Shown one piece after another: positions 1 through 64,000 of a stretch of DNA of 64,000 bases (position 1 is the stretch's first letter; every line of letters starts with the position of its first letter). The DNA comes from Francisella adeliensis. GTDB taxonomy: Bacteria > Pseudomonadota > Gammaproteobacteria > Francisellales > Francisellaceae. The stretch spans positions 248,001-312,000 of the forward strand of contig NZ_CP021781.1 of NCBI RefSeq assembly GCF_003290445.1, given 5' to 3'. The translations under genes and the position numbers were made by a program. The notes below the pieces were generated by a model. The model was not told where the DNA came from. It ran no database searches and saw nothing but the letters and a program-made list of their open reading frames with translations.

Positions 1-2
1 CA

Positions 3-143
3 GGAACTACTGGAAATTTCAGGTGTGATCAATCATTAATAGATGCTATTAAAGATACCACACCACCAGCAATAACAAATGATGTGGCAAAACAAAGATT
101 GCAAGATGAGAATATCAGCTTCTTATTCGATCCATATAAATAA
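3..143 (+). CDS. tolA: C-terminal end of a TolA-like protein (partial)
   Basis: The window opens inside a reading frame that runs to a TAA at 141-143. The visible tail holds two spaced cysteines' worth of context (one Cys near the start), the stretch DTTPPAITNDVA, and ends LFDPYK. It stops 11 bases before tolB in the same direction, which is where tolA sits in the tolQRAB-pal operons of Gammaproteobacteria. TolA is the inner-membrane protein whose periplasmic C-terminal domain links the TolQR motor to TolB and Pal. The identification rests mainly on position, since only 46 codons are visible. Confidence 0.55.
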   Translation, partial: GTTGNFRCDQSLIDAIKDTTPPAITNDVAKQRLQDENISFLFDPYK

Positions 144-154
144 AAAGGTAACAA

Positions 155-1462
155 ATGAAAAAGAAAATTTTATATATTACAGTATTTATTTTTATTAGTT
201 TTAATCTCTATGCGGATTTTGTTGTAAATGTTCGTTCAGGGATAATAAAAAAACCATTAGTTGCAGTAATTTCTAATAACATGATTGATGGTTTTTCAAA
301 GTCTGTTAACAGTGTTGTGGAGGAAGATTTAGCTCATAATGCTAAGCTAGAATCAAGTATGCCGATACAATATGAAGTTAAAAGTCAAAGTTTAGTACCT
401 TGGAAAAATATAAAGGCTGATTATGTTGCTTATACGAAATACACTAAAAACTCGTATAATAACTATACAGTAGAAGTTAAAGTCTTAAAAAGAGATGATT
501 CAAGCTATATTCAGTCAATAACATATAGAAATATCAGTGCTGCTTTAAGTAGAACTCTAGCTCATAAAATCTCGAATTATGTTTATCAAAAAATAACCGG
601 GGATCAAGGGTTCTTTTTAACTAAACTTGCCTATGTAAAAGTAACTAATCCATACGCAAGATATGGTAGGACGTATGAGCTAATAATCTCAGATTATGAT
701 GGTTATAATAAGCATACAGTTTTAAGGCAGAAAGATAACCCTATTGCTACACCATCGTGGTCAAGTAATGGTAAGTTTATTGTATACTCTAGCTATAGTG
801 GTGGTAGTATGGCAGTTTATAAGCTTCAAATTGCTACTGGAAAAGTTACTAGAATATCTAACTTTAAAGGGATTAATAGTGCCGCAGCGTATTCACCTAA
901 TGATGATATGATTGCTTTAGCCTTATCAAAAGGTTATTCAGATCAGACAAATATTTATATTATGAATCTTGTAAATAAATCTTTAAAGAGATTAACGATT
1001 AATGGTATTAATACAGCTCCAAAATTTTCACCAAACGGTAAGAGTGTAATATTTACCTCAGATAGAGGAGGTAGACCTAATATATATGTTGCACCTATAA
1101 ACTCTAAATACCCTCAATCTTCAAGACTAAGTAGCAAAATATATCAAGGATATGAGCCAAACTATACGCCAAATGGTAAGGACGTAGTATTTATGAATCA
1201 AAGTGCTCGTTCAAAAGGGACGCGGATTGCTGTATTTGATATATCTAATAGTGATCTTAAGATATTAACAAATGGAAAATCCGATGCTTCACCTACTGTT
1301 TCACCTTTTGGTGATATGGTTGCGTATGTAGCTTCGAATTCTAGAGGTTATAATTCTATAGATATGGTATCCTTAAATGGAGATAATCATTTTAGCATAG
1401 TAAATATAGATGATAATAAAACACTTATTCAGTCACCATCGTGGTCACCGAAAAATTTTTAG
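155..1462 (+). CDS. tolB: TolB, periplasmic beta-propeller of the Tol-Pal system
   Basis: The 435-residue product begins with a Sec signal peptide ([16 protein letters not shown], cleavage near residue 20), then has the N-terminal TolB domain and, from about residue 180, repeated propeller blades with the hallmarks [44 protein letters not shown] and PSWSPKNF at the end. Length matches the family (about 430). TolB binds Pal and outer-membrane proteins in the periplasm and supports envelope constriction and integrity. An AAAAAGG ribosome site lies at 142-148. It is followed within 10 bases by a small lipoprotein gene and then pal, so the block is probably one transcript. Confidence 0.96.
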
Positions 1463-1471
1463 GGAGGGTTT

Positions 1472-1714
1472 ATGAATATAGTAAATAGATTTTTGATTCT
1501 AACAATAATTGTAGGTTCGCTTTTTAGTTGTGCATGGTATAAAGGTCCTGAACCTTCGGCTGTGGATAGCTCGGGCACTAGTCTTGACGGTTCATCTTTG
1601 GGCGAATCTGGATCAAATACAATTAGTTTGCTTAAGTCTGGAGAAAATTCAGGTGGTAATTTTGCAGACGATGGTGGTAATTTTGAAACTACAGATTTTG
1701 ATAATGTTACTTAA
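1472..1714 (+). CDS. Small Gly/Ser-rich lipoprotein between tolB and pal
   Basis: The 80-residue protein starts MNIVNRFLILTIIVGSLFSC; LFSC is a lipobox, so Cys20 should be lipidated and the mature part would be only about 60 residues, rich in Gly, Ser, Asn and Asp, without a fold I recognise. A strong AGGGAGG ribosome site (1461-1467) sits at the end of tolB. Its place between tolB and pal, where some gammaproteobacteria have no gene, suggests an accessory lipoprotein of the Tol-Pal envelope system, but no domain proves this. Frames overlapping it on the same strand lack a start signal and look like shadows. Confidence 0.75.
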   Translation: MNIVNRFLILTIIVGSLFSCAWYKGPEPSAVDSSGTSLDGSSLGESGSNTISLLKSGENSGGNFADDGGNFETTDFDNVT

Positions 1715-1741
1715 AATAAAAAATAAATGGAGATTAATAGC

Positions 1742-2386
1742 ATGAAAAAGAAAATAATTGGTTTAGCTGTAATAGCCTCAGTATTAGCGTTGGCTAGTTG
1801 TTCTAGTGACAGACCTGATAATAGTGATCTAATAAAAGATAAGTATGCAGGTGTTGATAGTTCAGATGCCTTAGAAATGTCATCAAAAATATTTGGTTCT
1901 GAAAATATGAGTTCAGATGAAGTTTCTAAAATGAAAGAAGAGTTAATGGGTATAAACTGTAGATCTGTGTATTTTGGATTTGATAGTAATGATGTTACTG
2001 ATGATGCTAAAACATGCCTAGATCAAACAGCAGACTATCTAATAGCGCATCCTAATCAGCCAATTAAACTTTCAGGTAACACCGACCCAAGAGGAAGTGA
2101 TAAATATAACTTTAATTTAGGTCAAAAAAGAGCTGATGCAGTTAATCAATACTTATTATCAAAAGGTGTTAATCAAGACCAAGTATGTGTGGTAAGTTAT
2201 GGTAAATTAAAGCCAGCAGCAGAACCTACGCAGTACTATGATGAGTTCTGTAGTGATGGCATGAATGATGCTTGTATGTATAAAGCATCTGAGAAAGCTT
2301 ATTATTTAGATAGAAGAACTGATCTTGATTTCGGTGTGAAATGTGATGAAAGTGACTCATCTATTCAGCCATCAGCAGAAATGTAA
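1742..2386 (+). CDS. pal: Pal, peptidoglycan-associated lipoprotein
   Basis: I start at 1742 (MKKKIIGLAVIASVLALASC) because GGAG at 1730-1733 is correctly spaced and the lipobox LASC then ends a normal signal peptide; the in-frame ATG at 1727 would overlap that ribosome site. The 214-residue product has an OmpA-like peptidoglycan-binding domain from about residue 75: VYFGFDSNDVT, then NTDPRGSDKYNFNLGQKRA, which carries the DxxG/NxxLGxxRA diaminopimelate-contact motif, then VVSYGKLKP. Pal anchors the outer membrane to peptidoglycan and partners TolB encoded just upstream. The domain is longer than E. coli Pal at its C end, with two extra cysteine-containing loops (EFCSDGMNDAC), as in other Francisella Pal proteins as I recall them. 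Confidence 0.94.
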   Translation: MKKKIIGLAVIASVLALASCSSDRPDNSDLIKDKYAGVDSSDALEMSSKIFGSENMSSDEVSKMKEELMGINCRSVYFGFDSNDVTDDAKTCLDQTADYLIAHPNQPIKLSGNTDPRGSDKYNFNLGQKRADAVNQYLLSKGVNQDQVCVVSYGKLKPAAEPTQYYDEFCSDGMNDACMYKASEKAYYLDRRTDLDFGVKCDESDSSIQPSAEM

Positions 2387-2461
2387 TCTGATTTTTTATC
2401 TATTCTTTTTTCTAAAATTAATCTAAAATACACTTCATAATTCTATATAACTTTAATTATC

Positions 2462-3781
2462 ATGATTAAAATACCTAAAATTGGCTTTGTGAGTCTTGGT
2501 TGTCCTAAAAACCTTGTTGACTCTGAAAGAATAATTACTAAGCTAAAAGCTGAAGGCTATGAACTATGCGATAGTTACAATAATGCTGACATGGTAATCG
2601 TAAACACTTGTGGGTTTCTTAACTCGGCAATAGATGAATCACTTGAAGTGATTGGTGAAGCGATTGCTAAAAACGGTAAAGTGCTTGTGACTGGATGTCT
2701 TGGCAATAAAGCAGACATGATAAAAGAGAAGCATCCTAAGGTTTTAAGCATTACAGGACCACAGGATTATGAAAATTTAATCGAAGCTGTACATACTCAT
2801 GCTCCGATATTTGCTAGTGATTTTGTATCTTTAGTTCCACCACAGGGTATAAAGCTTACACCGAGACACTATTCTTATTTGAAAATATCTGAAGGTTGTA
2901 ACAATACTTGTACTTTTTGCATTATTCCAGATATTCGCGGTAAATTAAAAAGCCGTAATATTGATAATATTATGATAGAGGCTGAGAAGCTTAAAAATGC
3001 AGGTGTAAAAGAGCTACTAGTAATTTCGCAAGATACTTCAGCGTATGGTGTTGACATAAAGTATAACCCTGGTATTTGGCATGATAAACAATACCAAAGC
3101 AATATATTGGATTTATCTACAGCATTGGGTGAGCTAGATATGTGGACAAGATTGCATTATGTATATCCATACCCTCATGTTGATAAAATTGTACCACTTA
3201 TGGCTCAAGGTAAGATTTTACCGTATTTAGATGTACCATTACAGCACTCTAGCCCAGAAGTACTAAAAAGAATGAAGCGACCAGCTCATACACAAAAGAC
3301 TCTTGATAGAATCAATAAGTGGCGTGATATATGTCCAGATATTGCTATTCGTAGTACATTTATAGTTGGTTTCCCAGGTGAGACAGAAGCAGATTTTGAG
3401 CATTTGCTAGATTTTGCTAGACAAGCACAGCTTGATAGAGTTGGCTGCTTTAAGTACTCTGAGGTTGAAGGTGCTAAAGCTAATGATTTTGATGATTTGA
3501 TATCCGAAGAAGTTAAGCAGCAGCGATTAGATACTTTTATGGGTTTACAGTCTGAGATAAGTGCTAAGAAGCTTGAAAGATTTGTAGGCACTGAGCAGCA
3601 AGTTATAATTGATTCAATAAATACTGATGAAAACTACGCAATAGGTCGTACAAAATACGATGCTCCAGAAGTTGATGGTCAAGTAATAATCGGCGATGCA
3701 AAAGAGCGTAGATTGAAAGTTGGCGAGTTTGCTATCGTAGAAATCACAGAATCTACAGAATATGACTTAATTGCTGACTAA
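2462..3781 (+). CDS. rimO: RimO, ribosomal protein S12 methylthiotransferase
   Basis: Radical-SAM methylthiotransferase of 439 residues that adds a methylthio group to the conserved Asp of ribosomal protein S12. The N-terminal UPF0004 domain shows the three cluster cysteines in SLGCPKN, VNTCGF and VTGCLG; the radical-SAM motif CNNTCTFC is near residues 145-153, and a C-terminal TRAM domain ends the protein. The start [12 protein letters not shown] and the choice of [12 protein letters not shown] favour RimO over MiaB. No clear Shine-Dalgarno precedes the ATG, so translation may be weak or the message leaderless. The next gene is convergent with only 5 bases between the stops. Confidence 0.95.
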
Positions 3782-3786
3782 GACAT

Positions 3787-4893
3787 TTATATATATTTGT
3801 AAGGATATGTATCTTCTCTATTTTGAAATGAAATAATCTTACTATTTTGAATCATGCCATTTTTAATATTGATAGAGTTTTCTAATGTTTTACTCTTAGC
3901 ACCACTTTCTTTCTTCAAAATCACATTGGGAAGATAACTCAAGACAGTTTCTGATATGCATCTTGAAGTACTTTCCCAAAGATAACTAGGAGTATGATCT
4001 ACACCATAATAATCTATGGACTCTACTTTAAACATCGGCTTTTTAAAGCTAGTTGGTTTAGAGAAATAAAATCCCATCTCTTCATCACAGCTAACATCAA
4101 TTATTAGGCTATTGGGTTTTATTTTTGCAAAATTTTTCTTATTGATAAATATCGTTGGATTGTTAGGGTCTTGTAATATTCCATTAACGATAATGTCAGA
4201 TTTGCTAATTAGATTGATCAACTTTTTATTTTCAGATAAATCTTCTGAAACTCTAACATACTTGCAACCATTTATTACATCTTGTAAATCTGCAATTGTA
4301 CGGCGAGAGCACACGGTTATATCCTTGAAGCCACGACCTTGTAAAGCATATATGGCCCCACGACTAACAGCCCCAAAGCCAATTATTAGTATTTTTTTCT
4401 GTTCTCCATATCTACCGTCTGTAGCTTTTAATTGAAGTGCATGCAAAACAGCACAGTATCCAGCTAATTCATTGTTTTGCCAGAAGCTATGGCGGGGTGT
4501 TTTTTTATCATCTTGCAATGAATACATATCTTCAAAGGCTAATAATGTTAATTTTTTGTCGATAGCTATCTGTGTGATTTCTTTCTGTTGTACACAGTGT
4601 GACCATCCCCAAACAATACTTTCATCTTTAATATCCATCAAGTCTTGTAATACTGGTTTAGCTAGTATTATGTTCCCAATACTTTTTAATATTTCATCTC
4701 GCGAAGCAATACCTCCAGTTTGACTAGCAATTTTCTCATCAGAAATATTCATAGATTTACCATAACCACTTTCAAATATAAGTTGCTCACGAATTTCTTT
4801 AGGTATTTCAGATATATGATCAGGGTGAATGGGAAGTCTTTGTTCATTTTCTTTTCTTGAAGTCCCGATGACTCCAAATGTTAATTTGTTCAT
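3787..4893 (-). CDS. N5-(carboxyethyl)ornithine synthase-like / alanine dehydrogenase-family enzyme
   Basis: The 368-residue protein belongs to the alanine dehydrogenase/saccharopine dehydrogenase/opine-forming group. It opens FGVIGTSRKENEQRLPIHP, the Lys/Arg-rich pyruvate-binding motif of this group, and has a Rossmann NAD(P) motif ILIIGFGAVSRGAIYAL in the middle. The N-terminal pattern is close to N5-(carboxyethyl)ornithine synthase, which reductively joins pyruvate to the side-chain amine of ornithine. I chose the ATG at 4893 because AAGGA lies 7 bases upstream; the longer frame to 4932 has no ribosome site. It is divergent from a YheO/DauR-like regulator. The substrate cannot be read from sequence. 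Confidence 0.75.
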   Translation of the reverse strand: MNKLTFGVIGTSRKENEQRLPIHPDHISEIPKEIREQLIFESGYGKSMNISDEKIASQTGGIASRDEILKSIGNIILAKPVLQDLMDIKDESIVWGWSHCVQQKEITQIAIDKKLTLLAFEDMYSLQDDKKTPRHSFWQNNELAGYCAVLHALQLKATDGRYGEQKKILIIGFGAVSRGAIYALQGRGFKDITVCSRRTIADLQDVINGCKYVRVSEDLSENKKLINLISKSDIIVNGILQDPNNPTIFINKKNFAKIKPNSLIIDVSCDEEMGFYFSKPTSFKKPMFKVESIDYYGVDHTPSYLWESTSRCISETVLSYLPNVILKKESGAKSKTLENSINIKNGMIQNSKIISFQNREDTYPYKYI

Positions 4894-5187
4894 GTTTGTA
4901 TCCTTGTTGTTAAATAATATATTTATCAACACTTATATGGTCACAAAAGAATGTCTCTAATTTAATAGATAAACTCTTACATATACATGTATAGTGTCAA
5001 AAGTTAGATCAAAAAAAGCTGTTTATTTACAGGTCAGACTAAGAATGAGTATCAGTAGGCTAATTGAAAAAATTAGAGCTACCTGTTTGAGTATATACTA
5101 ATTATTGTAGTGATAAGGTAATTAATAATTATACTGAAGCATCAGAGCTGTGATAGCTAGCACTTACTTAATTATCTCATGTTTTTA

Positions 5188-5217
5188 TTGACAATTAAGT
5201 CTAACTTAGAATATACT
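5188..5217 (+). promoter_or_regulatory. Sigma-70 promoter of the YheO-like regulator gene
   Basis: TTGACA at 5188-5193 and TATACT at 5212-5217 are separated by 18 bases, a near-consensus sigma-70 promoter about 30 bases before the regulator start at 5247. The 353-base divergent gap (4894-5246) also holds a small hairpin, CTAATT/AATTAG with a 5-base loop near 5070; no second gene is visible in it. Confidence 0.65.
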
Positions 5218-5246
5218 GTGTAAATGTTGTGTGTTGAGTGAATAAA

Positions 5247-5858
5247 ATGAAATTGGAACTAAAAAAATACTTAGATATTGCAGAGGCTATAAGTAAACTT
5301 TTAAGTCCTTTCGCTGAAGTTGTAATACATGATTTATCAACTAATAAAATTGAAGCAATATTTAATTCTATATCTAAACGAGAAGTTGGAGACTCTTCAT
5401 ATTTAGATCATATTAATTTAGAGACATATGATGAGCTTTCAAATGTTATTGGTCCATATGAAAAGTTAAATTATGACGGAAGAAAACTAAAATGTATCAT
5501 TACTGTAATTAGAAATAGTGATGATGTTGCAGTTGGTACGCTGTGCATAAACCTAGACATATCTGTATTTGATAAGTATAGAGGAATTTTACAGCTGTTT
5601 TTGACAAATAATGATAAAGGGATGTCTCAAAAATCTCAGAGTCTATTTAGAGATACTTTATATGAGCAAATCAATAATTTTGTTCAGAAATATTGTTTAA
5701 ATCACAATTTGAGCATAGACAATCTGACAAGGCTTCAGAAAAAAAATCTAATATTAGAGCTTAAGCAAAATGGAGCTCTTGATGGAAAGAATGCTAGTCA
5801 CTATATTGCTAGAGCTTTGAATGTGAGTAGAGCAACGGTCTATAACTATCTAAAATAA
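5247..5858 (+). CDS. YheO/DauR-family transcriptional regulator (PAS-like plus HTH)
   Basis: The 203-residue protein has an N-terminal YheO-type PAS-like sensor domain (SPFAEVVIHDLSTNKIEAIFN, then VAVGTLCINLDISVF) and a C-terminal HTH_22 helix-turn-helix ending in ARALNVSRATVYNYLK, where recognition helix and YNYL are typical. Relatives include DauR, the repressor of D-arginine catabolism, and E. coli YheO. It is transcribed away from the carboxyethylornithine-synthase-like gene and toward a permease and a PhzF protein, so it probably senses a small amine or amino-acid-like ligand for this locus. ATG at 5247 is preferred over the in-frame GTG at 5238 because GAG lies upstream of it at normal spacing. 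Confidence 0.82.
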   Translation: MKLELKKYLDIAEAISKLLSPFAEVVIHDLSTNKIEAIFNSISKREVGDSSYLDHINLETYDELSNVIGPYEKLNYDGRKLKCIITVIRNSDDVAVGTLCINLDISVFDKYRGILQLFLTNNDKGMSQKSQSLFRDTLYEQINNFVQKYCLNHNLSIDNLTRLQKKNLILELKQNGALDGKNASHYIARALNVSRATVYNYLK

Positions 5859-5878
5859 ATTTATAAAAAGGAAGTAAG

Positions 5879-6637
5879 ATGTTAATTATACTAGGTGCCT
5901 TAATAGGCTTTTTTGCAAGCTTTGTATCCACTCTACTTGGTGGAGGTGCTGGACTTATTGCTACACCTGCTTTTTTTTACATAATATTGCATACTTATGG
6001 TGCAGACTTCGCGATGCAGATAGCTTTAGCAACTTGTTGTGGAATGTCTGTATGTCTTAGTTTGGTTGCTACATATAAACATTTACGGAGAGGCAATATT
6101 CAAATTGGAGAGTTAAAATATTTTTTGATTGCTTTAGCTATAGGCTCGGTAATTGGAGGTGTGTTGGTTAAGCATATTGATACAGTTCTTTTAAAACATA
6201 TATTTTCAGTGATACTTGTATTAAGTGGAATCTGGATGATTCTACATAATGATAGTAAGATTGTTAAATTGCCTGGAACCGTAGCTTATCCAATTTGTAG
6301 CTTTTGTGGTGTTTTAAGTGTGCTTGCAACATCAACTACCTTTGCTACGATGTTTTTTATTAAAATAGGTGTAGAAATTAGGAAAGCTATATCAATTGCT
6401 AGTGTTTGTGTGGTAATAAATTCAACTATAGCAACTTTTATGCTAGTTTATGGTATAAAAGTAAATATTCCCCAAACATTTGGGTATATTAGCTTACCGT
6501 TGCTATTATCATCAGCACCTTTTTCTATTATCGGAAGTTTGCTTGCGGTGAGATATTTAGGTGTGATATCACCAGTGCTTCTTAAAAGATTGTTTATAGT
6601 TCTGATGTTTGTATCTGCTGTGATAATGGCTTTATAA
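5879..6637 (+). CDS. TauE/SafE-family membrane permease
   Basis: A 252-residue integral membrane protein with about eight hydrophobic segments. It starts ILGALIGFFASFVSTLLGGGAG, the first glycine-rich repeat typical of the TauE/SafE (sulfite exporter) family, and has the family's second repeat with conserved SVCVVINS. Members export or take up small organic or sulfur anions; substrate is not determinable. An AAAAAGGAAG ribosome site lies just upstream at 5867-5876, 20 bases after the regulator stop, and phzF follows 26 bases later, so regulator, permease and phzF look cotranscribed. Confidence 0.85.
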   Translation: MLIILGALIGFFASFVSTLLGGGAGLIATPAFFYIILHTYGADFAMQIALATCCGMSVCLSLVATYKHLRRGNIQIGELKYFLIALAIGSVIGGVLVKHIDTVLLKHIFSVILVLSGIWMILHNDSKIVKLPGTVAYPICSFCGVLSVLATSTTFATMFFIKIGVEIRKAISIASVCVVINSTIATFMLVYGIKVNIPQTFGYISLPLLLSSAPFSIIGSLLAVRYLGVISPVLLKRLFIVLMFVSAVIMAL

Positions 6638-6663
6638 ATCACTTTTAAGTTTACAGGAATATT

Positions 6664-7467
6664 ATGAGGGAATTAAAATTTTGGCAGGTTGATGCATTTA
6701 CTCAAGAACCTTTTAAAGGAAATCCAGCCGCAGTTTTTATATTAGAAGAAGAGCTTGATGATGACCTAATGCAACTAATAGCAATTGAAATGAATTTATC
6801 TGAAACGGCATTTATTCTCTTAAGAGAAAATAAAAACCCTTTGCTCAGATGGTTTACACCAATGTATGAGATTGACTTATGTGGACATGCTACTATTGCG
6901 AGTTCAGAAGTGTATTTTTCACATGTAGATAGAGATACAGATAAGGTTGTTTTTGATACCAAGTATGTTGGACCGATTGAAGTGAATAAGTGTGATCAAG
7001 CTTATACTATGAGCTTTCCTCTTCGTGAAGGTGAAGAAGTAAATGTAAATAGTATACCAAAATATATTTTAGACAGCTTATCCTCATCTAAGCCAATTTA
7101 CGCTGCAAAATCACGAGACTTAATGTTAGTTTATGATAATGAAGATTCTATTTTAGAAATGAAACCTGATTTTAACAAACTGTTAGAATGTGACGAGTTT
7201 ATAATTGTTACAGCAAAATCATCTAATTCAAAATATGATTTCATATCTAGATTTTTCTGTGCAGCTGAAGGTATTTTAGAAGACCCTGTAACAGGCTCTG
7301 CTCATTCAACTCTAGCACCATACTGGGCAAAACAACTTAATAAAACTAATATGTTGGCTTATCAAGCTTCAAAAAGAGGTGGGGAGTTGAGATTAGAGAT
7401 GAAAGCAGACCATGTAAACATAACAGGGTATGCTGTGAAATTGATAGAAGGGTGTATGAGTTTATAA
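6664..7467 (+). CDS. PhzF-family isomerase/epimerase-like protein
   Basis: The 267-residue protein opens [18 protein letters not shown], the PhzF signature, continues with [10 protein letters not shown] carrying the expected catalytic Glu region, and later shows [20 protein letters not shown] and [18 protein letters not shown], the second half of the pseudo-symmetric diaminopimelate-epimerase-like fold. PhzF proteins isomerise small hydroxylated or amino-acid substrates; most family members outside phenazine operons have unknown reactions, and no phenazine genes occur here. AGGA precedes the ATG by 5-6 bases. It closes the likely operon with the YheO-type regulator and TauE-type permease. Confidence 0.88.
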
Positions 7468-7518
7468 CTATCTTCAATTGAAAATATAAATATATAAGGT
7501 ATACTTTGAGATTCAACT

Positions 7519-7608
7519 GGAGAGGTGGCCGAGTGGTTGAAGGCGCACGCCTGGAAAGCGTGTATAGTAGAAATACTATCGAGAGTTCGAATCTCTTCCT
7601 CTCCGCCA
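7519..7608 (+). tRNA. tRNA-Ser (GGA anticodon)
   Basis: A 90-base class II tRNA. The acceptor strands GGAGAGG (7519-7525) and CCTCTCC (7598-7604) pair fully, followed by G and an encoded CCA at 7606-7608. The anticodon loop reads CTGGAAA, giving GGA. A long variable arm (GTATAGTAGAAATACTAT region) and the T-loop GTTCGAATC confirm a serine tRNA. It reads UCC and UCU codons. Confidence 0.97.
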
Positions 7609-7713
7609 AAGATAATTTAGAGTATGCTAAATTACTATAGAATTATTTTATCCATACTTGATATGAATTGTTGATATAATTTATTTAATTCTTTTTTATC
7701 AATACAATAATAA

Positions 7714-8080
7714 TTTTTATTAGCCTTAGTTTCTGATAATAAGATTTTTGTATCTTTAAGTTCAAATATTAGTGAAATAATTAGTAGTTTACCTATTGTT
7801 TATATATCTAATCCGATGCCGAAAATAATAGCAAATATAAAATATGTCAATATTAAACTAATGTTGAAGCTATTTGGTTTGTTAAGTTTATATATTATGA
7901 ATCACCTAAATACCTGAGATATCCTCATAAGAATGTAACTTATGAAGATTATATTCTGAGATTTATAGCCTGCCAAAAAACATTATAAATTTAAAGAAAA
8001 TAATAGTTTATGTTATTCCTTGTGCAGACATTAAAAGAGTTATTATGAATGCAGATGTGATATTATATGAAAAATATTAA
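7714..8080 (+). pseudogene. Possible decayed gene, unrecognised
   Basis: The 605-base gap between tRNA-Ser and katG holds no intact gene. Three consecutive open fragments in shifting frames read as one degraded protein: a stretch containing FVSLSSNISEIISSLPIVYI (from 7744), then ESPKYLRYPHKNVTYEDYIL (around 7897), then KKIIVYVIPCADIKRVIMN ending at a TAA at 8078-8080. At least two frameshifts are needed. I do not recognise the family, and in such AT-rich DNA fragments of this length can arise by chance, so confidence is low. Confidence 0.3.
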
Positions 8081-8213
8081 TAAGATTAATAAGATTATCT
8101 TATAAGGTAAATAAGTAATTAATATTGGTATTAATTTTTACAATTCAATATTATATGTTGGTATGATCAATATTGATTTTTATAATTATAAATATAAACC
8201 AAAGGAAAAACAG

Positions 8214-10496
8214 ATGCTTAAAAAAATTGTAATAGCTCTAGGAACTTCTAGTTTGTTGTTTGCTTCTAGTGGAATAGCAGGTGAAAAAACTAATCCAACA
8301 GGTGAAACTAAAGCACCATCAGCTAGCCAAAATACTACGCCGCAGCTGAATTTATCACCACTGCGTAATTTAAATACAGTTGATAGTCCTATGGGTAGTG
8401 ACTATAGTTATCGTGAAGCGTTTAAAAAAGTTAATATTGATGAATTAAAAGCGGATATGAAAGAGCTTCTTACAAAGTCTCAAGACTGGTGGCCAGCAGA
8501 TTTCGGTAATTATGCTCCTTTCTTTGTTAGACTATCATGGCATGACGCAGGGACTTATAGAGTATCTGATGGTCGTGGAGGAGCTAACCGTGGCCAACAA
8601 AGGTTCTCTCCATTAAACAGCTGGCCAGATAATGTAAACCTTGATAAAGCCCGTCAACTTTTATGGCCAATTAAACAAAAATACGGTGATGCTGTTTCAT
8701 GGTCTGATTTGATTGTGCTAGCAGGTACGGTATCTTTAGAGTCTATGGGTATGGAGCCAATTGGTTTTGCATTTGGTAGAGAAGATGATTGGCAAGGTGA
8801 TGATACTGATTGGGGTGTTTCTCCAGAAGTACTATCTAGTAATGTTAAAAATGGTAAGCTTATAAAACCTTTCTCCGCTACAGAAATGGGTTTAATTTAT
8901 GTAAACCCAGAGGGCCCAGATGGTATCCCTGATAAGAAAAAAGCTGGTAGTGCAATCCGTCAAGCCTTTAGTGGTATGGGAATGAATGATAAGGAAACAG
9001 TTGCTTTGATAGCAGGTGGTCACGCATTTGGTAAAACTCATGGAGCAGTGCCAAAAGAAGATCTTCAGAAAGATATTGGTCCAGCACCTGATAAAGCCCC
9101 AATTGAACAGCAAGGATTAGGTTGGCATAATAGTTATGGTAGTGGTAACGCTGATGATACTATGGGTAGTGGTCTTGAAGGTTCATGGACATCTACACCA
9201 ACTCACTGGAATTCAACTTTCTTAGATAACTTATATAATCTAGATTGGAAGAAAACATTATCTCCAGCAGGAGCTCATCAGTGGACTCCAACAAACTCAA
9301 AAGAGAGTGATATGGTTCCTGATGCACATAAGCCAGGTGTAAAACATAAACCTATGATGTTTACAACTGATTTGGCTCTTAGAGAAGATCCTAAGTTTAA
9401 TAAATATGCTGAAGAGTTCCATAAAAACCCTAAAGAATTTAAGAAAGAATTTGCTAAAGCATGGTTCAAGCTGACTCATAGAGATATGGGACCAGCTTCA
9501 AGATATATGGGGTCATGGGTTCCTAAGCAAACATTTGCATGGCAAGATCCTGTACCTAAGGCTGATTATAAGCAAGTATCTAAAAAGGACATTTCACAGC
9601 TTGAAGAAATGGTTGCTAAATCTGGACTATCTAGACAACAACTTATTAAAACTGCTTGGGCTTCTGCGTCAACGTATCGTAAAACTGACTACAGAGGTGG
9701 TACTAACGGTGCAAGAATTGCATTAGCTCCAGAAAAAGATTGGGCTATGAATGAGCCAAAAAATCTTGAATTAGTATTGACTAAATTAAAAGAAATTCAA
9801 ACTAAGTTTAACAAAAGTAAAACTGATGGAACTAAAGTTTCATTAGCAGACTTAATTGTTTTGGCTGGTAATATGAGTGTAGAAGAAGCGGCTAATGAAG
9901 CTGGCTTTAATATTGAGATTCCATTTGTACCAGGTAGAACAGATGCGACTCAAAAACAAACTGATGTTAAATCTATTAATTACTTAAAAACTAAATCAGA
10001 TGGTTTTGTAAACTATACAGATGGTAGTGTAAGTCCAAACAAACTTCCACAAGCATTAGTTGAAAAAGCGAGTATGTTAGATTTAAATGTCCCAGAAATG
10101 ACAGTTTTAGTTGGCGGTATGAGAGCATTAGATACTAACTATAAAGATTCTCAAGATGGTGTGTTTACATCAAAAGCAGGACAGCTTAACAACTCATTCT
10201 TTGTAAACTTACTTGATATGTCTACAAAGTGGGAAAAATCTGATAAACCAGGTGAGTATGTTGGTCTTAGTAGAAAAACTGGTGATGCTAGATGGACAGC
10301 TTCTTCTGTTGACTTAATCTTTGGATCTAACTCTGAACTTAAAGCTGTGGCTCAAGTTTATGCAGAAAAAGGCAATGAGCAGAAGTTTGTAAATGACTTT
10401 GCTAAGGCTTGGCATAAAGTTATGATGAACGGTAGATTTGATGTTCAAAACAATCCTACTTCTAAAAAAACAACTTATGATAATGTTATTATCTAA
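8214..10496 (+). CDS. katG: KatG, exported catalase-peroxidase
   Basis: Bifunctional haem enzyme that destroys hydrogen peroxide. I start at the ATG at 8214 ([20 protein letters not shown]), preceded by AAAGGA at 8201, because it yields a clean Sec signal peptide; the frame could open at 8163 but that would bury the signal. The 760-residue product has the N-terminal active site [13 protein letters not shown] with distal Arg, Trp and His, the adduct Tyr in [11 protein letters not shown], the adduct Met in [12 protein letters not shown], and the proximal His in [13 protein letters not shown] degenerate second peroxidase domain follows, as in all KatG. A periplasmic or secreted KatG is a known Francisella trait and protects against host oxidative burst. 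Confidence 0.97.
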
Positions 10497-10527
10497 TCGC
10501 TAAGATATCTTTAAAAATATTCTTTAA

Positions 10528-11011
10528 TTATCCAACTTTAGCAATTACTTTATTGTTAGACCATGTGAGATTGATTTTCTATATTGATCAGTATCAAGTT
10601 TAAGGACTTGTTCTGGTATTCGTTCAAGACTTTGTCTGCTTTCATCACTAGTATTATAGATGCGAATCTCTGCTAGATCATCATTTTGTCACTATTTATC
10701 ATGAACTCATGAGAGTTTTTAGGTGAGTTAACTCTTCTAACAACAACGGCTATTTTCCTGAAAGGTAGGTCGATACATTTACCATCCGTAGATTCTTTTG
10801 AGTATGGCTATTAGAGTCGATAGAAGACATACTGTCAAGATCACCTACATCCCAACAATCATTGCCTATTTCTTCAGTGTATAGGGTATTGTTTGATTCA
10901 TTCGAGATTTTTACTCTGAACTCATTTTATTATCAGTAGTTTCTTGGTCACTATTAGCATAACATGTACGCCTAATAGACTAATTAGTAGACTTGTATAT
11001 AGCTTTTTCAT
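10528..11011 (-). pseudogene. Decayed gene for a secreted protein
   Basis: On the minus strand an ATG at 11011 opens a signal-peptide-like MKKLYTSLLISLLGVHVM and then breaks. Successive frames continue a coherent protein: ISNESNNTLYTEEIGNDCWD, then ESTDGKCIDLPFRKIAVVVR, then DDLAEIRIYNTSDESRQSLE, and finally INLTWSNNKVIAKVG before TAA at 10530-10528. At least four frameshifts separate them. The ends look like a small exported beta-strand protein. I know no named family for it. It accounts for most of the 607 bases between katG and the DUF423 gene. Confidence 0.65.
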
Positions 11012-11103
11012 AAAATATGATCCTAAAATAAATGCAGAGAATTAATTATAGTTTTAACTTTTTTTAAAAGGTATAGTAGGAATGGATATGTTTTTTTAAG
11101 AAT

Positions 11104-11493
11104 TTAATGCTTTTTCCTTTGGAGTGTTAGCATTCCCATTACAATCAAACAGCCCCATCCTAACATAAGAGTGGTTCCTCCAATTGGAGCTAATCTTAAC
11201 GCTTGAGATAGGTTAAATATTACGAAGCAATATATACTAAAACTAAACATCAAAGTACCCAGGATAAATAGTATAGAGCTAAGTTTAAGAAAAATGCTAT
11301 TTGTTATATTATGAGTTGTAAGTGAAATTAGCCCTATAATACTTATTAGTATTGCATAAAGCTGATTATAACGAATAGCTGTCATTAGCATATCAAAGTG
11401 TTCACTAGAAATATGTGTTTTTAATCCATGCTCAGCGTAAGCACCTATTGCTACAGATATAAAGCCAAATATAGCTCCGATAATTAAAGTCAT
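11104..11493 (-). CDS. DUF423 (YgdD-type) small membrane protein
   Basis: The 129-residue protein has four hydrophobic segments and the DUF423 pattern GFISVAIGAYAEHGLK near the N-terminus, MTAIRYNQLYA in the first third, and APIGGTTLMLGWG near the C-terminus. The biochemical role of DUF423 proteins is unknown. Its ATG overlaps the stop of the upstream DCC-esterase gene by one base, with AAAGGAGAG as ribosome site inside that gene's end, so the two are translationally linked. Confidence 0.85.
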   Translation of the reverse strand: MTLIIGAIFGFISVAIGAYAEHGLKTHISSEHFDMLMTAIRYNQLYAILISIIGLISLTTHNITNSIFLKLSSILFILGTLMFSFSIYCFVIFNLSQALRLAPIGGTTLMLGWGCLIVMGMLTLQRKKH

Positions 11494-12821
11494 TACTTCT
11501 CTCCTTTGTTTTGTAAAAAAGATTTAACTTGAAGTATTATGTCATTGCACGCTATTTTTGCTTCATTAACTTTAGTATATAAATCAAAAAAACCATGTAT
11601 TAAACCTTCATAACACTTATACTCTACATTAGCATTAGATCTGGATAGTAAATTAAAATATAACCTACCATCATCTCTTAATACATCTAATTCTGTTGTA
11701 AATATTAATGCTGGAGCCAAATTCTCAAAATTTGTTCCCCGAACTGGTAAAGCATATGGATCTTGTATATCACTTATATTACTAAGATATTGTTTCCAAA
11801 ACCACTCCATTGTATCTCTCGTTAAAATATAGCCAGATGAATAATTACTATATGATTCTGTAGAATAGTTAATATCTAGCATAGGACTAATTATAATCTG
11901 ACAAGCCAATGTAAACTTATTTCTATCTCTTGCCATCATAGCAACAACTGCCGCAAGATTACCTCCACAACTTTCTCCCCAAACACCTATTTTTGATGAG
12001 TCAATATTAAGTTCCTTACTATGACTAAAAACCCAACTTGTAGCTAAAAAACAATCTTCTGGTGCTGCTGGAAAAGGATGTTCCGGAGCTAATCTATAGT
12101 CCACAGCTATAACCATACAGCCAACTTCACTAGCGATACGTCGGCATGTTTGATCATAAATATCCATATTATCTCTTATTACAAAGCCACCTCCATGAAA
12201 ATACATTAATGCTGGCAGTTGATTATTCAGTGATGGGTAATATAACCTTACTTTAATGCTTCTAGCATGTGTATTTACAATTTTAGCTGCTACCACCTTT
12301 GCCATTAAAATAGACTCTTCTTTTGGTTTTTTATAAAATGCTTCATTGAAAGCATGCCTTAACCCTTTGGGAGAAAAAGAAGAATAATTAGGGAATCCTG
12401 AAGAATTATAGTTATCTATTATGTTTTGCATCTCTTTTGAAATAGTCATTTTTTCTCCTTTGTTTGGTGTTATCTCACAATAACTTAACCTTTTAAATCT
12501 CCAGCTTGCAAAAGCTTTGTAGGCCAGATTTGTGATTTGTTTGATTATTGGTAATGAAACTATTACTGCGAATAACTTCCAAAATTTTAATTGTTGCCAT
12601 ATCAAAATAAATGAATCTAAGCCAATAAATAAGTTACCTTCATTATCTCTAGTATGTAAAAGCTTTAGAGTGTCATTATATTCAAGATTTTCATTTACTA
12701 AAGTATCTGTAGATGTTGTTATATCTATCCATTCAAATATATTTTCAGGGGCTACTCTTTTGTAGTATCTAATTTCTTTTGAGCAGAGACCACATTTTCC
12801 ATCATAAAAAACTTTTATCAT
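11493..12821 (-). CDS. DCC-domain (DUF393) protein fused to an HSL-family esterase
   Basis: One 442-residue frame joins two domains. Residues 1-115 are a DCC/DUF393 thioredoxin-like domain with FYDGKCGLCSKEIRYYK (the DGxCxxC motif). From about residue 125 an alpha/beta hydrolase of the hormone-sensitive-lipase group follows: oxyanion motif YFHGGGFV, VDYRLAPEHPFPAAPEDC, nucleophile elbow GESCGG, Asp in the TELDVLRDD region, and catalytic His in GLIHGFFD. The elbow here is GESCGG rather than the usual GDSAGG. Met125 (12449) is preceded by AAAGGAG at ideal spacing, so the esterase may also be made alone (11493-12449, 318 residues). Natural substrate unknown; probably short-chain esters. Confidence 0.82.
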   Translation of the reverse strand: MIKVFYDGKCGLCSKEIRYYKRVAPENIFEWIDITTSTDTLVNENLEYNDTLKLLHTRDNEGNLFIGLDSFILIWQQLKFWKLFAVIVSLPIIKQITNLAYKAFASWRFKRLSYCEITPNKGEKMTISKEMQNIIDNYNSSGFPNYSSFSPKGLRHAFNEAFYKKPKEESILMAKVVAAKIVNTHARSIKVRLYYPSLNNQLPALMYFHGGGFVIRDNMDIYDQTCRRIASEVGCMVIAVDYRLAPEHPFPAAPEDCFLATSWVFSHSKELNIDSSKIGVWGESCGGNLAAVVAMMARDRNKFTLACQIIISPMLDINYSTESYSNYSSGYILTRDTMEWFWKQYLSNISDIQDPYALPVRGTNFENLAPALIFTTELDVLRDDGRLYFNLLSRSNANVEYKCYEGLIHGFFDLYTKVNEAKIACNDIILQVKSFLQNKGEK

Positions 12822-12923
12822 TATGATATGTTTTTGTTTTTATATAATGATTAATTGTAGTAGATATTGTGAAAAAACTATAGAAACTTTGAGATTATAA
12901 AAACTAAGATTATTTTGTAATAG

Positions 12924-14930
12924 TTATTTTATACCACTATGTCTTAGTAAAGCATCCTCATTAGGTTTGCGACCCATAAAGCCGACAAAATTATCCATAG
13001 CATCTCGAGATGAACCTTTTGAAATAATATTTTCAAGCAAATCACTGCCTACACAATCACTTAAAACACCTTCATTTTCAAAGCGAGAAAACACATCAGA
13101 AGATAGAATTTCTGCCCATTTATAACTATAGTATCCTGCAGCATAGCCACCAGCAAAAATGTGTGAAAATCCGTTTTGGAATTTGTTATAGCTAGGAGCT
13201 TTCATAAGGTTTGCAGACTCTCTAACTTTATTAAGTTCGGCTTGTACCTCAGTAACAGTTGTAGCTTTATTATAATGAATATTGATATCAAAAAGTGCAA
13301 ACTCAAGTTGGCGAACCATTGCCATTGCTGATTGGAAATGTCTTGTACCTATTAGTTTATCTATTTGCTGAGTTGTAAGAGCTTTACCATCACGAGAGCC
13401 TGACATTAAGTCTAAACCTTCTTTGCACCAACAAAAGTTTTCCATAAATTGACTTGGTAGCTCGACAGCGTCCCACTCAACACCATTTGTACCAGATATA
13501 GATGGGATGCTAACTTTTGATAATATGTGGTGTAGAGCATGACCAAATTCATGAAATAGCGTTACTACATCATTATGCGTAAGGTTTGCACCATCTTTTG
13601 AAGGTGGCATAAAGTTACAGTTTACATAGGCAACAGGCATTTGCTGTGAGCCATCAGACTTTATGAAAGCAGTACGAGAGCCATCCATCCAAGCACCACC
13701 ACGCTTGTTATCACGAGCGAAATAATCACAAATAATAGTGCCAACATATTCTCCAGAACGATAAAACTCAAGTGTACGCTGTTCTGCTAAGTATTTTTTA
13801 TAGTCGGTGTTTTCTCTTACTTCAAGTCCATATATTTTACCTAAAATATTAAATAAACCCTGTTGTACTTTTTCTAGTGGAAAGTACTCGCGTAACTCTT
13901 CGTCGGTAAAATCATATTTTGCTTTTTTAAGTTTCTCTGAGTAGTAGCCGGTATCCCATGGTTTTAAGTCATTAGTAAGACCACTATCTTCAGCAAATTT
14001 GCGTAATGCTTCTAGTTCATGTTTTGCTTGAGATTTTGATTTTTCTAATAGATTGTTTAGTAGTTCTAAAACTTGCTTAGGAGTTTCAGCCATCTTCGTA
14101 TAAAGTGAGTAGTCAGCGTAACTATCAAATCCAAGGATTTGAGTTTTTTCTATTCGCAGCTTGAGGATTTTCTCGATATTATCATCATTGTTAAAACTTT
14201 TGTTTTCAGCTTCAGCAGAAGCTTTAGTACAAAATGCTTTATAAAAAGTTTCTCTTAGCTTTCTGTTATCAGCTTGCTGCATAACTGCTAGATATGTTGG
14301 TATATCTATTCCTAAAGCATATTTACCTTTAGATTCTTTTTGTTTTGCTTTTTCAATTGCTGCAGAGATAGTATTTTCAGGTAACCCTTTAAGTTCAGCT
14401 TCATTATCTGTTTCGTAAACCCAGCTCATAGTTGCATCTAAAACATTATTTTCAAAACTAGTTGTTAGTTTTGCTAATTCTTGAGATATTTCTTGTAGTC
14501 GTTTTCTCTTTGACTCTTCAAGGTCTACTCCTGATGCCTCAAAACCTTTTATAGCTTTCTTGACAGTCTGAGCTTGTTCAGGGTTTAAATCTTGCTTTTG
14601 TACTTGTTTATAGGCGTTAAAGAGACCTTTATTTTGACCAACTTTTGTATAAAATTCTGTAAGCTTAGATATTGCATACTCATATCCATCACGTAATTCT
14701 GGAGTATTACAAACGGCATTTAAATGAGATATTGTTGAGCATATTTGTGTGATTTTTTCATCATCTTCTTCCAGCTTAAGTAAGTCTATCCATGATATCT
14801 GTTGTTGTTTTAGCGTATTGTCGAGGTTAGTTTGAGCTGTTGTAAGACTTTCATCAATTGCTGTTTTTATCTCATCAGCATTAAAATTAGCGAGGTTAGG
14901 TAGATCAGAATAAGTTAGTAATGAGTTCAT
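12924..14930 (-). CDS. prlC: Oligopeptidase A (M3 family zinc metallopeptidase)
   Basis: A 668-residue cytoplasmic zinc peptidase that degrades short peptides, including cleaved signal peptides. The catalytic motif LFHEFGHALHH (HExxH) lies near residue 460, with the downstream Glu in the SQFMENFCW helix and a C-terminal M3 segment GGYAAGYYSYKWAE that is diagnostic for the family. I start at ATG 14930 (MNSLLTYSDLPN) because GGAG is correctly spaced before it; the upstream ATG at 14975 has no ribosome site. It stands alone, divergent from the Mth938-like gene. Confidence 0.93.
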   Translation of the reverse strand: MNSLLTYSDLPNLANFNADEIKTAIDESLTTAQTNLDNTLKQQQISWIDLLKLEEDDEKITQICSTISHLNAVCNTPELRDGYEYAISKLTEFYTKVGQNKGLFNAYKQVQKQDLNPEQAQTVKKAIKGFEASGVDLEESKRKRLQEISQELAKLTTSFENNVLDATMSWVYETDNEAELKGLPENTISAAIEKAKQKESKGKYALGIDIPTYLAVMQQADNRKLRETFYKAFCTKASAEAENKSFNNDDNIEKILKLRIEKTQILGFDSYADYSLYTKMAETPKQVLELLNNLLEKSKSQAKHELEALRKFAEDSGLTNDLKPWDTGYYSEKLKKAKYDFTDEELREYFPLEKVQQGLFNILGKIYGLEVRENTDYKKYLAEQRTLEFYRSGEYVGTIICDYFARDNKRGGAWMDGSRTAFIKSDGSQQMPVAYVNCNFMPPSKDGANLTHNDVVTLFHEFGHALHHILSKVSIPSISGTNGVEWDAVELPSQFMENFCWCKEGLDLMSGSRDGKALTTQQIDKLIGTRHFQSAMAMVRQLEFALFDINIHYNKATTVTEVQAELNKVRESANLMKAPSYNKFQNGFSHIFAGGYAAGYYSYKWAEILSSDVFSRFENEGVLSDCVGSDLLENIISKGSSRDAMDNFVGFMGRKPNEDALLRHSGIK

Positions 14931-15001
14931 GTTTTCTCCGAACTGGTTTAGATATATAATATTATATAAGTTCAAATATCAGTTATATCAAGGTTTATTT
15001 T

Positions 15002-15373
15002 ATGATGAGTTTACAAGAAGAAAGAAATGATGCGGAGCTTTATTTTATAGAATATAAGCCTGGTAATATAAAGTTAAATGTAGGGAGTTATAGTCAAGCA
15101 GTAATAGTATCGTTACAAAAGGTAGTCAAATATGATAATAATATAATCAAGCTTAATGACATAAATAGCGATCATCTTGATATATTACTCAAAGATAGTC
15201 CTGAGGTTATATTGATTGGTACAGGCTCAAAACAAGAACTTCCAATTATCGATATCATAGCTAAATTAGCAAATGCTGGCAAAAGTGTAGATTTTATGGC
15301 AAGTGAGAAGGCTTGCAAAACCTATAACCTTTTAGTAAATGAGGGAAGAAATGTAGGCTGTATCATAATTTGA
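15002..15373 (+). CDS. Mth938-fold (DUF498/NDUFAF3-like) protein
   Basis: The 123-residue protein has the Mth938 core: an early YKPGNIKLN-type strand, LLKDSPEVILIGTGSKQELP in the middle and a C-terminal helix-strand MASEKACKTYNLLVNEGRNVG. Bacterial members have no assigned reaction; the human relatives NDUFAF3 and AAMDC act in complex I assembly and metabolism. Start could be 15002 or the adjacent ATG at 15005. It is monocistronic or leads into lpnA 84 bases on. Confidence 0.85.
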   Translation: MMSLQEERNDAELYFIEYKPGNIKLNVGSYSQAVIVSLQKVVKYDNNIIKLNDINSDHLDILLKDSPEVILIGTGSKQELPIIDIIAKLANAGKSVDFMASEKACKTYNLLVNEGRNVGCIII

Positions 15374-15457
15374 TGTAGAACGGTTTATTTGTATGGCAAT
15401 AGTGCTATAATGCAATTGAATACTAAAATTTTTTTAATCATAAGAATGGAGAATGCT

Positions 15458-15916
15458 ATGAAAAATATAATTAAATTTGGAGCTATTACGATGACGGTTG
15501 CAGCTTTAGCAAGCTGCTCAACATTTGGCTTTGGAGATGATTCTAAATCAGCAAATACTAGTGATTCAGCTAATGATACTCAAACAGTACAAGTAAACCC
15601 AGATGCTGTAAGTGCAGATTCTTCAACTCCAGTATCTAAGATTAGTTTAAAGCAGGATGGTGACCAACTTAAGGCGACTATTTATACAACGTATAATAAC
15701 AATCCAAATGGTAGTGTAAAACTTCAGTGGAAAGCACCTGAAGGCACTAAATGCTACGACACTAGCTTCCCAATCACTAAATATGGTGAGAAAAATGATA
15801 TGACTTGGGCTACTGTTCAAGTTAAGCAAGGCAAAAATGAATGTAAAGGTGATTGGACTGCAAATGTTGAGTTTGATGGAGACATTATCGCAACGGATAC
15901 ATTGAACGTTAACTAA
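15458..15916 (+). CDS. lpnA: LpnA / Tul4, 17-kDa lipoprotein
   Basis: The 152-residue product starts MKNIIKFGAITMTVAALASC with lipobox LASC, and its core (TIYTTYNNNPNGSVKLQW, KCYDTSFPITKYGEKNDMTW, CKGDWTANVEF) matches the Francisella Tul4/LpnA lipoprotein, a dominant T-cell and antibody antigen and TLR2 ligand of the outer membrane. ATGGAG at 15446-15451 fixes the start at 15458; the longer frame from 15389 lacks a signal. A paralogue, lpnB, lies 1.2 kb downstream with two coiled-coil lipoproteins between them. Confidence 0.93.
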   Translation: MKNIIKFGAITMTVAALASCSTFGFGDDSKSANTSDSANDTQTVQVNPDAVSADSSTPVSKISLKQDGDQLKATIYTTYNNNPNGSVKLQWKAPEGTKCYDTSFPITKYGEKNDMTWATVQVKQGKNECKGDWTANVEFDGDIIATDTLNVN

Positions 15917-15949
15917 TCTACATTTATATAAAAAATAAAAAGGGTTTCT

Positions 15950-16426
15950 ATGAAAAAAATAGGATTATTCGTTGTTTGTATATCTTTAAGTATTATGCTG
16001 AGTTCTTGTGTGACAAGTACACAAGATAAGATTAATGATCTACAGCTTACTCAAAAACAATTGCAAAATAAAGCATCTGAAAGTCTTGCTAATATCCAGG
16101 CACTTAAAGATAAGGTTGTTAAATATAGAGCAGAAGCTGATGAACTACAGAAAAAATCTGACAAAATGGATAAAGATATATCTGATCTGAAAGTTGCGTA
16201 TGGACAATTTGAAGATCCAAATAATGATAGTGCCATAGCTGTAAATAGTGAGCTTGTATCTAAAATGAAACAAAAGGTCGATATTGATGAAAAAATTAAT
16301 AAATATCGATCTCAAGCAAACACATTTGCCTCACAGATAACTCAGCTAAAAGCAACATCTCAAACTCAAGCTAGTCAAGCCTCAAAAATATCATCACAAA
16401 TAGCACAACTTAGCTCTAAAAAGTAA
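15950..16426 (+). CDS. Coiled-coil lipoprotein
   Basis: A 158-residue protein with a lipoprotein signal ending LSSC (Cys20) and an almost wholly alpha-helical, Gln/Lys/Ser-rich mature part with heptad patterns from about residue 25 to 155 (DLQLTQKQLQNKASESLANI, ALKDKVVKYRAEADELQKK). It resembles Lpp- or YgdR-like helical lipoproteins only in general character; function unknown. An AAAAGGG ribosome site precedes it. It is cotranscribed in likelihood with lpnA (33 bases upstream) and the next coiled-coil lipoprotein. Confidence 0.82.
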   Translation: MKKIGLFVVCISLSIMLSSCVTSTQDKINDLQLTQKQLQNKASESLANIQALKDKVVKYRAEADELQKKSDKMDKDISDLKVAYGQFEDPNNDSAIAVNSELVSKMKQKVDIDEKINKYRSQANTFASQITQLKATSQTQASQASKISSQIAQLSSKK

Positions 16427-16493
16427 ATAGTTGTTTTACTTATTAGCACATGATGATAGAATTTCTACTAAGATTATAAGTGTTTATAGCGTT

Positions 16494-17048
16494 ATGACTA
16501 AACTACAAAAAATATTTGTTTCTTTAGGTTGTATTTCAGTGATGTTGATAGCTGGTTGTGCTACAGATTCAGTTGAAAAACTTGCTAAACTAGAGAAAAC
16601 TCAGCAGCAGACACAACAAGAATTGTTGGATGCAAAAAAGCAGCTTGAAGAGGCTAATTTAAAAGTCCAAAGATATAATGAGCTAACTGATAAATATGAA
16701 AAATTAATTAAAGAGCAGACAACTAATTTAAAAGAATTAGAAGAGGAGTATATCTTATTAAAAAATAAAAAAGACTCTAGTAAACAAGCAGTAAAAAGTA
16801 AACTTATGGAGTCTGCTCAGAAATCCGTTGTCTTACAAAGAAGACTGAAAAGATACTCATCAAAAATAGATACATATGAGAAAAAATCAGAGAAGTTAGA
16901 AGAAAAAGTAAAAGCAACAGAAGTTTCTGTAAAAGAAACAAGTAATGAAATCAGCAAGATAAAGAAAGAAATCGTAAAAGCTACTTTTGAAGAAAATCAA
17001 AGAGAAGTTAAAGAGGTTAAGGCTAAGGTTTCTGGTACCTTAGATTAA
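16494..17048 (+). CDS. Second coiled-coil lipoprotein
   Basis: Starting at ATG 16494 the 184-residue product has a signal with lipobox IAGC (MTKLQKIFVSLGCISVMLIAGC) and a long charged coiled coil from residue 30 onward (AKLEKTQQQTQQELLDAKK, KLEEKVKATEVSVKETSNE). The frame could begin at 16431, but that would precede the signal with 21 unrelated residues. Composition and position suggest a partner or relative of the coiled-coil lipoprotein immediately upstream, although direct sequence similarity is slight. No strong ribosome site is visible. Function unknown. Confidence 0.78.
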   Translation: MTKLQKIFVSLGCISVMLIAGCATDSVEKLAKLEKTQQQTQQELLDAKKQLEEANLKVQRYNELTDKYEKLIKEQTTNLKELEEEYILLKNKKDSSKQAVKSKLMESAQKSVVLQRRLKRYSSKIDTYEKKSEKLEEKVKATEVSVKETSNEISKIKKEIVKATFEENQREVKEVKAKVSGTLD

Positions 17049-17084
17049 TACAAAAACATAATAATAAACAGGTAATTAAATTAA

Positions 17085-17552
17085 ATGAAGAAAATACTTT
17101 TAATGTCGCTATCAGCATTAGCTTTAAGTAGTTGTAGTTCATATCATGCATTTATGGATAAGATGTACAGCTCGGATGAATCTATATCTATAAACCCTGA
17201 TGATACTCTTGAAAATCCAGATCAAGATGGTGAAAATGTTACAACTGTTAACCCTTCTGCCACTCTTAAGATAGTTTATGTTGCGAAAACAAATGAAATA
17301 GATGCTAATATAATAACAAACTGGAATGATGCACCACAAGGTTCAATTTATTTGACCTGGACAGCACCTAAAGAAAGTAATTGCTATAGTACTTCTTTCC
17401 CGATAACTAAATATAAAGAAGACCAAGATTACACTAAAGACAGTCAAAGTGTGATGGCTGATGATATAGTTTGTAAGGGTAAGTGGTCTGTTTCACTTGT
17501 AAATAAATCAGATAATTCGGTCTTAGCTAAAAAGACCATCAATATAGAATAA
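17085..17552 (+). CDS. lpnB: LpnB, paralogue of the LpnA/Tul4 lipoprotein
   Basis: The 155-residue lipoprotein (signal MKKILLMSLSALALSSC) shares with LpnA the frame GS(I/V)xLxWxAP, CYxTSFPITKY and CxGxW, plus the same length and a closing Ile/Leu-Asn-Ile/Val strand, so the two arose by duplication. The mature N-terminal 40 residues differ. Outer-membrane lipoprotein of unknown function. A candidate terminator follows at 17577-17601, before the PglA-like gene. Confidence 0.88.
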   Translation: MKKILLMSLSALALSSCSSYHAFMDKMYSSDESISINPDDTLENPDQDGENVTTVNPSATLKIVYVAKTNEIDANIITNWNDAPQGSIYLTWTAPKESNCYSTSFPITKYKEDQDYTKDSQSVMADDIVCKGKWSVSLVNKSDNSVLAKKTINIE

Positions 17553-17576
17553 TCTTTCTTAAAGATTTTATAAGAT

Positions 17577-17601
17577 AATTTTGCTAAACTATAGCAAAAT
17601 T
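17577..17601 (+). terminator. Perfect inverted repeat after lpnB
   Basis: AATTTTGCT (17577-17585) and AGCAAAATT (17593-17601) form a 9-base-pair stem with a 7-base loop, 25 bases after lpnB. It is AT-rich with no clean T-run, so termination is probable but not certain; it also overlaps the leader of the next gene, whose ATG is at 17620. Confidence 0.5.
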
Positions 17602-17619
17602 ATTCATAATCAAAAATTA

Positions 17620-19050
17620 ATGACTACTTTAACGAAAAAAATATCTCTTAGAGATATTATCTTTGCATTTCTATGTATATCGCTGTTTATCGTTTTTTTA
17701 ATGCCTTTTGAACCATTTATTTCATTAAATTTAGTCGATATATCTTCTGGCAGTGGTAAAAAATTTTTAAATGATCTAACTAGTGCTAACATAGGATTGT
17801 TTATACATAGGTATTATATTTTTTACTATAGCCTTTGCATCAGTAGTTTAGCAATACTTCTTAATAAAAAAATATTATTTGATGTTATCGATTATTTTAA
17901 AGGGTTTAGTAGGGTAGTTAAATCAGGGATACTTTTATTTTTTACTTTTGGGGTAATTTCTTCTTGTTTTGCATTCTCACCATCTATAGCAATTAAGGGT
18001 GTTGGGTTGACATTCTTACAGTTTATAAATGTACTATTTGTGGCTCGCTATATTCAAGAAAAACAATATGGTGTAGAGATCTTTTATAAAATTGTAATGC
18101 TATCATTAATTTTCTTTGGTGGTACTTTAGCATTACGGTTATGGTTATCAAACTACTCAGTTTATGGATCTGTCGTAGCAGGAAATATACAGAAAGTACT
18201 TTTATATCTATACAACTGTTTGAATCCTAGATTTTTGGATAATTATTTTAGTTGGTTTCTGCCATTGCTTTTATTACCCTGGTTTGTCGACATGAGACCT
18301 ATCTATAAGATTGGTTCATTTATAGCAATTACAGTAGTTTGGTTTGTACTTATAAACCACGCTTTTAGAACTATATATGCTGAATATATGGTCATTTTAC
18401 CGTTACTATTTATCTATTCTAAGAAGTATTTTAAAGTAACTGTTACGGTATTCGTTCTAGCGTTTAGTTTAGCGTATTTAATTGATTATGCTTATACTAG
18501 TTATATTTTATCTTCAGGAACATCGCAAGTTTCAACCTTGATGAGATATGGTACAAGTGGTAGATTATCTTTGTGGCATGAAGCATTTCTAATAGGTCTA
18601 AATCACCCACTAACAGGTATAGGGCAGTGGAATTATTTGGTTTATACTAAATATTCTGCTGGGTATCCTCATAACTTACTTTTAGAGATATGGTCACAAT
18701 GGGGTATACCTGCATTTATAGGTGCTGCAGCCGTAATATTAGTTTCAATTAAAAATCTGTTCAAACAAAGAGTTGAGATTTGTGCTAATCCATTGCACTG
18801 TATATTTATCATGATGTTTACAGCTGGAATGATTGATGGAATGTTAAATGCGATGTTTAAAACTTCTTTAGGTCTTTTTGGCTCAGTATTTGTTTTTGGT
18901 TTTTGTTTATCAATGTTTAAGTCGAAGAGTTTAAGCTCAGTAAAAGATAATTCATCAACCTTAGATGTAATACTAACTACTGTTTTGGTATTGGGCAGTA
19001 TTTTTTGTATTACTATTTTACCTCTTATATTTAAGCCAATGTGGATTTAG
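17620..19050 (+). CDS. pglA: O-antigen ligase / PglL-type protein O-oligosaccharyltransferase
   Basis: The 476-residue protein has about 11 membrane segments and, near residues 310-375, the Wzy_C/WaaL signature region: SGRLSLWHEAFLIGLNHPLTGIG, then YPHNLLLEIWSQWGIPAFIG. Such enzymes transfer a lipid-linked glycan to lipid A core or to Ser/Thr of exported proteins. Its place next to lpnB matches the Francisella gene described as pglA, the oligosaccharyltransferase that glycosylates PilA and lipoproteins; that assignment rests on my recollection of gene order. The start at 17620 is taken over a TTG at 17581, which lies inside the inverted repeat. Confidence 0.78.
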   Translation: MTTLTKKISLRDIIFAFLCISLFIVFLMPFEPFISLNLVDISSGSGKKFLNDLTSANIGLFIHRYYIFYYSLCISSLAILLNKKILFDVIDYFKGFSRVVKSGILLFFTFGVISSCFAFSPSIAIKGVGLTFLQFINVLFVARYIQEKQYGVEIFYKIVMLSLIFFGGTLALRLWLSNYSVYGSVVAGNIQKVLLYLYNCLNPRFLDNYFSWFLPLLLLPWFVDMRPIYKIGSFIAITVVWFVLINHAFRTIYAEYMVILPLLFIYSKKYFKVTVTVFVLAFSLAYLIDYAYTSYILSSGTSQVSTLMRYGTSGRLSLWHEAFLIGLNHPLTGIGQWNYLVYTKYSAGYPHNLLLEIWSQWGIPAFIGAAAVILVSIKNLFKQRVEICANPLHCIFIMMFTAGMIDGMLNAMFKTSLGLFGSVFVFGFCLSMFKSKSLSSVKDNSSTLDVILTTVLVLGSIFCITILPLIFKPMWI

Positions 19051-19146
19051 CTGCAAAACTGCTATAAATCTTTTGTGATTATATTTTACATCATGATTTG
19101 TCTATTATAGAATTAGCTTCTAGAGTATTTTCTCAAGGAAGAAAAC

Positions 19147-19557
19147 ATGAAAAAACTAAGAATAATTATGGTTGGTGTTGCTGCTGCTTTAGCGTTAAAT
19201 GCATGCTCGCAAAACAGTAGTATGGCTGAAGACCTCAACTCTGCAAGTGATAGTGTTGTGAGATTCGTAAATGGTACATTTTCCGCACAGATAGATAATA
19301 GTGATGTTAAGAGTGTCTATGATGCAACTATTTTAGCTTTGGGTAATAACAGTGACTATAAAATTGTTAGTAAAGATGCTAAAGACAATATCGCTGAAAT
19401 ATCTGGCCAAGTTGAGTCTTCACAGCAACAGTTTAGTGTTAAAATAGTTAGAGATAATTATGATATTGTGAATATATATATCAAGATTGGAACTTTTGGA
19501 GATAAAGAGTCTTCAGTTATTTTACTTTCAGATATTAGAACCAACTTAGGACTATAA
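19147..19557 (+). CDS. DUF3568-family lipoprotein
   Basis: A 136-residue lipoprotein with signal MKKLRIIMVGVAAALALNAC and a compact mature domain (VKSVYDATILAL, NIAEISGQVESSQQQFSVKI, VNIYIKIGTFGDKESS) that fits DUF3568: an alpha-beta fold of one helix and a four-strand sheet. The closing GTFGDKExS motif is the recognisable part. Function unknown; it lies 9 bases ahead of pdxY. CAAGGAAG provides a strong ribosome site. Confidence 0.8.
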   Translation: MKKLRIIMVGVAAALALNACSQNSSMAEDLNSASDSVVRFVNGTFSAQIDNSDVKSVYDATILALGNNSDYKIVSKDAKDNIAEISGQVESSQQQFSVKIVRDNYDIVNIYIKIGTFGDKESSVILLSDIRTNLGL

Positions 19558-19565
19558 CTATTTTG

Positions 19566-20411
19566 ATGAAAACTCCTCGCGTATTATCAATACAATCTCA
19601 TGTTGCTTATGGCTATGCTGGAAATAAGGCTGCAGTATTTGCTATGCAAAGGTTAGGGGTTGAAGTGTCTCCAATATATACAGTACAGCTTTCAAACCAT
19701 ACACAGTATGATGTTTTTAAAGGAGCTTTCTTTAGTGCGAAAGATATTCAGTCGATTATAGATGGACTGAAAGAGAATAGCTTCTTAGGTAAGCATGATG
19801 CGTTATTGTCGGGGTACATTGGTAATATTGAAGTTGCTAAAGTTATTGCAAATACTGTTATAGATCTTAAAAAGCTAAATCCTAAAGCTATATATTGTTG
19901 TGATCCTGTTTTTGGAGATTTTTATGATCATAATGATGAAGGGCATATTTTTGCATCGAAAGATCATCCGCAAATGTTTTTAGAAAACTTATTACCAATA
20001 GCTGATATCGTTACCCCAAACTTATTTGAATTGTCTATACTAAGTGATACAGATATTAGCTCATATAATGATATTGTTATGGCCTGTGAAAATCTTATTA
20101 AAAAGACTAAAAATAAATCACAAACTATAATAGTTACAAGCACATCTTTTGATAAAAATAAGACTGGAATTGCTATTTACAAAGATGGTTTCTTTGAATA
20201 TTTAGAGTCTGCAAAATATATAGTACAGCCTAAAGTTAGTGGGTCTGGAGATATTACAGCTGCGATGTTTTTAAGCTATATATTAAAGGAAGAAAATTTT
20301 TCTAAAGCATTGCAAAATATTACTGTATGTTTAGATGGTATATTCAAAGTTACTCATAATATCAATAGTGATGAATTAGCATTAATTCAGGCACAAGATT
20401 ATATAAAGTGA
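19566..20411 (+). CDS. pdxY: PdxY, pyridoxal kinase
   Basis: A 281-residue ribokinase-like enzyme that phosphorylates pyridoxal in vitamin B6 salvage. It opens RVLSIQSHVAYGYAGNKAAV with the substrate-binding SHVxxGxxGN pattern; DPVFGD contains a metal-binding Asp, TPNLFEL follows, and GSGDITAAMFLSYIL holds the catalytic GxGD anion hole. I use ATG 19566 over the adjoining TTG at 19563. It follows the DUF3568 gene closely and lpxD lies 92 bases downstream. Confidence 0.92.
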   Translation: MKTPRVLSIQSHVAYGYAGNKAAVFAMQRLGVEVSPIYTVQLSNHTQYDVFKGAFFSAKDIQSIIDGLKENSFLGKHDALLSGYIGNIEVAKVIANTVIDLKKLNPKAIYCCDPVFGDFYDHNDEGHIFASKDHPQMFLENLLPIADIVTPNLFELSILSDTDISSYNDIVMACENLIKKTKNKSQTIIVTSTSFDKNKTGIAIYKDGFFEYLESAKYIVQPKVSGSGDITAAMFLSYILKEENFSKALQNITVCLDGIFKVTHNINSDELALIQAQDYIK

Positions 20412-20503
20412 TATAATCAATTCTATATACTGAAAAATATTTCATGTTTTTAAAGAATATTTTCAGACTCAAAATGATTAAAACTTAATTATAAGGAAGA
20501 GTA

Positions 20504-21541
20504 ATGCAACATACCATAAAAGAAATTGCAGAACATTTGGGTGCGGAGCTTATTAATCCTAGCGAAAAAGTTGTCACAGGACTAAACTATGCTGACAAAG
20601 CACAAGAGGGAGAGCTTACTCTTATTAATAAGCCGGAGCATGTAAAACTCTTAGCTAAGTCAAAAGCTAGTGCGGCGTTGATTACAAAAGAGCTTAAAGG
20701 TAGAGTTGTTGATATTAATGATAAGCCAATACTTATCGTTGAAAATGCAGATTTAGCAATGGCAAAAGTTTTAGAATATTTTGTAGATCCTGACCCTGAG
20801 CAAAATGGGATCCATCCAGCTGCTGTAGTTGACCCATCAGCTAATATTAGTGAAAATGTATCTATAGGTGCAGGTACATATATTGGTAGAAATGTTAGCA
20901 TTGGTGAAGGTACTATAATATATGCAAATGTTTCGATTTATGATAATGCTCAAGTAGGACCACAATGTATAATTTGGCCAAATGTAAGCATACGAGAAAG
21001 AACTGTTGTAGGAGCTTTTTGTAGACTTTATTCAGGTTGTAATGTTGGTAGTGATGGTTTTGGCTATCGTCCATCAGAGGATGGTCGTACTATAGTTCGA
21101 GTTCCGCATATTGGTAATGTTATTTTAGGTAATTATGTAGATGTTGGGTCTGGTAGCTGTATAGATAATGCTAAATTTGGCTCGACAATAGTTGGCGATT
21201 TTACAAAGATAGATAATCTTGTGCAGATAGGACATAATGTAACTATTGGTAAGGGCTGTATGATCTGTGGACAAGCAGGAATTAGTGGCTCAGTAAATAT
21301 TGGTGATGGTGTGATTATCGCTGGTAATGCAGGTATAAAGGATCATGTAAATATTGGTGATGGTGCAAGAGTTGGTGGTAAGGCTGGCGTTATGAAAGAT
21401 ATCCCTGCTGGAGAAAGTCATATGGGCTACCCAGCTTATGAGGGCCGTGAATTAATGAAGCAATGGGCTGCTATTCGTCATTTACCAGAAACTATGAAAA
21501 AGCTAAAAGCATTAGCTAAGACTTTGAATATTGATTTATAA
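20504..21541 (+). CDS. lpxD: LpxD, UDP-3-O-acylglucosamine N-acyltransferase
   Basis: The 345-residue enzyme adds the N-linked hydroxyacyl chain in lipid A synthesis. Residues 1-100 are the uridine-binding domain; from 105 the hexapeptide left-handed beta-helix is evident in repeated (I/V)GxGxxIGxxVSIGEG turns, with the likely catalytic His in [13 protein letters not shown], and a C-terminal helical arm. It is not in a bamA-fabZ-lpxA cluster. Francisella is known to carry two LpxD enzymes with different acyl-chain and temperature preference; this is presumably one of them, but I cannot tell which. AAGGAAG is the ribosome site. Confidence 0.92.
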
Positions 21542-21556
21542 TAGCTCTCTAGCTTC

Positions 21557-21874
21557 CTATACTGTTGAGTTTCTACTGAATCTTTTATTTGTTATTGACT
21601 TTCTTTGATCCTGACGGATTTTTTGTTTATCATCAGGTGATAAATCGTGGCCAGCTATAGCTTTTTTTCTGTATGTGTCAGTAGTTACGTGTTCTTCAGT
21701 AACTACTTGAGGTGCTTGTGTTGTACTTTCTTGGTTTGGTGTGGTTGTAGTAACAGTTTCAGTTGTTTGATGAGTTGCTTCTTCGACTACTTTACCATCT
21801 TGATTTGCTGCAAAACTGGTGGAACTAAAAAGTACAAATATTATAGTTGATAAAAGTAAGTTTGATCTTTTCAT
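21557..21874 (-). CDS. Small exported Thr/Gln-rich protein, unknown
   Basis: The 105-residue product has a Sec signal (MKRSNLLLSTIIFVLFSSTSFA) followed by a low-complexity Thr/Glu/Gln region (TETVTTTTPNQESTTQAPQ) and a short basic tail, DDKQKIRQDQRKSITNKRFS. It is convergent with lpxD, 15 bases apart. I do not recognise it. The disordered mature part suggests a periplasmic or surface linker, or a target of O-glycosylation given its Ser/Thr content and a nearby PglA-like enzyme; this is inference only. Confidence 0.65.
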   Translation of the reverse strand: MKRSNLLLSTIIFVLFSSTSFAANQDGKVVEEATHQTTETVTTTTPNQESTTQAPQVVTEEHVTTDTYRKKAIAGHDLSPDDKQKIRQDQRKSITNKRFSRNSTV

Positions 21875-22096
21875 ATTTCACTATTTAAAATAAGGCTGTA
21901 ATAAAATTATGCTAATAAAAAGTTAATATGTCAATAATTCTTGAGAAGAGTCTGAAAGCAGTAACAAATAGTTTTTTATAAGCGCATATTGGTGTAAAGC
22001 GTTTGACAAAAAGTTTGGGTATTGGTTTGTGAGAATATATACCTGATTTCTGATAAAATGTTTACATAAACAAAATATCTCAAAGCAGCAACAATC

Positions 22097-22969
22097 ATGA
22101 AAAAAATAAACTTCAATTCTCACGGCTCAAATATAGCAGCCCTACTATATACACCTGAAAATTTTGATGCAAATAATAAATATCATACAATAGTACTTTG
22201 TCATGGTTTTGCAGGTTTTAAAGAAGTTCTTCTTCCTGCGTATGCTGAAGCTTTTGCAAAAGCTGGCTATATAGTTCTTAACTTTGACTATAGAGGTTTT
22301 GGGGAGAGTGAAGGCGAGAGAGGTCGACTAGTACCGAAGTTACAAATCGAAGATATTCATTCTGCGATTGATTATATAGCGAGTTTAGATTTTGTTGATT
22401 CTAGTAAGATTGGGCTTTGGGGTACTTCGTATGGTGGCGCTAATGCCATCACAGCTGCTGCACAAAATGATCTTGTAAAATGCCTATCAGTACAACTAAC
22501 TTTTGGTAACGGTGAGAGAGTAATCACTGGCGATATGTCTACTGAAGAGAAAGAAAAATTTGTAGGTATGATTGATAAAATGCTAGCTAAAAAAGAAAAG
22601 ACTGGTAAAGAAATGATGGTTCCTTTACATAAAGTACTTACAGATGAGCAATCAAAAGGCTTCTATGAAAGATATAGCAAAGAATATGATGCTTTTGATA
22701 TCAAGACCCCATTCCTAACAGTTAATGAAACTATGTCACATAAACCAGAGAACTATATCAGTGATTTAAAAATCCCTGTACTAATAGTTGCCTCTGATAC
22801 TGACTCTGTAAATCCTGTTGAAGAGTCACATATACTATATGAAAAAGCTAATCAGCCAAAAGAACTAATGCTTTTAGAAGGAATTAGTCATTATGAGTGC
22901 TACGAAGGCGAGCCTCTACAAAAAATACTAGCTAAGCAGATCGCTTGGTTTGATGAGTTTATAAAGTAA
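22097..22969 (+). CDS. Alpha/beta hydrolase (dienelactone-hydrolase/BAAT-like)
   Basis: The 290-residue cytoplasmic hydrolase has the strand-turn LCHGFAGFKEVLLPAYAEAFA, the YRGFGESEGERGRL region typical of S9/S15-like hydrolases, the nucleophile elbow GTSYGG near residue 116, Asp in IVASDTDSVNP and catalytic His in EGISHYECYEG. Fold and triad are sure, substrate is not. It stands alone and is followed by a strong hairpin (22995-23023). Confidence 0.85.
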   Translation: MKKINFNSHGSNIAALLYTPENFDANNKYHTIVLCHGFAGFKEVLLPAYAEAFAKAGYIVLNFDYRGFGESEGERGRLVPKLQIEDIHSAIDYIASLDFVDSSKIGLWGTSYGGANAITAAAQNDLVKCLSVQLTFGNGERVITGDMSTEEKEKFVGMIDKMLAKKEKTGKEMMVPLHKVLTDEQSKGFYERYSKEYDAFDIKTPFLTVNETMSHKPENYISDLKIPVLIVASDTDSVNPVEESHILYEKANQPKELMLLEGISHYECYEGEPLQKILAKQIAWFDEFIK

Positions 22970-22983
22970 AATACTACCCCGTC

Positions 22984-23023
22984 TTGCTTTGCAAGCCACC
23001 CCTTCAATATTTGAAGGGGTGGC
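22984..23023. terminator. Paired hairpins, probable bidirectional terminator or REP-like repeat
   Basis: GCCACCCCTTCAA (22995-23007) pairs perfectly with TTGAAGGGGTGGC (23011-23023) across a 3-base loop. Immediately before it a second small hairpin, CTTGC-TTT-GCAAG (22984-22996), shares two bases with the first. It lies 15 bases after the hydrolase stop and between convergent genes. There is no T-run, and it is unusually GC-rich for this DNA, so it may be an interspersed repeat serving as a terminator. Confidence 0.65.
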
Positions 23024-23072
23024 TGCACATTAGCGGTTAGTAGTTCCAAAAACAAATGATTAGAAAATAAAA

Positions 23073-24014
23073 CTAACTCACATCTTGATATGCTTTTAAT
23101 ATTTGGTTATATTTTTTTTCACCAACTTTACTTTCTAACTCTTTTTTATTCTCTTTAATTCTAGTAACTACTCCTTTTATTAAAGCATCATTGTAACTAA
23201 TATGAAGGACTCCATATTTTTCAACATTACTACTATTTTGAATATTCTTATTTAATGGTACCAGGTATGTATATGCTTTTTCAGGATCAGATACATAATT
23301 ATATTTGTTATCTGAAAATACCGTTGCTATATTACCATTTAACATCATTTGATATATTTTATTAGATTCTCTGCTTAATAAATAAGATTTAATTAGAATG
23401 ATTGAAAATAAGAAAATAATTGTTACTACACCCAAATAATATATTTTTGGAAATATTCTTAAACCACTTTTTCTTTCTAAAATCAAAATTCTGACAAATA
23501 TCTCTAATGAGATGAAAATCAAGAAATATAAAAACAGAACAAATGAATACATATGATCACTATAAATATTTACCTGAAAAAAAGCTTCCAGTCCAAATTT
23601 ATATATATCAAAAAGATTCAAACTAATAAAGTCAGATACATTATATAAGCTCTGGTAAAGGAAACCATATATGAATCCAACATATAAAATAAGGATATTT
23701 ATACCAGCAAAAACTTTTATTTCTAAATTATCAAACTTAGAGACGAGCTCTTTAAAAAGAGAAAGAAAATCTAAAAATAAATTCCACACAAGTGAAGGAT
23801 TTAGCATAATAAAAAAGACTTTTTTACGTAGCTTTTTTATATAAATTTTACTTATATTTTTATTTTCATTGCTTTTTAACCTTTCTCTACAATTCTTTAT
23901 AAAGATCACCCTTATAAAACGTTTTATAGTTGATATGTAATATAAGAAAAATGCTAACAATAATGATAATGCTATTAATAGTATTAAAAAAATAATTACT
24001 GTAAACAGTAGCAT
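23073..24014 (-). CDS. Multi-pass membrane protein, unknown
   Basis: The 313-residue protein has five or six hydrophobic segments within residues 1-210 and a soluble C-terminal 100 residues containing NGNIATVFSDNKYNYVSDPE, YGVLHISYNDALIKGVVT and a Lys/Glu-rich end. It belongs to the same accessory stretch as the GtrII-like gene, on the same strand and beyond the pyrC fragment. Very high AT content and Phe/Leu/Ile-rich composition match recently acquired DNA. I do not recognise a family, and the start (ATG 24014) has no good ribosome site. Confidence 0.6.
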   Translation of the reverse strand: MLLFTVIIFLILLIALSLLLAFFLYYISTIKRFIRVIFIKNCRERLKSNENKNISKIYIKKLRKKVFFIMLNPSLVWNLFLDFLSLFKELVSKFDNLEIKVFAGINILILYVGFIYGFLYQSLYNVSDFISLNLFDIYKFGLEAFFQVNIYSDHMYSFVLFLYFLIFISLEIFVRILILERKSGLRIFPKIYYLGVVTIIFLFSIILIKSYLLSRESNKIYQMMLNGNIATVFSDNKYNYVSDPEKAYTYLVPLNKNIQNSSNVEKYGVLHISYNDALIKGVVTRIKENKKELESKVGEKKYNQILKAYQDVS

Positions 24015-24052
24015 ATACTAAAACCTTTTATTTACTAGATATTTTATTAAAA

Positions 24053-24258
24053 TCAAAACTCATGATTAAATTCTAAGCATTGACCTCTTTGGTCGCTGAC
24101 TACCTTACCTTTGTGATATTTCACAACACCGCTGATGATAGTGGTTTGAACTTTTGATTTAAATGTGCGACCTGCAAATGGTGTCCAACCACACTTATAG
24201 TGACTGGTTTCATCACTACGCGTATGAGGTTCTTTTAAGTTTACAAGCACTAAATCAG
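24053..24258 (-). pseudogene. Duplicate 3' fragment of pyrC
   Basis: Bases 24056-24258 repeat the last 203 bases of pyrC (25904-26106), differing at about 23 positions by hand count. The encoded tail (DLVLVNLKEPHTRSDE to GQCLEFNHEF) keeps the pyrC frame to a stop at 24053, and most differences are synonymous. There is no dihydroorotase active site in it. The frame is open upstream to 24316 by chance, overlapping the end of the GtrII-like gene, but no sensible start exists. I read it as the remnant of a second pyrC allele. Confidence 0.88.
24056..24258. repeat. Direct repeat, copy A of the pyrC 3' end (203 bp)
   Basis: Copy A of a 203-base direct repeat whose copy B is 25904-26106 inside pyrC. 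Both start AAAACTCATGATTAAATTCT and end AAGCACTAAATCAG. Identity is about 89 percent by eye, with no gaps. The repeats bracket the GtrII-like gene. Confidence 0.9.
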
Positions 24259-24279
24259 TTGTAATACTGAAGACCATCA

Positions 24280-25776
24280 TTAATTCAGTAACCATACAGT
24301 TTTCCAAACAATCCATCCGTTATGGTTAGTATTATTTATATAAATAAAATAGTAGGGTCTATTTTTAACCGTGGTTAAATGATTTTTTTCTTTGTCAAAT
24401 CTACTATGTAGTTCAGCAGAGTCATCATAAAACTGAGAATAAACATCTTTATTGCCATACTCGAGTAACCTATATCTTGTATCCCCCTCATATCTTGACA
24501 TAAACCCATAAAATGGTGTCTGGCTTAATGAATTCGAAATAAATGCGGAATATGGAACCTGTCCAATAGTATTAAATTCATTAATGCCATATTTGTTTTT
24601 GACATCATAAATATCAACTGTCAACCCATAAAAGATGGGTTTTTCAAACTCTTCTTGCAATTGTTGGATATTCCCAACTCTAGCACTAAAAATAAAGCAT
24701 GCGAAAAGTATTGGTAATATAACAATTTTAGCAGCATTTTTAAAACTATGATCACAAATAATATAAATAAACATTATAACCACAGGGAAGTACATATAAA
24801 CCCTTACTTGGAAGAAATCCATTTGATAAGCTAACAATACCATAAAACCCAGAGAAGATAATATAACCAGCAACAGACTAATAGAGCACCCAAAAATGAA
24901 AGAGATATTTTTATGGGTAAATATATGATTTAGAAGAGCAAGACCCATTAAAAGAATTGCCGGAATAATGAATATAAAATTAATTTTCCAGAAAGACATA
25001 AAAGGTGTAAATGCATGGTAGTAGTTTTTAAATATATCTAATGGTAGAGCAGATGATATTGATAAAAGAGAAGATCTACCTTGTGTAACATGTAAGAAAA
25101 GTTGTTTTTCAATAAAGTAACAAACTGTTACTAGGAAGAAGATTAGAAAACCTTTAATTAAGTACTTTCTAATATCTCCTTTTGTTTGAGGGTTACTAAA
25201 CATAATCAATAAATCAATTGCCATTAAACCAAGAAATAAATTATATGCGGTCTGATAAAAATTCATACTTATGAATAAAAGAAGAATCTTGAGGAAAAAA
25301 CACTCTTGTCTTATACAAAAGCCTAGAACACAAAAAAAAACAGCTAGAGCCATACTAATACTATCAAAACGGTATAGCATATTTTGAATAAAAAAAGGAT
25401 TAGCTATAAAAATTGATGCTAACATGAATGCTGTTTGTTTATAGGTGTTAGCAAAATGCAGGTACACAAGTTTTGCTGCAACACCAATGAGTGCAATTGA
25501 TATAATCCAATTATATGGTGTTGGGTCGATTACAGGTCCTCGAGTAAGAGAGTACATTTTGCCTATCAAGTATGTTAATGGCCGTCCATCATTTAACCAC
25601 CAAAATGCACCTGTCTCTAGTCGATGTAAATCATCTGTATAAATTCCATGCCCATAAAGTATAGGGTAAAAAAATAGCAATGAAATAAGCATCAAAAGTA
25701 ATGCTTTTTTACCGTCAAATGATGACCAATCTAAGACACTATTACTATAATTTTTTAGATTTTTAATTACTGACAT
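24280..25776 (-). CDS. GtrII-type membrane glucosyltransferase
   Basis: A 498-residue protein with about ten membrane segments. Near the N-terminus it has IYTDDLHRLETGAFWWLNDG followed by RPL, the acidic DD loop and WxxDGRPL motif typical of the GtrII (Glucos_trans_II) family, which uses polyprenyl-phosphate-glucose to decorate O-antigen or other surface glycans. The C-terminal part is a periplasmic domain. No GtrA flippase or GtrB glycosyltransferase lies nearby, so the donor lipid must come from elsewhere. It sits between intact pyrC and the pyrC fragment, as accessory cargo. Confidence 0.8.
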   Translation of the reverse strand: MSVIKNLKNYSNSVLDWSSFDGKKALLLMLISLLFFYPILYGHGIYTDDLHRLETGAFWWLNDGRPLTYLIGKMYSLTRGPVIDPTPYNWIISIALIGVAAKLVYLHFANTYKQTAFMLASIFIANPFFIQNMLYRFDSISMALAVFFCVLGFCIRQECFFLKILLLFISMNFYQTAYNLFLGLMAIDLLIMFSNPQTKGDIRKYLIKGFLIFFLVTVCYFIEKQLFLHVTQGRSSLLSISSALPLDIFKNYYHAFTPFMSFWKINFIFIIPAILLMGLALLNHIFTHKNISFIFGCSISLLLVILSSLGFMVLLAYQMDFFQVRVYMYFPVVIMFIYIICDHSFKNAAKIVILPILFACFIFSARVGNIQQLQEEFEKPIFYGLTVDIYDVKNKYGINEFNTIGQVPYSAFISNSLSQTPFYGFMSRYEGDTRYRLLEYGNKDVYSQFYDDSAELHSRFDKEKNHLTTVKNRPYYFIYINNTNHNGWIVWKTVWLLN

Positions 25777-25900
25777 GATTTAATATAGTTAGAAGTCTAC
25801 TTATTAGGAATAATATCAAAAAACATTATTATTTAGTATATGTTTAAGTGTGGTTTTGAATTTTTTTAAACCTTTTAAAGAAGTTGATGAAAATTATAAT

Positions 25901-27247
25901 TTAAAACTCATGATTAAATTCTAAACACTGACCTCTTTGATCACTGATAACTTTACCTTTATGATACTTCACAACACCGTTGATAATAGTTGTTTGAACT
26001 TTTGATTTGAATGTACGACCTGCAAACGGAGTCCAACCACACTTGTAGTGACTGATTTCATCAGTACGCGTATGAGGTTCGTTTAGATTCACAAGCACTA
26101 AATCAGCGTGGTAGCCTTCACGGATAAAACCACGATCTTTAACCTTGTAAACTATAGCTGGAGCGTGGGCAGTCTTTTGTACTACTTGCTCAAGAGTTAA
26201 GAAGCCATTGTGATGATGCTCTAGTACAGATATAAGAGCCTCTTCAACTAATGGTAAGCCAGCAGGTGCTTTAAAGTAAGTACCTTGCTTTTCTTCCCAA
26301 GTATGTGGAGCGTGATCTGTTGCAATTACATCGATAGTATTGTTCGCTACACATTCTAAAAGCTTCAACCTATCGCTTTCTTCTTTTACAGCAGGGTTAC
26401 ACTTTATCAAAGAACCTTTTTCCGCATAGTCTTTGCGTGAGAAGAATAGATGATGCGCACAAACCTCTGCTGTGATGCGTTTTTCTTCTAGCGGAATAGT
26501 ATTATCAAAATGTACCATCTCTTCTGCTGTAGTTAGATGAAGTACATGAAGTCTTGAGTTGTATTTTTTCGCAAGTCCTACTGCAAGCTCTGATGACTTA
26601 AAGCAAGCTTCTCTTGAGCGAATCTCTGGGTGTAAGTCAAACGGTACATCTTCGCCGTATTTCTCACGAGCTTTATTCTCAAGTTCTGTAATCATTGGAG
26701 TATCTTCACAATGAGTTACTATCAGAAGTGGACTGTTTTTAAAGAAGCCTTCAAGAGTTTCTTTGTTATTGACTAGCATATTACCAGTTGAAGCACCCAT
26801 GAATATCTTAATAGCACAAGCATCATTTGGTTTCAGGCGTTTTAGCTCTTCGACATTGTCATTTGTAGCACCTAAGTAAAAAGCATAGTTAGCATGAGAT
26901 CTAGCAGCAGCTCGCTCTTTTTTCTCAGCTAGTCGCTCTACAACTGTTGTAGCTGGGTTTACATTTGGCATCTCCATATATGAAGTAATACCACCCATTA
27001 CAGCAGCTTTTGACTCTGTCTCAATCTCGCCCTTATGCATAAGACCCGGCTCTCTAAAATGCACTTGATCATCTATCATACCAGGCAATAAATGAAGTCC
27101 TGTAGCATCAATTACCTTATCAACTTCTTTTGAGATGTTTTCAGCAACTTGAGCTATCTTGCCATTCTCAACTAAGACATCTGACTTAAAAGATTTACCT
27201 TCGTTGACAACTGTAGCGTTTTTTATGAGTAAACTTTGATTAGACAT
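25901..27247 (-). CDS. pyrC: PyrC, dihydroorotase
   Basis: Zinc amidohydrolase of 448 residues that cyclises carbamoyl-aspartate to dihydroorotate. The metal motif appears in GMIDDQVHFREPGL, the carbamylated Lys region in ACAIKIFMGAST, metal His in VTHCEDT and VLHLTTAEE, and catalytic Asp in VIATDHAPHTWEEK. This is the class I/PyrC2-like type rather than the short E. coli type. ATG 27247 is chosen for GGAGAAAGAG upstream; the frame to 27289 has no signal. It lies alone, not with carAB or pyrB, and its 3' end borders the GtrII insert. Confidence 0.94.
   Translation of the reverse strand: MSNQSLLIKNATVVNEGKSFKSDVLVENGKIAQVAENISKEVDKVIDATGLHLLPGMIDDQVHFREPGLMHKGEIETESKAAVMGGITSYMEMPNVNPATTVVERLAEKKERAAARSHANYAFYLGATNDNVEELKRLKPNDACAIKIFMGASTGNMLVNNKETLEGFFKNSPLLIVTHCEDTPMITELENKAREKYGEDVPFDLHPEIRSREACFKSSELAVGLAKKYNSRLHVLHLTTAEEMVHFDNTIPLEEKRITAEVCAHHLFFSRKDYAEKGSLIKCNPAVKEESDRLKLLECVANNTIDVIATDHAPHTWEEKQGTYFKAPAGLPLVEEALISVLEHHHNGFLTLEQVVQKTAHAPAIVYKVKDRGFIREGYHADLVLVNLNEPHTRTDEISHYKCGWTPFAGRTFKSKVQTTIINGVVKYHKGKVISDQRGQCLEFNHEF
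25904..26106. repeat. Direct repeat, copy B of the pyrC 3' end (203 bp)
   Basis: Copy B, forming the real 3' end of pyrC. See copy A at 24056-24258: same length, no gaps, about 23 substitutions. Confidence 0.9.
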
Positions 27248-27350
27248 TTCTCTTTCTCCTTTTTCAATTCCTAGATGAAAGTATAGCAAAAAAATGAGTT
27301 ACTTATTATAGGGTTTTAGGAAATCTACTTCATGTATTTGTTTTGATTAA

Positions 27351-28562
27351 TCACATTAGCCATTCACTAGCTTTTTTTGCTTCTCTAATAATTTTTATTT
27401 GTTGATTTTTGTATATAACTTCGGCAGGTAGGGTATGACATAAGAAAAAAGGCATACTTTCAGTAAAACCATATGCTCCAACTTGTTTGAATACAAGAGT
27501 GTCGTTTGGTTTAGTGGTTTGAGGTAAATCAATACTTCCTAAATAGTCTATGCTAGTGCACAGGGGTCCATGTAATTCCATTGTATTTTTACTGTTATCA
27601 TTTCTATTTAGATTAAATACAGGGAAAGCTTGCTTACTAACAAAAGGACGAATTAAATGATGGCTACCACCCTCAAGTACAAGTAGGGTTTTATCATAAA
27701 CATTTTTTTTATCAATAATCTGAGTTATATAAACACCACATTCACCAACAGCATAACGACCCAATTCAAGCCAAAAATCTATTTGGGAATATTCGGTTTT
27801 TAGTTTATCTAAAGCGGCTTTTATATCTTTGATATTAAGTTTTTCGTCTTCATTGTAGTAAGGTATTCCAAGTCCACCACCAAGATCTATAACTTGTAAA
27901 TCAATCTTAATTTCAGATGCTAAGTCAACTAGTGAATGTGTAATAGTTTTCCACAAATCAAATAGCTTACTCGAACTAGTAATGTTTCCCCATTGGAAGC
28001 AATGCAAACCAATGATGTTAAGGTGTTGGTTATTATTTTGATTAGTGCTAAAGTACTCTTTCCATGCTTGAGGAGGTAGACCAAAAGGTGTAATACTATC
28101 GCCACCAAGAACATTCTTTTCGCAAGAGTTATCCCATCTTAATTGAACTCTAAGTAATGCCTTAACCTCTATATTATAAAGCTTAGAAGCTTTGGATAAA
28201 TCTGCATATTGCTGGGTACTTTCTAATACAAAAATACGCACACCTTTTTCCAAGAAATAGCAAATTTGATTATAGGATTTAGCAGGGCCTGTATGTAAGA
28301 TATTCTCAGGGTTTACATTTTGTTTGAGTACTTGGTCTAGCTCACCGATACTAGCAACATCAAAATTGATACCTTGTTCAGAAACAGTTTCTATAATACT
28401 GGATAAGGGGTTTGCTTTAACTGCATACCAAAGCTTAATAGGTAAAGTTTTGATGTTTTTTAGATTACTTTCCAACTCTTCAAGATCATAAAAGAAAAAA
28501 GGAGACTCTATATCTTTTGTAAGTTTATTTAAATTATCTTTGTGTTGTTCGATAGAAAACAT
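27351..28562 (-). CDS. lysA: LysA-like PLP decarboxylase (diaminopimelate decarboxylase)
   Basis: A 403-residue fold-III PLP decarboxylase placed to make lysine from meso-diaminopimelate. Visible are the PLP Lys in LWYAVKANPL, IDLGGGLGIPYYNE for phosphate binding, ELGRYAVGECGVY, and GAYGFTESMPFFLC near the C end. The Cys loop reads GPLCTSIDYLG, with Thr where typical LysA has CES (Glu), and HCFQWGN replaces HIGSQ, so the protein is divergent. Its ATG overlaps the dapD stop (ATGA), strongly tying it to lysine synthesis. A related decarboxylase with another substrate remains possible. Confidence 0.78.
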   Translation of the reverse strand: MFSIEQHKDNLNKLTKDIESPFFFYDLEELESNLKNIKTLPIKLWYAVKANPLSSIIETVSEQGINFDVASIGELDQVLKQNVNPENILHTGPAKSYNQICYFLEKGVRIFVLESTQQYADLSKASKLYNIEVKALLRVQLRWDNSCEKNVLGGDSITPFGLPPQAWKEYFSTNQNNNQHLNIIGLHCFQWGNITSSSKLFDLWKTITHSLVDLASEIKIDLQVIDLGGGLGIPYYNEDEKLNIKDIKAALDKLKTEYSQIDFWLELGRYAVGECGVYITQIIDKKNVYDKTLLVLEGGSHHLIRPFVSKQAFPVFNLNRNDNSKNTMELHGPLCTSIDYLGSIDLPQTTKPNDTLVFKQVGAYGFTESMPFFLCHTLPAEVIYKNQQIKIIREAKKASEWLM

Positions 28563-29311
28563 CAGCGTAATGCCTCCTCAAGCGAAAGAGACTTATCACT
28601 TTTATCATCACGATATTTGATAATTATAGGACAATACATTTGTAGATTATGCTCTTTACCCCATTTTGTATTTACTGGTCGAGATCCTGGGATTACAACA
28701 GCACCTTCTGGGATTTTTTCACCTTTTTCTAACACTCTTTCATTTACACTATCATAGACAGAAACTCCTTTTGATAAAGAAACAGATGGAGCTATAACAG
28801 CTCGTTTACCGACTACGATACCTTCAACAATAACAGCACCAGCACCAACAAAAACATTATCTTCAATAATAACTGGGCTCATGCCTATAGGCTCTAAAAC
28901 TCCTCCGATTTGAACGCCTGCAGATAAATGTACATTTTTACCTATTTGTGCGCATGAGCCAACTAAGACATGACTGTCTACCATTGTCCCTTTATCTACA
29001 TAAGCACCTGTGTTTATATAAGATGGTGGCATGATAATTACAGATGGAGCTACATAAGCACCCGCGCGAACAGATGAACCTCCAGGCACCATGCGAACTG
29101 CATCTGAGGTGTTAAATTTACGGGGAGAGAGGTTGTGCTTGTCTACAAAGCCTTCGTAAATTCCATTGAAATCTTTATTTTTACCAGCTTTAAAAGCATC
29201 TAATATTGCTTGCTTAACTTCAGTGTTAGCTTCCCAGTTACCATTAGATAATTGGTTAGCTGCTCTTATTTCACCTTTTTGTAATTGTTCTAAGTTTTTT
29301 TCCCAGCTCAT
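28562..29311 (-). CDS. dapD: DapD, tetrahydrodipicolinate N-succinyltransferase
   Basis: A 249-residue trimeric hexapeptide-repeat transferase of the succinylase branch of DAP synthesis. Motifs: RMVPGGSSVRAGAYVAPSVI, MPPSYINTGAYVDKGTMVDS, VGSCAQIGKNVHLSAG and GGVLEPIGMSPVIIEDN, ending in the C-terminal IPGSRPVN segment. It is shorter than E. coli DapD (274) at the N end. CAAGGAAG precedes the start; stop overlaps the lysA start. Confidence 0.93.
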   Translation of the reverse strand: MSWEKNLEQLQKGEIRAANQLSNGNWEANTEVKQAILDAFKAGKNKDFNGIYEGFVDKHNLSPRKFNTSDAVRMVPGGSSVRAGAYVAPSVIIMPPSYINTGAYVDKGTMVDSHVLVGSCAQIGKNVHLSAGVQIGGVLEPIGMSPVIIEDNVFVGAGAVIVEGIVVGKRAVIAPSVSLSKGVSVYDSVNERVLEKGEKIPEGAVVIPGSRPVNTKWGKEHNLQMYCPIIIKYRDDKSDKSLSLEEALR

Positions 29312-29329
29312 TATTTCTTCCTTGTGTGT

Positions 29330-30211
29330 TTATATTGATTCATAGTAGGTATTTATTAATGTATCGGCATCGTTAACGTTCTTTATGCTGTTGAGTTCAT
29401 TAGCTATAAGAGGGGCTCTTAATGTATTTGATTTGATTATATCTTTGTAGGCAAGCCATACTTTGACAGGTATAGGATTAGCCACCTCAAAGCAAGCAGC
29501 TGTAGCTTGCTTCCATAGCTGAGAAACTTCATCTTTGATTGTTTTACTTGTACTTTCTTGAACATACTTTTTTGCCTGCTGTGGCCATATATTTGATATA
29601 ACAGATATTAAGCCAATAGCTCCATTATCAACAAGTTCAGGAAGAATGGCATCTTCACCACTATACATTTTTAAATTAGGAGCAATCTTTGTGTAGTTCG
29701 CAAAACGCTCAAAATCACCAGACGCTTCTTTCATTGCCCATAAGTTTTTATGGTTTTTTAGGTTTTCCAATGTGTCATAGCTTAAGTTTACCCCTGTTCT
29801 TGATGGCACATTATATAAAATACATGGTTTTTGAGCAGTATCTAATAATGACTGAAACCAAGAAGTTTGCCCCAAAGTTCCTGGTTTAGCATAAAGAGGA
29901 GTGACTAGTAAAAAACTATCTATTCTTTGATTATTACAAAAATTTATCCATTTGATCTGTTGGCTAAGTTGGTATCCTCCGACACCTACCATTATTGGAG
30001 TGTCTAATTCTAATGAACATGTAAATTCTACTACTTTGCATTGCTCTTCAAAGCTTAATGCAAGTGCTTCACCAGTACTTCCTAGAATTAAAATCCCACA
30101 TTTTGAATTTGCTTGAAATCTTAATAGTTTCTCAAAACTAGTGTAGTCTATTTTACCATTTTCATCCATTGGTGTGATTATAGCGGTATAAAGATTGTTG
30201 TTAATATCCAT
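29330..30211 (-). CDS. dapA: DapA, 4-hydroxy-tetrahydrodipicolinate synthase
   Basis: A 293-residue TIM-barrel aldolase that condenses pyruvate with aspartate semialdehyde. It opens YTAIITPMDENGKIDY, has the GSTGEALALSFEE pyruvate loop, catalytic Tyr in CILYNVPSRTGVN, and Schiff-base Lys in LWAMKEASGD. AGAGGAG is the ribosome site, and its first codons overlap the end of dapB by 11 bases. Confidence 0.95.
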   Translation of the reverse strand: MDINNNLYTAIITPMDENGKIDYTSFEKLLRFQANSKCGILILGSTGEALALSFEEQCKVVEFTCSLELDTPIMVGVGGYQLSQQIKWINFCNNQRIDSFLLVTPLYAKPGTLGQTSWFQSLLDTAQKPCILYNVPSRTGVNLSYDTLENLKNHKNLWAMKEASGDFERFANYTKIAPNLKMYSGEDAILPELVDNGAIGLISVISNIWPQQAKKYVQESTSKTIKDEVSQLWKQATAACFEVANPIPVKVWLAYKDIIKSNTLRAPLIANELNSIKNVNDADTLINTYYESI

Positions 30212-30878
30212 TTATAGCTCCTCTAACAAGTGTTTCAAACTGATGAAATCCTTTAGTATCTGGGTGTTGAATAATATACTTAGCAGTCCAAATAGCTCCT
30301 TGAGCAAAAAGTTTGCGATCATGCGCAATATGTTTAAATTGTAAACTTTCATATTCATAATCAATTCTAAGATCATGAATGCCTTTTACATCACCAGTAC
30401 GAATAGAAGAAATCGGGCATTCATCCACATTAGTCCATTGTTGCCAAGATACTGCTGTACCACTTGGAGCATCAAGTTTTTGTGTGTGATGAGTTTCCTC
30501 TATACTATATTGAGCATTAGGGATTAAATCCTTGATTTTTCCTAAAGACTCGAGAGTTTCTTTTATAAAAACCATAGATAAACTAAAGTTATTTGCTACA
30601 ACCCATGTCTTTTTGCTGATATTGATATTTTCAATAAATTCTTTTGAATATTCAAAACCAGTTGTCCCACAAACTATAGGGGTCGTAGTATTTAGAAGTA
30701 TTGACATTATATTTGTGAGTGTATCTCTATCAACGAATATGATTGCAATATCAGCGTTATCTAACTTTTCTGAAGTAACAATATTCTTTGAATCAAATAT
30801 TTCAGAAATATTATCAGCGCCTAATATGTCGACTACAGCTTGGCCTGTTTTGCCTTTTCCAACTATTGCAATTTTCAT
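30201..30878 (-). CDS. dapB: DapB, 4-hydroxy-tetrahydrodipicolinate reductase (short form)
   Basis: A 225-residue NAD(P)H reductase. N-terminal Rossmann motif is IAIVGKGKTGQAVVDIL; the C-terminal catalytic part shows SIEETHHTQKLDAPSGTA (HHxxKxDxPSGTA), and FAQGAIWTAKYI near the end. About 45 residues shorter than the E. coli enzyme but with the catalytic motif whole, like the compact DapB of some other phyla. It overlaps lysC by 4 bases and dapA by 11. Confidence 0.92.
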   Translation of the reverse strand: MKIAIVGKGKTGQAVVDILGADNISEIFDSKNIVTSEKLDNADIAIIFVDRDTLTNIMSILLNTTTPIVCGTTGFEYSKEFIENINISKKTWVVANNFSLSMVFIKETLESLGKIKDLIPNAQYSIEETHHTQKLDAPSGTAVSWQQWTNVDECPISSIRTGDVKGIHDLRIDYEYESLQFKHIAHDRKLFAQGAIWTAKYIIQHPDTKGFHQFETLVRGAINGY

Positions 30879-32254
30879 ATAGAACTCCTTTTTAGATTAA
30901 AAAACTGGTCGTATATTTTTCTTATAATTTTGGGAGCATCATTTTTATCAACTAGCAGGCATATATTGTGACCACTAGCTCCATGACTAAATAAGCGAAT
31001 ATTGTATTCAGTTAATTCAGAAAAAACGCGAGCACTGATATTCTTTGTTTGGTGAATATCGTTACCAACAATTGCAATTAAAGATAAATCTCTATCAATC
31101 TTAACTTCAACATTACCTATTTCATTAAGTTCATTTAGTAAGCTTGGTGTTAATAATGTATTACCAATAGATTGACTACCTATGTGATCTAGAGTTAGTG
31201 CCACACTAATTTCACTTGTGGTGACTAAGTCAACGCTAACTTTATGCTGGGCTAATATATTAAAAACTTTAGCAAGAAACCCTTGAGCATGTACCATGTC
31301 ATAACTTTTTATAGTAAGTAAAACTTGGTTTTTACGCTCAGCTATCGCACGAATAACAGGCGGATTTTGTTGGTTTTCTTTTGAAATCCATGTCCCAGCT
31401 ATAGTCGGGTTAAATGTTGACCCTATAAAAATATCGATGTTATTATGTATTGCAGGCCATAGCGTGCTTGGATGAATGATTTTTGCACCAAAAGTTGCTA
31501 ATTCAGCCGCTTCATTAAAAGTTATTTTCTCGATTGATGTCGATTCTTCTATAACTCTGGGATCAACTTGGTATATACCAGGGACATCAGTCCAAATATG
31601 TAAAGCAGATGCCTGTATCGCTTCAGCAATTAGTGCAGCTGAATAGTCACTACCTCCTCGTCCAAGAGTTGTGGTTTGTCCAAAACTATCTGAACCTATA
31701 AAACCTTCAAGAATGACAATATTTTCCTCAATTAGAGGTAGTAAATGTTGTTGAGCATGTGTTCTAATTTCTGATGTAAGAGCTTTTGCTTGACCGAAGT
31801 GACTATCAGTTTTAATAATGTTTTTTGCACTTAGATGTAAAGCAGGTAGGCCAGAGTTTTTTAACGATTGAGTCATAAGTGTTGCAGATATAAACTCACC
31901 AAATGATAATATCTCATCAGATAGTTGAGGTGTTTTAAGTCGTAAAGACATTTCAGCTAGTAAGTTTAAGTCTTCTAGAATATTATCGATTTTTATAGAA
32001 GTTTCTAAGTCATTAATATTTTGTAATATAGGCTTAGTTATATTTTTAATTTCTTCAATAATCTGAGTGATTGAGTCTTTCGTATTACATTGTGTTGCAA
32101 GTTGTACTAAAAGATTTGTAACACCTGATTGAGCACTTACAACGACAATCTTTGTTTGTGGTGAGTTTTTTATAATTTCAATACAATGTTTGATTGAGTT
32201 TGTATTAGCTACACTAGTACCACCAAATTTTGCAATAATGAGTTGTTTATTCAA
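30875..32254 (-). CDS. lysC: LysC, aspartate kinase (TTG start)
   Basis: Monofunctional aspartokinase, first enzyme of the aspartate family. I take the TTG at 32254 as start because AGGGAGG lies 7 bases upstream and IIAKFGGTSVA (kinase motif) then falls at residue 6, as usual; this gives 459 residues. The in-frame ATG at 32332 would run back through the riboswitch. Kinase domain markers include TTLGRGGSDYSAALIAEA and WTDVPGIYQVDPR; two ACT domains occupy the last 150 residues. It heads the overlapping set lysC-dapB-dapA-dapD-lysA and should be lysine-controlled by the leader. Confidence 0.93.
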   Translation of the reverse strand: MNKQLIIAKFGGTSVANTNSIKHCIEIIKNSPQTKIVVVSAQSGVTNLLVQLATQCNTKDSITQIIEEIKNITKPILQNINDLETSIKIDNILEDLNLLAEMSLRLKTPQLSDEILSFGEFISATLMTQSLKNSGLPALHLSAKNIIKTDSHFGQAKALTSEIRTHAQQHLLPLIEENIVILEGFIGSDSFGQTTTLGRGGSDYSAALIAEAIQASALHIWTDVPGIYQVDPRVIEESTSIEKITFNEAAELATFGAKIIHPSTLWPAIHNNIDIFIGSTFNPTIAGTWISKENQQNPPVIRAIAERKNQVLLTIKSYDMVHAQGFLAKVFNILAQHKVSVDLVTTSEISVALTLDHIGSQSIGNTLLTPSLLNELNEIGNVEVKIDRDLSLIAIVGNDIHQTKNISARVFSELTEYNIRLFSHGASGHNICLLVDKNDAPKIIRKIYDQFFNLKRSSI

Positions 32255-32309
32255 GGAAATTCCCTCCAAATATTTGCTAGTGCAGGGAAAATAGATTTTG
32301 CAAAGGATA

Positions 32310-32492
32310 GTGCTAAAACCGAAGCTCCCCACGTATAATTAACGTGACAGTTCTACTACCTTTCAGTATTAGACCCAAGAATATAGCCAATAACTTCTAC
32401 ATTCTTTCGGCATAAAATCTAGCAAATCAACCATCTTTAAGTGTTATTACTTTCAGGTTGGGGCTATAGATTACGCTCCTCTTCTTAAGAAT
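32310..32492 (-). promoter_or_regulatory. Lysine riboswitch (L-box) in the lysC leader
   Basis: Read on the minus strand, the leader contains in order AGAGGAGCG, GCCGAAAGAATG, TTGGCTATATTCTTGGGTCT, GAAAGGTAGTAGAACTGTCAC, and CGTGGGGAGCTTCGG, the conserved blocks and spacing of the lysine aptamer (AGAGGnGCG, GCCGAAG, the CTGTCA block and the closing GGAGCGCTTC). Between it and the start, TTCCCT (32284-32289) can pair with AGGGAA of the lysC ribosome site (32260-32265), which suggests control of translation when lysine is bound. No strong terminator with a T-run is apparent. Confidence 0.85.
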
Positions 32493-32525
32493 AAGTTGAT
32501 CTTAGAAAAACTTATTATGAAAATG

Positions 32526-32555
32526 AGTTTAGCATTTAAGTTTAAAAAATGTCAA
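32526..32555 (-). promoter_or_regulatory. Promoter of the lysC leader
   Basis: On the minus strand TTGACA (32555-32550) and TAAACT (32531-32526) are 18 bases apart, about 35 bases before the first conserved block of the lysine riboswitch. It lies within the gap following asd, so lysC and its followers have their own start. Confidence 0.7.
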
Positions 32556-32596
32556 ACATAATATGGCAGATATTTTAGAAAATTTAGAAGGGACTT

Positions 32597-33703
32597 TTAG
32601 AATGCTGTGTTTAAACAGATATTAAGTACTCGTCTAAGAGGTTCGGCAGCCCCCCAAAGAAGTTGATCGCCAACTGTGAAAAGTTGGATATGTTTTTTAG
32701 AAATGCTAGTAATTTTTAAGCGACCTACTGCAATATCCAATGAACCTGAAACAGATAGTGGAGTCAAATGTTTGGCAGTATCTTCGGGCGTATTAGGTAC
32801 AAACTTTACATATTCATTTGCTGATGAAATAATAGTTTCTAGTTCATTTAATGGATACTCTTCTTTTAGGTGTATTGTGAGGGCTTGGCTATGTGCTCGA
32901 AGTACAGGAACTCTTACACAAATGCCATCTATTGGAATTATTTCTTTTGAGTTTAGTATCTTGTTGAGTTCGGCTTGAGCCTTGTATTCCTCTCTGCTTT
33001 GACCGTTTTCTAATAATGTATCTATGAATGGAATTAGGTTAAAAGCCATTGGAGCCATAAATTGAGTACAAGAGAAGTTATCATTTTTTGTTTGAGAACG
33101 GACATTTTTTTCTAGCTCTAGCGCATCTTTAGTATTTAAGCTTTCACTCATAACTTTACTTTGCTCTAAAAGTTCACTCATAGCACGAGCACCAGATCCA
33201 GAAACTGCTTGGTAGCTCATTACAGATATAGACTCAATAAGTTGAGCTTTCAGCAAGCCATGTATAGCTAACATCATTAAGCTAACTGTACAGTTACCGC
33301 CAATAAAGTTCTTAACACCATCATTTATTGCTTGCTGGATATTTGATAGATTAATAGGATCTAAAGCTATTATGCAATTATCATCCATACGATAATTAGA
33401 TGCGGCATCTATCCAAAAACCTTGCCAATTATTTGTGCGAAGCTCAGGCAATATCTTTTGGCTATATTCACTACCTTGACAAGTAACAATAATATCCATT
33501 TCAGCTAGTTCTTTAATATCATAAGCATCTTTAAGTAAGTGTTTATTACCATTTATCTCAGCTTCTTGACCTTGTTGTGAAGTCGTGAAAAACAAAGGTG
33601 TGATTTTTTCAAAATCATTAGATTGTGCCATTCTGTTCATAAGTACAGAGCCAACCATACCTCGCCAACCTATAAAACCAACGGTTTTTTTATTTTTAGT
33701 CAT
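32597..33703 (-). CDS. asd: Asd, aspartate-semialdehyde dehydrogenase
   Basis: A 368-residue NADP enzyme making aspartate semialdehyde from aspartyl phosphate. N-terminal VGFIGWRGMVGSVLMNRM is the nucleotide motif of the gammaproteobacterial class, the active-site Cys is in NFIGGNCTVSLM, and SYQAVSGSGARAM and the substrate Arg/His in VPVLRAHSQALTI follow. It links LysC and DapA steps but has its own unit, separated from lysC by the riboswitch leader. No clear ribosome site precedes the ATG. Confidence 0.95.
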   Translation of the reverse strand: MTKNKKTVGFIGWRGMVGSVLMNRMAQSNDFEKITPLFFTTSQQGQEAEINGNKHLLKDAYDIKELAEMDIIVTCQGSEYSQKILPELRTNNWQGFWIDAASNYRMDDNCIIALDPINLSNIQQAINDGVKNFIGGNCTVSLMMLAIHGLLKAQLIESISVMSYQAVSGSGARAMSELLEQSKVMSESLNTKDALELEKNVRSQTKNDNFSCTQFMAPMAFNLIPFIDTLLENGQSREEYKAQAELNKILNSKEIIPIDGICVRVPVLRAHSQALTIHLKEEYPLNELETIISSANEYVKFVPNTPEDTAKHLTPLSVSGSLDIAVGRLKITSISKKHIQLFTVGDQLLWGAAEPLRRVLNICLNTAF

Positions 33704-33784
33704 AAATTTATAGCTTTAGATTTTAGATGTCTATATCTTGGCAGATAAAATAAATATTGAAAAGAATTTTATGCCTTAATTTTT

Positions 33785-34966
33785 TTAAATAGTTGAAAGA
33801 AAATTTTTGAACCTACTAATTGCTTCTTTTAAAGTACTCATCTCTGCAGCTGCACTAATTCGAACATATCCAGGAGCACCAAATGCACTGCCATGTATTG
33901 TTCCTACTGATTTTTTTTCTAAAAGTTGTAGGCAGAATTCCTCGTCAGAGATGTTCATTTTAGATAATATTTTACGTATATCTACGAACACATAAAAACC
34001 ACCTTGAGGAATAAATATTTGTACGTTAGGGATGTTTTTTAATGCATCAGTTACATAACAAATACGACTATAGTATGCATCCACCATATACATCAAATCT
34101 TTTCTATCTAGTCTCATTGCAGTAGCAGCTGCAATTTGCGAAATAGAGCATGCGCATGATAAAGATTGTGATTGAAATTTTTTTACCGCTTGTATTAACT
34201 CCTTCGGAGCGATTATATATCCTACTCGCCAACCAGTCATAGCATAATTTTTTGAAACACCATTAACTACAATTGTACGTTGTTTAAGATGAGGAGATAC
34301 CTGAGTAATGGTTATTGGGGTTTGTTTCCAGTAGATTTGATCATAAATTTCATCACTAATTAATATAATGTTCGGATATTTATCCATAAGCTCAGCAATA
34401 GCAAGTATAGTCTTTTTTGAATAAATAGTTCCGGATGGATTGTTTGGAATATTTAATAAAATTGCTTTAGTTCTTGCAGTGATTAAACTTTCTAACTTAT
34501 CAATGTCTGGTTCAAAGTTATTTTCAATATCGGTTTCTAAAACAATTGGAACACCTCCAGAAAGTTTTATCATATCAGGATAAGATCCCCAGTATGGTGC
34601 CATATATATGACTTCGTCACCATCGTTTATCGTACAGTTAAAAACATTGTGCAAGCTATGTTTTGCACCTGTTGTTACACAGACTTCATCGAGAGCATAC
34701 TTGATTTGATAATCTGTTTGATATCTATCAATGATAGCCTGCCTGAGCATTTTGTAACCATCAACAGTAGTGTATTGAGTGACATTCTCTTGTATAGCTT
34801 CAATACCTGCTTGCTTAACTATAGCAGGGGTATGAAAACCAGGTTCCCCAACATTGAGAGAGAGTATTTCTCTTCCCCTATCCTTAAGTTCTTGAACTTT
34901 AGAGGACATTGAGGCTGTTGCAGAGGCATTTATATTTTTTATTCTGTTACTGATTTGTATCGGCAT
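33785..34966 (-). CDS. Class I/II aminotransferase (aspartate aminotransferase type)
   Basis: A 393-residue fold-I PLP aminotransferase of the aspartate aminotransferase I-beta group: ILSLNVGEPGFHTP at the N-terminus, YTTVDGYKMLRQAI, NIPNNPSGTIYSK, SDEIYDQIYW, and the PLP Lys in VNGVSKNYAMTGWRVG. It lies on the same strand just upstream of asd, 81 bases apart. Since dapC is not otherwise seen, it might also provide N-succinyl-DAP aminotransferase activity; the primary role could equally be aspartate formation feeding LysC. Confidence 0.85.
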   Translation of the reverse strand: MPIQISNRIKNINASATASMSSKVQELKDRGREILSLNVGEPGFHTPAIVKQAGIEAIQENVTQYTTVDGYKMLRQAIIDRYQTDYQIKYALDEVCVTTGAKHSLHNVFNCTINDGDEVIYMAPYWGSYPDMIKLSGGVPIVLETDIENNFEPDIDKLESLITARTKAILLNIPNNPSGTIYSKKTILAIAELMDKYPNIILISDEIYDQIYWKQTPITITQVSPHLKQRTIVVNGVSKNYAMTGWRVGYIIAPKELIQAVKKFQSQSLSCACSISQIAAATAMRLDRKDLMYMVDAYYSRICYVTDALKNIPNVQIFIPQGGFYVFVDIRKILSKMNISDEEFCLQLLEKKSVGTIHGSAFGAPGYVRISAAAEMSTLKEAISRFKNFLSTI

Positions 34967-35181
34967 GGTTTAAGACCCTTGGATAAGTTAATGTTATTTT
35001 TTAAGTGTAGTAAATAAGAGGTTTTAGAAGCTTGAGAAAGATTATAGCAATTGAATATAAAATCGCTAGATTTGATTTGTTATCTTTTTCAGCAGCTCTT
35101 TGGATTATAATTGAAAGTTGGACGTTATAGCATTCAAATAATGATATGATACTTGCTAATTAGAAGCTAAAAATAAATGAT

Positions 35182-35859
35182 ATGAGTGGAATTGAAACTG
35201 ATAAGGTAAATAATGAATATTGGCTCGATCGTTGGAAAAATAATGATGTGGAAAATTTTTGTCAAGAGTCAGCGAATGAGTTTTTAGTTAAGCATTTTTC
35301 GAAATTAAAAGTGGATAATAATTCATTGTGTTTTATCCCAATGTGTGGAAGTAGTATAGATATTTTATTTTTCTTATCTAAAAATATTAAAGTTGTAGGT
35401 GTTGAGATTTCAGAAAAAGCTGTTAAATCTTTTTTTACGACAAACCATATAGAGTATGAGATTTTAGATCAAGAGGGTTGTAAGTGCTATAAAGGCAGGA
35501 ATGTGAGCATATATGTATCAGATATTTTTGAATCACCTAGAATTGCTCAAAAGTTGCCAAATATTACTATATGGTATGATAGGGGTGCATATATTGCTTT
35601 GCCGAAGTTGTTAAGGTCTAAGTATGCGGAAATGATGAAGAGTGTAACTACAAAGCAAACACAAGTGCTTCTCCTAGTAATGGAGCATGATAAAAAAGTC
35701 CAAGCTCCTCCTTTTAGTGCTCTTCAAAATGAGTTAGAGAATAATTTTTCTCCAGATCTTGAGTTTAAGCTGATAGATGATCAGCCAAGGGAAGATATTC
35801 CTGAGTATAGACAAGCTGAAGGGATGACTTTTCAGAATTATGAAACGTATATTAGATAA
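35182..35859 (+). CDS. tpm: Thiopurine S-methyltransferase family protein
   Basis: A 225-residue SAM-dependent methyltransferase. The family's YWLDRWKNNDVENF N-terminus, CFIPMCGSSIDILFFLS (motif I variant), VVGVEISEKAV and TIWYDRGAYIALP are plain. Bacterial Tpm enzymes methylate thiopurines or selenium and tellurium compounds; actual substrate here is unknown. It is convergent with the Cys-rich small membrane protein. Confidence 0.88.
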   Translation: MSGIETDKVNNEYWLDRWKNNDVENFCQESANEFLVKHFSKLKVDNNSLCFIPMCGSSIDILFFLSKNIKVVGVEISEKAVKSFFTTNHIEYEILDQEGCKCYKGRNVSIYVSDIFESPRIAQKLPNITIWYDRGAYIALPKLLRSKYAEMMKSVTTKQTQVLLLVMEHDKKVQAPPFSALQNELENNFSPDLEFKLIDDQPREDIPEYRQAEGMTFQNYETYIR

Positions 35860-35867
35860 TTGAAGTT

Positions 35868-36167
35868 TTATTTCCCTACATTAGACTCGGGAGCTTCATT
35901 ATCTAAATTGTTTTTATTGCAAGGGCAGTCACATCCCGTACCACAGCCTTTATTTCCTTTTTTATGGTATTTACTAGCATATAATACTAATATACTAGCA
36001 AGTAATACAAACCAGATATTACCATAATCAGATCCAGGTATAACATTTAGTATGAATGTAATGACTTTAAGGCCTATAGAGATTGCCAGGATAGTTAGGA
36101 AAACTCCTAAATAACATTTGCCAGCTTTCATTGGACAACCTTTACTTTCTTTAAATGGGCAGCTCAT
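35868..36167 (-). CDS. Small Cys-rich membrane protein
   Basis: The 99-residue protein has a Cys-rich N-terminus (MSCPFKESKGCPMKAGKC), two membrane helices (roughly residues 21-43 and 50-64) and a hydrophilic tail with a dense Cys cluster GCGTGCDCPCNKN. Seven to eight cysteines, mostly in CxxC/CxC spacing, point to binding of a soft metal ion. CTAGGAGAAAATC gives a strong ribosome site. I do not recognise the family; the closest general idea is a metal-handling or DUF-type membrane protein. Confidence 0.72.
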   Translation of the reverse strand: MSCPFKESKGCPMKAGKCYLGVFLTILAISIGLKVITFILNVIPGSDYGNIWFVLLASILVLYASKYHKKGNKGCGTGCDCPCNKNNLDNEAPESNVGK

Positions 36168-36332
36168 GATTTTCTCCTAGAAGGTTAATTTACAAATTAA
36201 TGATATCAGATTAGTTAACTGAAGTTACACACTAAACATAAGTTTGAGCAAAAAAATAAGTCTTATGTCATTGTGTAATAGCTATTAGTTTCATCAAAAT
36301 AGTGAAATCACTGAATTATAGAAATATAAGAA

Positions 36333-37391
36333 TTACTTTGAAAATTTATTATTGATCATTGTGATGTAGTTTGAGAATGCCTCTAGTGTACAACTATTAT
36401 CTTTATCCATAATTGGTAGCTTGATATATTGATCGTTATATCTGATTTTTACAGAATAGTTTCCGTCATCTTGGTATAATTCAAATTCAATATGGCTAGC
36501 ATAACTAGGAGATTCATTTAGTGGTACACCCAAGGTCCCCATAATGCCAAGCAGAGTAAGATCATGCCCAGAGTAGTATGTCATTTTATATTTAGAGTCA
36601 CCTGTAGAAGCACTTATTAGATCGATTAGTATTTTATTTGTTAGCTCGCCGTTTAATGTATATGCAACTTTTTGAGATTTGAATTGCTGAGCAAGTCCCC
36701 AATCTGTTATTTTGATAATTTGATCAGCATCTTTTTGAGATAAGCCTTTTGGTAGTGGTTTACCATGAGCCTTAGCAACTATCAAAACATCACCAACAGT
36801 AATGATGTCATTTAACCCAGTTATTTTGTTTCCAAGTATTTGCTGCCATTTTTTAAAGCTAGGTTCAACTTCCTTGGTCTTTTTCAACCAAGCAGGAGAT
36901 TGATAAATATGTTTTTTAAGTACCTTGAGATAGTCCTCATATGGATAGCTTACAAGCTTTGAATCTTCAGAAAGGGTCATGATTGGTATAGGCTGAAATC
37001 TCCCTTGAATAGCTGGACTGCCATATTTTAATGATGGTCCAGTGCCAGGAGGGTAAAGTCCTACAAGTAGGCTTTGAGCACTTACAACTGTTCTATTTGT
37101 GTGGCTTGATAATGTGAAAATACTTTGATTTTCATAGTTATTGCTTAGGAGTTTAAATTGATTTATATATCTCTCTCTAAGTCTTTTTCCTAGGTTGTAT
37201 TCTTGATTCATACCTATAGGCGTAAGCTCAGAAAGAGATGTTCCCCATTTGTAGTCAGCATTGACTATATTTGCAAATGGAGCCCTATCACCATGCCGAG
37301 TTATGAGTGAAACAAAAACTAGCTTACCCTCAGAGTATGCAACAGGAATAAGCGATAATAAAAGAGTTATAATAAGGAGTGTTTTTTTCAT
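36333..37391 (-). CDS. Histidine acid phosphatase, exported
   Basis: The 352-residue protein has a signal peptide (MKKTLLIITLLLSLIPVAYS), the catalytic phosphohistidine motif LITRHGDRAPF near residue 33, a second Arg/Thr region HTNRTVVSAQSLL, and the proton-donor HD in YYSGHDLTLLGIMG. These are the diagnostic parts of branch-2 histidine acid phosphatases. Francisella makes several acid phosphatases in the periplasm that act on phosphomonoesters and have been linked to intracellular survival; which one this is I cannot say. Confidence 0.9.
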   Translation of the reverse strand: MKKTLLIITLLLSLIPVAYSEGKLVFVSLITRHGDRAPFANIVNADYKWGTSLSELTPIGMNQEYNLGKRLRERYINQFKLLSNNYENQSIFTLSSHTNRTVVSAQSLLVGLYPPGTGPSLKYGSPAIQGRFQPIPIMTLSEDSKLVSYPYEDYLKVLKKHIYQSPAWLKKTKEVEPSFKKWQQILGNKITGLNDIITVGDVLIVAKAHGKPLPKGLSQKDADQIIKITDWGLAQQFKSQKVAYTLNGELTNKILIDLISASTGDSKYKMTYYSGHDLTLLGIMGTLGVPLNESPSYASHIEFELYQDDGNYSVKIRYNDQYIKLPIMDKDNSCTLEAFSNYITMINNKFSK

Positions 37392-37504
37392 TACAATATA
37401 TATTTATTCTTATAAGAATTAAGCGTCGAAAAGATAATTCTATTATAAAAGCATCCTTAAAACTAGTCTAAAAAAAGAAATAAAAAAAAAGATCGTATTG
37501 GCTC

Positions 37505-37533
37505 TTTACAGATGTAACCTCACTCCATACAAT
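37505..37533 (+). promoter_or_regulatory. Promoter of carAB
   Basis: TTTACA (37505-37510) and TACAAT (37528-37533) are 17 bases apart, 100 bases before carA. The leader between them and carA shows no obvious attenuator or PyrR site. Confidence 0.55.
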
Positions 37534-37633
37534 ACCTTTAATTTATCCATCAACTTTACATAAGTAAAATGATAAGAAAAATTATCTCTAAAGTTTCATT
37601 CAAAGTATATTTTCACTCTAAAAAGGTTATTTT

Positions 37634-38803
37634 ATGATATTAGCAAATGATATGACTAATGCATTATTAGTATTTCCAGACGGTACATACTACTTAGGTA
37701 GATCGGTTGGTGTTCGTGGTTGGACAGATGGTGAGATTTGTTTCAATACAGGTATGACAGGCTACCAAGAAACACTTACAGATCCATCATATGCGGGACA
37801 GATTATTACATTTACATTTCCACATATTGGTAATGTAGGGATTAATAATGAAGATAACGAATCTCTAGGTGTATTCGCTAAAGGTTTGGTCGTGCGAGAA
37901 GATGTCACAAGTCCTTCAAACTTTAGAGCAAATAAGAGTATAGATACATGGCTTAAAAATAGACATATAGTCGGCATAAGTGGTGTAGATACTCGTGCTA
38001 TTACGCGTAAAATAAGAAAAGAAGGTGCTGTAAGGGTTGCAATTCTTTCTGTGAAACCTGGTGAGTTTCTTGATGCAAACTACGCTAGAATCAGAATCAA
38101 AAACAAATCAACTCTTGGTGGTAGAGACTTAGCAATTTCAGTTACTACAAATAGAGAGTATGAATGGAATGAGCATACTTATCAGCTAGGCCAACAAGTA
38201 TATAAAAAACAAGAAGATTATAGATATACAGTTGTCGTTATAGATTATGGTGTGAAGTATAATATCTTGAGAAACTTAGTAGATGCTGGATTTAGAGTGA
38301 TAGTAGTGCCTGCGGATAGTACTTATGAAGATATTCTGAAGCATAATCCTGATGGTGTGTTTTTATCAAACGGTCCTGGTGATCCATTTGCAACATCAAG
38401 CTATGCAGCAGGAGTTATAAAACAATTACTAGATGACAAGATGCCGATATTTGGTATATGTCTTGGTAATCAGCTTTTAGCATTAGCTGGCGGCTTAAAT
38501 ACTGAGAAAATGCACAAAGGTCATCGTGGTGCAAACCAACCAGTTCAGGATAACCAGACTAAAAAAGTATATATAACAAGTCAAAACCATGGTTTTGTGG
38601 TTTGTGATGAAAAAGTACCTGATAATATGGAAATAAGTGTAAGCTCACTTTTTGATGGAACTGTAGAGGGTATAAGGTTTAAAGATAGACCTGCGTTTGC
38701 CGTACAATACCATCCAGAGGCTTCGCCAGGACCACATGATTGTAAATATTTATTTAATGAATTTGCTGAAATGATTGCTGAAGCTAAAAAAGGGAGCAAA
38801 TAG
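37634..38803 (+). CDS. carA: CarA, carbamoyl-phosphate synthase small (glutaminase) subunit
   Basis: The 389-residue subunit releases ammonia from glutamine for CarB. The N-terminal domain starts ALLVFPDGTYYLGRSVG; the class I amidotransferase domain has the nucleophile in IFGICLGNQLLAL and the His-Glu pair in VQYHPEASPGPHD. AAAAGG sits 7 bases before the ATG. carB begins 3 bases after its stop, so the subunits are cotranscribed and made in balance. Confidence 0.97.
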   Translation: MILANDMTNALLVFPDGTYYLGRSVGVRGWTDGEICFNTGMTGYQETLTDPSYAGQIITFTFPHIGNVGINNEDNESLGVFAKGLVVREDVTSPSNFRANKSIDTWLKNRHIVGISGVDTRAITRKIRKEGAVRVAILSVKPGEFLDANYARIRIKNKSTLGGRDLAISVTTNREYEWNEHTYQLGQQVYKKQEDYRYTVVVIDYGVKYNILRNLVDAGFRVIVVPADSTYEDILKHNPDGVFLSNGPGDPFATSSYAAGVIKQLLDDKMPIFGICLGNQLLALAGGLNTEKMHKGHRGANQPVQDNQTKKVYITSQNHGFVVCDEKVPDNMEISVSSLFDGTVEGIRFKDRPAFAVQYHPEASPGPHDCKYLFNEFAEMIAEAKKGSK

Positions 38804-38806
38804 AAA

Positions 38807-41800
38807 ATGCCAAAAAGAATCGATATAAAAAGTATTTTAGTTTTAGGTGCTGGTCCAATTGTAATTGGTCAAGCATGTGAGTTCGACTACTCTGGTACTC
38901 AGGCATGTAAAGTGCTTAAAGAAGATGGCTATGAAGTTTATCTTGTAAACTCAAACCCAGCAACTATCATGACAGATCCTACTACTGCTGATAAGATTTT
39001 TATTGAGCCAATTACCAGTGAAAGTGTAGGTAAAATTATAGAAAGAGAAAGACCTGATGCAATCCTACCAACAGTAGGTGGACAAACAGCTCTAAACTGC
39101 GCGTTGGCATTAGATGCTGATGGCATACTAGCAAAGTATGATGTAGAAATGCTTGGAGCAAAAGCAGATTCTATCGATAAAGCTGAGAACCGAGAAAGAT
39201 TTAATAAAGCAATGGCGAAGATAGGTCTTGCTGTACCTCGTAATGTGGTAGTGCAAACTATGGAGCAAGCAATGGTTGCTCTTGAAGATATTGGCCTACC
39301 TGCAATTGTTCGTCCATCATTTACCCTTGGTGGTAGTGGTGGTGGTATCGCTTACACAAAAGAAGAATTTGTGGCAATTGTAAAGAATGGTCTAAGACTT
39401 TCACCTACAAATGAAGTGCTTATAGATGAGTCTATCCTAGGATGGAAAGAATATGAAATGGAAGTTGTCCGTGACAAAGCTGATAACTCTATTATCGTTT
39501 GTGCGATAGAAAATATTGATCCAATGGGTATCCACACAGGAGATAGTATAACAGTTGCTCCTGCCTTGACTCTTACAGATAAAGAGTATCAAATAATGCG
39601 TGATGCCTCTATCGCTGTATTGCGTGAGATTGGAGTAGAGACTGGTGGTTCAAATGTACAGTTTGCTGTAAATCCTGATACAGGTAAGCTAGTAGTAATT
39701 GAGATGAATCCAAGAGTTTCAAGATCATCTGCTTTAGCGTCAAAAGCTACAGGTTATCCTATTGCAAAAGTTGCTGCAAGATTAGCAGTCGGTTATACAC
39801 TTGATGAAATTGATAACGATATAACTAAAGTTACACCTGCATCATTTGAGCCAACAATTGATTATGTTGTTACGAAAATCCCAAGATTTACTTTCGAGAA
39901 GTTCCCAACAACGGATGACAGACTTTCTTCACAAATGAAATCAGTTGGTGAGGTGATGTCTATAGGTAGATCATTCTCTGAAAGTTTACAAAAAGCATTA
40001 GTTTCATTAGAGGTTGGGCTTACAGGTTTAGATGAGGTTGAAATAGCTGGAGTTGATCGAGAAGGGTCTTTGGCTGATAATCAAGCTGCGATACTAAGAT
40101 CACTACAAGAGCTTTCTCCGATGAGGATTTTGCGTGTAGCAGAAGCAATAAGGTTTGGGATTCCAGAGGAAAAAATATTTGATGCTTGCCGAATAGATCC
40201 ATGGTTTATTGAGCAGATTGCAAATATTGTCCATGCTGAGCAAAAACTCAAAGAAACAGGTTTGCCAAATGATAAAGAGGATTTCTCAATCTATAAAAAT
40301 ATTGGTTTTTCTGATGCAAGAATTGCAAAGCTAGTTGGTAGAACAGAAAAATATGTACGTAACTATCGTTATGGTAAAGAGATTTATCCAACATATAAGA
40401 AGGTTGATACTTGTGCAGCTGAGTTTGATTCTTCATCTTCATATATGTACTCAACTTATGAGCATTTTTCTCATGAAGAGATCATAAGAGATTGTGAATC
40501 TGATATTACTGATAACAAAAAAGTAATAATACTTGGCGGAGGGCCAAATCGTATTGGTCAAGGTATAGAGTTTGATTATGCTTGTGTGCATGCTTCAAAA
40601 TCTTTAGCTGAAGAGAGTATTGAAACTATTATGATTAACTGTAATCCTGAGACAGTTTCAACTGATTATGATACTTCTGATAAGCTCTATTTTGAACCAT
40701 TAATGGCGGAAAATGTATTAAATATCATTAAAAATGAGATGAGAAAAGGTGAAGTTCTAGGTGTGATAGTTCAATTTGGTGGACAAACTCCATTGAAGCT
40801 AGTTTCAGCACTTTTTGAAAATAATATCCCAATTCTTGGTACTAATCCAGACATGATTGATTTGGCTGAAGATAGAGAGAGGTTTAAAGAGCTACTTGAT
40901 AAAATTGGTTTAAAACAACCAAAAAATGACATCGCCTACAGCATCAATGAGCTTACAAAAAGTGTCGAGAAAGTAGGTTATCCAATCGTTGTACGTCCAT
41001 CTAATGTGTTAGGTGGTAGAGCTATGGAAATTATTCACTCTAAAGAAGAGCTCGATAATTACATAAAGATAAATGGTAAATGTATCTTAGAAGGGCCTAT
41101 ATTAATTGATAAATTCTTAACAAATGCTGTTGAGCTAGATGTTGATGCTCTTGCAGATGGAGATGATGTTTTTGTTGCAGGTATAATGGAGCATATAGAA
41201 GAAGCAGGTATTCACTCAGGTGATTCAGCTTGCTCGATTCCGACGCGTTCATTAACGGAAGCTCAAATTATAGAAGTTATGGACAGCACTATTAAGCTTG
41301 CAAAAGAGCTAAATGTAGTTGGCTTGATGAATGTGCAGTTTGCTTACCAAGATGGTGAACTTTTTGTAATTGAGGTAAACCCTAGAGCATCAAGAACTGT
41401 ACCGTTTGTAGCTAAATCAACAGGTAATAGTATTGCAAATATTGCTACTAAATTGATGATAGGGCATAAGTTGAGAGACTTTACGCTAAATAATCCAATA
41501 CCATCACATTACTCTGTAAAAGAAGCAGTATTTCCATTTGGTAGATTTGCTGAGGTAGATTGTTACTTAGGTCCTGAGATGAAGTCTACAGGTGAGGCTA
41601 TGGGTATCGGTGACACATTCGGCGTAGCTTTCTATAAGGCTCAAGAGATGGCGTTTAATACGCTTCCTTTGAATGGAAATATCTTAATTTCTGTGAGTAA
41701 TAACGATAAGCCAAAAATACTTGAGCCAATTCGTAGTTTAGTTGCAAAAGGGTTTAATGTATTTGCTACATCAGGGACAGAAAGTTTCTTGAGAGAAAAT

Positions 41801-42088
41801 GATGTTGATTGTAAGCACTTCGATAAAGCTTCTGATAATATTCAAAACTCTTCAGCTACGAATACTGTTGAAGCTATAGAGGCTGGAAAGATTGACATAC
41901 TTGTAAATACTTCGATGCGTGAAGAGTTAAATATAAGCTTAGCACTAAGAAGATCCGCTATTATGAATCGTGTGCCATACCTTACAACTTCAGGAGCATT
42001 TGAAGCATTTGCAATAGCTGTTGATGAGATGGGTAAAATTGATAACAACTATAGTGTAAAAACTGTAGATGAGTGGATTAATGGTTAA
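38807..42088 (+). CDS. carB: CarB, carbamoyl-phosphate synthase large subunit
   Basis: At 1093 residues it is full length: two homologous ATP-grasp halves ([19 protein letters not shown] at the start and [18 protein letters not shown] near residue 570), each followed by [13 protein letters not shown] and [16 protein letters not shown] metal loops, then an MGS-like allosteric domain at the C-terminus containing [11 protein letters not shown]. It makes carbamoyl phosphate for arginine and pyrimidines. AGGGAG lies inside the end of carA. Confidence 0.98.
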
Positions 42089-42135
42089 TCAAGTCACTAA
42101 AACAAATAAAGCGCAAAACTACAGGATGAGTGCTA

Positions 42136-42546
42136 ATGGAAAATATTGAAAAATGTAGAAAAAATGCTAAAAAATATAAGTTTAGATTTCACTTGTATAA
42201 GTGGTTAGGCAATATTTATTTACTAGTGTTTTTGGTCTTTTTACTAAATTCAATGGTGATTTTTTGTGGACAAACTGCTCTTCAAGGAAGTTATGGTTCA
42301 ACAGCATCAACTGTTTATAACTATCTTGGAAAATATAGTTATCCAGAATATGCTTATGGGTTTGATAAAAATGGTTTGATAATTATGCTGATTAGTTTTT
42401 TACCTGTATTATTTTTCGTTGTTCTTGAAAAAATTAATGGAAGTAAAATGCGTAGGCTTTTAGCAGAAATTGATATTCATGATCTTGAAGAGGAAAGAAA
42501 AAATCAGCAAGATCGTGATAGAGAAATGAGTCGACCATGTGATTAA
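42136..42546 (+). CDS. Small membrane protein of unknown function
   Basis: A 136-residue protein with a basic N-terminus (NAKKYKFRFHLYKWLG), two membrane helices (about residues 25-47 and 86-105), an extramembrane loop rich in Tyr/Gly/Ser, and a charged C-terminal helix (LEEERKNQQDRDREMSR). ATG 42136 is preferred over GTG 42130 because AGGATGAG lies at proper distance. It is between carB and pyrB on the same strand, yet nothing ties it to pyrimidine synthesis. Confidence 0.65.
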   Translation: MENIEKCRKNAKKYKFRFHLYKWLGNIYLLVFLVFLLNSMVIFCGQTALQGSYGSTASTVYNYLGKYSYPEYAYGFDKNGLIIMLISFLPVLFFVVLEKINGSKMRRLLAEIDIHDLEEERKNQQDRDREMSRPCD

Positions 42547-42588
42547 GTTTTTTGATAATTTATCTAGTGTTAACTTTCAGGAGAAAAA

Positions 42589-43509
42589 ATGCTTTCATTT
42601 CAAAAGCTTCTAAAAGCTGAGCAAATCAGCCAAGGCGACTTAACGACTCTTTTTAAACAAGCTGATAGCTATAAAGAAAAATTAGAAGATAGTCAGCCTA
42701 TAACTGATATGCAGAGTAAAATTATGGCATCACTTTTTTTTGAGCCAAGTACTCGAACTAGGTTTTCTTTTGAATCTGCTATGAATAGACTTGGTGGAAG
42801 TGTGATTTCATTAGAGGGTGGAGGTTCAAGCTCAGTAGCTAAGGGTGAGACTCTAGAAGATACTGGTCAAGTAATGGATCAATATGCAGATATAATCGTA
42901 ATGAGACATCCACAAGCCCATAGTGTTGAAGAGTTTGCTACACATGTAAAATCACCAGTTATTAATGCTGGAGATGGTGATAATGAACATCCAACACAAT
43001 CACTGGTTGATTTGTATACTATTCATTCTGAAAAAGGTACATTAAAAAATCTCAAGATATGTTTCATTGGTGATTTAAAATATGGTCGTACGGTACATTC
43101 TTTAGTTAAGATACTTGCAAAGTATGACTGCTCATTTGAATTTATATCATCTGATTATTTGCGTATTCCAGATACTCTTAGAAAGTTTATAAATGACAAT
43201 GGAAACTCATTTGAAGAACATCAAAAAGTAGAGTCTGAGGTACTTGATGATTTGGATGTGCTTTATGTAACAAGAGTACAAAAAGAAAGGTTTCCAAGTG
43301 AACAACTATATCTTGAGAATAAAGATTTGTGCTATTTAGATAAAGGTCATATATCAGCTACAAGTGATTTTATAATCTTACACCCACTACCAAGAGTAGA
43401 TGAGATGGATAAATCTATTGATGATCTTGATTGTGCTAAATATTTTGATCAAGTAAAACTAAGTGTACCTATAAGAATGGCTTTGTTATACTGTTTGTCT
43501 AATTCTTGA
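42589..43509 (+). CDS. pyrB: PyrB, aspartate carbamoyltransferase catalytic chain
   Basis: The 306-residue enzyme makes carbamoyl-aspartate. Carbamoyl-phosphate loop FFEPSTRTRFSFESAM, the SLEGGGSSSVAKGETL loop, NAGDGDNEHPTQSLVDLYTI and LHPLPRVDEM are all intact. No regulatory chain PyrI follows, so it may be an unregulated trimer. CAGGAGAAA is the ribosome site. It shares a strand with carAB upstream. Confidence 0.96.
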   Translation: MLSFQKLLKAEQISQGDLTTLFKQADSYKEKLEDSQPITDMQSKIMASLFFEPSTRTRFSFESAMNRLGGSVISLEGGGSSSVAKGETLEDTGQVMDQYADIIVMRHPQAHSVEEFATHVKSPVINAGDGDNEHPTQSLVDLYTIHSEKGTLKNLKICFIGDLKYGRTVHSLVKILAKYDCSFEFISSDYLRIPDTLRKFINDNGNSFEEHQKVESEVLDDLDVLYVTRVQKERFPSEQLYLENKDLCYLDKGHISATSDFIILHPLPRVDEMDKSIDDLDCAKYFDQVKLSVPIRMALLYCLSNS

Positions 43510-43522
43510 AATATTTAATAAA

Positions 43523-44746
43523 ATGAATAAAAAAGAAGATTTTATGTGGTCTCTCAGCCTTTATGGTACAGCTATAGGGGCAGGGGTTTTGTTTTTACCT
43601 ATTCAAACAGGTATTTCGGGTATTATACCTGTAGCTATAATGCTGCTGTTTATATTTCCAATGGTTTTTCTATCGCATAGAGCATTATGCAGATTTGTGA
43701 TTTCTAGTCCCAATGGTAGTCATGATATTACACATGTTGCAGATGAGTATTTTGGTAAAGTTGGAGGAGTTTTTTTTAATATTTTATATCTGTTGGCAAT
43801 ATTCCCAATACTTTTAGTCTATAGTGTTGGAATTACAAATACTCTACAAAGTTTCATCCAGTATCAGTTTTATTATGATATTCAGAATCGGTTTTTATTG
43901 AGTTTTTGTACAATCGCTTTTTTAGTTTTTATTATTAATTTTGGTCAAAATTTTATTATTCGAGTGATGAGCTTTTTGGTGTTTCCATTTATTCTATCGT
44001 TAATAGTTCTTTCATTATGGATGGTTCCACACTGGAGCTTTGATATTTTTAAAGATAGTTTTAAGCAGACTAGTTCAGCTTCGAGTGTAGTTATAGCAAT
44101 ATGGCTTATTATGCCAATACTTATATTTTCATTTAATCACTCGCCGATTATTTCATCTTTAGCTGTTTACACTAAAAATAAATACAAACAGAATGCTGAC
44201 AAAGAAGCTTCAAAAATTATAGCAACTAGCAATATACTTATGATTGTTACAGTAGTTTTGTTTGTGGTTAGCTCTATGCTTGTTTTGACACCACAAGACC
44301 TGATGTCTGCTAAAGAGGAAAATGTATCAATTCTTTCGTATCTGGCAAATCATTTTGAAAATCATACACTAGAATACTTAGCACCAGTAGTTGCTTTAGT
44401 TGCTATGGGTAAATCTTTCTTTGGACATTATTTAGGCTCAAAAGAGGGTATCGATGGTATTGTTTGTAAGGTCTCCAAAAATAAAATAAAAGAAAGCTCA
44501 ATTCGACCAATTACTCTTACTGTTGTTTTCTTAATGTGTTGGTTTACAGCGTACTTAAATCCTAATATTTTAGATATGATATCTAGTATCGGTGGGCTTG
44601 TATTAGCTATTATATTATTTATTATGCCGATATATAGTATCTACAAAATTAAAAATCTCGAAACCTATAAAAAACCAATAGCAGATATTTTTATCTTAGC
44701 TGTTGGATTTATTGCTCTTTCATCAGCTATCTATATGTTGTTTTAA
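43523..44746 (+). CDS. HAAAP-family amino-acid permease
   Basis: A 407-residue transporter with 11 predicted helices. The opening WSLSLYGTAIGAGVLFLPIQ is the HAAAP (SdaC/TdcC/TnaB group) helix-1 pattern, and FSFNHSPIISSLAVY in helix 6 is close to serine/threonine permeases. Likely proton or sodium symport of an amino acid; the serine/threonine branch is favoured by FNHSP. It begins 13 bases after pyrB. Confidence 0.88.
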   Translation: MNKKEDFMWSLSLYGTAIGAGVLFLPIQTGISGIIPVAIMLLFIFPMVFLSHRALCRFVISSPNGSHDITHVADEYFGKVGGVFFNILYLLAIFPILLVYSVGITNTLQSFIQYQFYYDIQNRFLLSFCTIAFLVFIINFGQNFIIRVMSFLVFPFILSLIVLSLWMVPHWSFDIFKDSFKQTSSASSVVIAIWLIMPILIFSFNHSPIISSLAVYTKNKYKQNADKEASKIIATSNILMIVTVVLFVVSSMLVLTPQDLMSAKEENVSILSYLANHFENHTLEYLAPVVALVAMGKSFFGHYLGSKEGIDGIVCKVSKNKIKESSIRPITLTVVFLMCWFTAYLNPNILDMISSIGGLVLAIILFIMPIYSIYKIKNLETYKKPIADIFILAVGFIALSSAIYMLF

Positions 44747-44761
44747 GTAAAAATGAGACTT

Positions 44762-46606
44762 TTATATTTGATATGGCACTTCGATTATTACCCTAGTATC
44801 TCCTTCTTGACTTAAGCTTTTTAAAGCCCACTTTATAAGAAATACTCTTTGGTTGTGTAACATATTGTGCCAGAGCTTTCTATTTTGAACTTTAGGGAGC
44901 ACTATCGTTGATAGCTCATGGTTATTACTATCAGAAGTTTTAATGTATTTGACAAAATAATAAACAAAAGATTCTATCTTGGGCTCTATGACCGTAAGTT
45001 CTTCATTTATATTTAGTTTTTGCCAATTGTCTTTAAGCTCTTCTGTTTCAGTCGGATCCATATTTATAGTTACTATATCAACATTGTTTGAAATTGATTT
45101 AGCAAATTCTATAGCTTTTACTGTTCCTTTATGAAGCGTTGATATTGGGACAATAATTTTGATACTATTTTGAGCCTCTAGATTTATACTTATAGGTTTA
45201 ATAGTTTCAAGTTCAAGCCTCTTTTTAACTGAATTATAATGTGCATTTATGCGATAAAACATTAGCACTATTAGTGGAATGGCAATAACAACAATCCATG
45301 CACCCTCATTGAATTTTGATTCAGCAATAATCAAAACAGTAACAAAAGTGGCTATACAGCCAATTAGATTAATACCAGCTTTTAAGTACCATTTGGGAAC
45401 TTTATCACGCTTTTTAAACCAAAAGACTAGTAGACCACTTTGACATAGAGTAAATGCTAGAAAAACCCCAATAGAATAGAGGGGTATCAGAGCACTTGTG
45501 TCTGCATCAAAAAGTAAAATTAAAGCCATAGCAAAGATAGCCAAAATCATAATACCATTTCTAAAGGCAAGCCTTTCATCTTTATTTTTAAATTGTGCTG
45601 GTAAGAAACCATCTTTACTCAAGATAGATGCTAAAATTGGAAATGCTGAGAAGGACGTGTTTGCTGCAATTATAAGTATAAGACAAGTGGCTAGCTGTAA
45701 AAAATAATAAGCTATACCTCCACCAAATATGTAGTGTCCTAGTTGAGACAAAGCACTTTGGTCTACAAGTGGTCTTATATCAATTTTATAAGAAAGATAC
45801 CCAATACCAGTAAACATAACGATTAATGTAATAATAAGAGCCATAAGAGTAAGTATAGCGTTGCGTCTTCTATCTGGACGGAATAAAGACACGCCATTTG
45901 CTATTGCCTCTATTCCAGTCATGGCTGAACATCCTGAAGAAAATGCTCTTAAAATTAGAGTTAAAGTTAAAGCTTGGTTTACAACTACTAAATGGCTAGT
46001 TGTATTTGAGTAGTCAATAGGGTGTATATCTCCGATAACCAAATGATACGTTCCCATGACTAATAGTGTTAGAATAATTCCAACAAACGCATAGGTTGGC
46101 CAAACTAAAATTGTTGCGGTATCTTTTATTCCTCTTAGGTTTATCCACATCATTATCATTATAGCAATTATTGCCATTTCAACTCTATAGTCTATGAGTG
46201 AAGGTATTGCAGATGTAATTGCTAAAATTCCAGCGGAAACACTTACCGCGACTGTTAAAACATAATCAATCAGTAAAGCTCCAGCAGCAATTAGACCTAA
46301 TGGTACTCCTAGATTTTCTTTGGCTACCATATATGCACCACCACCTTTCGGATAGGCGTTGATTGTTTGAATATAAGAGATTCCAACAATTACAATTAAA
46401 GCTAAAATGAATAGTGATATGTGAAATGAAAAGCTAAGAGCTGCTACACCTGCTACTGCTAGTGTTGCTAGTATTTCTCCAGTAGCATATGCAACAGATG
46501 ATAGTGCATCAGAAGACAATATAGGTAAAGCAAATCTTTTTGGTAGTGTATATTCGTCCATATTTTTTTTTGAAATAGGATTGCCGAAAATTACATTCCA
46601 AAGCAT
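44762..46606 (-). CDS. KimA-like APC-superfamily permease
   Basis: A 614-residue membrane protein: a 12-helix APC core (LPILSSDALSSVAYATGEIL, INAYPKGGGAYMVAKENLG, SGCSAMTGIEAIANGVSLF) followed by a 130-residue cytosolic domain with a universal-stress-like fold. Both size and the SSDALSSVAYA start match the KimA/YdaO potassium-importer group. Alternatively an amino-acid transporter of the same clade. It is convergent with the HAAAP gene, 15 bases apart. Confidence 0.78.
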   Translation of the reverse strand: MLWNVIFGNPISKKNMDEYTLPKRFALPILSSDALSSVAYATGEILATLAVAGVAALSFSFHISLFILALIVIVGISYIQTINAYPKGGGAYMVAKENLGVPLGLIAAGALLIDYVLTVAVSVSAGILAITSAIPSLIDYRVEMAIIAIMIMMWINLRGIKDTATILVWPTYAFVGIILTLLVMGTYHLVIGDIHPIDYSNTTSHLVVVNQALTLTLILRAFSSGCSAMTGIEAIANGVSLFRPDRRRNAILTLMALIITLIVMFTGIGYLSYKIDIRPLVDQSALSQLGHYIFGGGIAYYFLQLATCLILIIAANTSFSAFPILASILSKDGFLPAQFKNKDERLAFRNGIMILAIFAMALILLFDADTSALIPLYSIGVFLAFTLCQSGLLVFWFKKRDKVPKWYLKAGINLIGCIATFVTVLIIAESKFNEGAWIVVIAIPLIVLMFYRINAHYNSVKKRLELETIKPISINLEAQNSIKIIVPISTLHKGTVKAIEFAKSISNNVDIVTINMDPTETEELKDNWQKLNINEELTVIEPKIESFVYYFVKYIKTSDSNNHELSTIVLPKVQNRKLWHNMLHNQRVFLIKWALKSLSQEGDTRVIIEVPYQI

Positions 46607-46688
46607 AACTTGGTTGCCTTATTTAGTTTATAAAACCAGCAGATGATACTCTTGTTTTATGGGTTTAGCAAACTTTTTTATGACTATT

Positions 46689-48958
46689 TTAATCATCATC
46701 TTTAAAGATTGGGAGTTTTTTTGTATGTTTTAGTATAGGTTTGTTAATCAGTTGCATAGCCTCTTCAAGAGCTAAAGGTCTGGAGTAAAGATAGCCTTGC
46801 ACATAGTCGCAGCCAAGTTCTTTTAATATATCTTCATGGATTTGATACTCAACTCCTTCTGCAACGGATTTAATCCCTAAAGATTTGGCAATACCAATTA
46901 TCGCTTTAACTATAATTTGTTTTCTATCATCTTTATGAAGTGTTCTGATAAAAGTTTGGTCTATTTTGAGTGCATCAACATGATGATCTATTAAGCGATT
47001 GATTGAGGAATATTCAACACCAAAATCATCAATTGTTAGACTAATATTTTTTTCTTTTAATAGGTCTGAAATATAGTTGTTTTTCTTTAGGCTCATAATA
47101 CGACCGAAAGCATCCTCGATAAGTTCAAGTTCAAACATGCTATTTGGTAAATCACTTTTATCTATAATTTTTACTACTTCAATTATATGATCTAAAAAAT
47201 CTTTTACATATGGAGATATGTTTATAGAAATGCGTTTACCTTTTAAACCTGAACTTCCAACTTCTTCTATAACCTTTCTTACTGCATACAAATTAAGTTT
47301 TTCAGATAATCCTATTTTCCTAACATGGTTAACAAGATCTTGAGTGGTCGCATCGATATCATCTGGTAAATCAAACCTAAGAAGTGCTTCAAAACCATTT
47401 ATATTATTCGTGGTTAAATCAATTTGGGGTTGGTAATGAAAGAAAAATAAATCTTTAGAAAACGCTTTTAAAATATATTTTTCTAATTTTTGTTCCGAAG
47501 TGAAGTTTTTTTCTAAGTCCTCTGAAAAAAATGAATAATTTGTTTTACTATTTTTTGATTTATATAGAGCTAGGTCGGCTTGCTTTAGTAGAGTATTTAT
47601 TTTCATGCCACTTGAGTAGAGGGCTATACCAATACTTACTCCAGAGTGAAATGCTTTTCCTTTGAAAATATAGTTTTGATTACAGATATTATTGATTCTT
47701 TCAGCAATAGGTGCTACATCACGGGTACTCTTAATATTATTTGCTACGATAATAAATTCATCACCACCAAATCTAGCAACAATATCCGTTTTTTTATTAA
47801 GCGCTTAATTCTTTTAACTAGTTCTATAAGTACATGATCACCGTAATCATGACCATAAAAATCATTAATTTTTTTAAAATCGTTACAGTCGATCATAATT
47901 ACGGCAAAGTCAGAAGTTGCATTATTAATGTAGATATTATTGACTTTATCGGTAAGATATTTGTTTAGATAGTTTCTGTTATATGTTTTAGATAGTGAAT
48001 CAATATTTGCCATATCTTCAATCATTGAAACATTTTTAGATGATTCTAAGATAGATGCTACAACACAAAGAAGATCTGATAAATCATCTATATTATCCTG
48101 GTTATAATCAGTATCCCTATCAGATAAATAAAACATACCAATAGTTGAGTTGTTTGAGTTTTTAATCGGTAGAGCAAGATATGAGCCAAAATGCGACTCT
48201 TTTTTTAGTGTTTCATCACTATTTGAGTCATCTCGAATATTATTTATCATAGAAAAGTTTTCATTTTTTAAAATATGACCGAAAAGTACATCTAAGTTTC
48301 TAAGGATTAAACCGTGTTCAACACTTTCTTCAAAAAAATGCTTAGATTGTATGTCAGAGTTAATATTTAAGTTAGCATAGCTTTTTAAAAATGAGCCTTT
48401 TGTATCTTCATAGATAGGACCAATAAAGCCATATTTACTTTCTGTGATGCGAATCATAAAGTTAAGAATAGTTTCAAAAATTTCAGGTAGAGGGATTTTA
48501 TTTATATACATATTTTGTATTTGAGATATAAGTTCTGTGGTATTTTCTTTTTTTGATTGCTTACTATAGTCTTTGATTGCAATTACGAAGCATAAATTTT
48601 CTTTGAAGATAATATCATTTGAATTTAGTTTGACTGAAATGATTTCTCCATTTTTTTTCAAGCCTTTTGTGAGTCCACTAGTACCTAATATTTTTCTGAA
48701 AGCTTTGCTATAATTGCTTGAAACTTTATTTTTCTTTTCTTTGATATGTTTATCAGGAATTAATTTTCCGATTTTTTTACCAATTATTTCATCAGGAGTA
48801 TATTGGAAAAGTTCAATAGCTGCTGGATTTATATATTTTATAGTACCTTCATTATCAAAAATAATAATACTGTCATTAACTATGCTAAGGGCATTGTCAA
48901 GGTTTTCATGCGACGAGGTTAATTTTATATTATCTAAACTCTTCTTAGGCATTACCAT
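46689..48958 (-). pseudogene. PAS-GAF-GGDEF-EAL c-di-GMP enzyme gene with a frameshift
   Basis: From ATG 48958 the frame codes a PAS domain (IVNDSIIIFDNEGTIKYINP), a GAF domain (ESHFGSYLALPIKN) and the first half of a GGDEF domain (MIDCNDFKKINDFYGHDYGD), then stops at 47744. The continuation in the -1 frame gives RFGGDEFIIVA, VSIGIALYSSG and a whole EAL domain (GFEALLRFD, IDDFGVEYSS, DALKIDQTFI, AEGVEY, QGYLYSRP) ending at 46689. The break is in seven T at 47789-47795 (A7 in the message). All catalytic residues remain, so the loss is recent, or A7 slippage still gives some full-length enzyme. Confidence 0.9.
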
Positions 48959-49063
48959 TAGACCTTAATTAAATTAAGTTATGTAAGGAAGGTGTTAAAT
49001 CAAATTATATATTATTAAATCATCGAGGGTAAGAAGTAATTTAATTAATTAACTAATTATGTG

Positions 49064-49102
49064 TTGACTAGATTTGACTTTTAGTGAAATAAGATATACA
49101 TT
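49064..49102 (+). promoter_or_regulatory. Probable promoter region of ssrA
   Basis: Two TTGACT hexamers (49064-49069 and 49074-49079) precede TATACA/TACATT at 49095-49102, 15-17 bases after the second, and the mature tmRNA starts at 49117. Exact -10 is unclear. Confidence 0.45.
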
Positions 49103-49116
49103 ACACTAACCCAAAT

Positions 49117-49537
49117 GGGGGCGAATATGGTTTCGACATGAATGTCAAAGTCTTAGGTGCATGCCGAGGAAGTACAGTACCTCGCTAATAACAGTACAAT
49201 GCCTATATAACTGGCAACAAAAAAGCAAACCGCGTAGCGGCTAACGACAACAGCTTTGCAGCTGTTGCTAAAGCTGCCTAGTCTAGCTTAATAACCTAGA
49301 AACGCACGGGTATGATGGGCTTTCTTATGAGGCTGTCTATACATCCGTTCATCTTTTACATAAGATGGTCATTTGCTTTAAGTCTGGAAGTAAATGACTG
49401 TACTAATCAGACTCGCTAACTTTTACCCTGACTAACTGGGGAAAAGCCAAGCTAAACACTAAATGAGTTGGTCTAAGCATGTAGATCCGAGGATGAAGAG
49501 TTTATGGACGCGGGTTCAAGTCCCGCCGCCTCCACCA
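49117..49537 (+). ncRNA. ssrA: tmRNA (SsrA)
   Basis: Ribosome-rescue RNA of 421 bases. The tRNA-like ends pair: GGGGGCG (49117-49123) with CGCCTCC, then ACCA up to 49537; the T-arm GGGTTCAAGTCCC is present. The tag frame runs GGC at 49213 to TAG at 49279-49281 and codes 22 residues starting GNKKANRVAAND and ending AAVAKAA. Pseudoknot stems surround it. The 3' end is the attachment site for an integrated element, and the last seven bases TCCACCA are supplied at this junction only. Confidence 0.97.
49520..49530 (+). repeat. attL core in ssrA
   Basis: GTCCCGCCGCC at the tmRNA 3' end recurs exactly at 55556-55566 and 57314-57324. It marks the left edge of the integrated satellite. GCTATTTCAAGCAGTTTCA follows at 49541 and again directly after the middle copy. 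Confidence 0.85.
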
Positions 49538-49624
49538 CAAAGCTATTTCAAGCAGTTTCATAAAGCCCCACAAACCCTTTAAAAACAATGATTATAGCCA
49601 TTTTTATGGTTTTATACAGTCCCA

Positions 49625-49701
49625 ATACATACCAATAAAGCCCTTGTAAATATACATACTATAATACATACTAGATACATAATCACTAAATGAGTATGTA
49701 T
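49625..49701. repeat. Candidate integrase arm sites, left end
   Basis: ATACATACC/T occurs at 49625-49633, 49652-49660 and 49664-49672, and its complement AGTATGTAT at 49693-49701, just before int. Matching ATACATACT copies lie at the right end (55489-55497; 57235-57243 and 57247-57255). This is the pattern of arm-type sites for a tyrosine recombinase. Confidence 0.5.
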
Positions 49702-49703
49702 TT

Positions 49704-50954
49704 ATGGCTATTAAAATCACTGATAGTAAGGTAAAGAGCTTAAAATACAAAGATATAAAAAGTATGTCTTTAGGCGATAGATTAAACATAAAAATAGATA
49801 AAAACGATAATAAGTATTTTTTCTATCTATACACTATCAACGGCAAAAGAACTACTATAGGTATTGGAAGCTATCCCGCAATAAGTCTAAAACAGGCGAG
49901 AGATGAGGCGTTTAAATATAATCAGATGTTAGCAAGTGGTAAAGACCCGAAATTAGAAAAAGCTAAAGCAAAGTATCAAGATGGCAATATTTTTGAAATA
50001 GTCGGAAATAAAGCACTAGAAACTAAACACCCTAGCAAGCCACACGGTTGGAAAAGTGAAGAGGTTTATACTAGGAATTTATCTATATACAATAGATTTA
50101 TACTACCAAGCTTAAAAACTTTTGATATAAAAGAAATTGAGCCATACCAAATAGCGGGGATACTAGAAGCTACTACACCTAGCTATCAAAGAAAAATCAA
50201 AAACTTACTAAATATTATTTTCAACTATGCAGTTGGTAAAGGTATTACTAGATACAACATTGCTAGAGATATACAAGCGGAAAAAGAAAGCCCTAAAGGT
50301 TTTGAATTTATACACCCGACAGAAGACAGATACAACTTTAGTAAATTACTAAATGATATTGATACCTACAAAGGACAATATAATACAGCCATAGCTTTAA
50401 AACTAGCCGTATTAGTCGGTTTTAGACCAAGTAATATAGTAGGTATGAAATGGGAAGACATACAAGAGGCTAATATAGATGGTAAAAAAATACCTTTTGT
50501 ATTTATATCCGCTGATAATATGAAAATGAGTAGAGATTTTAGACAGCCATTAAGTAAACAGGCTTATAAATTACTAATGGAAATAAAAGAATATAACGGC
50601 GGTTTTGAGTATGTATTTCACTCATTAAGTAAGAAAAAGCATATTACTATTGAGAGCCTATCAAAGGCTTTGAGAGATACACTAGCCTACAATGGTACAG
50701 ATAAACCAAAACAACATACACACGGCTTTAGAAAGTCAGTTAGAACATATATTAGCACTATCAGAAGTAAATATAACTGGAGTGATGACAGTATAAGAAT
50801 GATATTAAGCCATAGTAAAGAAAATGCTATAGATAACATCTATGATAAAAACGATTTTATAGCAGAGCGTAGTCAGATGTTACAGCTATGGGCTGATTAT
50901 GTAGATGATGTTAAAGCTAATAGTAATATTATCAATATGGATAATGTAAGTTAG
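49704..50954 (+). CDS. int: P4-type tyrosine integrase of the ssrA element
   Basis: The 416-residue recombinase has an N-terminal DUF4102-like arm-binding domain (GKRTTIGIGSYPAISLKQAR), a core-binding SAM-like domain, and a catalytic domain with Arg in LAVLVGFRPSNIVGMKW, HGFRKSVRTY (HxxR), LSHSKENAIDNIYDKND giving the His and the Tyr nucleophile. It starts 167 bases after the tmRNA end and points away from it, the usual layout for elements in tRNA/tmRNA genes. It should catalyse integration at ssrA. Confidence 0.94.
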   Translation: MAIKITDSKVKSLKYKDIKSMSLGDRLNIKIDKNDNKYFFYLYTINGKRTTIGIGSYPAISLKQARDEAFKYNQMLASGKDPKLEKAKAKYQDGNIFEIVGNKALETKHPSKPHGWKSEEVYTRNLSIYNRFILPSLKTFDIKEIEPYQIAGILEATTPSYQRKIKNLLNIIFNYAVGKGITRYNIARDIQAEKESPKGFEFIHPTEDRYNFSKLLNDIDTYKGQYNTAIALKLAVLVGFRPSNIVGMKWEDIQEANIDGKKIPFVFISADNMKMSRDFRQPLSKQAYKLLMEIKEYNGGFEYVFHSLSKKKHITIESLSKALRDTLAYNGTDKPKQHTHGFRKSVRTYISTIRSKYNWSDDSIRMILSHSKENAIDNIYDKNDFIAERSQMLQLWADYVDDVKANSNIINMDNVS

Positions 50955-50964
50955 ATTTTAAAGG

Positions 50965-51024
50965 TTAGCATTGTCTAGGTTCACTACCGAAAGAACACCG
51001 CCCAAGTGTTTTGGCAATGCTTAA
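50965..51024 (+). other. Structured region after int
   Basis: TTAGCATTG (50965-50973) pairs with CAATGCTTAA (51015-51024, one bulge), enclosing an inner hairpin AACAC/GTGTT (50994-50998 with 51006-51010). It lies between int and the next gene and may be a terminator-like or regulatory RNA structure. Confidence 0.35.
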
Positions 51025-51053
51025 TATTTTGGGGATACTTTGGGGGTATTGGT

Positions 51054-51815
51054 TTGTCAAATAACAAAGCTAAGTTTTTATTATCAAAGAAATATTTAAA
51101 TGTTAAAGATATTAGAGAAGTTTTATTATTGCATGACATAGATTTAGATATTGAGCAAATTATAGATTGGATAGAACAAAGTCAAAAATCATATATAAAG
51201 CCAAGAGATTGGACTAGTTTAGATGTAAGTAATTTCTATCATACCGCTAAAGGTTTTCAACATTTAACGCTAACAGATATGCTAAATGAACAAAAGGATG
51301 ATTTTTTAAAGGCAAATTATACTAAAGATGATGAAACTTTTAATAACAGTCATTTAGAGATAGCTTACATTTTCAAGATAGCTGATTATATAGCCAATGT
51401 TACTGAATATACAGAATGTCCCGAACACCTTAGAGAATATAGCTATAAAGATAATATTTATTTAGAAAAAAGAGTATCTACTTATGATGAGCTAGCTAGT
51501 ATTTTTTATACAAAATCTAGTTTTATCAAAGAGTATTTAGATAGTTTACAAGACCACCAACCAAAGTCAGCTACTAATCAAGATGATAGCTATAAATATA
51601 GTGAAGCTTTGAACCCATACAATGATATCATCTGGGCTTTTGAAAATGAAAGTAAAGAGTACGAAAAGTACAAAAATACCATTACAAAAGAAGTTATTAG
51701 AGATGAGTTAAGAATTAATTATAAAAAGCTACTATCTAGCAATGAAAAAGCAGAGTTTGTAGCTGATTTAATAATGGAACACTATAATATACCTAAAGGT
51801 AATCGTAAGAAATAG
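51054..51815 (+). CDS. Unknown protein of the satellite
   Basis: I take TTG 51054 as start because GGGGG (51042-51046) is at right distance and the residues upstream are Trp/Gly-rich and improbable. The 253-residue protein is soluble and acidic, largely helical: VKDIREVLLLHDIDLDIEQI, then SHLEIAYIFKIADYIANVTE, and a Lys-rich C end (EFVADLIMEHYNIPKGNRKK). No motif I recognise. Position between integrase and AlpA, where satellites carry regulators or interference genes, is the only hint. No start ATG fits well, so the N-terminus is uncertain. Confidence 0.6.
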   Translation: MSNNKAKFLLSKKYLNVKDIREVLLLHDIDLDIEQIIDWIEQSQKSYIKPRDWTSLDVSNFYHTAKGFQHLTLTDMLNEQKDDFLKANYTKDDETFNNSHLEIAYIFKIADYIANVTEYTECPEHLREYSYKDNIYLEKRVSTYDELASIFYTKSSFIKEYLDSLQDHQPKSATNQDDSYKYSEALNPYNDIIWAFENESKEYEKYKNTITKEVIRDELRINYKKLLSSNEKAEFVADLIMEHYNIPKGNRKK

Positions 51816-51821
51816 GTTTTA

Positions 51822-52011
51822 ACCTCCGAACTTTCAAAGCTATATATATCAATACTTTTAGCCATACTTCCGAACTATATTTTAATAAGCTTCCGATACT
51901 TCCAGAATATTTTACCCTTAATTTTAACCGTATCATTTATAGCAGATACCAACTAGAACCACTCAAAAAAAAGCGGTTTTAAAAGGTACTAATCTTTAGT
52001 TGCTGCAGCAA
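51822..52011. promoter_or_regulatory. Operator-like repeats upstream of the AlpA gene
   Basis: The 243-base gap holds CTCCGAAC (51824), CTTCCGAAC (51867) and CTTCCGATACTTCCAGA (51890), a repeated CTTCCGA word, and a perfect 12-base palindrome TTGCTGCAGCAA at 52000-52011, 48 bases before alpA. These look like binding sites for regulators of the satellite's replication genes. Confidence 0.4.
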
Positions 52012-52058
52012 TTAAAACTAAACATTAATTGATAACTAAAGGAAGAGGTTATAAAGAT

Positions 52059-52238
52059 ATGAAAATACTAAGACTACCACAAGTTATAGAGAAGACAGGA
52101 ACATCAAAAACAACTATCTATAGATGGATAAATGCTAATCAATTCCCGAGACCAATCAATCTTACCCATGCTAGTGTAGGTTGGTTGGAAGCTGATATAA
52201 ACGATTGGATACAGTCAAAAATAGAAGCGAGGGGGTAG
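52059..52238 (+). CDS. alpA: AlpA-like excisionase/transcriptional regulator
   Basis: A 59-residue winged-helix protein: KILRLPQVIEKTGTSKTTIY, then RWINANQFPRPI and GWLEADINDWIQSK. This is the AlpA family (MerR-like fold) found in P4-type phages and satellites, where it activates int or excision. ATG 52059 has a GGAAGAGG site upstream; the frame extends to 52029. It is 3 bases from the primase gene and leads the replication operon. Confidence 0.88.
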   Translation: MKILRLPQVIEKTGTSKTTIYRWINANQFPRPINLTHASVGWLEADINDWIQSKIEARG

Positions 52239-52241
52239 ACA

Positions 52242-53138
52242 ATGAATACGAGTAAATTTAATGGTTTTGTATCAGATTTAGGGTACTCATTGCCTAATAA
52301 CTTTAATTATAGCATAGGTATTGGCGAGCTTAAAAGGTTTAAAGATACTAATAAAAATAAACATAATGTAGATTTATGGCTACAGAATATTGATAATAAT
52401 ATCTTTGTCTTTGGCGATTGGAAAACAGGCGAGAAATACAATTATATAGATAATGACAATCAATATAATAGCTATGAGAAAAGAGCCTATAACAGCCAAG
52501 TATTGCAGCAACAAAAAAAAGCAGAGATGCAGAGCAAACAAGAGCTAGCAAGTAAGTTAGAGAGTTATTATTTATCACTATCAAATGCAGATGATAACCA
52601 CCCGTATTTAGTCGCTAAAGGTATAAAAAGCCATGAAGCTATAAAACAGGATGGCAATAAACTTGTAATTCCTTGTATTGGTATTAATGAGCCTTTTAAG
52701 GCTAAGCTACAGAGTATACAAACTATATTGCCTAATGGCTTTAAACAATTCTATAAAGGTGCTAATGCTAAAGATAGTTTTTTAATACTAAATAAGTCTA
52801 CTAATGAAAAGTTTATTTTTGTGGAGGGACTAGCAACTGGTTTAAGTGTTTTAAGGTTCGCACAAAGTCAAAAAGTAGACCGCTTATACAGTATAATAGT
52901 TTGTTTTAATTGTAATGGTTTAAAACCTATTGTTAGTTATTTTTATAGCTTATATCCTGAAGCTGAATTAGAAATATGGGCTGATAATGACAAAAGCGGG
53001 GTAGGGCTGAAAAAAGCTCAACAAGTTAAAGAAGTGTTTCCAAGTGTATATATCAATCCCCCACCGCTAACAGATGAGGAAAAACAAAACGGCTTGTCAG
53101 ATTGGAATGACTATATACCGACTATAGGAGAGTTTTAG
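52242..53138 (+). CDS. Toprim-domain primase-like protein
   Basis: The 298-residue protein contains, after an N-terminal part with a weak P4-primase-like pattern (HPYLVAKGIKSHEAI near residue 115), a Toprim domain: FIFVEGLATGLSVLRFA (catalytic Glu) near residue 193 and ELEIWADNDKSGVGLKKA (DxD) near residue 247, ending GLSDWNDYI. This arrangement is that of phage and plasmid primases such as P4-alpha N-terminal and RepB-like proteins. It probably starts replication from the downstream iteron region together with the DUF3987 ATPase encoded 3 bases later. Confidence 0.85.
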   Translation: MNTSKFNGFVSDLGYSLPNNFNYSIGIGELKRFKDTNKNKHNVDLWLQNIDNNIFVFGDWKTGEKYNYIDNDNQYNSYEKRAYNSQVLQQQKKAEMQSKQELASKLESYYLSLSNADDNHPYLVAKGIKSHEAIKQDGNKLVIPCIGINEPFKAKLQSIQTILPNGFKQFYKGANAKDSFLILNKSTNEKFIFVEGLATGLSVLRFAQSQKVDRLYSIIVCFNCNGLKPIVSYFYSLYPEAELEIWADNDKSGVGLKKAQQVKEVFPSVYINPPPLTDEEKQNGLSDWNDYIPTIGEF

Positions 53139-53140
53139 CA

Positions 53141-54607
53141 ATGAGCAATATTTTAGAAATGCAAAAAGAAATAGCAGAGGTTAAGCCTTTACCATTGCCA
53201 AGCGATAAAAAACAGCTACCAAGGTTTAATATTGATTGTTTACCTAAAGTTATAGCTGATTATGTAAGTAGTTTAGCTAATGCACATCAACAGCCAATAC
53301 AGTATATAGCTACATCTAGTTTAGTTAGTATAGCGGGATTGCTAGGAAATAAAGTTTGTTTAGATATTGATGATAGAAAAGCCTATCCTATTCTTTGGGG
53401 TATGCTAATAGGGGATAGTGGAACAGGGAAAACCCCTAGTATCAATGAACCTATGAAACCAATTAAAGAAATAGATAAACAGCTTTTAGATGATTATTTA
53501 AAAGACTATGCTAATTATCAAACAGCATTAGAGTTATACGAAATTGAGCTAAAGAAATTAAAGGCTAAGCTTAAAGATTGTAAAGATGAGCAAAAGCAAA
53601 GTATCAAAGGGGAAATAGAAGCATTTAAGAAGCTAAAACCAATAAAGCCATATTCTAGGGAAATATGTATAAATACAGCTACTAAAGAAGCCTTACTAAG
53701 TCAGTTAGCAGATGACAGCCCTAACGGTTTAATACTAGAAATTGATGAGTTGATGGACTTTATACAGTCAGTTATTAGAGCTGAAAAAATAGAAGACCAT
53801 AAACTATATGTAGAGGCTTACAATAATGGAAGTTTCAAAAGCAAAACAATATCTAGGGGTACTCAATATATAGATAATGTAACAATATCTATTATTGGCG
53901 GGGTACAAACTCAAAGACTGATAGATTTTACTAACAAATATAATGGTAGTGGCTTACTAGCTAGGTTTCAATTAATCCCTATAGCTGAAAAATACCAAAG
54001 AGAATATAAAGAAGCTAAATTAAGTTTTGATATAAAAAGTAGCTATGAGAACCTACTAAACAGCTTAAAACAAATTCCACAAAGGTTTAATATAGTTGAT
54101 AATGAAAAAGTCAAAACAGAGCCTAAAAAGTACAACTATACAAGTGAAGCCAAGAGATTATATATTGACTGGTTTAATAATATTGAAAAAGTAAAAAATG
54201 AGAGTGGGCAGAGTGATTTAATGATAGAGTATCTAGGTAAAGCTACTAATACTTTTCATGCTTTGGCTTTAATATATCATCTAGCAGATAATCAAGATAA
54301 CTACAATATAAACAAAGAAGTAGTACAAAAAGTTATAGCTACCTTAGAGTATTTTTATGATTGTGCTGATTATCTCTATGGCTATAATTTCAACAAATCT
54401 TTAGATTTAGCTAAAAAGATAGTTGATATAAAATCTAAACTGAACAACAAAAAAGGCTTTAGTATTGGCGACATTACTAGACCAACTAGTTATAGAAAGC
54501 TAGATAAAGAACTAGTACAAGAGGCTTTAGATATACTAGAGCAATATCATCATATTATAAAAACTGATAAGAAAGGTACTAAATATTATAAATATCATTG
54601 GCTATAA
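53141..54607 (+). CDS. DUF3987-family ATPase, replicative helicase-like
   Basis: The 488-residue protein has Walker A in MLIGDSGTGKTPSINEP near residue 93, a coiled-coil insertion (about residues 115-170), and Walker-B-like GLILEIDELMDFIQS near residue 203, with IIGGVQTQRLIDF as a sensor strand; the C-terminus is a winged-helix segment. DUF3987 proteins accompany primases in mobile elements and are thought to be helicases. With the Toprim protein it forms a two-piece counterpart to P4 alpha or PICI Pri-Rep. Confidence 0.82.
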   Translation: MSNILEMQKEIAEVKPLPLPSDKKQLPRFNIDCLPKVIADYVSSLANAHQQPIQYIATSSLVSIAGLLGNKVCLDIDDRKAYPILWGMLIGDSGTGKTPSINEPMKPIKEIDKQLLDDYLKDYANYQTALELYEIELKKLKAKLKDCKDEQKQSIKGEIEAFKKLKPIKPYSREICINTATKEALLSQLADDSPNGLILEIDELMDFIQSVIRAEKIEDHKLYVEAYNNGSFKSKTISRGTQYIDNVTISIIGGVQTQRLIDFTNKYNGSGLLARFQLIPIAEKYQREYKEAKLSFDIKSSYENLLNSLKQIPQRFNIVDNEKVKTEPKKYNYTSEAKRLYIDWFNNIEKVKNESGQSDLMIEYLGKATNTFHALALIYHLADNQDNYNINKEVVQKVIATLEYFYDCADYLYGYNFNKSLDLAKKIVDIKSKLNNKKGFSIGDITRPTSYRKLDKELVQEALDILEQYHHIIKTDKKGTKYYKYHWL

Positions 54608-54628
54608 TATCTCTATTTTCTAATTTCT

Positions 54629-54908
54629 TAACACATCTAACACATTAACACATTAACACATTAACACATTAACACATTAACACATTAACACATCTACCCC
54701 TAACACCCTTATTTTAAAGGCTTTGGCGTGTGTTACACTCTTAACACATAAAAAAGCAGATATAACACAAAACTATAAAATGGTAAGGTTTAGACAAGGG
54801 TATAAATAGTTGTGTTATTAACTGTGTTAGCAGTTACCACAACTGAAGCCCTTATGTATCAACGCTTTTAGCTATGTTGTGTTAATTGTGTTGGTTGTGT
54901 TAAGAAAA
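54629..54908. repeat. Iteron-like octamer repeats, candidate replication origin
   Basis: TAACACAT occurs at 54629-54636 and then as seven head-to-tail copies from 54638 to 54693. Further TAACACA words lie at 54742 and 54763, and TGTGTT(A) in the opposite direction at about 54811, 54823, 54878, 54886 and 54895. The 396-base gap between the ATPase gene and the terminase gene has no protein gene. Two arms of oppositely oriented initiator sites around an AT-rich centre resemble the origin (ori/crr) of P4-like satellites. Confidence 0.7.
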
Positions 54909-55003
54909 ATAAAAAAACACGATATCTACATCTAAAATTAGAGTATCATTACTCAATATAATTAAATGTTATAATTATATAAAAATAGATAATAATTGAT
55001 GAT

Positions 55004-55432
55004 ATGAATAAGCTAACATCTAAACAATTAGAGTTTTGTAAGTATTATTTGCAAAGCGGTTGCATGACAGAGGCATATATACAAGCTTATGACACCGAAA
55101 ACATGAAAGACCAAACAATACATAATGAAGCTAGTAAGCTACTCAAAAATGAGAAAGTAGCCGAGTTTATAGAGAGCGTACAAAAAAGAGAAATGCTAGG
55201 TACATTTAACACTAGACAAAAGTACTTAGATAAACTTGATGATATTATAGATAGTGATGATAGTAGCATGAGTGAAAAGATACAAGCTATTAATACAGTC
55301 GCTAAACTCAAACAATGGGATAAAAGAAAAGCAGGCTTACAAGTAGACTTTCAAGAGGAAAGCGATTTACTACAAAGAAGCCTAGCAACTGATATAGGTA
55401 GTTTTCATAGCTACCCTAGAAAAGATATATAA
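55004..55432 (+). CDS. terS: Small terminase subunit (TerS)
   Basis: The 142-residue protein starts NKLTSKQLEFCKYYLQSG, the N-terminal helix-turn-helix DNA-recognition domain of Terminase_2/TerS, followed by AYIQAYDTENMKDQTIHNEA and an oligomerisation region; the C-terminal tail ends GSFHSYPRKDI. TerS selects DNA for packaging. There is no large terminase, portal or capsid gene, so its presence suggests redirecting a helper phage's packaging. A second, internally deleted copy is at 57001-57178. Confidence 0.88.
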   Translation: MNKLTSKQLEFCKYYLQSGCMTEAYIQAYDTENMKDQTIHNEASKLLKNEKVAEFIESVQKREMLGTFNTRQKYLDKLDDIIDSDDSSMSEKIQAINTVAKLKQWDKRKAGLQVDFQEESDLLQRSLATDIGSFHSYPRKDI

Positions 55433-55488
55433 ACACCATTATTTTACCATTAGCTTTATGGTAAGATTATAAGGGTAAAAATAATAAG

Positions 55489-55566
55489 ATACATACTATA
55501 TCAAAATATAGCAAAAAAAATCTATATAGCACGGTGGTTGTAGGCGATAGTTTATGTCCCGCCGCC
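55489..55566 (+). repeat. Middle attachment site (right end of satellite 1 / left end of satellite 2)
   Basis: Ends in the core GTCCCGCCGCC (55556-55566). The 150 bases before the core are almost the same as those before 57324 (GCACGGTGGTTGTAGGCGAT in both), and the bases after it (GCTATTTCAAGCAGTTTCAC) match those after the ssrA copy. It is therefore a right end joined to a left end. The rest of the 352-base gap 55433-55784 has no gene. Confidence 0.8.
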
Positions 55567-55784
55567 GCTATTTCAAGCAGTTTCACAAAGTCCCGCAAAC
55601 CCATTTAATCAAGGTTATGACTGTTTTTTTATACAACATACTATGCAATATACTACTAAAAATAGTGCAACAAATGATGCAACTACAAAAAAATATAAGA
55701 GTTGATTAACCTATATAAATTACTTAAAGACTAATTGCATATAATTTGTTACGATTAAAAACTAGTGTTTAAAGAATGATTTAA

Positions 55785-56210
55785 ATGATTAAACTAATTT
55801 CAAGTTCAGATAATTGGGAAGTTTGTCAAATAGAGAAAAAAAGCATTTGGAGAGAACCAGAAGCTAAGCATTTTGATGGGTTTAATCTTTCCAAAAAGAA
55901 AGGTTTTTTCTCATCTGAAAACAAGAGGTATTTTAGGAGACAAGCTATAAGAGTGGTTACAATCAATGAAGATAATAGTAAATCTCTAGTAGGTACGGCA
56001 GGAGCTTCACTTGCAGGAGGCTTATTGCTTGGTGGTGTGGGTATGCTTGCAGGGGCTTTAGCTGGAGGTAAAAAAAAGACTATCAGAGTTGGTGTTGAAT
56101 TTAATGATGGTAAAAAAATTGTTTTTGAAGAAAACTCAAAAGACCAACCGTTTATAGCTTTTTTAAAATTTGCAGAAGAAATACAAGCAACAAAAACTCT
56201 AGATTTTTAG
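55785..56210 (+). CDS. Glycine-zipper protein of unknown function (cargo)
   Basis: The 141-residue protein has an aromatic/charged N-terminal half (WEVCQIEKKSIWREPEAKH), a glycine-zipper hydrophobic stretch at about residues 71-94 (GTAGASLAGGLLLGGVGMLA) that could span or insert in a membrane, and a beta-rich end (IRVGVEFNDGKKIVFEE). No family recognised. It lies in the decayed second satellite, where it and the LysM gene are the only intact genes, so it may be cargo of benefit to the host. Confidence 0.6.
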   Translation: MIKLISSSDNWEVCQIEKKSIWREPEAKHFDGFNLSKKKGFFSSENKRYFRRQAIRVVTINEDNSKSLVGTAGASLAGGLLLGGVGMLAGALAGGKKKTIRVGVEFNDGKKIVFEENSKDQPFIAFLKFAEEIQATKTLDF

Positions 56211-56280
56211 GTATTAACAAATAAACTTCTTATTCTGAAGAGTTATAGTTGAATATTCGAGATTACCCTGTTTTTACACC

Positions 56281-56832
56281 TTATTTATAAGTTTCATGCT
56301 CATACCATCCTTCAACATAAGTACCTCTACTACCAGTTTCTTTTAGGTCGCATCCAAAATTTAATTTAGTTCCTTTAACAAGCCCTGAAACGCTTTTAGG
56401 TTTATCCCACATTATGTCAAGCTCTCCATTTCTTGATTTTATAGAGTTTAAACATTGACTCATTGAACTAAATTCACCGTATAAGTTTTCTTTAATTTTT
56501 TCTTTCTTATTAACTTTGCGATAATCACTTATACATCTTTTAATTTTGGCAGTACTATTCGATATATTAGAATAATTATTTTCTAAATCTTGCTTTGATG
56601 TTGGTAGTATTAATTTGTCGCCTTTATTTATTTTGTTTTTAACTATTTCTGGATAGTTATTCTTATTGATATTTATTATATTATTTGTTCTCTCAAAAAT
56701 AGAGGTTTTTGGTATACTATTTTCTTTTCCTAGATTATAAAGGAAATCTCCATCTTTAACTGTATATGTACAAAATGAAAAAGCGAAGCTTGATTCTAGT
56801 AATACTAGACAAAATATTATCATTTTTTTCAT
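56281..56832 (-). CDS. Exported LysM-domain protein (cargo)
   Basis: From ATG 56832 the 183-residue protein has a signal peptide (KKMIIFCLVLLESSFAF), then one LysM domain (YTVKDGDFLYNLGKENSIPK to KINKGDKLILP) for peptidoglycan binding, and a C-terminal domain with four cysteines or so (RCISDYRK, MSQCLNSIK, NFGCDLKE) and GTYVEGWYEHET at the end. A TTG at 56844 is an alternative start. It is convergent with the glycine-zipper gene within the second satellite. Could alter the cell wall, for instance to limit phage, but that is speculation. Confidence 0.72.
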   Translation of the reverse strand: MKKMIIFCLVLLESSFAFSFCTYTVKDGDFLYNLGKENSIPKTSIFERTNNIININKNNYPEIVKNKINKGDKLILPTSKQDLENNYSNISNSTAKIKRCISDYRKVNKKEKIKENLYGEFSSMSQCLNSIKSRNGELDIMWDKPKSVSGLVKGTKLNFGCDLKETGSRGTYVEGWYEHETYK

Positions 56833-57000
56833 ATTATCGTTCAAAAAAATAAATAGACTTTAAACATAAACCATGGTGCTATTTAAATCAAGTATCCATA
56901 TTAAAATTTTATTTTCCTTTACACTTTTATATTAAAAATCAACCAACCTAACAGCTGATATAATTACTAGTATTAAATTTGTTCTATTATTAATCTATGG

Positions 57001-57178
57001 CTACTAAACTAACATCTAAGTAATTAGAGTTTTGTAAGTATTATTTGCAAAGCGGTTGCATGACAGAGGCATAAGAGCAGGCTTACAAGTAGACTTTCAA
57101 GAGGAAAATTATTTAATACAAAGAAGACTAACAACTGATATAGGTAGCTTTCATAGCTACCCTAGAAAAGATATATAA
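57001..57178 (+). pseudogene. Truncated second terS copy
   Basis: Sequence begins CTAACATCTAAGTAATTAGA, nearly identical to the terS start at 55010 but with a TAA in place of the CAA codon. It matches to CATGACAGAGGCAT, then jumps to AGCAGGCTTACAAGTAGACT near the terS end and follows it to the stop at 57178. About 250 bases are missing. The 170 bases before it (56833-57000) show nothing but AT-rich DNA. Confidence 0.88.
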
Positions 57179-57234
57179 ATACCATTATTTTACCATTAGC
57201 TTTATGGTAAGATTATAGGGGTGAAAATAATAAG

Positions 57235-57324
57235 ATACATACTAATATACATACTATATCAAAATATAGCAAAAGAAAGCTATATAGCACGGTGGTTGTA
57301 GGCGATAGTTTATGTCCCGCCGCC
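57235..57324 (+). repeat. Right attachment end (attR) of the tandem satellite
   Basis: Repeats the right end of satellite 1, including two ATACATACT arm-like words and GCACGGTGGTTGTAGGCGAT, ending in the core GTCCCGCCGCC at 57314-57324. Chromosomal sequence (AAAAATTATTCAAATAAG) follows. The TCCACCA that completes tmRNA at the left is missing here. Confidence 0.8.
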
Positions 57325-57376
57325 AAAAATTATTCAAATAAGTATGTAGTTTCATCACATACAAGGATTATTCCCC

Positions 57377-58750
57377 ATGAACAAAACAAACTTTTCAGAT
57401 CTTTCTTTATCGAAAGAAATGCTTCATAACCTTAATGAAATTGGCTATAAGCAAATGACTTCAGTACAAGCAAGCACACTGCCACATATATTAGAAGGTA
57501 GTGATGTGATTGCTCAAGCAAAAACAGGTAGTGGTAAGACAGCTGCTTTTGGTATTGGGCTTTTGGCTAAACTACAAGTTAAAAAATACCGTGTACAAAC
57601 ACTAGTTTTATGTCCAACAAGGGAGCTTGCTGATCAGGTAGCTAAAGAGCTGCGTGCCTTAGCTAGATTTACGCATAATATCAAAATTCTAACGCTTTGT
57701 GGTGGTGTGGCTTTTCGTCCACAAGAAGAATCTTTGCGTCATGAAGCTCACATAATAGTAGGTACACCAGGGCGAGTGCTAAAACACCTTGATAAAAACA
57801 CTCTAAACTTAAAAGATGTCGATACTTTGGTTTTTGATGAAGCTGATAGAATGTTAGATATGGGCTTTATTGATGATATTGAGAAAGTTTTAACATACAC
57901 TCCTAAAAATAGACAAACCCTACTTTTCTCAGCAACTTATACTGATGAAATCATTGCTATAAGCGATAAAGTTCAAAGCAATGCTATAAGTGTAAAAACT
58001 ACAGATATAGAAGTTGCCAATAAAGTTACTGAAGTATTTTATGAAGTAAAGATTGCTAGCAAACTCAAAACTTTAATTAATGTACTTGGTACTTATCAGC
58101 CAGAAAATGTAATTATATTTACAAATACTAAAGTAGAAGCAAATGAGCTAGCACAAAGCTTAAAAAACCACAATATAGACACTTTAGCAACACATGGTGA
58201 TCTTGAGCAGTATGAAAGAAATGATGTGCTTGTGCAATTTGCTAATAAAAGCTGTCGTGTACTTATTGCTACAGATGTTGCTGCTCGTGGATTAGATATC
58301 AAAGAGCTAGCAATGGTTATAAATTATGATATTCCTTATAATGAAGAAACTTATACTCACAGAATAGGCAGAACAGCTAGAGCTGGCGAGGAAGGTGTAG
58401 CTATATCTATCTATAATTCAAATAGATCTTTTAAAGCTCTTAATTATCAAAATGAAACACGTAGATATGAAGACTCAAGTGCTTTAGAAACTACTCCTGA
58501 CTTTGCGATGAAGCCGATATATAAAACTCTTGTAATTGAAGCTGGTAAAAAAGATAAGCTCCGAGCAGGAGATATATTAGGTGCTTTGACTGGTGATGTT
58601 GGAATTGCAGGAAAAGCTATTGGTAAAATAGATATTTATGATAAACAAAGTTATGTAGCTATTGATCGAGCCTTAATTAATTCAGTTCATAAAAAACTTT
58701 CTAATGGTAAGATTAAGGGTAGAAAATTCCCTGTGTGGATTTTGAAATAG
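57377..58750 (+). CDS. dbpA: DbpA, DEAD-box RNA helicase
   Basis: The 457-residue helicase has Q-motif (GYKQMTSVQASTLP), motif I AQAKTGSGKT, PTRELADQV, DEAD, SAT, and the second RecA domain with ATDVAARGLDI and HRIGRTARAG. The C-terminal 75 residues (GDILGALTGDVGIAGKAIGK) are the DbpA RNA-binding domain, which targets hairpin 92 of 23S rRNA during 50S assembly. It is the first chromosomal gene after the satellites. Confidence 0.94.
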   Translation: MNKTNFSDLSLSKEMLHNLNEIGYKQMTSVQASTLPHILEGSDVIAQAKTGSGKTAAFGIGLLAKLQVKKYRVQTLVLCPTRELADQVAKELRALARFTHNIKILTLCGGVAFRPQEESLRHEAHIIVGTPGRVLKHLDKNTLNLKDVDTLVFDEADRMLDMGFIDDIEKVLTYTPKNRQTLLFSATYTDEIIAISDKVQSNAISVKTTDIEVANKVTEVFYEVKIASKLKTLINVLGTYQPENVIIFTNTKVEANELAQSLKNHNIDTLATHGDLEQYERNDVLVQFANKSCRVLIATDVAARGLDIKELAMVINYDIPYNEETYTHRIGRTARAGEEGVAISIYNSNRSFKALNYQNETRRYEDSSALETTPDFAMKPIYKTLVIEAGKKDKLRAGDILGALTGDVGIAGKAIGKIDIYDKQSYVAIDRALINSVHKKLSNGKIKGRKFPVWILK

Positions 58751-58782
58751 CTTAAAGCTGAATATTTTCAAAAATAATTATT

Positions 58783-59439
58783 TTACAAATCATCAAATTT
58801 TATAACTTTTACCGCTCTACCAAGTATTACAGCACTAGAAGGATATTTTATGTTTTCTTTGCCTTGGAAGTTTGAGTTGAGTGGCATTAGACAAAGTTTA
58901 CCATCATTTTTGTATAGCAATTTGACTGTTGCTCCTTCAGAGTTTTGAGCAACTACAACTTTACCGATTAGACTATTTATATCAATTTGGTTTGGATCGA
59001 CTATTATAGATTCGCCTTCTTGGAGTGAATACTTAAGGTATTTGTCTGTAAGTATTTGTCTATCTGAGTGATCAAAAGTCATACTTTTGCCTGTAATTTC
59101 GAGTAAATAACCATTTTTGGGAATTATATTTGCAGGTAGCTCCATATGTCCTATAGGATCTGTATCTGTGGAAGATTCTGTAAATTCACCTGCTTGAACA
59201 TAGTCTAAAATTGGAACTTGTATAATTGGCGTGGTTGATTCTTGGATTACATTTTTCGTAAGATTTATCTGACCCAAAATACTCATTACTTGTTCGTGTC
59301 TACTCATAGTAGGACTTGAAATACCAGCTATCCAGTTGCGTATAGCTTTAGTGCTTATATTTAGCCTTTCAGCTAATGCTTTTTGTGTCATCCCAATAGA
59401 TTTAAGTTTGGGCTTTAACTCGGTTGTATAATCAAACAT
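58783..59439 (-). CDS. LexA/CI-like repressor with S24 peptidase domain
   Basis: The 218-residue protein has an N-terminal XRE helix-turn-helix (MTQKALAERLNISTKAIRNW) and a C-terminal S24 peptidase: Ala-Gly cleavage site in DYVQAGEFTE, nucleophile Ser in ITGKSMTFDHSD and general-base Lys in SEGATVKLLYK. Such proteins self-cleave on contact with RecA filaments, releasing SOS or prophage genes. It is divergent from an unknown small gene with operator-like DNA between. It may be an old prophage repressor kept as a stress regulator. Confidence 0.88.
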   Translation of the reverse strand: MFDYTTELKPKLKSIGMTQKALAERLNISTKAIRNWIAGISSPTMSRHEQVMSILGQINLTKNVIQESTTPIIQVPILDYVQAGEFTESSTDTDPIGHMELPANIIPKNGYLLEITGKSMTFDHSDRQILTDKYLKYSLQEGESIIVDPNQIDINSLIGKVVVAQNSEGATVKLLYKNDGKLCLMPLNSNFQGKENIKYPSSAVILGRAVKVIKFDDL

Positions 59440-59556
59440 CTTACAACTATAATTGATTGTTATAATATGTAATTATATATTATTATTTTTATTCTTAAAC
59501 TCATAAAGTGGAATTTTTAGTTGTAAAGTGGCTGTTTGTATATTATATTTGTAGTT

Positions 59557-59579
59557 AATCGGAATATTTAGTTCCGATT
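59557..59579. promoter_or_regulatory. Inverted repeat in the divergent region of the S24 repressor
   Basis: AATCGGAA (59557-59564) and TTCCGATT (59572-59579) are perfect inverted repeats 7 bases apart, 22 bases before the start of the small divergent gene. Either an operator for the repressor encoded opposite or a leader hairpin. Confidence 0.5.
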
Positions 59580-59600
59580 TTAATAAAAAGGAAGTGTCTT

Positions 59601-59975
59601 ATGTTTAGAAAAAGTATTTTAGTCGCAAATAATGAAATGAGACTTTTGTTGTCAGTAATTAAATCTAACTACATATCAGACAATAAAAATGCTCTTCAAG
59701 AAGTAAATAAGAATTGTGTAGCAAATCGTATTGATGATGAAAATATAAAATCATATGTGATTAATTGTTGGGATAACTTAGAGGATAAAATAGGTTTCGA
59801 AGTAACTTTACTAGAAAATAATTGTAAGAGAAGTATTATAAATCGTTTGTATAATAGATCTCGTGATTTGAATTTTGTGATAAAAACTAAATCAGATGTA
59901 GTTTCTAAAGAATTACAAGATAATATCAAAAAAACATCTAATATTAACATAATTATGAAAGAGTTTGTCTTATAG
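59601..59975 (+). CDS. Small protein of unknown function divergent from the S24 repressor
   Basis: The 124-residue protein is cytoplasmic and basic, with RKSILVANNEMRLLLSVIKS, FEVTLLENNCKRSIINRLYN and a Lys/Asn-rich C end. It has a strong AAGGAAG ribosome site. Divergent layout with a LexA/CI-like gene suggests it is repressed by it and induced on DNA damage. I do not recognise it. Confidence 0.62.
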   Translation: MFRKSILVANNEMRLLLSVIKSNYISDNKNALQEVNKNCVANRIDDENIKSYVINCWDNLEDKIGFEVTLLENNCKRSIINRLYNRSRDLNFVIKTKSDVVSKELQDNIKKTSNINIIMKEFVL

Positions 59976-60004
59976 TGGTTTTATTATGACAGCTTTTAGA
60001 AAAA

Positions 60005-60634
60005 CTATTTCACAGGGATTATAACTTCATTCTTGCGTAAGAAAGGTATTGTCCACGGTGGGTTATATCCAGCTGCTTGAGGCCTATCTATAATTTCAAG
60101 ATTATTTGAAGCTATCCAGTTTTTTAATTTTTTTGTATTCACCTCAATCGACTGTTTATCCATATAACCATTAAATTCAATCACAGCTACTTTAGTTTTA
60201 GGTTTTTCGACTAATTTAACTTCTTTATTTGTTGGCTTAGGAGCATTTTCTAGTGTCATCTTAGCAGGCATTACAAAGGTTATTGTCCAAGAGTTATTTT
60301 GTTCATTATTCTTTATAAGAACTGGGGCTGTCATCTCGATATCTTGTGATTTTTGCTCAGTAATAACAGGAGCAGTCATTGAAATTTTTTGCTTAGAAAT
60401 ATTTGAGCCAGTAATATATTTAAACAGCTCTCTAAAACCTTTATTTATCGCTGACTTATAATCTTTACCTTCAATAGTCACTTGTGCTTCGACTACTGGT
60501 TCATAAACTCTTACTGAAAAATTATTGTCTTTTTTTATGTCTTGATATTTCGCTTGTGGGGTATTGTTTATACCAATTACGCTACAAGACGATAAGGCGA
60601 TAGATAATCCTAGAGCAGATATTTTTTTAAACAT
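60005..60634 (-). CDS. SOUL haem-binding family lipoprotein
   Basis: The 209-residue protein has a lipoprotein signal with lipobox LSSC (Cys17) and the SOUL/HBP fold: FSVRVYEPVVEAQVTIEG, GFRELFKYITGSNISKQKIS, two MTAPV(I/L) repeats (about residues 89 and 102), FVMPAKMT, and the C-terminal YNPPWTIPFLRKNEVII. Outer- or inner-membrane-anchored periplasmic protein; SOUL proteins bind haem or porphyrin in some cases, and many lack known ligands. Confidence 0.9.
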   Translation of the reverse strand: MFKKISALGLSIALSSCSVIGINNTPQAKYQDIKKDNNFSVRVYEPVVEAQVTIEGKDYKSAINKGFRELFKYITGSNISKQKISMTAPVITEQKSQDIEMTAPVLIKNNEQNNSWTITFVMPAKMTLENAPKPTNKEVKLVEKPKTKVAVIEFNGYMDKQSIEVNTKKLKNWIASNNLEIIDRPQAAGYNPPWTIPFLRKNEVIIPVK

Positions 60635-60774
60635 AATGCTTAACCTTTAATGTTTGTTCTATACTTTTATTATATTCTCTAAAAGAGCATTGGGAGATTA
60701 AAGTTTTGTAAGGTTTATCAGATTAAATGGTATTATTTGTACAGTTCTAATTTAGATTAAAAGGTTTTATGTTT

Positions 60775-61311
60775 ATGAAGCTATTTAAAACTGTTATTTT
60801 AGCTTTTGTTGTGATTGGTGTGAGCTATGCTGGAGATGAACAGACTATCAGGCTTATAATGCAAAGAGCTAAACTTATGGAAGGAATAGGAGTTTGTAAG
60901 TTAAAGCTTAACTCTTCCTTGTATGATGCTGAGCAGGAAGTAAAAGTTCTTCAAAATGCTGAAAGCATTGCAAAAAAATATAACTTAGGTTTAGATTCTT
61001 TACTTGTGTTTATTCAGCTGCAAATGGATCTTTCAAAACAAATTGAAAACTACTATGTGATAAATACATCAAAAGAAGAAGCTAATAAGCAAAGTGATAA
61101 ATGTTTGTTGGAGTACAGAGATAAAATAAAAAGTATTGATATAAAGCTTTATCCGAGCATAGCTAAAAACTTAAGCTCTTTAGTTAAGGATAAAAACCTT
61201 CGATTAAATCTTTATGAGCTTTCACAAAAAAATAAAATTAAAGGTATTCCTGGTGAACCTGATTATTTGGGGTTGATTTCTTTGAGTATCAAGAATATTA
61301 AGAGTGTGTAG
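60775..61311 (+). CDS. Exported helical protein, unknown
   Basis: From ATG 60775 (or 60769, two codons longer) a 178-residue protein with a signal peptide ending VSYA and a helical mature part with a few cysteines (GVCKLKLNSSLYDAEQEVK, DKCLLEYRDKI) and a C-terminal KGIPGEPDYLGLISLS. Periplasmic location is likely. No family recognised; it is followed by pyrF 90 bases on. Confidence 0.65.
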   Translation: MKLFKTVILAFVVIGVSYAGDEQTIRLIMQRAKLMEGIGVCKLKLNSSLYDAEQEVKVLQNAESIAKKYNLGLDSLLVFIQLQMDLSKQIENYYVINTSKEEANKQSDKCLLEYRDKIKSIDIKLYPSIAKNLSSLVKDKNLRLNLYELSQKNKIKGIPGEPDYLGLISLSIKNIKSV

Positions 61312-61403
61312 TTTTTTAAATCTCATAAACTTATTTACTATAGGCTTGGATTCAACTATTATATAGTTTCAATATTGATATTCTTTTAATAGTGAATCCT
61401 CAA

Positions 61404-62036
61404 ATGAAAATAATGTTCTCCGCAGATGGTATTTCTAAAAGTGATTTAGAAAAAACAGCAACGATTTCAAAGCTGGTTGATTGTGTCAAAATAGGGCATA
61501 TATTATGCTCAACGCTATCTTTTAAAGAGATTAATGAGCTTGTTGGTGACAAAGATATATTCTTGGATTTCAAACTTCATGATATTCCAAACACCGTCAA
61601 AACAGCTATTGAAAACTACTCAAAAGCTATTCCAAATTTTAAGTACTTTACATTCCACGGTACAGCAAGTGATGAGATGGTAAAAGCTGCATTAACTGCA
61701 GAAACAACGGCGATACCTTTAGCTGTTATCACTTTAAGTAGTGATGCTAACTTTAATAAAGCCGATAGTTTAGCTAAATTTGAAAGATGTGTGAAACTTG
61801 GAGTTACAGACTTTATTTGCCATCCTTATTTGGTTGCCGATGTTAAAGCTAAGTTTGGTGATAAAATAAAGCTATATGTCCCAGGTGTAAGGCTTGAGAG
61901 TGATTTTTCAGATGATCATTTTAATGCACTAACTCCTAAAAAAGCAAAAGAGTTAGGTGTTGAATACATTATTGTAGGTAGACCACTATTGCGCGCAGAT
62001 AATATTTCAGAAAAGCTAAAAGAATTTGAGTATTAA
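61404..62036 (+). CDS. pyrF: PyrF, orotidine 5'-phosphate decarboxylase
   Basis: The 210-residue TIM barrel carries the catalytic array IFLDFKLHDIPNTV (Lys-Asp-Lys-type DxKxxDI), with FTFHGTAS, VPGVRLESD and IIVGRPLLRAD for phosphate binding. ATG 61404 or a GTG at 61392 could start it; neither has a good ribosome site. It makes UMP, and the pyrD-like gene follows 5 bases on, so the last two steps of the pathway are coupled. Confidence 0.93.
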   Translation: MKIMFSADGISKSDLEKTATISKLVDCVKIGHILCSTLSFKEINELVGDKDIFLDFKLHDIPNTVKTAIENYSKAIPNFKYFTFHGTASDEMVKAALTAETTAIPLAVITLSSDANFNKADSLAKFERCVKLGVTDFICHPYLVADVKAKFGDKIKLYVPGVRLESDFSDDHFNALTPKKAKELGVEYIIVGRPLLRADNISEKLKEFEY

Positions 62037-62041
62037 GAAAT

Positions 62042-62782
62042 ATGAAAAACCAAAATCTTAAAGATGTAATTATTTCGCCACCTTTTGGTAAATATATCAA
62101 ATTCAAAGAAAGTTCTAATGTTTATGGTTCCTTTACCGTAAATAGGCGTTGGGGACTTATTAAACAAGCTATTAAAACCATTCGTAAAGTAGAGAGAAAT
62201 GCTTGGCGTAATAAAATTGGTTTGCGTAACCCAGGTTTAGCAAATATAAACCCACCTAAACGAGCTCAAGATATTATTTCTTTAGCTGCTTTAGAGGTGG
62301 CTGATTGGCATAGTTTTGCAGAGACGCTAAAAAGCCCTAAATTTTTTACTCATAAAAATATAGAAGTAAATATAGGTTGTCCAAATGCTGCTATAGTCGA
62401 TTTTCCGATAGAATTAGCACCATTATTTGCAGATAAAAACATAATAGTTAAAGTACCGCCAACAATTGATATTAATGCTAAAATTAGAGAGTTTATCAAA
62501 GTGGGTATAACATCTTTTCATCTTTGTAATACTATCCCTACACCAAAAGGTGGTGTATCTGGTTACCCGTTGCATCAATATACTTTTCCAGCTATCAAAA
62601 AGGCTAGAGAGGAATTTGGCGATAGTATAACTATTGTAGGCGGTGGGGGGATCTATACCCTAGAAGATGCGAAGAAATACTTAGAAATTGGAGCAGACCA
62701 CTTAGCTCTTAGTTCAATTATGTTTAACCCTGTCAAGGGTCGAAGACTCGTTAAGCAGATTATAGGTTTGATGAGTAGATAA
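62042..62782 (+). CDS. pyrD: Dihydroorotate dehydrogenase-like protein (short)
   Basis: A 246-residue FMN TIM barrel with NIEVNIGCPNA, NIIVKVPPTIDI, FHLCNTIPTPKGGVSGYPLH, TIVGGGGIYTLEDAK and LSSIMFNP, the typical dihydroorotate-dehydrogenase FMN and phosphate motifs. It is about 90 residues shorter than the E. coli class 2 enzyme, lacking the N-terminal membrane-associating helices, and closer to class 1 in size but shorter still. No other pyrD lies in this window, and coupling with pyrF favours the role. Francisella annotations, as I recall, use pyrD for it. Confidence 0.8.
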   Translation: MKNQNLKDVIISPPFGKYIKFKESSNVYGSFTVNRRWGLIKQAIKTIRKVERNAWRNKIGLRNPGLANINPPKRAQDIISLAALEVADWHSFAETLKSPKFFTHKNIEVNIGCPNAAIVDFPIELAPLFADKNIIVKVPPTIDINAKIREFIKVGITSFHLCNTIPTPKGGVSGYPLHQYTFPAIKKAREEFGDSITIVGGGGIYTLEDAKKYLEIGADHLALSSIMFNPVKGRRLVKQIIGLMSR

Positions 62783-62865
62783 TTTTTTAGGGTTTTAATT
62801 GGTTTGATTTTTCCATGAATATAAGTTAAATTAAGCCTCACTATATAAAACTACACTAATAGTTC

Positions 62866-63222
62866 ATGAAAAAAACTACCATTACACTCTTATTATCTTT
62901 AGCTTTTTTTTCACTATATGGTTCCGAGAATTCGAACGAAGAGCCTCCTCTTATTGAAAAAGTAAAAATTAAAAATGATATGGGCGCAATGAATTCTAGA
63001 TTTGAGATCAAGTTTGCTGGGGTTAAAAAAGAAATAAAATCAAATAAAAGTGTAACAATATATAATTCTGAAAACAATACTCCTAGTGCCTGTCAGGAGA
63101 ATAGATACAATGAGTTTACTTGTGAGGTAACTATGTATTATGATGGAATACCTAAAAAGTTTAAGTTTGAACCAACAAAAGAAGTTTATAAAATCTCTAG
63201 CCTTATTGAGAGTGAATCTTAA
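62866..63222 (+). CDS. Small exported protein, unknown
   Basis: The 118-residue protein has a signal peptide (MKKTTITLLLSLAFFSLYG) and a beta-rich mature part with two cysteines (TPSACQENRYNEFTCEVTMY) that could form a disulfide. No family recognised. It lies between pyrD and convergent sodB. Confidence 0.65.
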   Translation: MKKTTITLLLSLAFFSLYGSENSNEEPPLIEKVKIKNDMGAMNSRFEIKFAGVKKEIKSNKSVTIYNSENNTPSACQENRYNEFTCEVTMYYDGIPKKFKFEPTKEVYKISSLIESES

Positions 63223-63265
63223 TAAAGTAGAAGTCTGAAATAACGATAGAATTTATTAGAAATGG

Positions 63266-63844
63266 TTATTTGGCAAATTGCTCAGAAACAAATTCCCAGT
63301 TTACTATATCCCATAGAGACTCAACATACTTAGGTCTAGCATTACGGTAGTCTACATAGTAAGCATGCTCCCATACATCAAAAGTTAGTAAAGGCTTTTT
63401 GTTGTCTGTAAGTGGGCAACCAGCATTACTTGTAGTAGTAATTTCTAATTTGCCATGAGAGTTCTTAACTAACCATGCCCAACCAGAACCAAATGTAGTA
63501 ACTGCAGCGTTTGAGAATTGTGCTTTAAACTCATCAATAGAGCCAAAAGTTTCAATTATAGCTGCCTTTAAAGCACTAGATGCTTCAGTTTTCTTTGGGG
63601 ATAAGCAGTTCCAGTAGAAAGTATGGTTATAAACTTGAGCAGCATTGTTAAACATACCGCCACTAGTAGTTTTAATAACTTCTTCAAGGTTTTGGCCATC
63701 ATGTTCAGTGCCTTCAACTAACTTATTTAAGTTAGTTACATAAGTTTGATGATGCTTTCCATAATGGTATTGGATAGTCTCTTTAGAGATTACAGGCTCT
63801 AGAGCATCTTCCGCATAAGGTAATTTTGGTAGTTCAAATTTCAT
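63266..63844 (-). CDS. sodB: SodB, iron superoxide dismutase
   Basis: The 192-residue cytosolic enzyme has metal ligands His in YHYGKHHQTYV and in NHTFYWNCL, Asp and His in TFDVWEHAYYVDY, and the Fe-type GGMFNNAAQVYNH and AQFSNAAVTTFGSGWAW. AAAGGAG precedes the ATG. Known in Francisella as an iron-regulated, oxidative-stress enzyme. Confidence 0.97.
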   Translation of the reverse strand: MKFELPKLPYAEDALEPVISKETIQYHYGKHHQTYVTNLNKLVEGTEHDGQNLEEVIKTTSGGMFNNAAQVYNHTFYWNCLSPKKTEASSALKAAIIETFGSIDEFKAQFSNAAVTTFGSGWAWLVKNSHGKLEITTTSNAGCPLTDNKKPLLTFDVWEHAYYVDYRNARPKYVESLWDIVNWEFVSEQFAK

Positions 63845-63975
63845 AGTTAACTCCTTTTGATTAATTTAATCGTTTAATATTTAACTGTATTTAGTATAAT
63901 ATGCTATCATTTTTTTAGAGAAATTTCTAAGCTTAGTAAGCTTATTAGATTAATTTAACCAGTAAGGATATAGTT

Positions 63976-64000
63976 ATGTACACAGCAGAAGAACAACAAG
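63976..64000 (+). CDS. Start of a gene cut by the window end
   Basis: ATG at 63976 after AAGGA (63964-63968) opens MYTAEEQQ and runs off the end. It is divergent from sodB. Too short to identify. Confidence 0.55.

What the first reader, a model, noticed from the sequence alone, without database searches (positions are those of the whole stretch)
49538..55566. PICI-like phage satellite integrated in the tmRNA gene of a Francisella
Between two copies of GTCCCGCCGCC lie int, an unknown gene, alpA, a Toprim primase-like gene, a DUF3987 ATPase, an iteron array and terS, with no capsid, tail, portal or large terminase. That gene set and order are those of phage-inducible chromosomal islands, which use their own TerS to redirect packaging in a helper phage. 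Active phages are rarely reported in Francisella, so an intact-looking satellite would imply a helper phage in this lineage.
Basis: partly seen in the sequence, partly recalled or inferred. Interest (0 to 1): 0.88.

Follow-up and report, generated by a model that had tools for sequence, protein, structure and literature searches.

The report
Phage satellite tandem in Francisella tmRNA
At the end of the tmRNA gene of a Francisella bacterium sits a 6 kb genetic hitchhiker with its own integration, copying and DNA-packaging-specificity genes but no virus shell; relatives of it occur across the genus, so it most likely spreads by borrowing the particles of Francisella phages that are still largely unknown.

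Summary
Confirmed, with additions. From 49520 to 55566 lies a 6.0 kb element in the tmRNA gene: int, an orphan gene, alpA, a Toprim primase-like gene, a DUF3987 helicase, an iteron origin, and terS. No structural, portal or large-terminase gene is present. Islands with this backbone, intact or decayed, occur in 10 of 17 Francisella species genomes, at tmRNA, tRNA-Leu or other sites; some carry Bro-N or Rha regulators after alpA, as Gram-negative PICIs do. terS is under purifying selection (dN/dS roughly 0.1). The host genome has no detectable large terminase. One relative (G002) carries both a satellite with an 80%-identical TerS and a complete siphovirus-like prophage whose TerS is only a distant homologue (about 29%). 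That speaks against 'end of a degenerate prophage' and shows a possible helper type, not a proven partner. Best reading: a minimal PICI-type satellite, a new lineage of a known kind. Mobilisation is untested, and right-hand att copies lack the last nucleotides of the tRNA end, so present excision competence is uncertain.

The parts
49117..49537 (+). tmRNA gene (ssrA), integration target; its 3' end is intact at attL
   Evidence: ARAGORN
49520..49530 (+). att core copy 1 (attL side), GTCCCGCCGCC, inside the tmRNA T-arm/acceptor
   Evidence: exact match, 0.00 expected
49704..50954 (+). int, tyrosine integrase 416 aa
   Evidence: PF13356, PF00589; 63% to the integrase at tmRNA in G001, 69% to the integrase at tRNA-Leu in G016
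51054..51815 (+). orphan gene between int and alpA; fast-evolving, seen only in Francisella; possible excision co-factor like the int-linked genes of PICMIs (inference)
   Evidence: no Pfam/PHROG/PADLOC match of note; homologue 43-45% in G016 at the same position; dN/dS about 0.47
52059..52238 (+). alpA, excisionase/activator
   Evidence: PF05930 1.4e-19
52242..53138 (+). Toprim primase-like protein, 298 aa
   Evidence: phrog_2249 primase 3e-27; Toprim_3 8.7e-4, below Pfam cut-off
53141..54607 (+). DUF3987 (YfjI-type) helicase/ATPase with Walker A GDSGTGKT, 488 aa
   Evidence: PF13148 1.3e-57; 86% and 72% homologues in G016 and G015; invariant Walker residues
54628..54907 (.). putative origin: TTAACACA direct iterons (array 54628-54693) plus inverted TGTGTTA copies
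   Evidence: all 10 TAACACA and 5 of 6 TGTGTTA copies of the 64 kb window lie here; same repeats after DUF3987 in relative L055
55004..55432 (+). terS, small terminase 142 aa
   Evidence: PF03592, phrog_51; helical model with best fold matches to viral TerS; dN/dS about 0.09-0.14
55556..55566 (+). att core copy 2 (junction between the two elements)
55567..57324 (+). decayed second element in tandem: left-end repeat 55567-55608 (88% to 49542-49583), two cargo-like genes, terS remnant, right end
55785..56210 (+). small protein with a glycine-rich segment, unknown; cargo of the second element
   Evidence: phrog_20920 (unknown function) 1.2e-9
56281..56844 (-). unknown protein; cargo of the second element
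   Evidence: ORF; no family
57003..57178 (+). terS remnant with a large internal deletion and an early stop
   Evidence: alignment; stops
57314..57324 (+). att core copy 3 (outer attR)

Best explanation
It is a minimal PICI-type phage satellite integrated at the 3' end of tmRNA, beside the wreck of an earlier related satellite. Proposed cycle (inferred from gene content): a Francisella phage enters or is induced; a phage signal raises AlpA; AlpA with Int excises the element; the Toprim primase and DUF3987 helicase replicate it from the iteron origin; its own TerS binds a packaging site on the element and directs the helper's TerL to fill helper capsids with satellite DNA; it then integrates into the tmRNA site of a new host. 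Shown here: gene content and families, att repeats, tandem, origin repeats, purifying selection, genus-wide family, absence of structural genes and of a detectable TerL in this genome. Inferred: induction, excision, replication, packaging and transfer.
For: Families and order; three att cores with 0.00 expected; decayed tandem copy sharing right end and terS ends; origin repeats confined to one 280 bp stretch and conserved in a relative; relatives with the same backbone at separate sites in the genus, with a Bro-N/KilAC antirepressor (L052) and Rha (L053) next to alpA, matching the published Gram-negative PICI zones (PMC10111431); terS dN/dS 0.155/1.72 and 0.243/1.78 (dS near saturation), other core genes except the orphan below 0.3; TerS fold; own genome negative for three TerL Pfam families; G002 has both a satellite with 80% TerS and a full prophage with TerS-TerL-portal-capsid.
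Against: No excision, circle, particle or transfer data. No recognised interference or capsid-size gene. The C-terminal tail of the satellite TerS proteins is not shared with the one prophage TerS found, so a TerL partner is not identified. At 6.0 kb it is smaller than typical PICIs. The right att copies lack the tRNA-end nucleotides, so simple excision might not restore tmRNA.
Confidence: 0.85

Rival explanations
1. A satellite that is now locked in place: genes still open, but att damage or lack of a helper prevents mobilisation in this strain. This is compatible with PICI-type origin and differs only on present activity.
For: The junction and outer att copies lack the TCCACCA that follows the core in tmRNA; no TerL in the genome; the neighbour copy is decayed.
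Against: All six genes are full length and constrained between species; similar short att ends are seen at other satellites in the genus, so they may be normal for this integrase group; helpers need not be resident.
Confidence: 0.35
2. One end of a degenerate prophage that lost its structural genes.
For: Terminase_2 TerS is a phage protein family; decayed DNA adjoins.
Against: Relatives in several species have the same compact int-alpA-replication-terS order without structural genes; the Francisella prophage found here has a TerS only about 29% identical in a head operon; IMG/VR gave no close TerS in a phage.
Confidence: 0.04
3. An integrated plasmid-type island whose replication genes matter and whose terS is incidental.
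For: Iterons plus replication proteins resemble plasmids; DUF3987 homologues occur on a few plasmids at 22-30%.
Against: No relaxase or partition gene was recognised among its six proteins; AlpA and attachment at tmRNA; terS is among the most constrained genes; int and TerS have no close plasmid match.
Confidence: 0.08

Closest known systems
Gram-negative PICIs (EcCICFT073 and relatives; PMC6092414, PMC10111431)
   Same: Specific att site, int and alpA at the left, replication genes then origin, optional terS, no structural genes; relatives here carry Bro-N after alpA as in the published four-zone layout; tandems are also reported
   Different: 6.0 kb only; separate Toprim and DUF3987 proteins instead of a fused pri-rep; no interference gene recognised; Francisella; helper unknown
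PICMIs of Vibrionaceae (PMC10803314)
   Same: Minimal size, int, an unknown gene next to int, alpA, primase, no capsid remodelling
   Different: PICMIs sit next to fis and have no terS; this sits in tmRNA and has terS
P4-like satellites
   Same: Integrase with arm domain, AlpA/Vis-like protein, primase and helicase functions, repeat-based origin
   Different: None of the P4 capsid-sizing or transactivation families matched; TerS present
Francisella phage vB_FhiM_KIRK (PMC7924643)
   Same: Known inducible Francisella prophage
   Different: A complete myovirus with GpA-type TerL and Nu1-type TerS, a different terminase type from this Terminase_2 TerS

Membership tests
Gram-negative PICI | Unique, specific attachment site with flanking repeats | tested here: met
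   tmRNA plus repeated 11-mer core, 0.00 expected
Gram-negative PICI | int and alpA at one end, genes mostly in one direction | tested here: met
Gram-negative PICI | Primase/replication initiator followed by an origin | tested here: met
   Toprim protein plus DUF3987 helicase followed by iterons; met by sequence, function not shown
Gram-negative PICI | Packaging determinant (terS or helper cos/pac) | tested here: met
   terS, PF03592 and fold
Gram-negative PICI | No capsid, tail, portal or large terminase | tested here: met
   no such family among element ORFs
Gram-negative PICI | Phage-interference genes | tested here: inconclusive
   none recognised; the orphan gene is unassigned
Gram-negative PICI | Phage-dependent induction and packaging into infectious particles | not testable with these tools
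   needs experiment
PICMI | Integration next to fis | tested here: not met
   integrated at tmRNA
PICMI | No terS | tested here: not met
   terS present; PICMI description from PMC10803314
cf-PICI (capsid-forming) | Own capsid genes | tested here: not met
P4-like satellite | P4 sid/psu/delta-type genes | tested here: not met
   no match among element proteins in Pfam or PHROGs

The most novel reading that the evidence does not exclude
A genus-wide Francisella satellite lineage whose TerS carries its own conserved C-terminal tail, implying an undescribed Francisella helper phage group, and whose integrases leave right-hand junctions with small deletions that start about 6-8 nt before the tRNA 3' end, so that simple loss of the island would damage tmRNA or tRNA and the island is hard to lose.
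Probability: 0.12. Interest if true: 0.75.

Novelty: new member of a known kind. Interest (0 to 1): 0.5.

Why it matters
Very few Francisella phages are described. A constrained, genus-wide satellite family predicts that helper phages with a Terminase_2-type packaging system circulate in this genus and gives sequence bait for finding them. The literature searches run here found no report of phage satellites in Francisella, within open-licence papers only.

Tried and rejected
Scan of genome contigs with the TerS profile gave no relatives, not even the Francisella ones, so that collection may lack them. IMG/VR with the TerS profile gave only 28-35% relatives, one of them the G002 prophage; with the integrase, none. 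CRISPR test: the Cas12a repeat pattern has no match in any of the 17 genomes, so spacer targeting could not be tested. FddR-type operator GTG-N11-CAC: 7 in the window against 4.4 expected, one at 54824 inside the origin region; not above chance. phrog_2 hits in open frames of about 600 aa in most genomes, including a weak one in the host, look like a conserved chromosomal ATPase and were not counted as TerL (inference). An empty site with the same flank could not be shown, because the downstream dbpA gene had no match at the threshold used in the other 16 genomes; most relatives show a tmRNA followed by other DNA.

Full report
OBSERVATION. The window is bases 248001-312000 of a single-contig 2.05 Mb genome. 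ARAGORN places tmRNA at 49117-49537. The core GTCCCGCCGCC occurs three times on the + strand, at 49520, 55556 and 57314, against 0.00 expected in shuffles. Between the first two lie six intact co-directional genes and an iteron array: int, an orphan, alpA, a Toprim primase-like protein, a DUF3987 helicase and terS, with the family evidence. The Toprim call rests mainly on PHROG primase families (3e-27); the Pfam Toprim score is below its cut-off. No structural gene is present.

TANDEM. The third closes a second, decayed element (55567-57324). It begins with a 42-base repeat of the left end (88%), keeps two unrelated small genes, a terS with its middle deleted and a stop in its start region, and a right end 95% identical to that of the intact element. 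So the tmRNA site has been used at least twice.

ORIGIN. All 10 copies of TAACACA in the 64 kb window lie at 54629-54763, and 5 of the 6 TGTGTTA copies lie at 54729-54896. The same repeats follow the DUF3987 gene in the relative at G016 (L055). This is an origin by position and pattern; replication was not tested.

FAMILY. In the 17 genomes of the genus, TerS relatives occur in G001 (68%), G002 (80%), G012 (61%) and G016 (45%), and DUF3987 relatives, intact or broken, in nine other species genomes. Maps show int, an orphan, alpA, primase and helicase and, in four, terS at the far end, beside tmRNA (G001, a second island in G016, decayed G013, a tiny remnant in G010), beside tRNA-Leu (G001, G002, G004, G015, G016) or elsewhere. 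G001's tmRNA island has a Bro-N/KilAC antirepressor and an AAA_25 helicase instead of DUF3987; G002's has a Rha-type regulator; a gene with an Mrr-type nuclease domain lies in G015's island region. A Bro-N zone after alpA is part of the published Gram-negative PICI layout (PMC10111431).

SELECTION AND FOLD. Counting substitutions by codon gives dN/dS of about 0.09 and 0.14 for terS against G002 and G001, 0.17 for int, 0.26 for the primase, 0.18 for the helicase, 0.22 for alpA and 0.47 for the orphan; dS for terS is near saturation, so these ratios are rough. The TerS model (mean pLDDT 80, five-sequence alignment) matches viral small terminases (best TM 0.64); the PDB top hits are also small terminases but not significant by E-value.

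HELPER. The host genome has no match to GpA_ATPase, Terminase_3 or Terminase_6N. G002 carries a complete siphovirus-like prophage (TerS, TerL, portal, head morphogenesis, scaffold, capsid, tape measure, tail), the same sequence as IMGVR_UViG_2516143106_000001 by its TerL. Its TerS is about 29% identical to the window TerS and lacks the conserved C-terminal tail of the satellite proteins. G014 has a GpA-type TerL. So the TerL partner is not identified; the shared tail points to an unsampled phage group (inference).

ATT ODDITY. In attL the core is followed by TCCACCA, the tRNA end, then CAAAGCTATTTC. The junction at 55566 reads core-GCTATTTC, and the outer copy reads core-AAAAATTATTC, both without TCCACCA. 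Right-hand copies at G010, the G016 tmRNA island, the G002 tRNA-Leu island, G001 and G015 also miss 1 to about 12 nt starting at nearly the same place. Decay, selection against excision, or an imprecise right junction are all possible. If crossover is within the core, excision would give tmRNA without its 3' end. This is the main doubt about present mobility.

COMPARISON. Against Gram-negative PICIs every sequence-testable defining feature is met except a recognised interference gene; induction and packaging are untestable here (PMC6092414). PICMI, capsid-forming PICI and P4-like membership fail on tested features (PMC10803314). It is therefore filed as a minimal PICI-type satellite, a new Francisella lineage of a known kind.

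Noticed in passing
window 49531-49541, 55567, 57325; L053, L056, L064, L066, L052: Right-hand att copies lack 1 to about 12 nt starting 6-8 nt before the t(m)RNA 3' end, at seven junctions in six genomes.
   Followed up: partly
window 58783-59439 (-) and 59601-59975 (+): S24 peptidase with a divergently transcribed small gene just beyond the tandem; the arrangement matches FddR, the phage-derived DNA-damage regulator of Francisella (PMC13148647). Orthology was not tested.
   Followed up: partly
window 57377-58750: DbpA-type DEAD-box helicase directly after the outer att; no match at E 1e-100 in the other 16 genomes of the genus set.
   Followed up: partly
G002:C1 about 642000-689000 (L070, L062, L071): Complete siphovirus-like prophage in a Francisella, same as IMGVR_UViG_2516143106_000001.
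   Followed up: partly
L052:14840-15595: Bro-N/KilAC antirepressor in the G001 tmRNA satellite, directly after alpA; possible means of acting on helper repressors.
   Followed up: no
plasmid records NZ_CP123519.1, NZ_CP123517.1, NZ_CP123540.1: Arsenophonus nasoniae 8-12 kb 'plasmids' with an annotated small terminase (42-46% over 59 aa to this TerS); they may be satellite episomes.
   Followed up: no

Follow-up and report, generated by a model that had tools for sequence, protein, structure and literature searches.

In Dehalococcoides, tandem islands lie downstream of ssrA, each bounded by a repeat of the ssrA 3' end, and 15 islands without an integration module have been read as possible cis-mobilizable elements (PMC3146451). 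A review of IMEs sets out a model of three steps in which integration is followed by decay to a CIME and then by a new integration (PMC5704250). The Islander study describes a deletion starting 3 bp upstream of the discriminator, the same as that reported below, and counts 148 islands with damage (PMC4383910). The HE-PICI paper notes such damage within its set for PICIs only and suggests a possible role similar to that of an addiction module (PMC10111431). The accounts consulted here list Pro, Thr, Sec, Ser and Ile2 as targets damaged in this way, without Leu. In the genus considered here, an integrative prophage at tRNA-Val has been described (PMC7924643, PMC5861138). Our literature search, with most subscription journals outside its coverage, found no paper on ssrA satellites in this genus.

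The locus analysed here lies in a stretch of 64,000 nucleotides from Francisella adeliensis ("the window"), whose host genome (G000) is closed and 2.05 Mb long. Behind the 3' end of ssrA follow an intact-looking satellite (~49531-55566, "el1") and a second, older and decayed satellite (55567-57324, "el2"; Table 1). We consider it very probable that el2 is the relic of a TerS-type satellite at ssrA, later joined by the related el1, which pushed it downstream. The case illustrates how satellites stack and decay at ssrA, for which our search found no earlier report in this genus. Comparisons were made with one genome per species, using a genus set of 17 genomes (G000 included) and an order set of 33.

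Table 1. Features of the ssrA locus and its two elements (window coordinates).
Feature	Position	Strand	Basis
ssrA (tmRNA), integration target	49117..49537	+	ARAGORN
Attachment core GTCCCGCCGCC inside ssrA, el1 left end	49520..49530	+	repeat count
el1 left-end sequence common to el2	49542..49583	+	pairwise alignment
el1 int, tyrosine integrase, Arm-DNA-bind_3 and Phage_integrase domains	49704..50954	+	Pfam 3.2e-18 and 5.5e-15; PHROG integrase 2.4e-38
el1 269-codon frame, relatives in other satellites of the set	51006..51815	+	Pfam/PHROG scans, comparison with satellites
el1 alpA-type regulator	52029..52238	+	Pfam Phage_AlpA 2.3e-19
el1 primase, Toprim_3-like	52242..53138	+	PHROG DNA primase 3e-27
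el1 DUF3987 helicase-type replication protein	53141..54607	+	Pfam DUF3987 1.3e-57; PHROG helicase 3.8e-36
el1 iteron-like cluster, candidate origin, absent from el2	54628..54902		heptamer count
el1 terS, intact terminase small subunit	55004..55432	+	Pfam Terminase_2 6.4e-12; PHROG 7.3e-15
el1 right end, terminates in core GTCCCGCCGCC (55556-55566)	55481..55566	+	alignment, core count
el2 left end, joined directly to el1 core, without the 11 bases TCCACCACAAA that follow the core at the el1 left end	55567..55608	+	alignment
el2 left-flank 12-base-period repeat, possible degenerate integrase arm sites	55630..55655	+	weak; resembles el1 49652-49681, pairwise homology not significant
el2 cargo 1, 141 codons, glycine-rich middle	55785..56210	+	frames, Pfam/PHROG, shuffles
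el2 cargo 2, 187 codons (183 from ATG), signal-peptide-like start	56281..56844	-	frames, relatives, shuffles
el2 5' fragment of terS, codon 9 being a stop	57005..57073	+	BLAST/alignment
el2 3' fragment of terS, beyond the 250 bases deleted in comparison with el1	57073..57178	+	BLAST/alignment
el2 right end, 12-base insertion, terminates in core GTCCCGCCGCC (57314-57324); the adjoining host DNA lacks TCCACCA	57179..57324	+	alignment

The 11-base core is present in three copies in the window (chance mean 0.00), and in the whole 2.05-Mb genome it is confined to the same three places. At the middle junction, 55481-55566 is 95% identical to 57239-57324 over 86 nt, and 55567-55608 resembles 49542-49583 at 88% over 42 nt ungapped (a one-gap alignment gives 90%, E 2e-9 to 2e-10), which bears out the proposal of the earlier note that a right end is joined here to a left-end sequence. 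The left-end similarity is secure for these 42 bases only; an extension of the homology to int was dropped because 174 of 500 shuffles reach the pairwise score beyond them, and a repeat with a 12-base period is the sole hint of it. As an arm-site motif, ATACATACT proved unusable alone (42 hits with at most one mismatch, 34.7 expected).

The similarity at the distal end is far from limited to the attachment site, and terS is not a single inherited gene, since two diverged copies are present. The start of terS differs at three of 69 positions (57005-57073 compared with 55009-55077), after which exactly 250 el1 bases are absent from el2 and the frame is shifted as well; 57073-57324 then follows 55327-55566 with one 12-base insertion. 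BLAST E values of el2 against the terS/right end of el1 are 7e-99 and 3e-27, and, of the 309 bases compared, 17 differ between the copies (5.5%, with one base counted in two segments), which gives the divergence that the earlier note had asked for. A chance repeat is ruled out by E values down to 1e-98 together with the restriction of the core to three places in the genome. The stop at codon 9 results from a change of AAA CAA in el1 to AAG TAA in el2. In the 3' part, six of seven changed codons are nonsynonymous, as expected for a dead gene. The earlier description of 57001-57324 as a repeat of both ends of terS and of the right end, with a 250-base deletion and an early stop, holds except at its very beginning: the homology begins at 57005, and the context of the start codon differs.

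The organisation of el1 is that of a complete satellite. Its int, alpA and primase/replication genes share the + strand and a rightward order, as a putative single transcription unit, and terS stands alone, without phage structural or lysis genes, among the six el1 frames scanned. Between helicase and terS lie 15 of the 16 copies of the heptamer TAACACA in the window, in both orientations; about eight of the 15 form an 8-base tandem array, and the cluster resembles an iteron origin. In the corresponding area, 4+4 copies are found in a tRNA-Leu satellite of genome G016 (G016b) and 3+2 in G015. None of eight proteins scanned against NCBIfam scored above the curated cut-off. A phrog_2 search of the host's own genome for a terminase large subunit, as a sign of a resident helper, gave no convincing match; the best (E 1.3e-4, weak) is read as an unrelated ATPase. 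Plasmids contain no match to 49538-57324, and viral contigs none to the el1 helicase and primase; TerS matched 39 distant loci in viral contigs, and no TerS relative was confirmed in the broader genome contig collection.

In el2, matches to el1 proteins are confined to the two terS pieces. Neither int, alpA, primase, helicase nor the iteron cluster was found in el2, and its terS is broken, so that it is no PICI as defined by int, alpA, replication genes and an intact terS. That these genes are missing from the distal element agrees with the earlier note; that they were once there is argued from the relatives. Three satellites at tRNA-Leu (G016b, G012 and G002) are collinear with el1 in the order int-alpA-primase-helicase-terS, with 1.5-2.5 kb of additional sequence separating helicase from terS, the very slot in which the two genes of el2 sit, just before terS. 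This is our main ground for suggesting that el2 would formerly have possessed int, alpA and replication genes. A close relative of el2 with its replication genes retained was not found among the genomes searched.

Stacking at ssrA is not confined to this genome. In the genus set, ssrA was found in 17 of 17 genomes, an integrase match in 12 and a TerS match in five, and a satellite or remnant touches ssrA in six of the 17. In G000, G001, G004, G013 and G016, the ssrA element was recognised by an adjacent integrase match, and in G010 by an att-to-att piece of 139 bases. A second element behind the first is traceable in four of the six cases (G000, G001, G004 and G016): G001 has a second left end of 54 nt (96%) with cargo behind, G004 one of 32 nt (94%), and G016 retains part of the terS 3' end beyond its right core. 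None of 500 shuffles reaches the scores of the latter three, with thin margins for G004 and G016 (shuffle maxima of 60 against 64 and 76 against 86). The proposal of two related satellites in one ssrA site is thus supported by both ends, the terS remnant, the fitting cargo slot and the stacking in other genomes of the genus. Nothing like el2, alone or otherwise, was found in the 16 other genus genomes.

Several further loci deserve mention. On the reverse strand of G001 (L053, 10966-12100), the second left end is followed by a likely paralogue of one of the cargo genes in the first element and a membrane-protein-like gene, an arrangement that parallels el2. In G013 (L059), the satellite integrase and helicase at ssrA are badly decayed, with many stops. 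The 139-base piece lying directly behind ssrA of G010 (L057:1173-1322) consists of a satellite left end and right core only; it is either what an almost total deletion has left over or a minimal element running from att to att. The distal core of the window is followed immediately by a DEAD-box helicase gene (57377-58750) that has only short matches in the 16 other genus genomes, which indicates that the host side of the distal junction is not common to the genus.

Both cargo frames exceed chance, as the longest frame in 1000 shuffles of 55609-57004 measured 133 codons and a frame of 141 codons arose in none of them, in line with the earlier statement that el2 kept two intact cargo genes. Their intact length is no proof of selection, since the decay could be of any age. 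Cargo 1 matches only PHROG families without known function (best 1.2e-9) and has relatives neither in the 32 other genomes of the order set nor in the broader genome contig collection. Cargo 2 finds matches in 30 of 33 order genomes and a second one in its own genome; its first ~90 residues resemble the beginning of a protein of ~440 residues that is encoded on the chromosome in this genus and whose sequence suggests the LysM/FimV type. The satellite may have acquired this part from a host gene. PADLOC gave no defence-family match for the three proteins scanned (the 269-codon frame and both cargo products), and structure prediction for cargo 1 and cargo 2 reached a mean pLDDT of only 44.7 and 32.3, too poor for a fold search. 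We regard the two retained genes as candidates for host-adopted cargo.

The junctions themselves record a form of damage that provides insight into the order of events. The last seven bases of ssrA, TCCACCA (49531-49537), are nucleotides 70-76 of the acceptor as read from the acceptor strands. In el1, G010 and G013, which share this type of left end, the sequence is core-TCCACCACAAA-G. The middle junction reads core-GC and lacks the first 11 bases of the el2 left end; the distal junction reads core-AAAAATT, without TCCACCA. The break falls directly after acceptor nucleotide 69 at both G000 junctions, at ssrA of G001 (with a loss of two bases), G010 and G016, and at tRNA-Leu of G012, G016b, G002 and G015, the one-base loss of G015 lying within a run of G that leaves its exact place ambiguous. 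A deletion of the PICI type, starting 3 bp upstream of the discriminator, is accordingly seen in nine of the ten right-end copies found in the genus set, those at both G000 junctions included, the exception being an intact copy at tRNA-Ser in G011. Among 19 loci searched with a key whose last position was nucleotide 69, which copies damaged earlier would escape, seven yielded eight copies and ten yielded none; the G001 copy came from reading the locus, and the G011 copy from a separate search outside the key search. The tRNA-Leu fragments at the right ends of L091, L093, L094 and L097 lose bases after acceptor nucleotide 69.

Since this damage strikes the resident side of a new right end, and 11 bases are gone from the left end of el2, we infer that el2 was inserted first and el1 arrived later. 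The order of insertion goes beyond the earlier note and is read from the junction damage. Integration damage that eats into the left end of a resident offers a clean means of ordering insertions.

We also have to consider that el2 may never have been a second satellite, if a tandem copy of the terS and right end of el1 arose within one element and a piece of unrelated DNA, from the host or foreign, brought two genes in between the copies. The terS and right end are indeed the most similar parts of the two elements, and upstream of terS the homology ends within the first codons. However, the block opens with a copy of the left end, which lies where it should, immediately behind the core, and the 11-base loss at the middle junction begins at the published damage site. 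The copies moreover differ at 17 of 309 bases, the left ends by about 10%, and second left ends occur in relatives too. We therefore regard such a duplication as very unlikely.

As improbable, and if anything more so, seems the view that el2 is a working minimal passenger, MITE- or CIME-like, moved by the el1 integrase and packaged by way of the kept terS ends, which may hold a packaging signal. It would account for the retention of both ends with their core, the persistence of 12-base-period repeats at both ends and the intact cargo frames, and the 139-base piece at ssrA of G010 would be in keeping with it. No second copy of el2 was seen, however, nor any in the 16 other genus genomes; in addition, its left end is without its first 11 bases, and terS decays freely, to judge from the six nonsynonymous changes among seven changed codons. 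The decayed satellite relic remains our preferred interpretation.

According to this interpretation, a TerS-type phage satellite, el2, would have integrated at the 3' end of ssrA and deletions would subsequently have removed its integrase and regulator as well as its replication genes and origin. Its terS would have been wrecked by deletion, stop and frameshift, both ends and two passenger genes being kept. The related el1, whose terS/right end differs by 5.5% from what el2 retains of it, would then have entered the regenerated ssrA 3' end, and el2 would have moved one step downstream. Tyrosine integrases recombine cores, and el1 Int would do likewise; it could still excise el1 alone or el1 and el2 jointly. 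Excision through the core would leave an ssrA that ends in GTCCCGCCGCC and lacks nucleotides 70-76, including U70 of the G3-U70 pair. A one-base loss at this place inactivates tmRNA in the case of CP4-57 of E. coli (PMC10107115), and by analogy excision might inactivate tmRNA here as well.

Excision need not be lethal, as the ribosome-rescue factor ArfT backs up tmRNA. ArfT has been reported for F. tularensis (PMC6299226). It is possible, although we consider it rather doubtful, that, whenever TerS-type satellites of this genus enter ssrA or tRNA-Leu, the 3' fragment they displace is as a rule destroyed at acceptor nucleotide 70 (in tmRNA the U of G3-U70). Each arrival would then lock in the element behind it, and el1 and el2 could leave only by breaking tmRNA. 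The stack would thus act as a one-way ratchet: elements at the distal end decay, the host keeps their cargo, and el2 would be a cargo-bearing end product. If the damage rule holds throughout the genus, loss of a satellite should inactivate tmRNA, so that excision and ribosome rescue would be connected, as they are for CP4-57.

The arrangement is of an already known kind, tandem accretion with decay to a CIME-like relic, and the described systems differ from it in their parts. CP4-57 shares a P4-type integrase at ssrA, and its excision deletes after the acceptor-strand CGCCAGC and inactivates tmRNA; it removes one base (T357), whereas excision through the core would here remove the entire TCCACCA (PMC10107115). 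Gram-negative PICIs resemble el1 in having int, alpA and pri-rep all rightward and, in some, terS; el1 is by its genes a candidate PICI, and el2 is without nearly all PICI genes (PMC6092414). PICI tandems at fis likewise comprise one short component in one site (17+3 kb, 15+2 kb), but the site is fis rather than ssrA and the integrase belongs to another clade (PMC10111431). The islands of Dehalococcoides are alike in forming tandems at ssrA with module-less members, and differ in their serine recombinases, in not being phage satellites and in a cargo that includes reductive dehalogenase genes (PMC3146451). A further parallel to el2 in its present state is the CIME. El2 has no integration or transfer genes of its own, and core and end sequences are found on both sides, although the left end starts 11 bases short and its core is that of el1. 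In CIME/ICE/IME accretion, too, integration genes are lost, attL and attR are kept and a complete element adjoins in one site; those elements are conjugative or mobilizable, whereas el2 is a derivative of a TerS-type satellite (PMC5704250).
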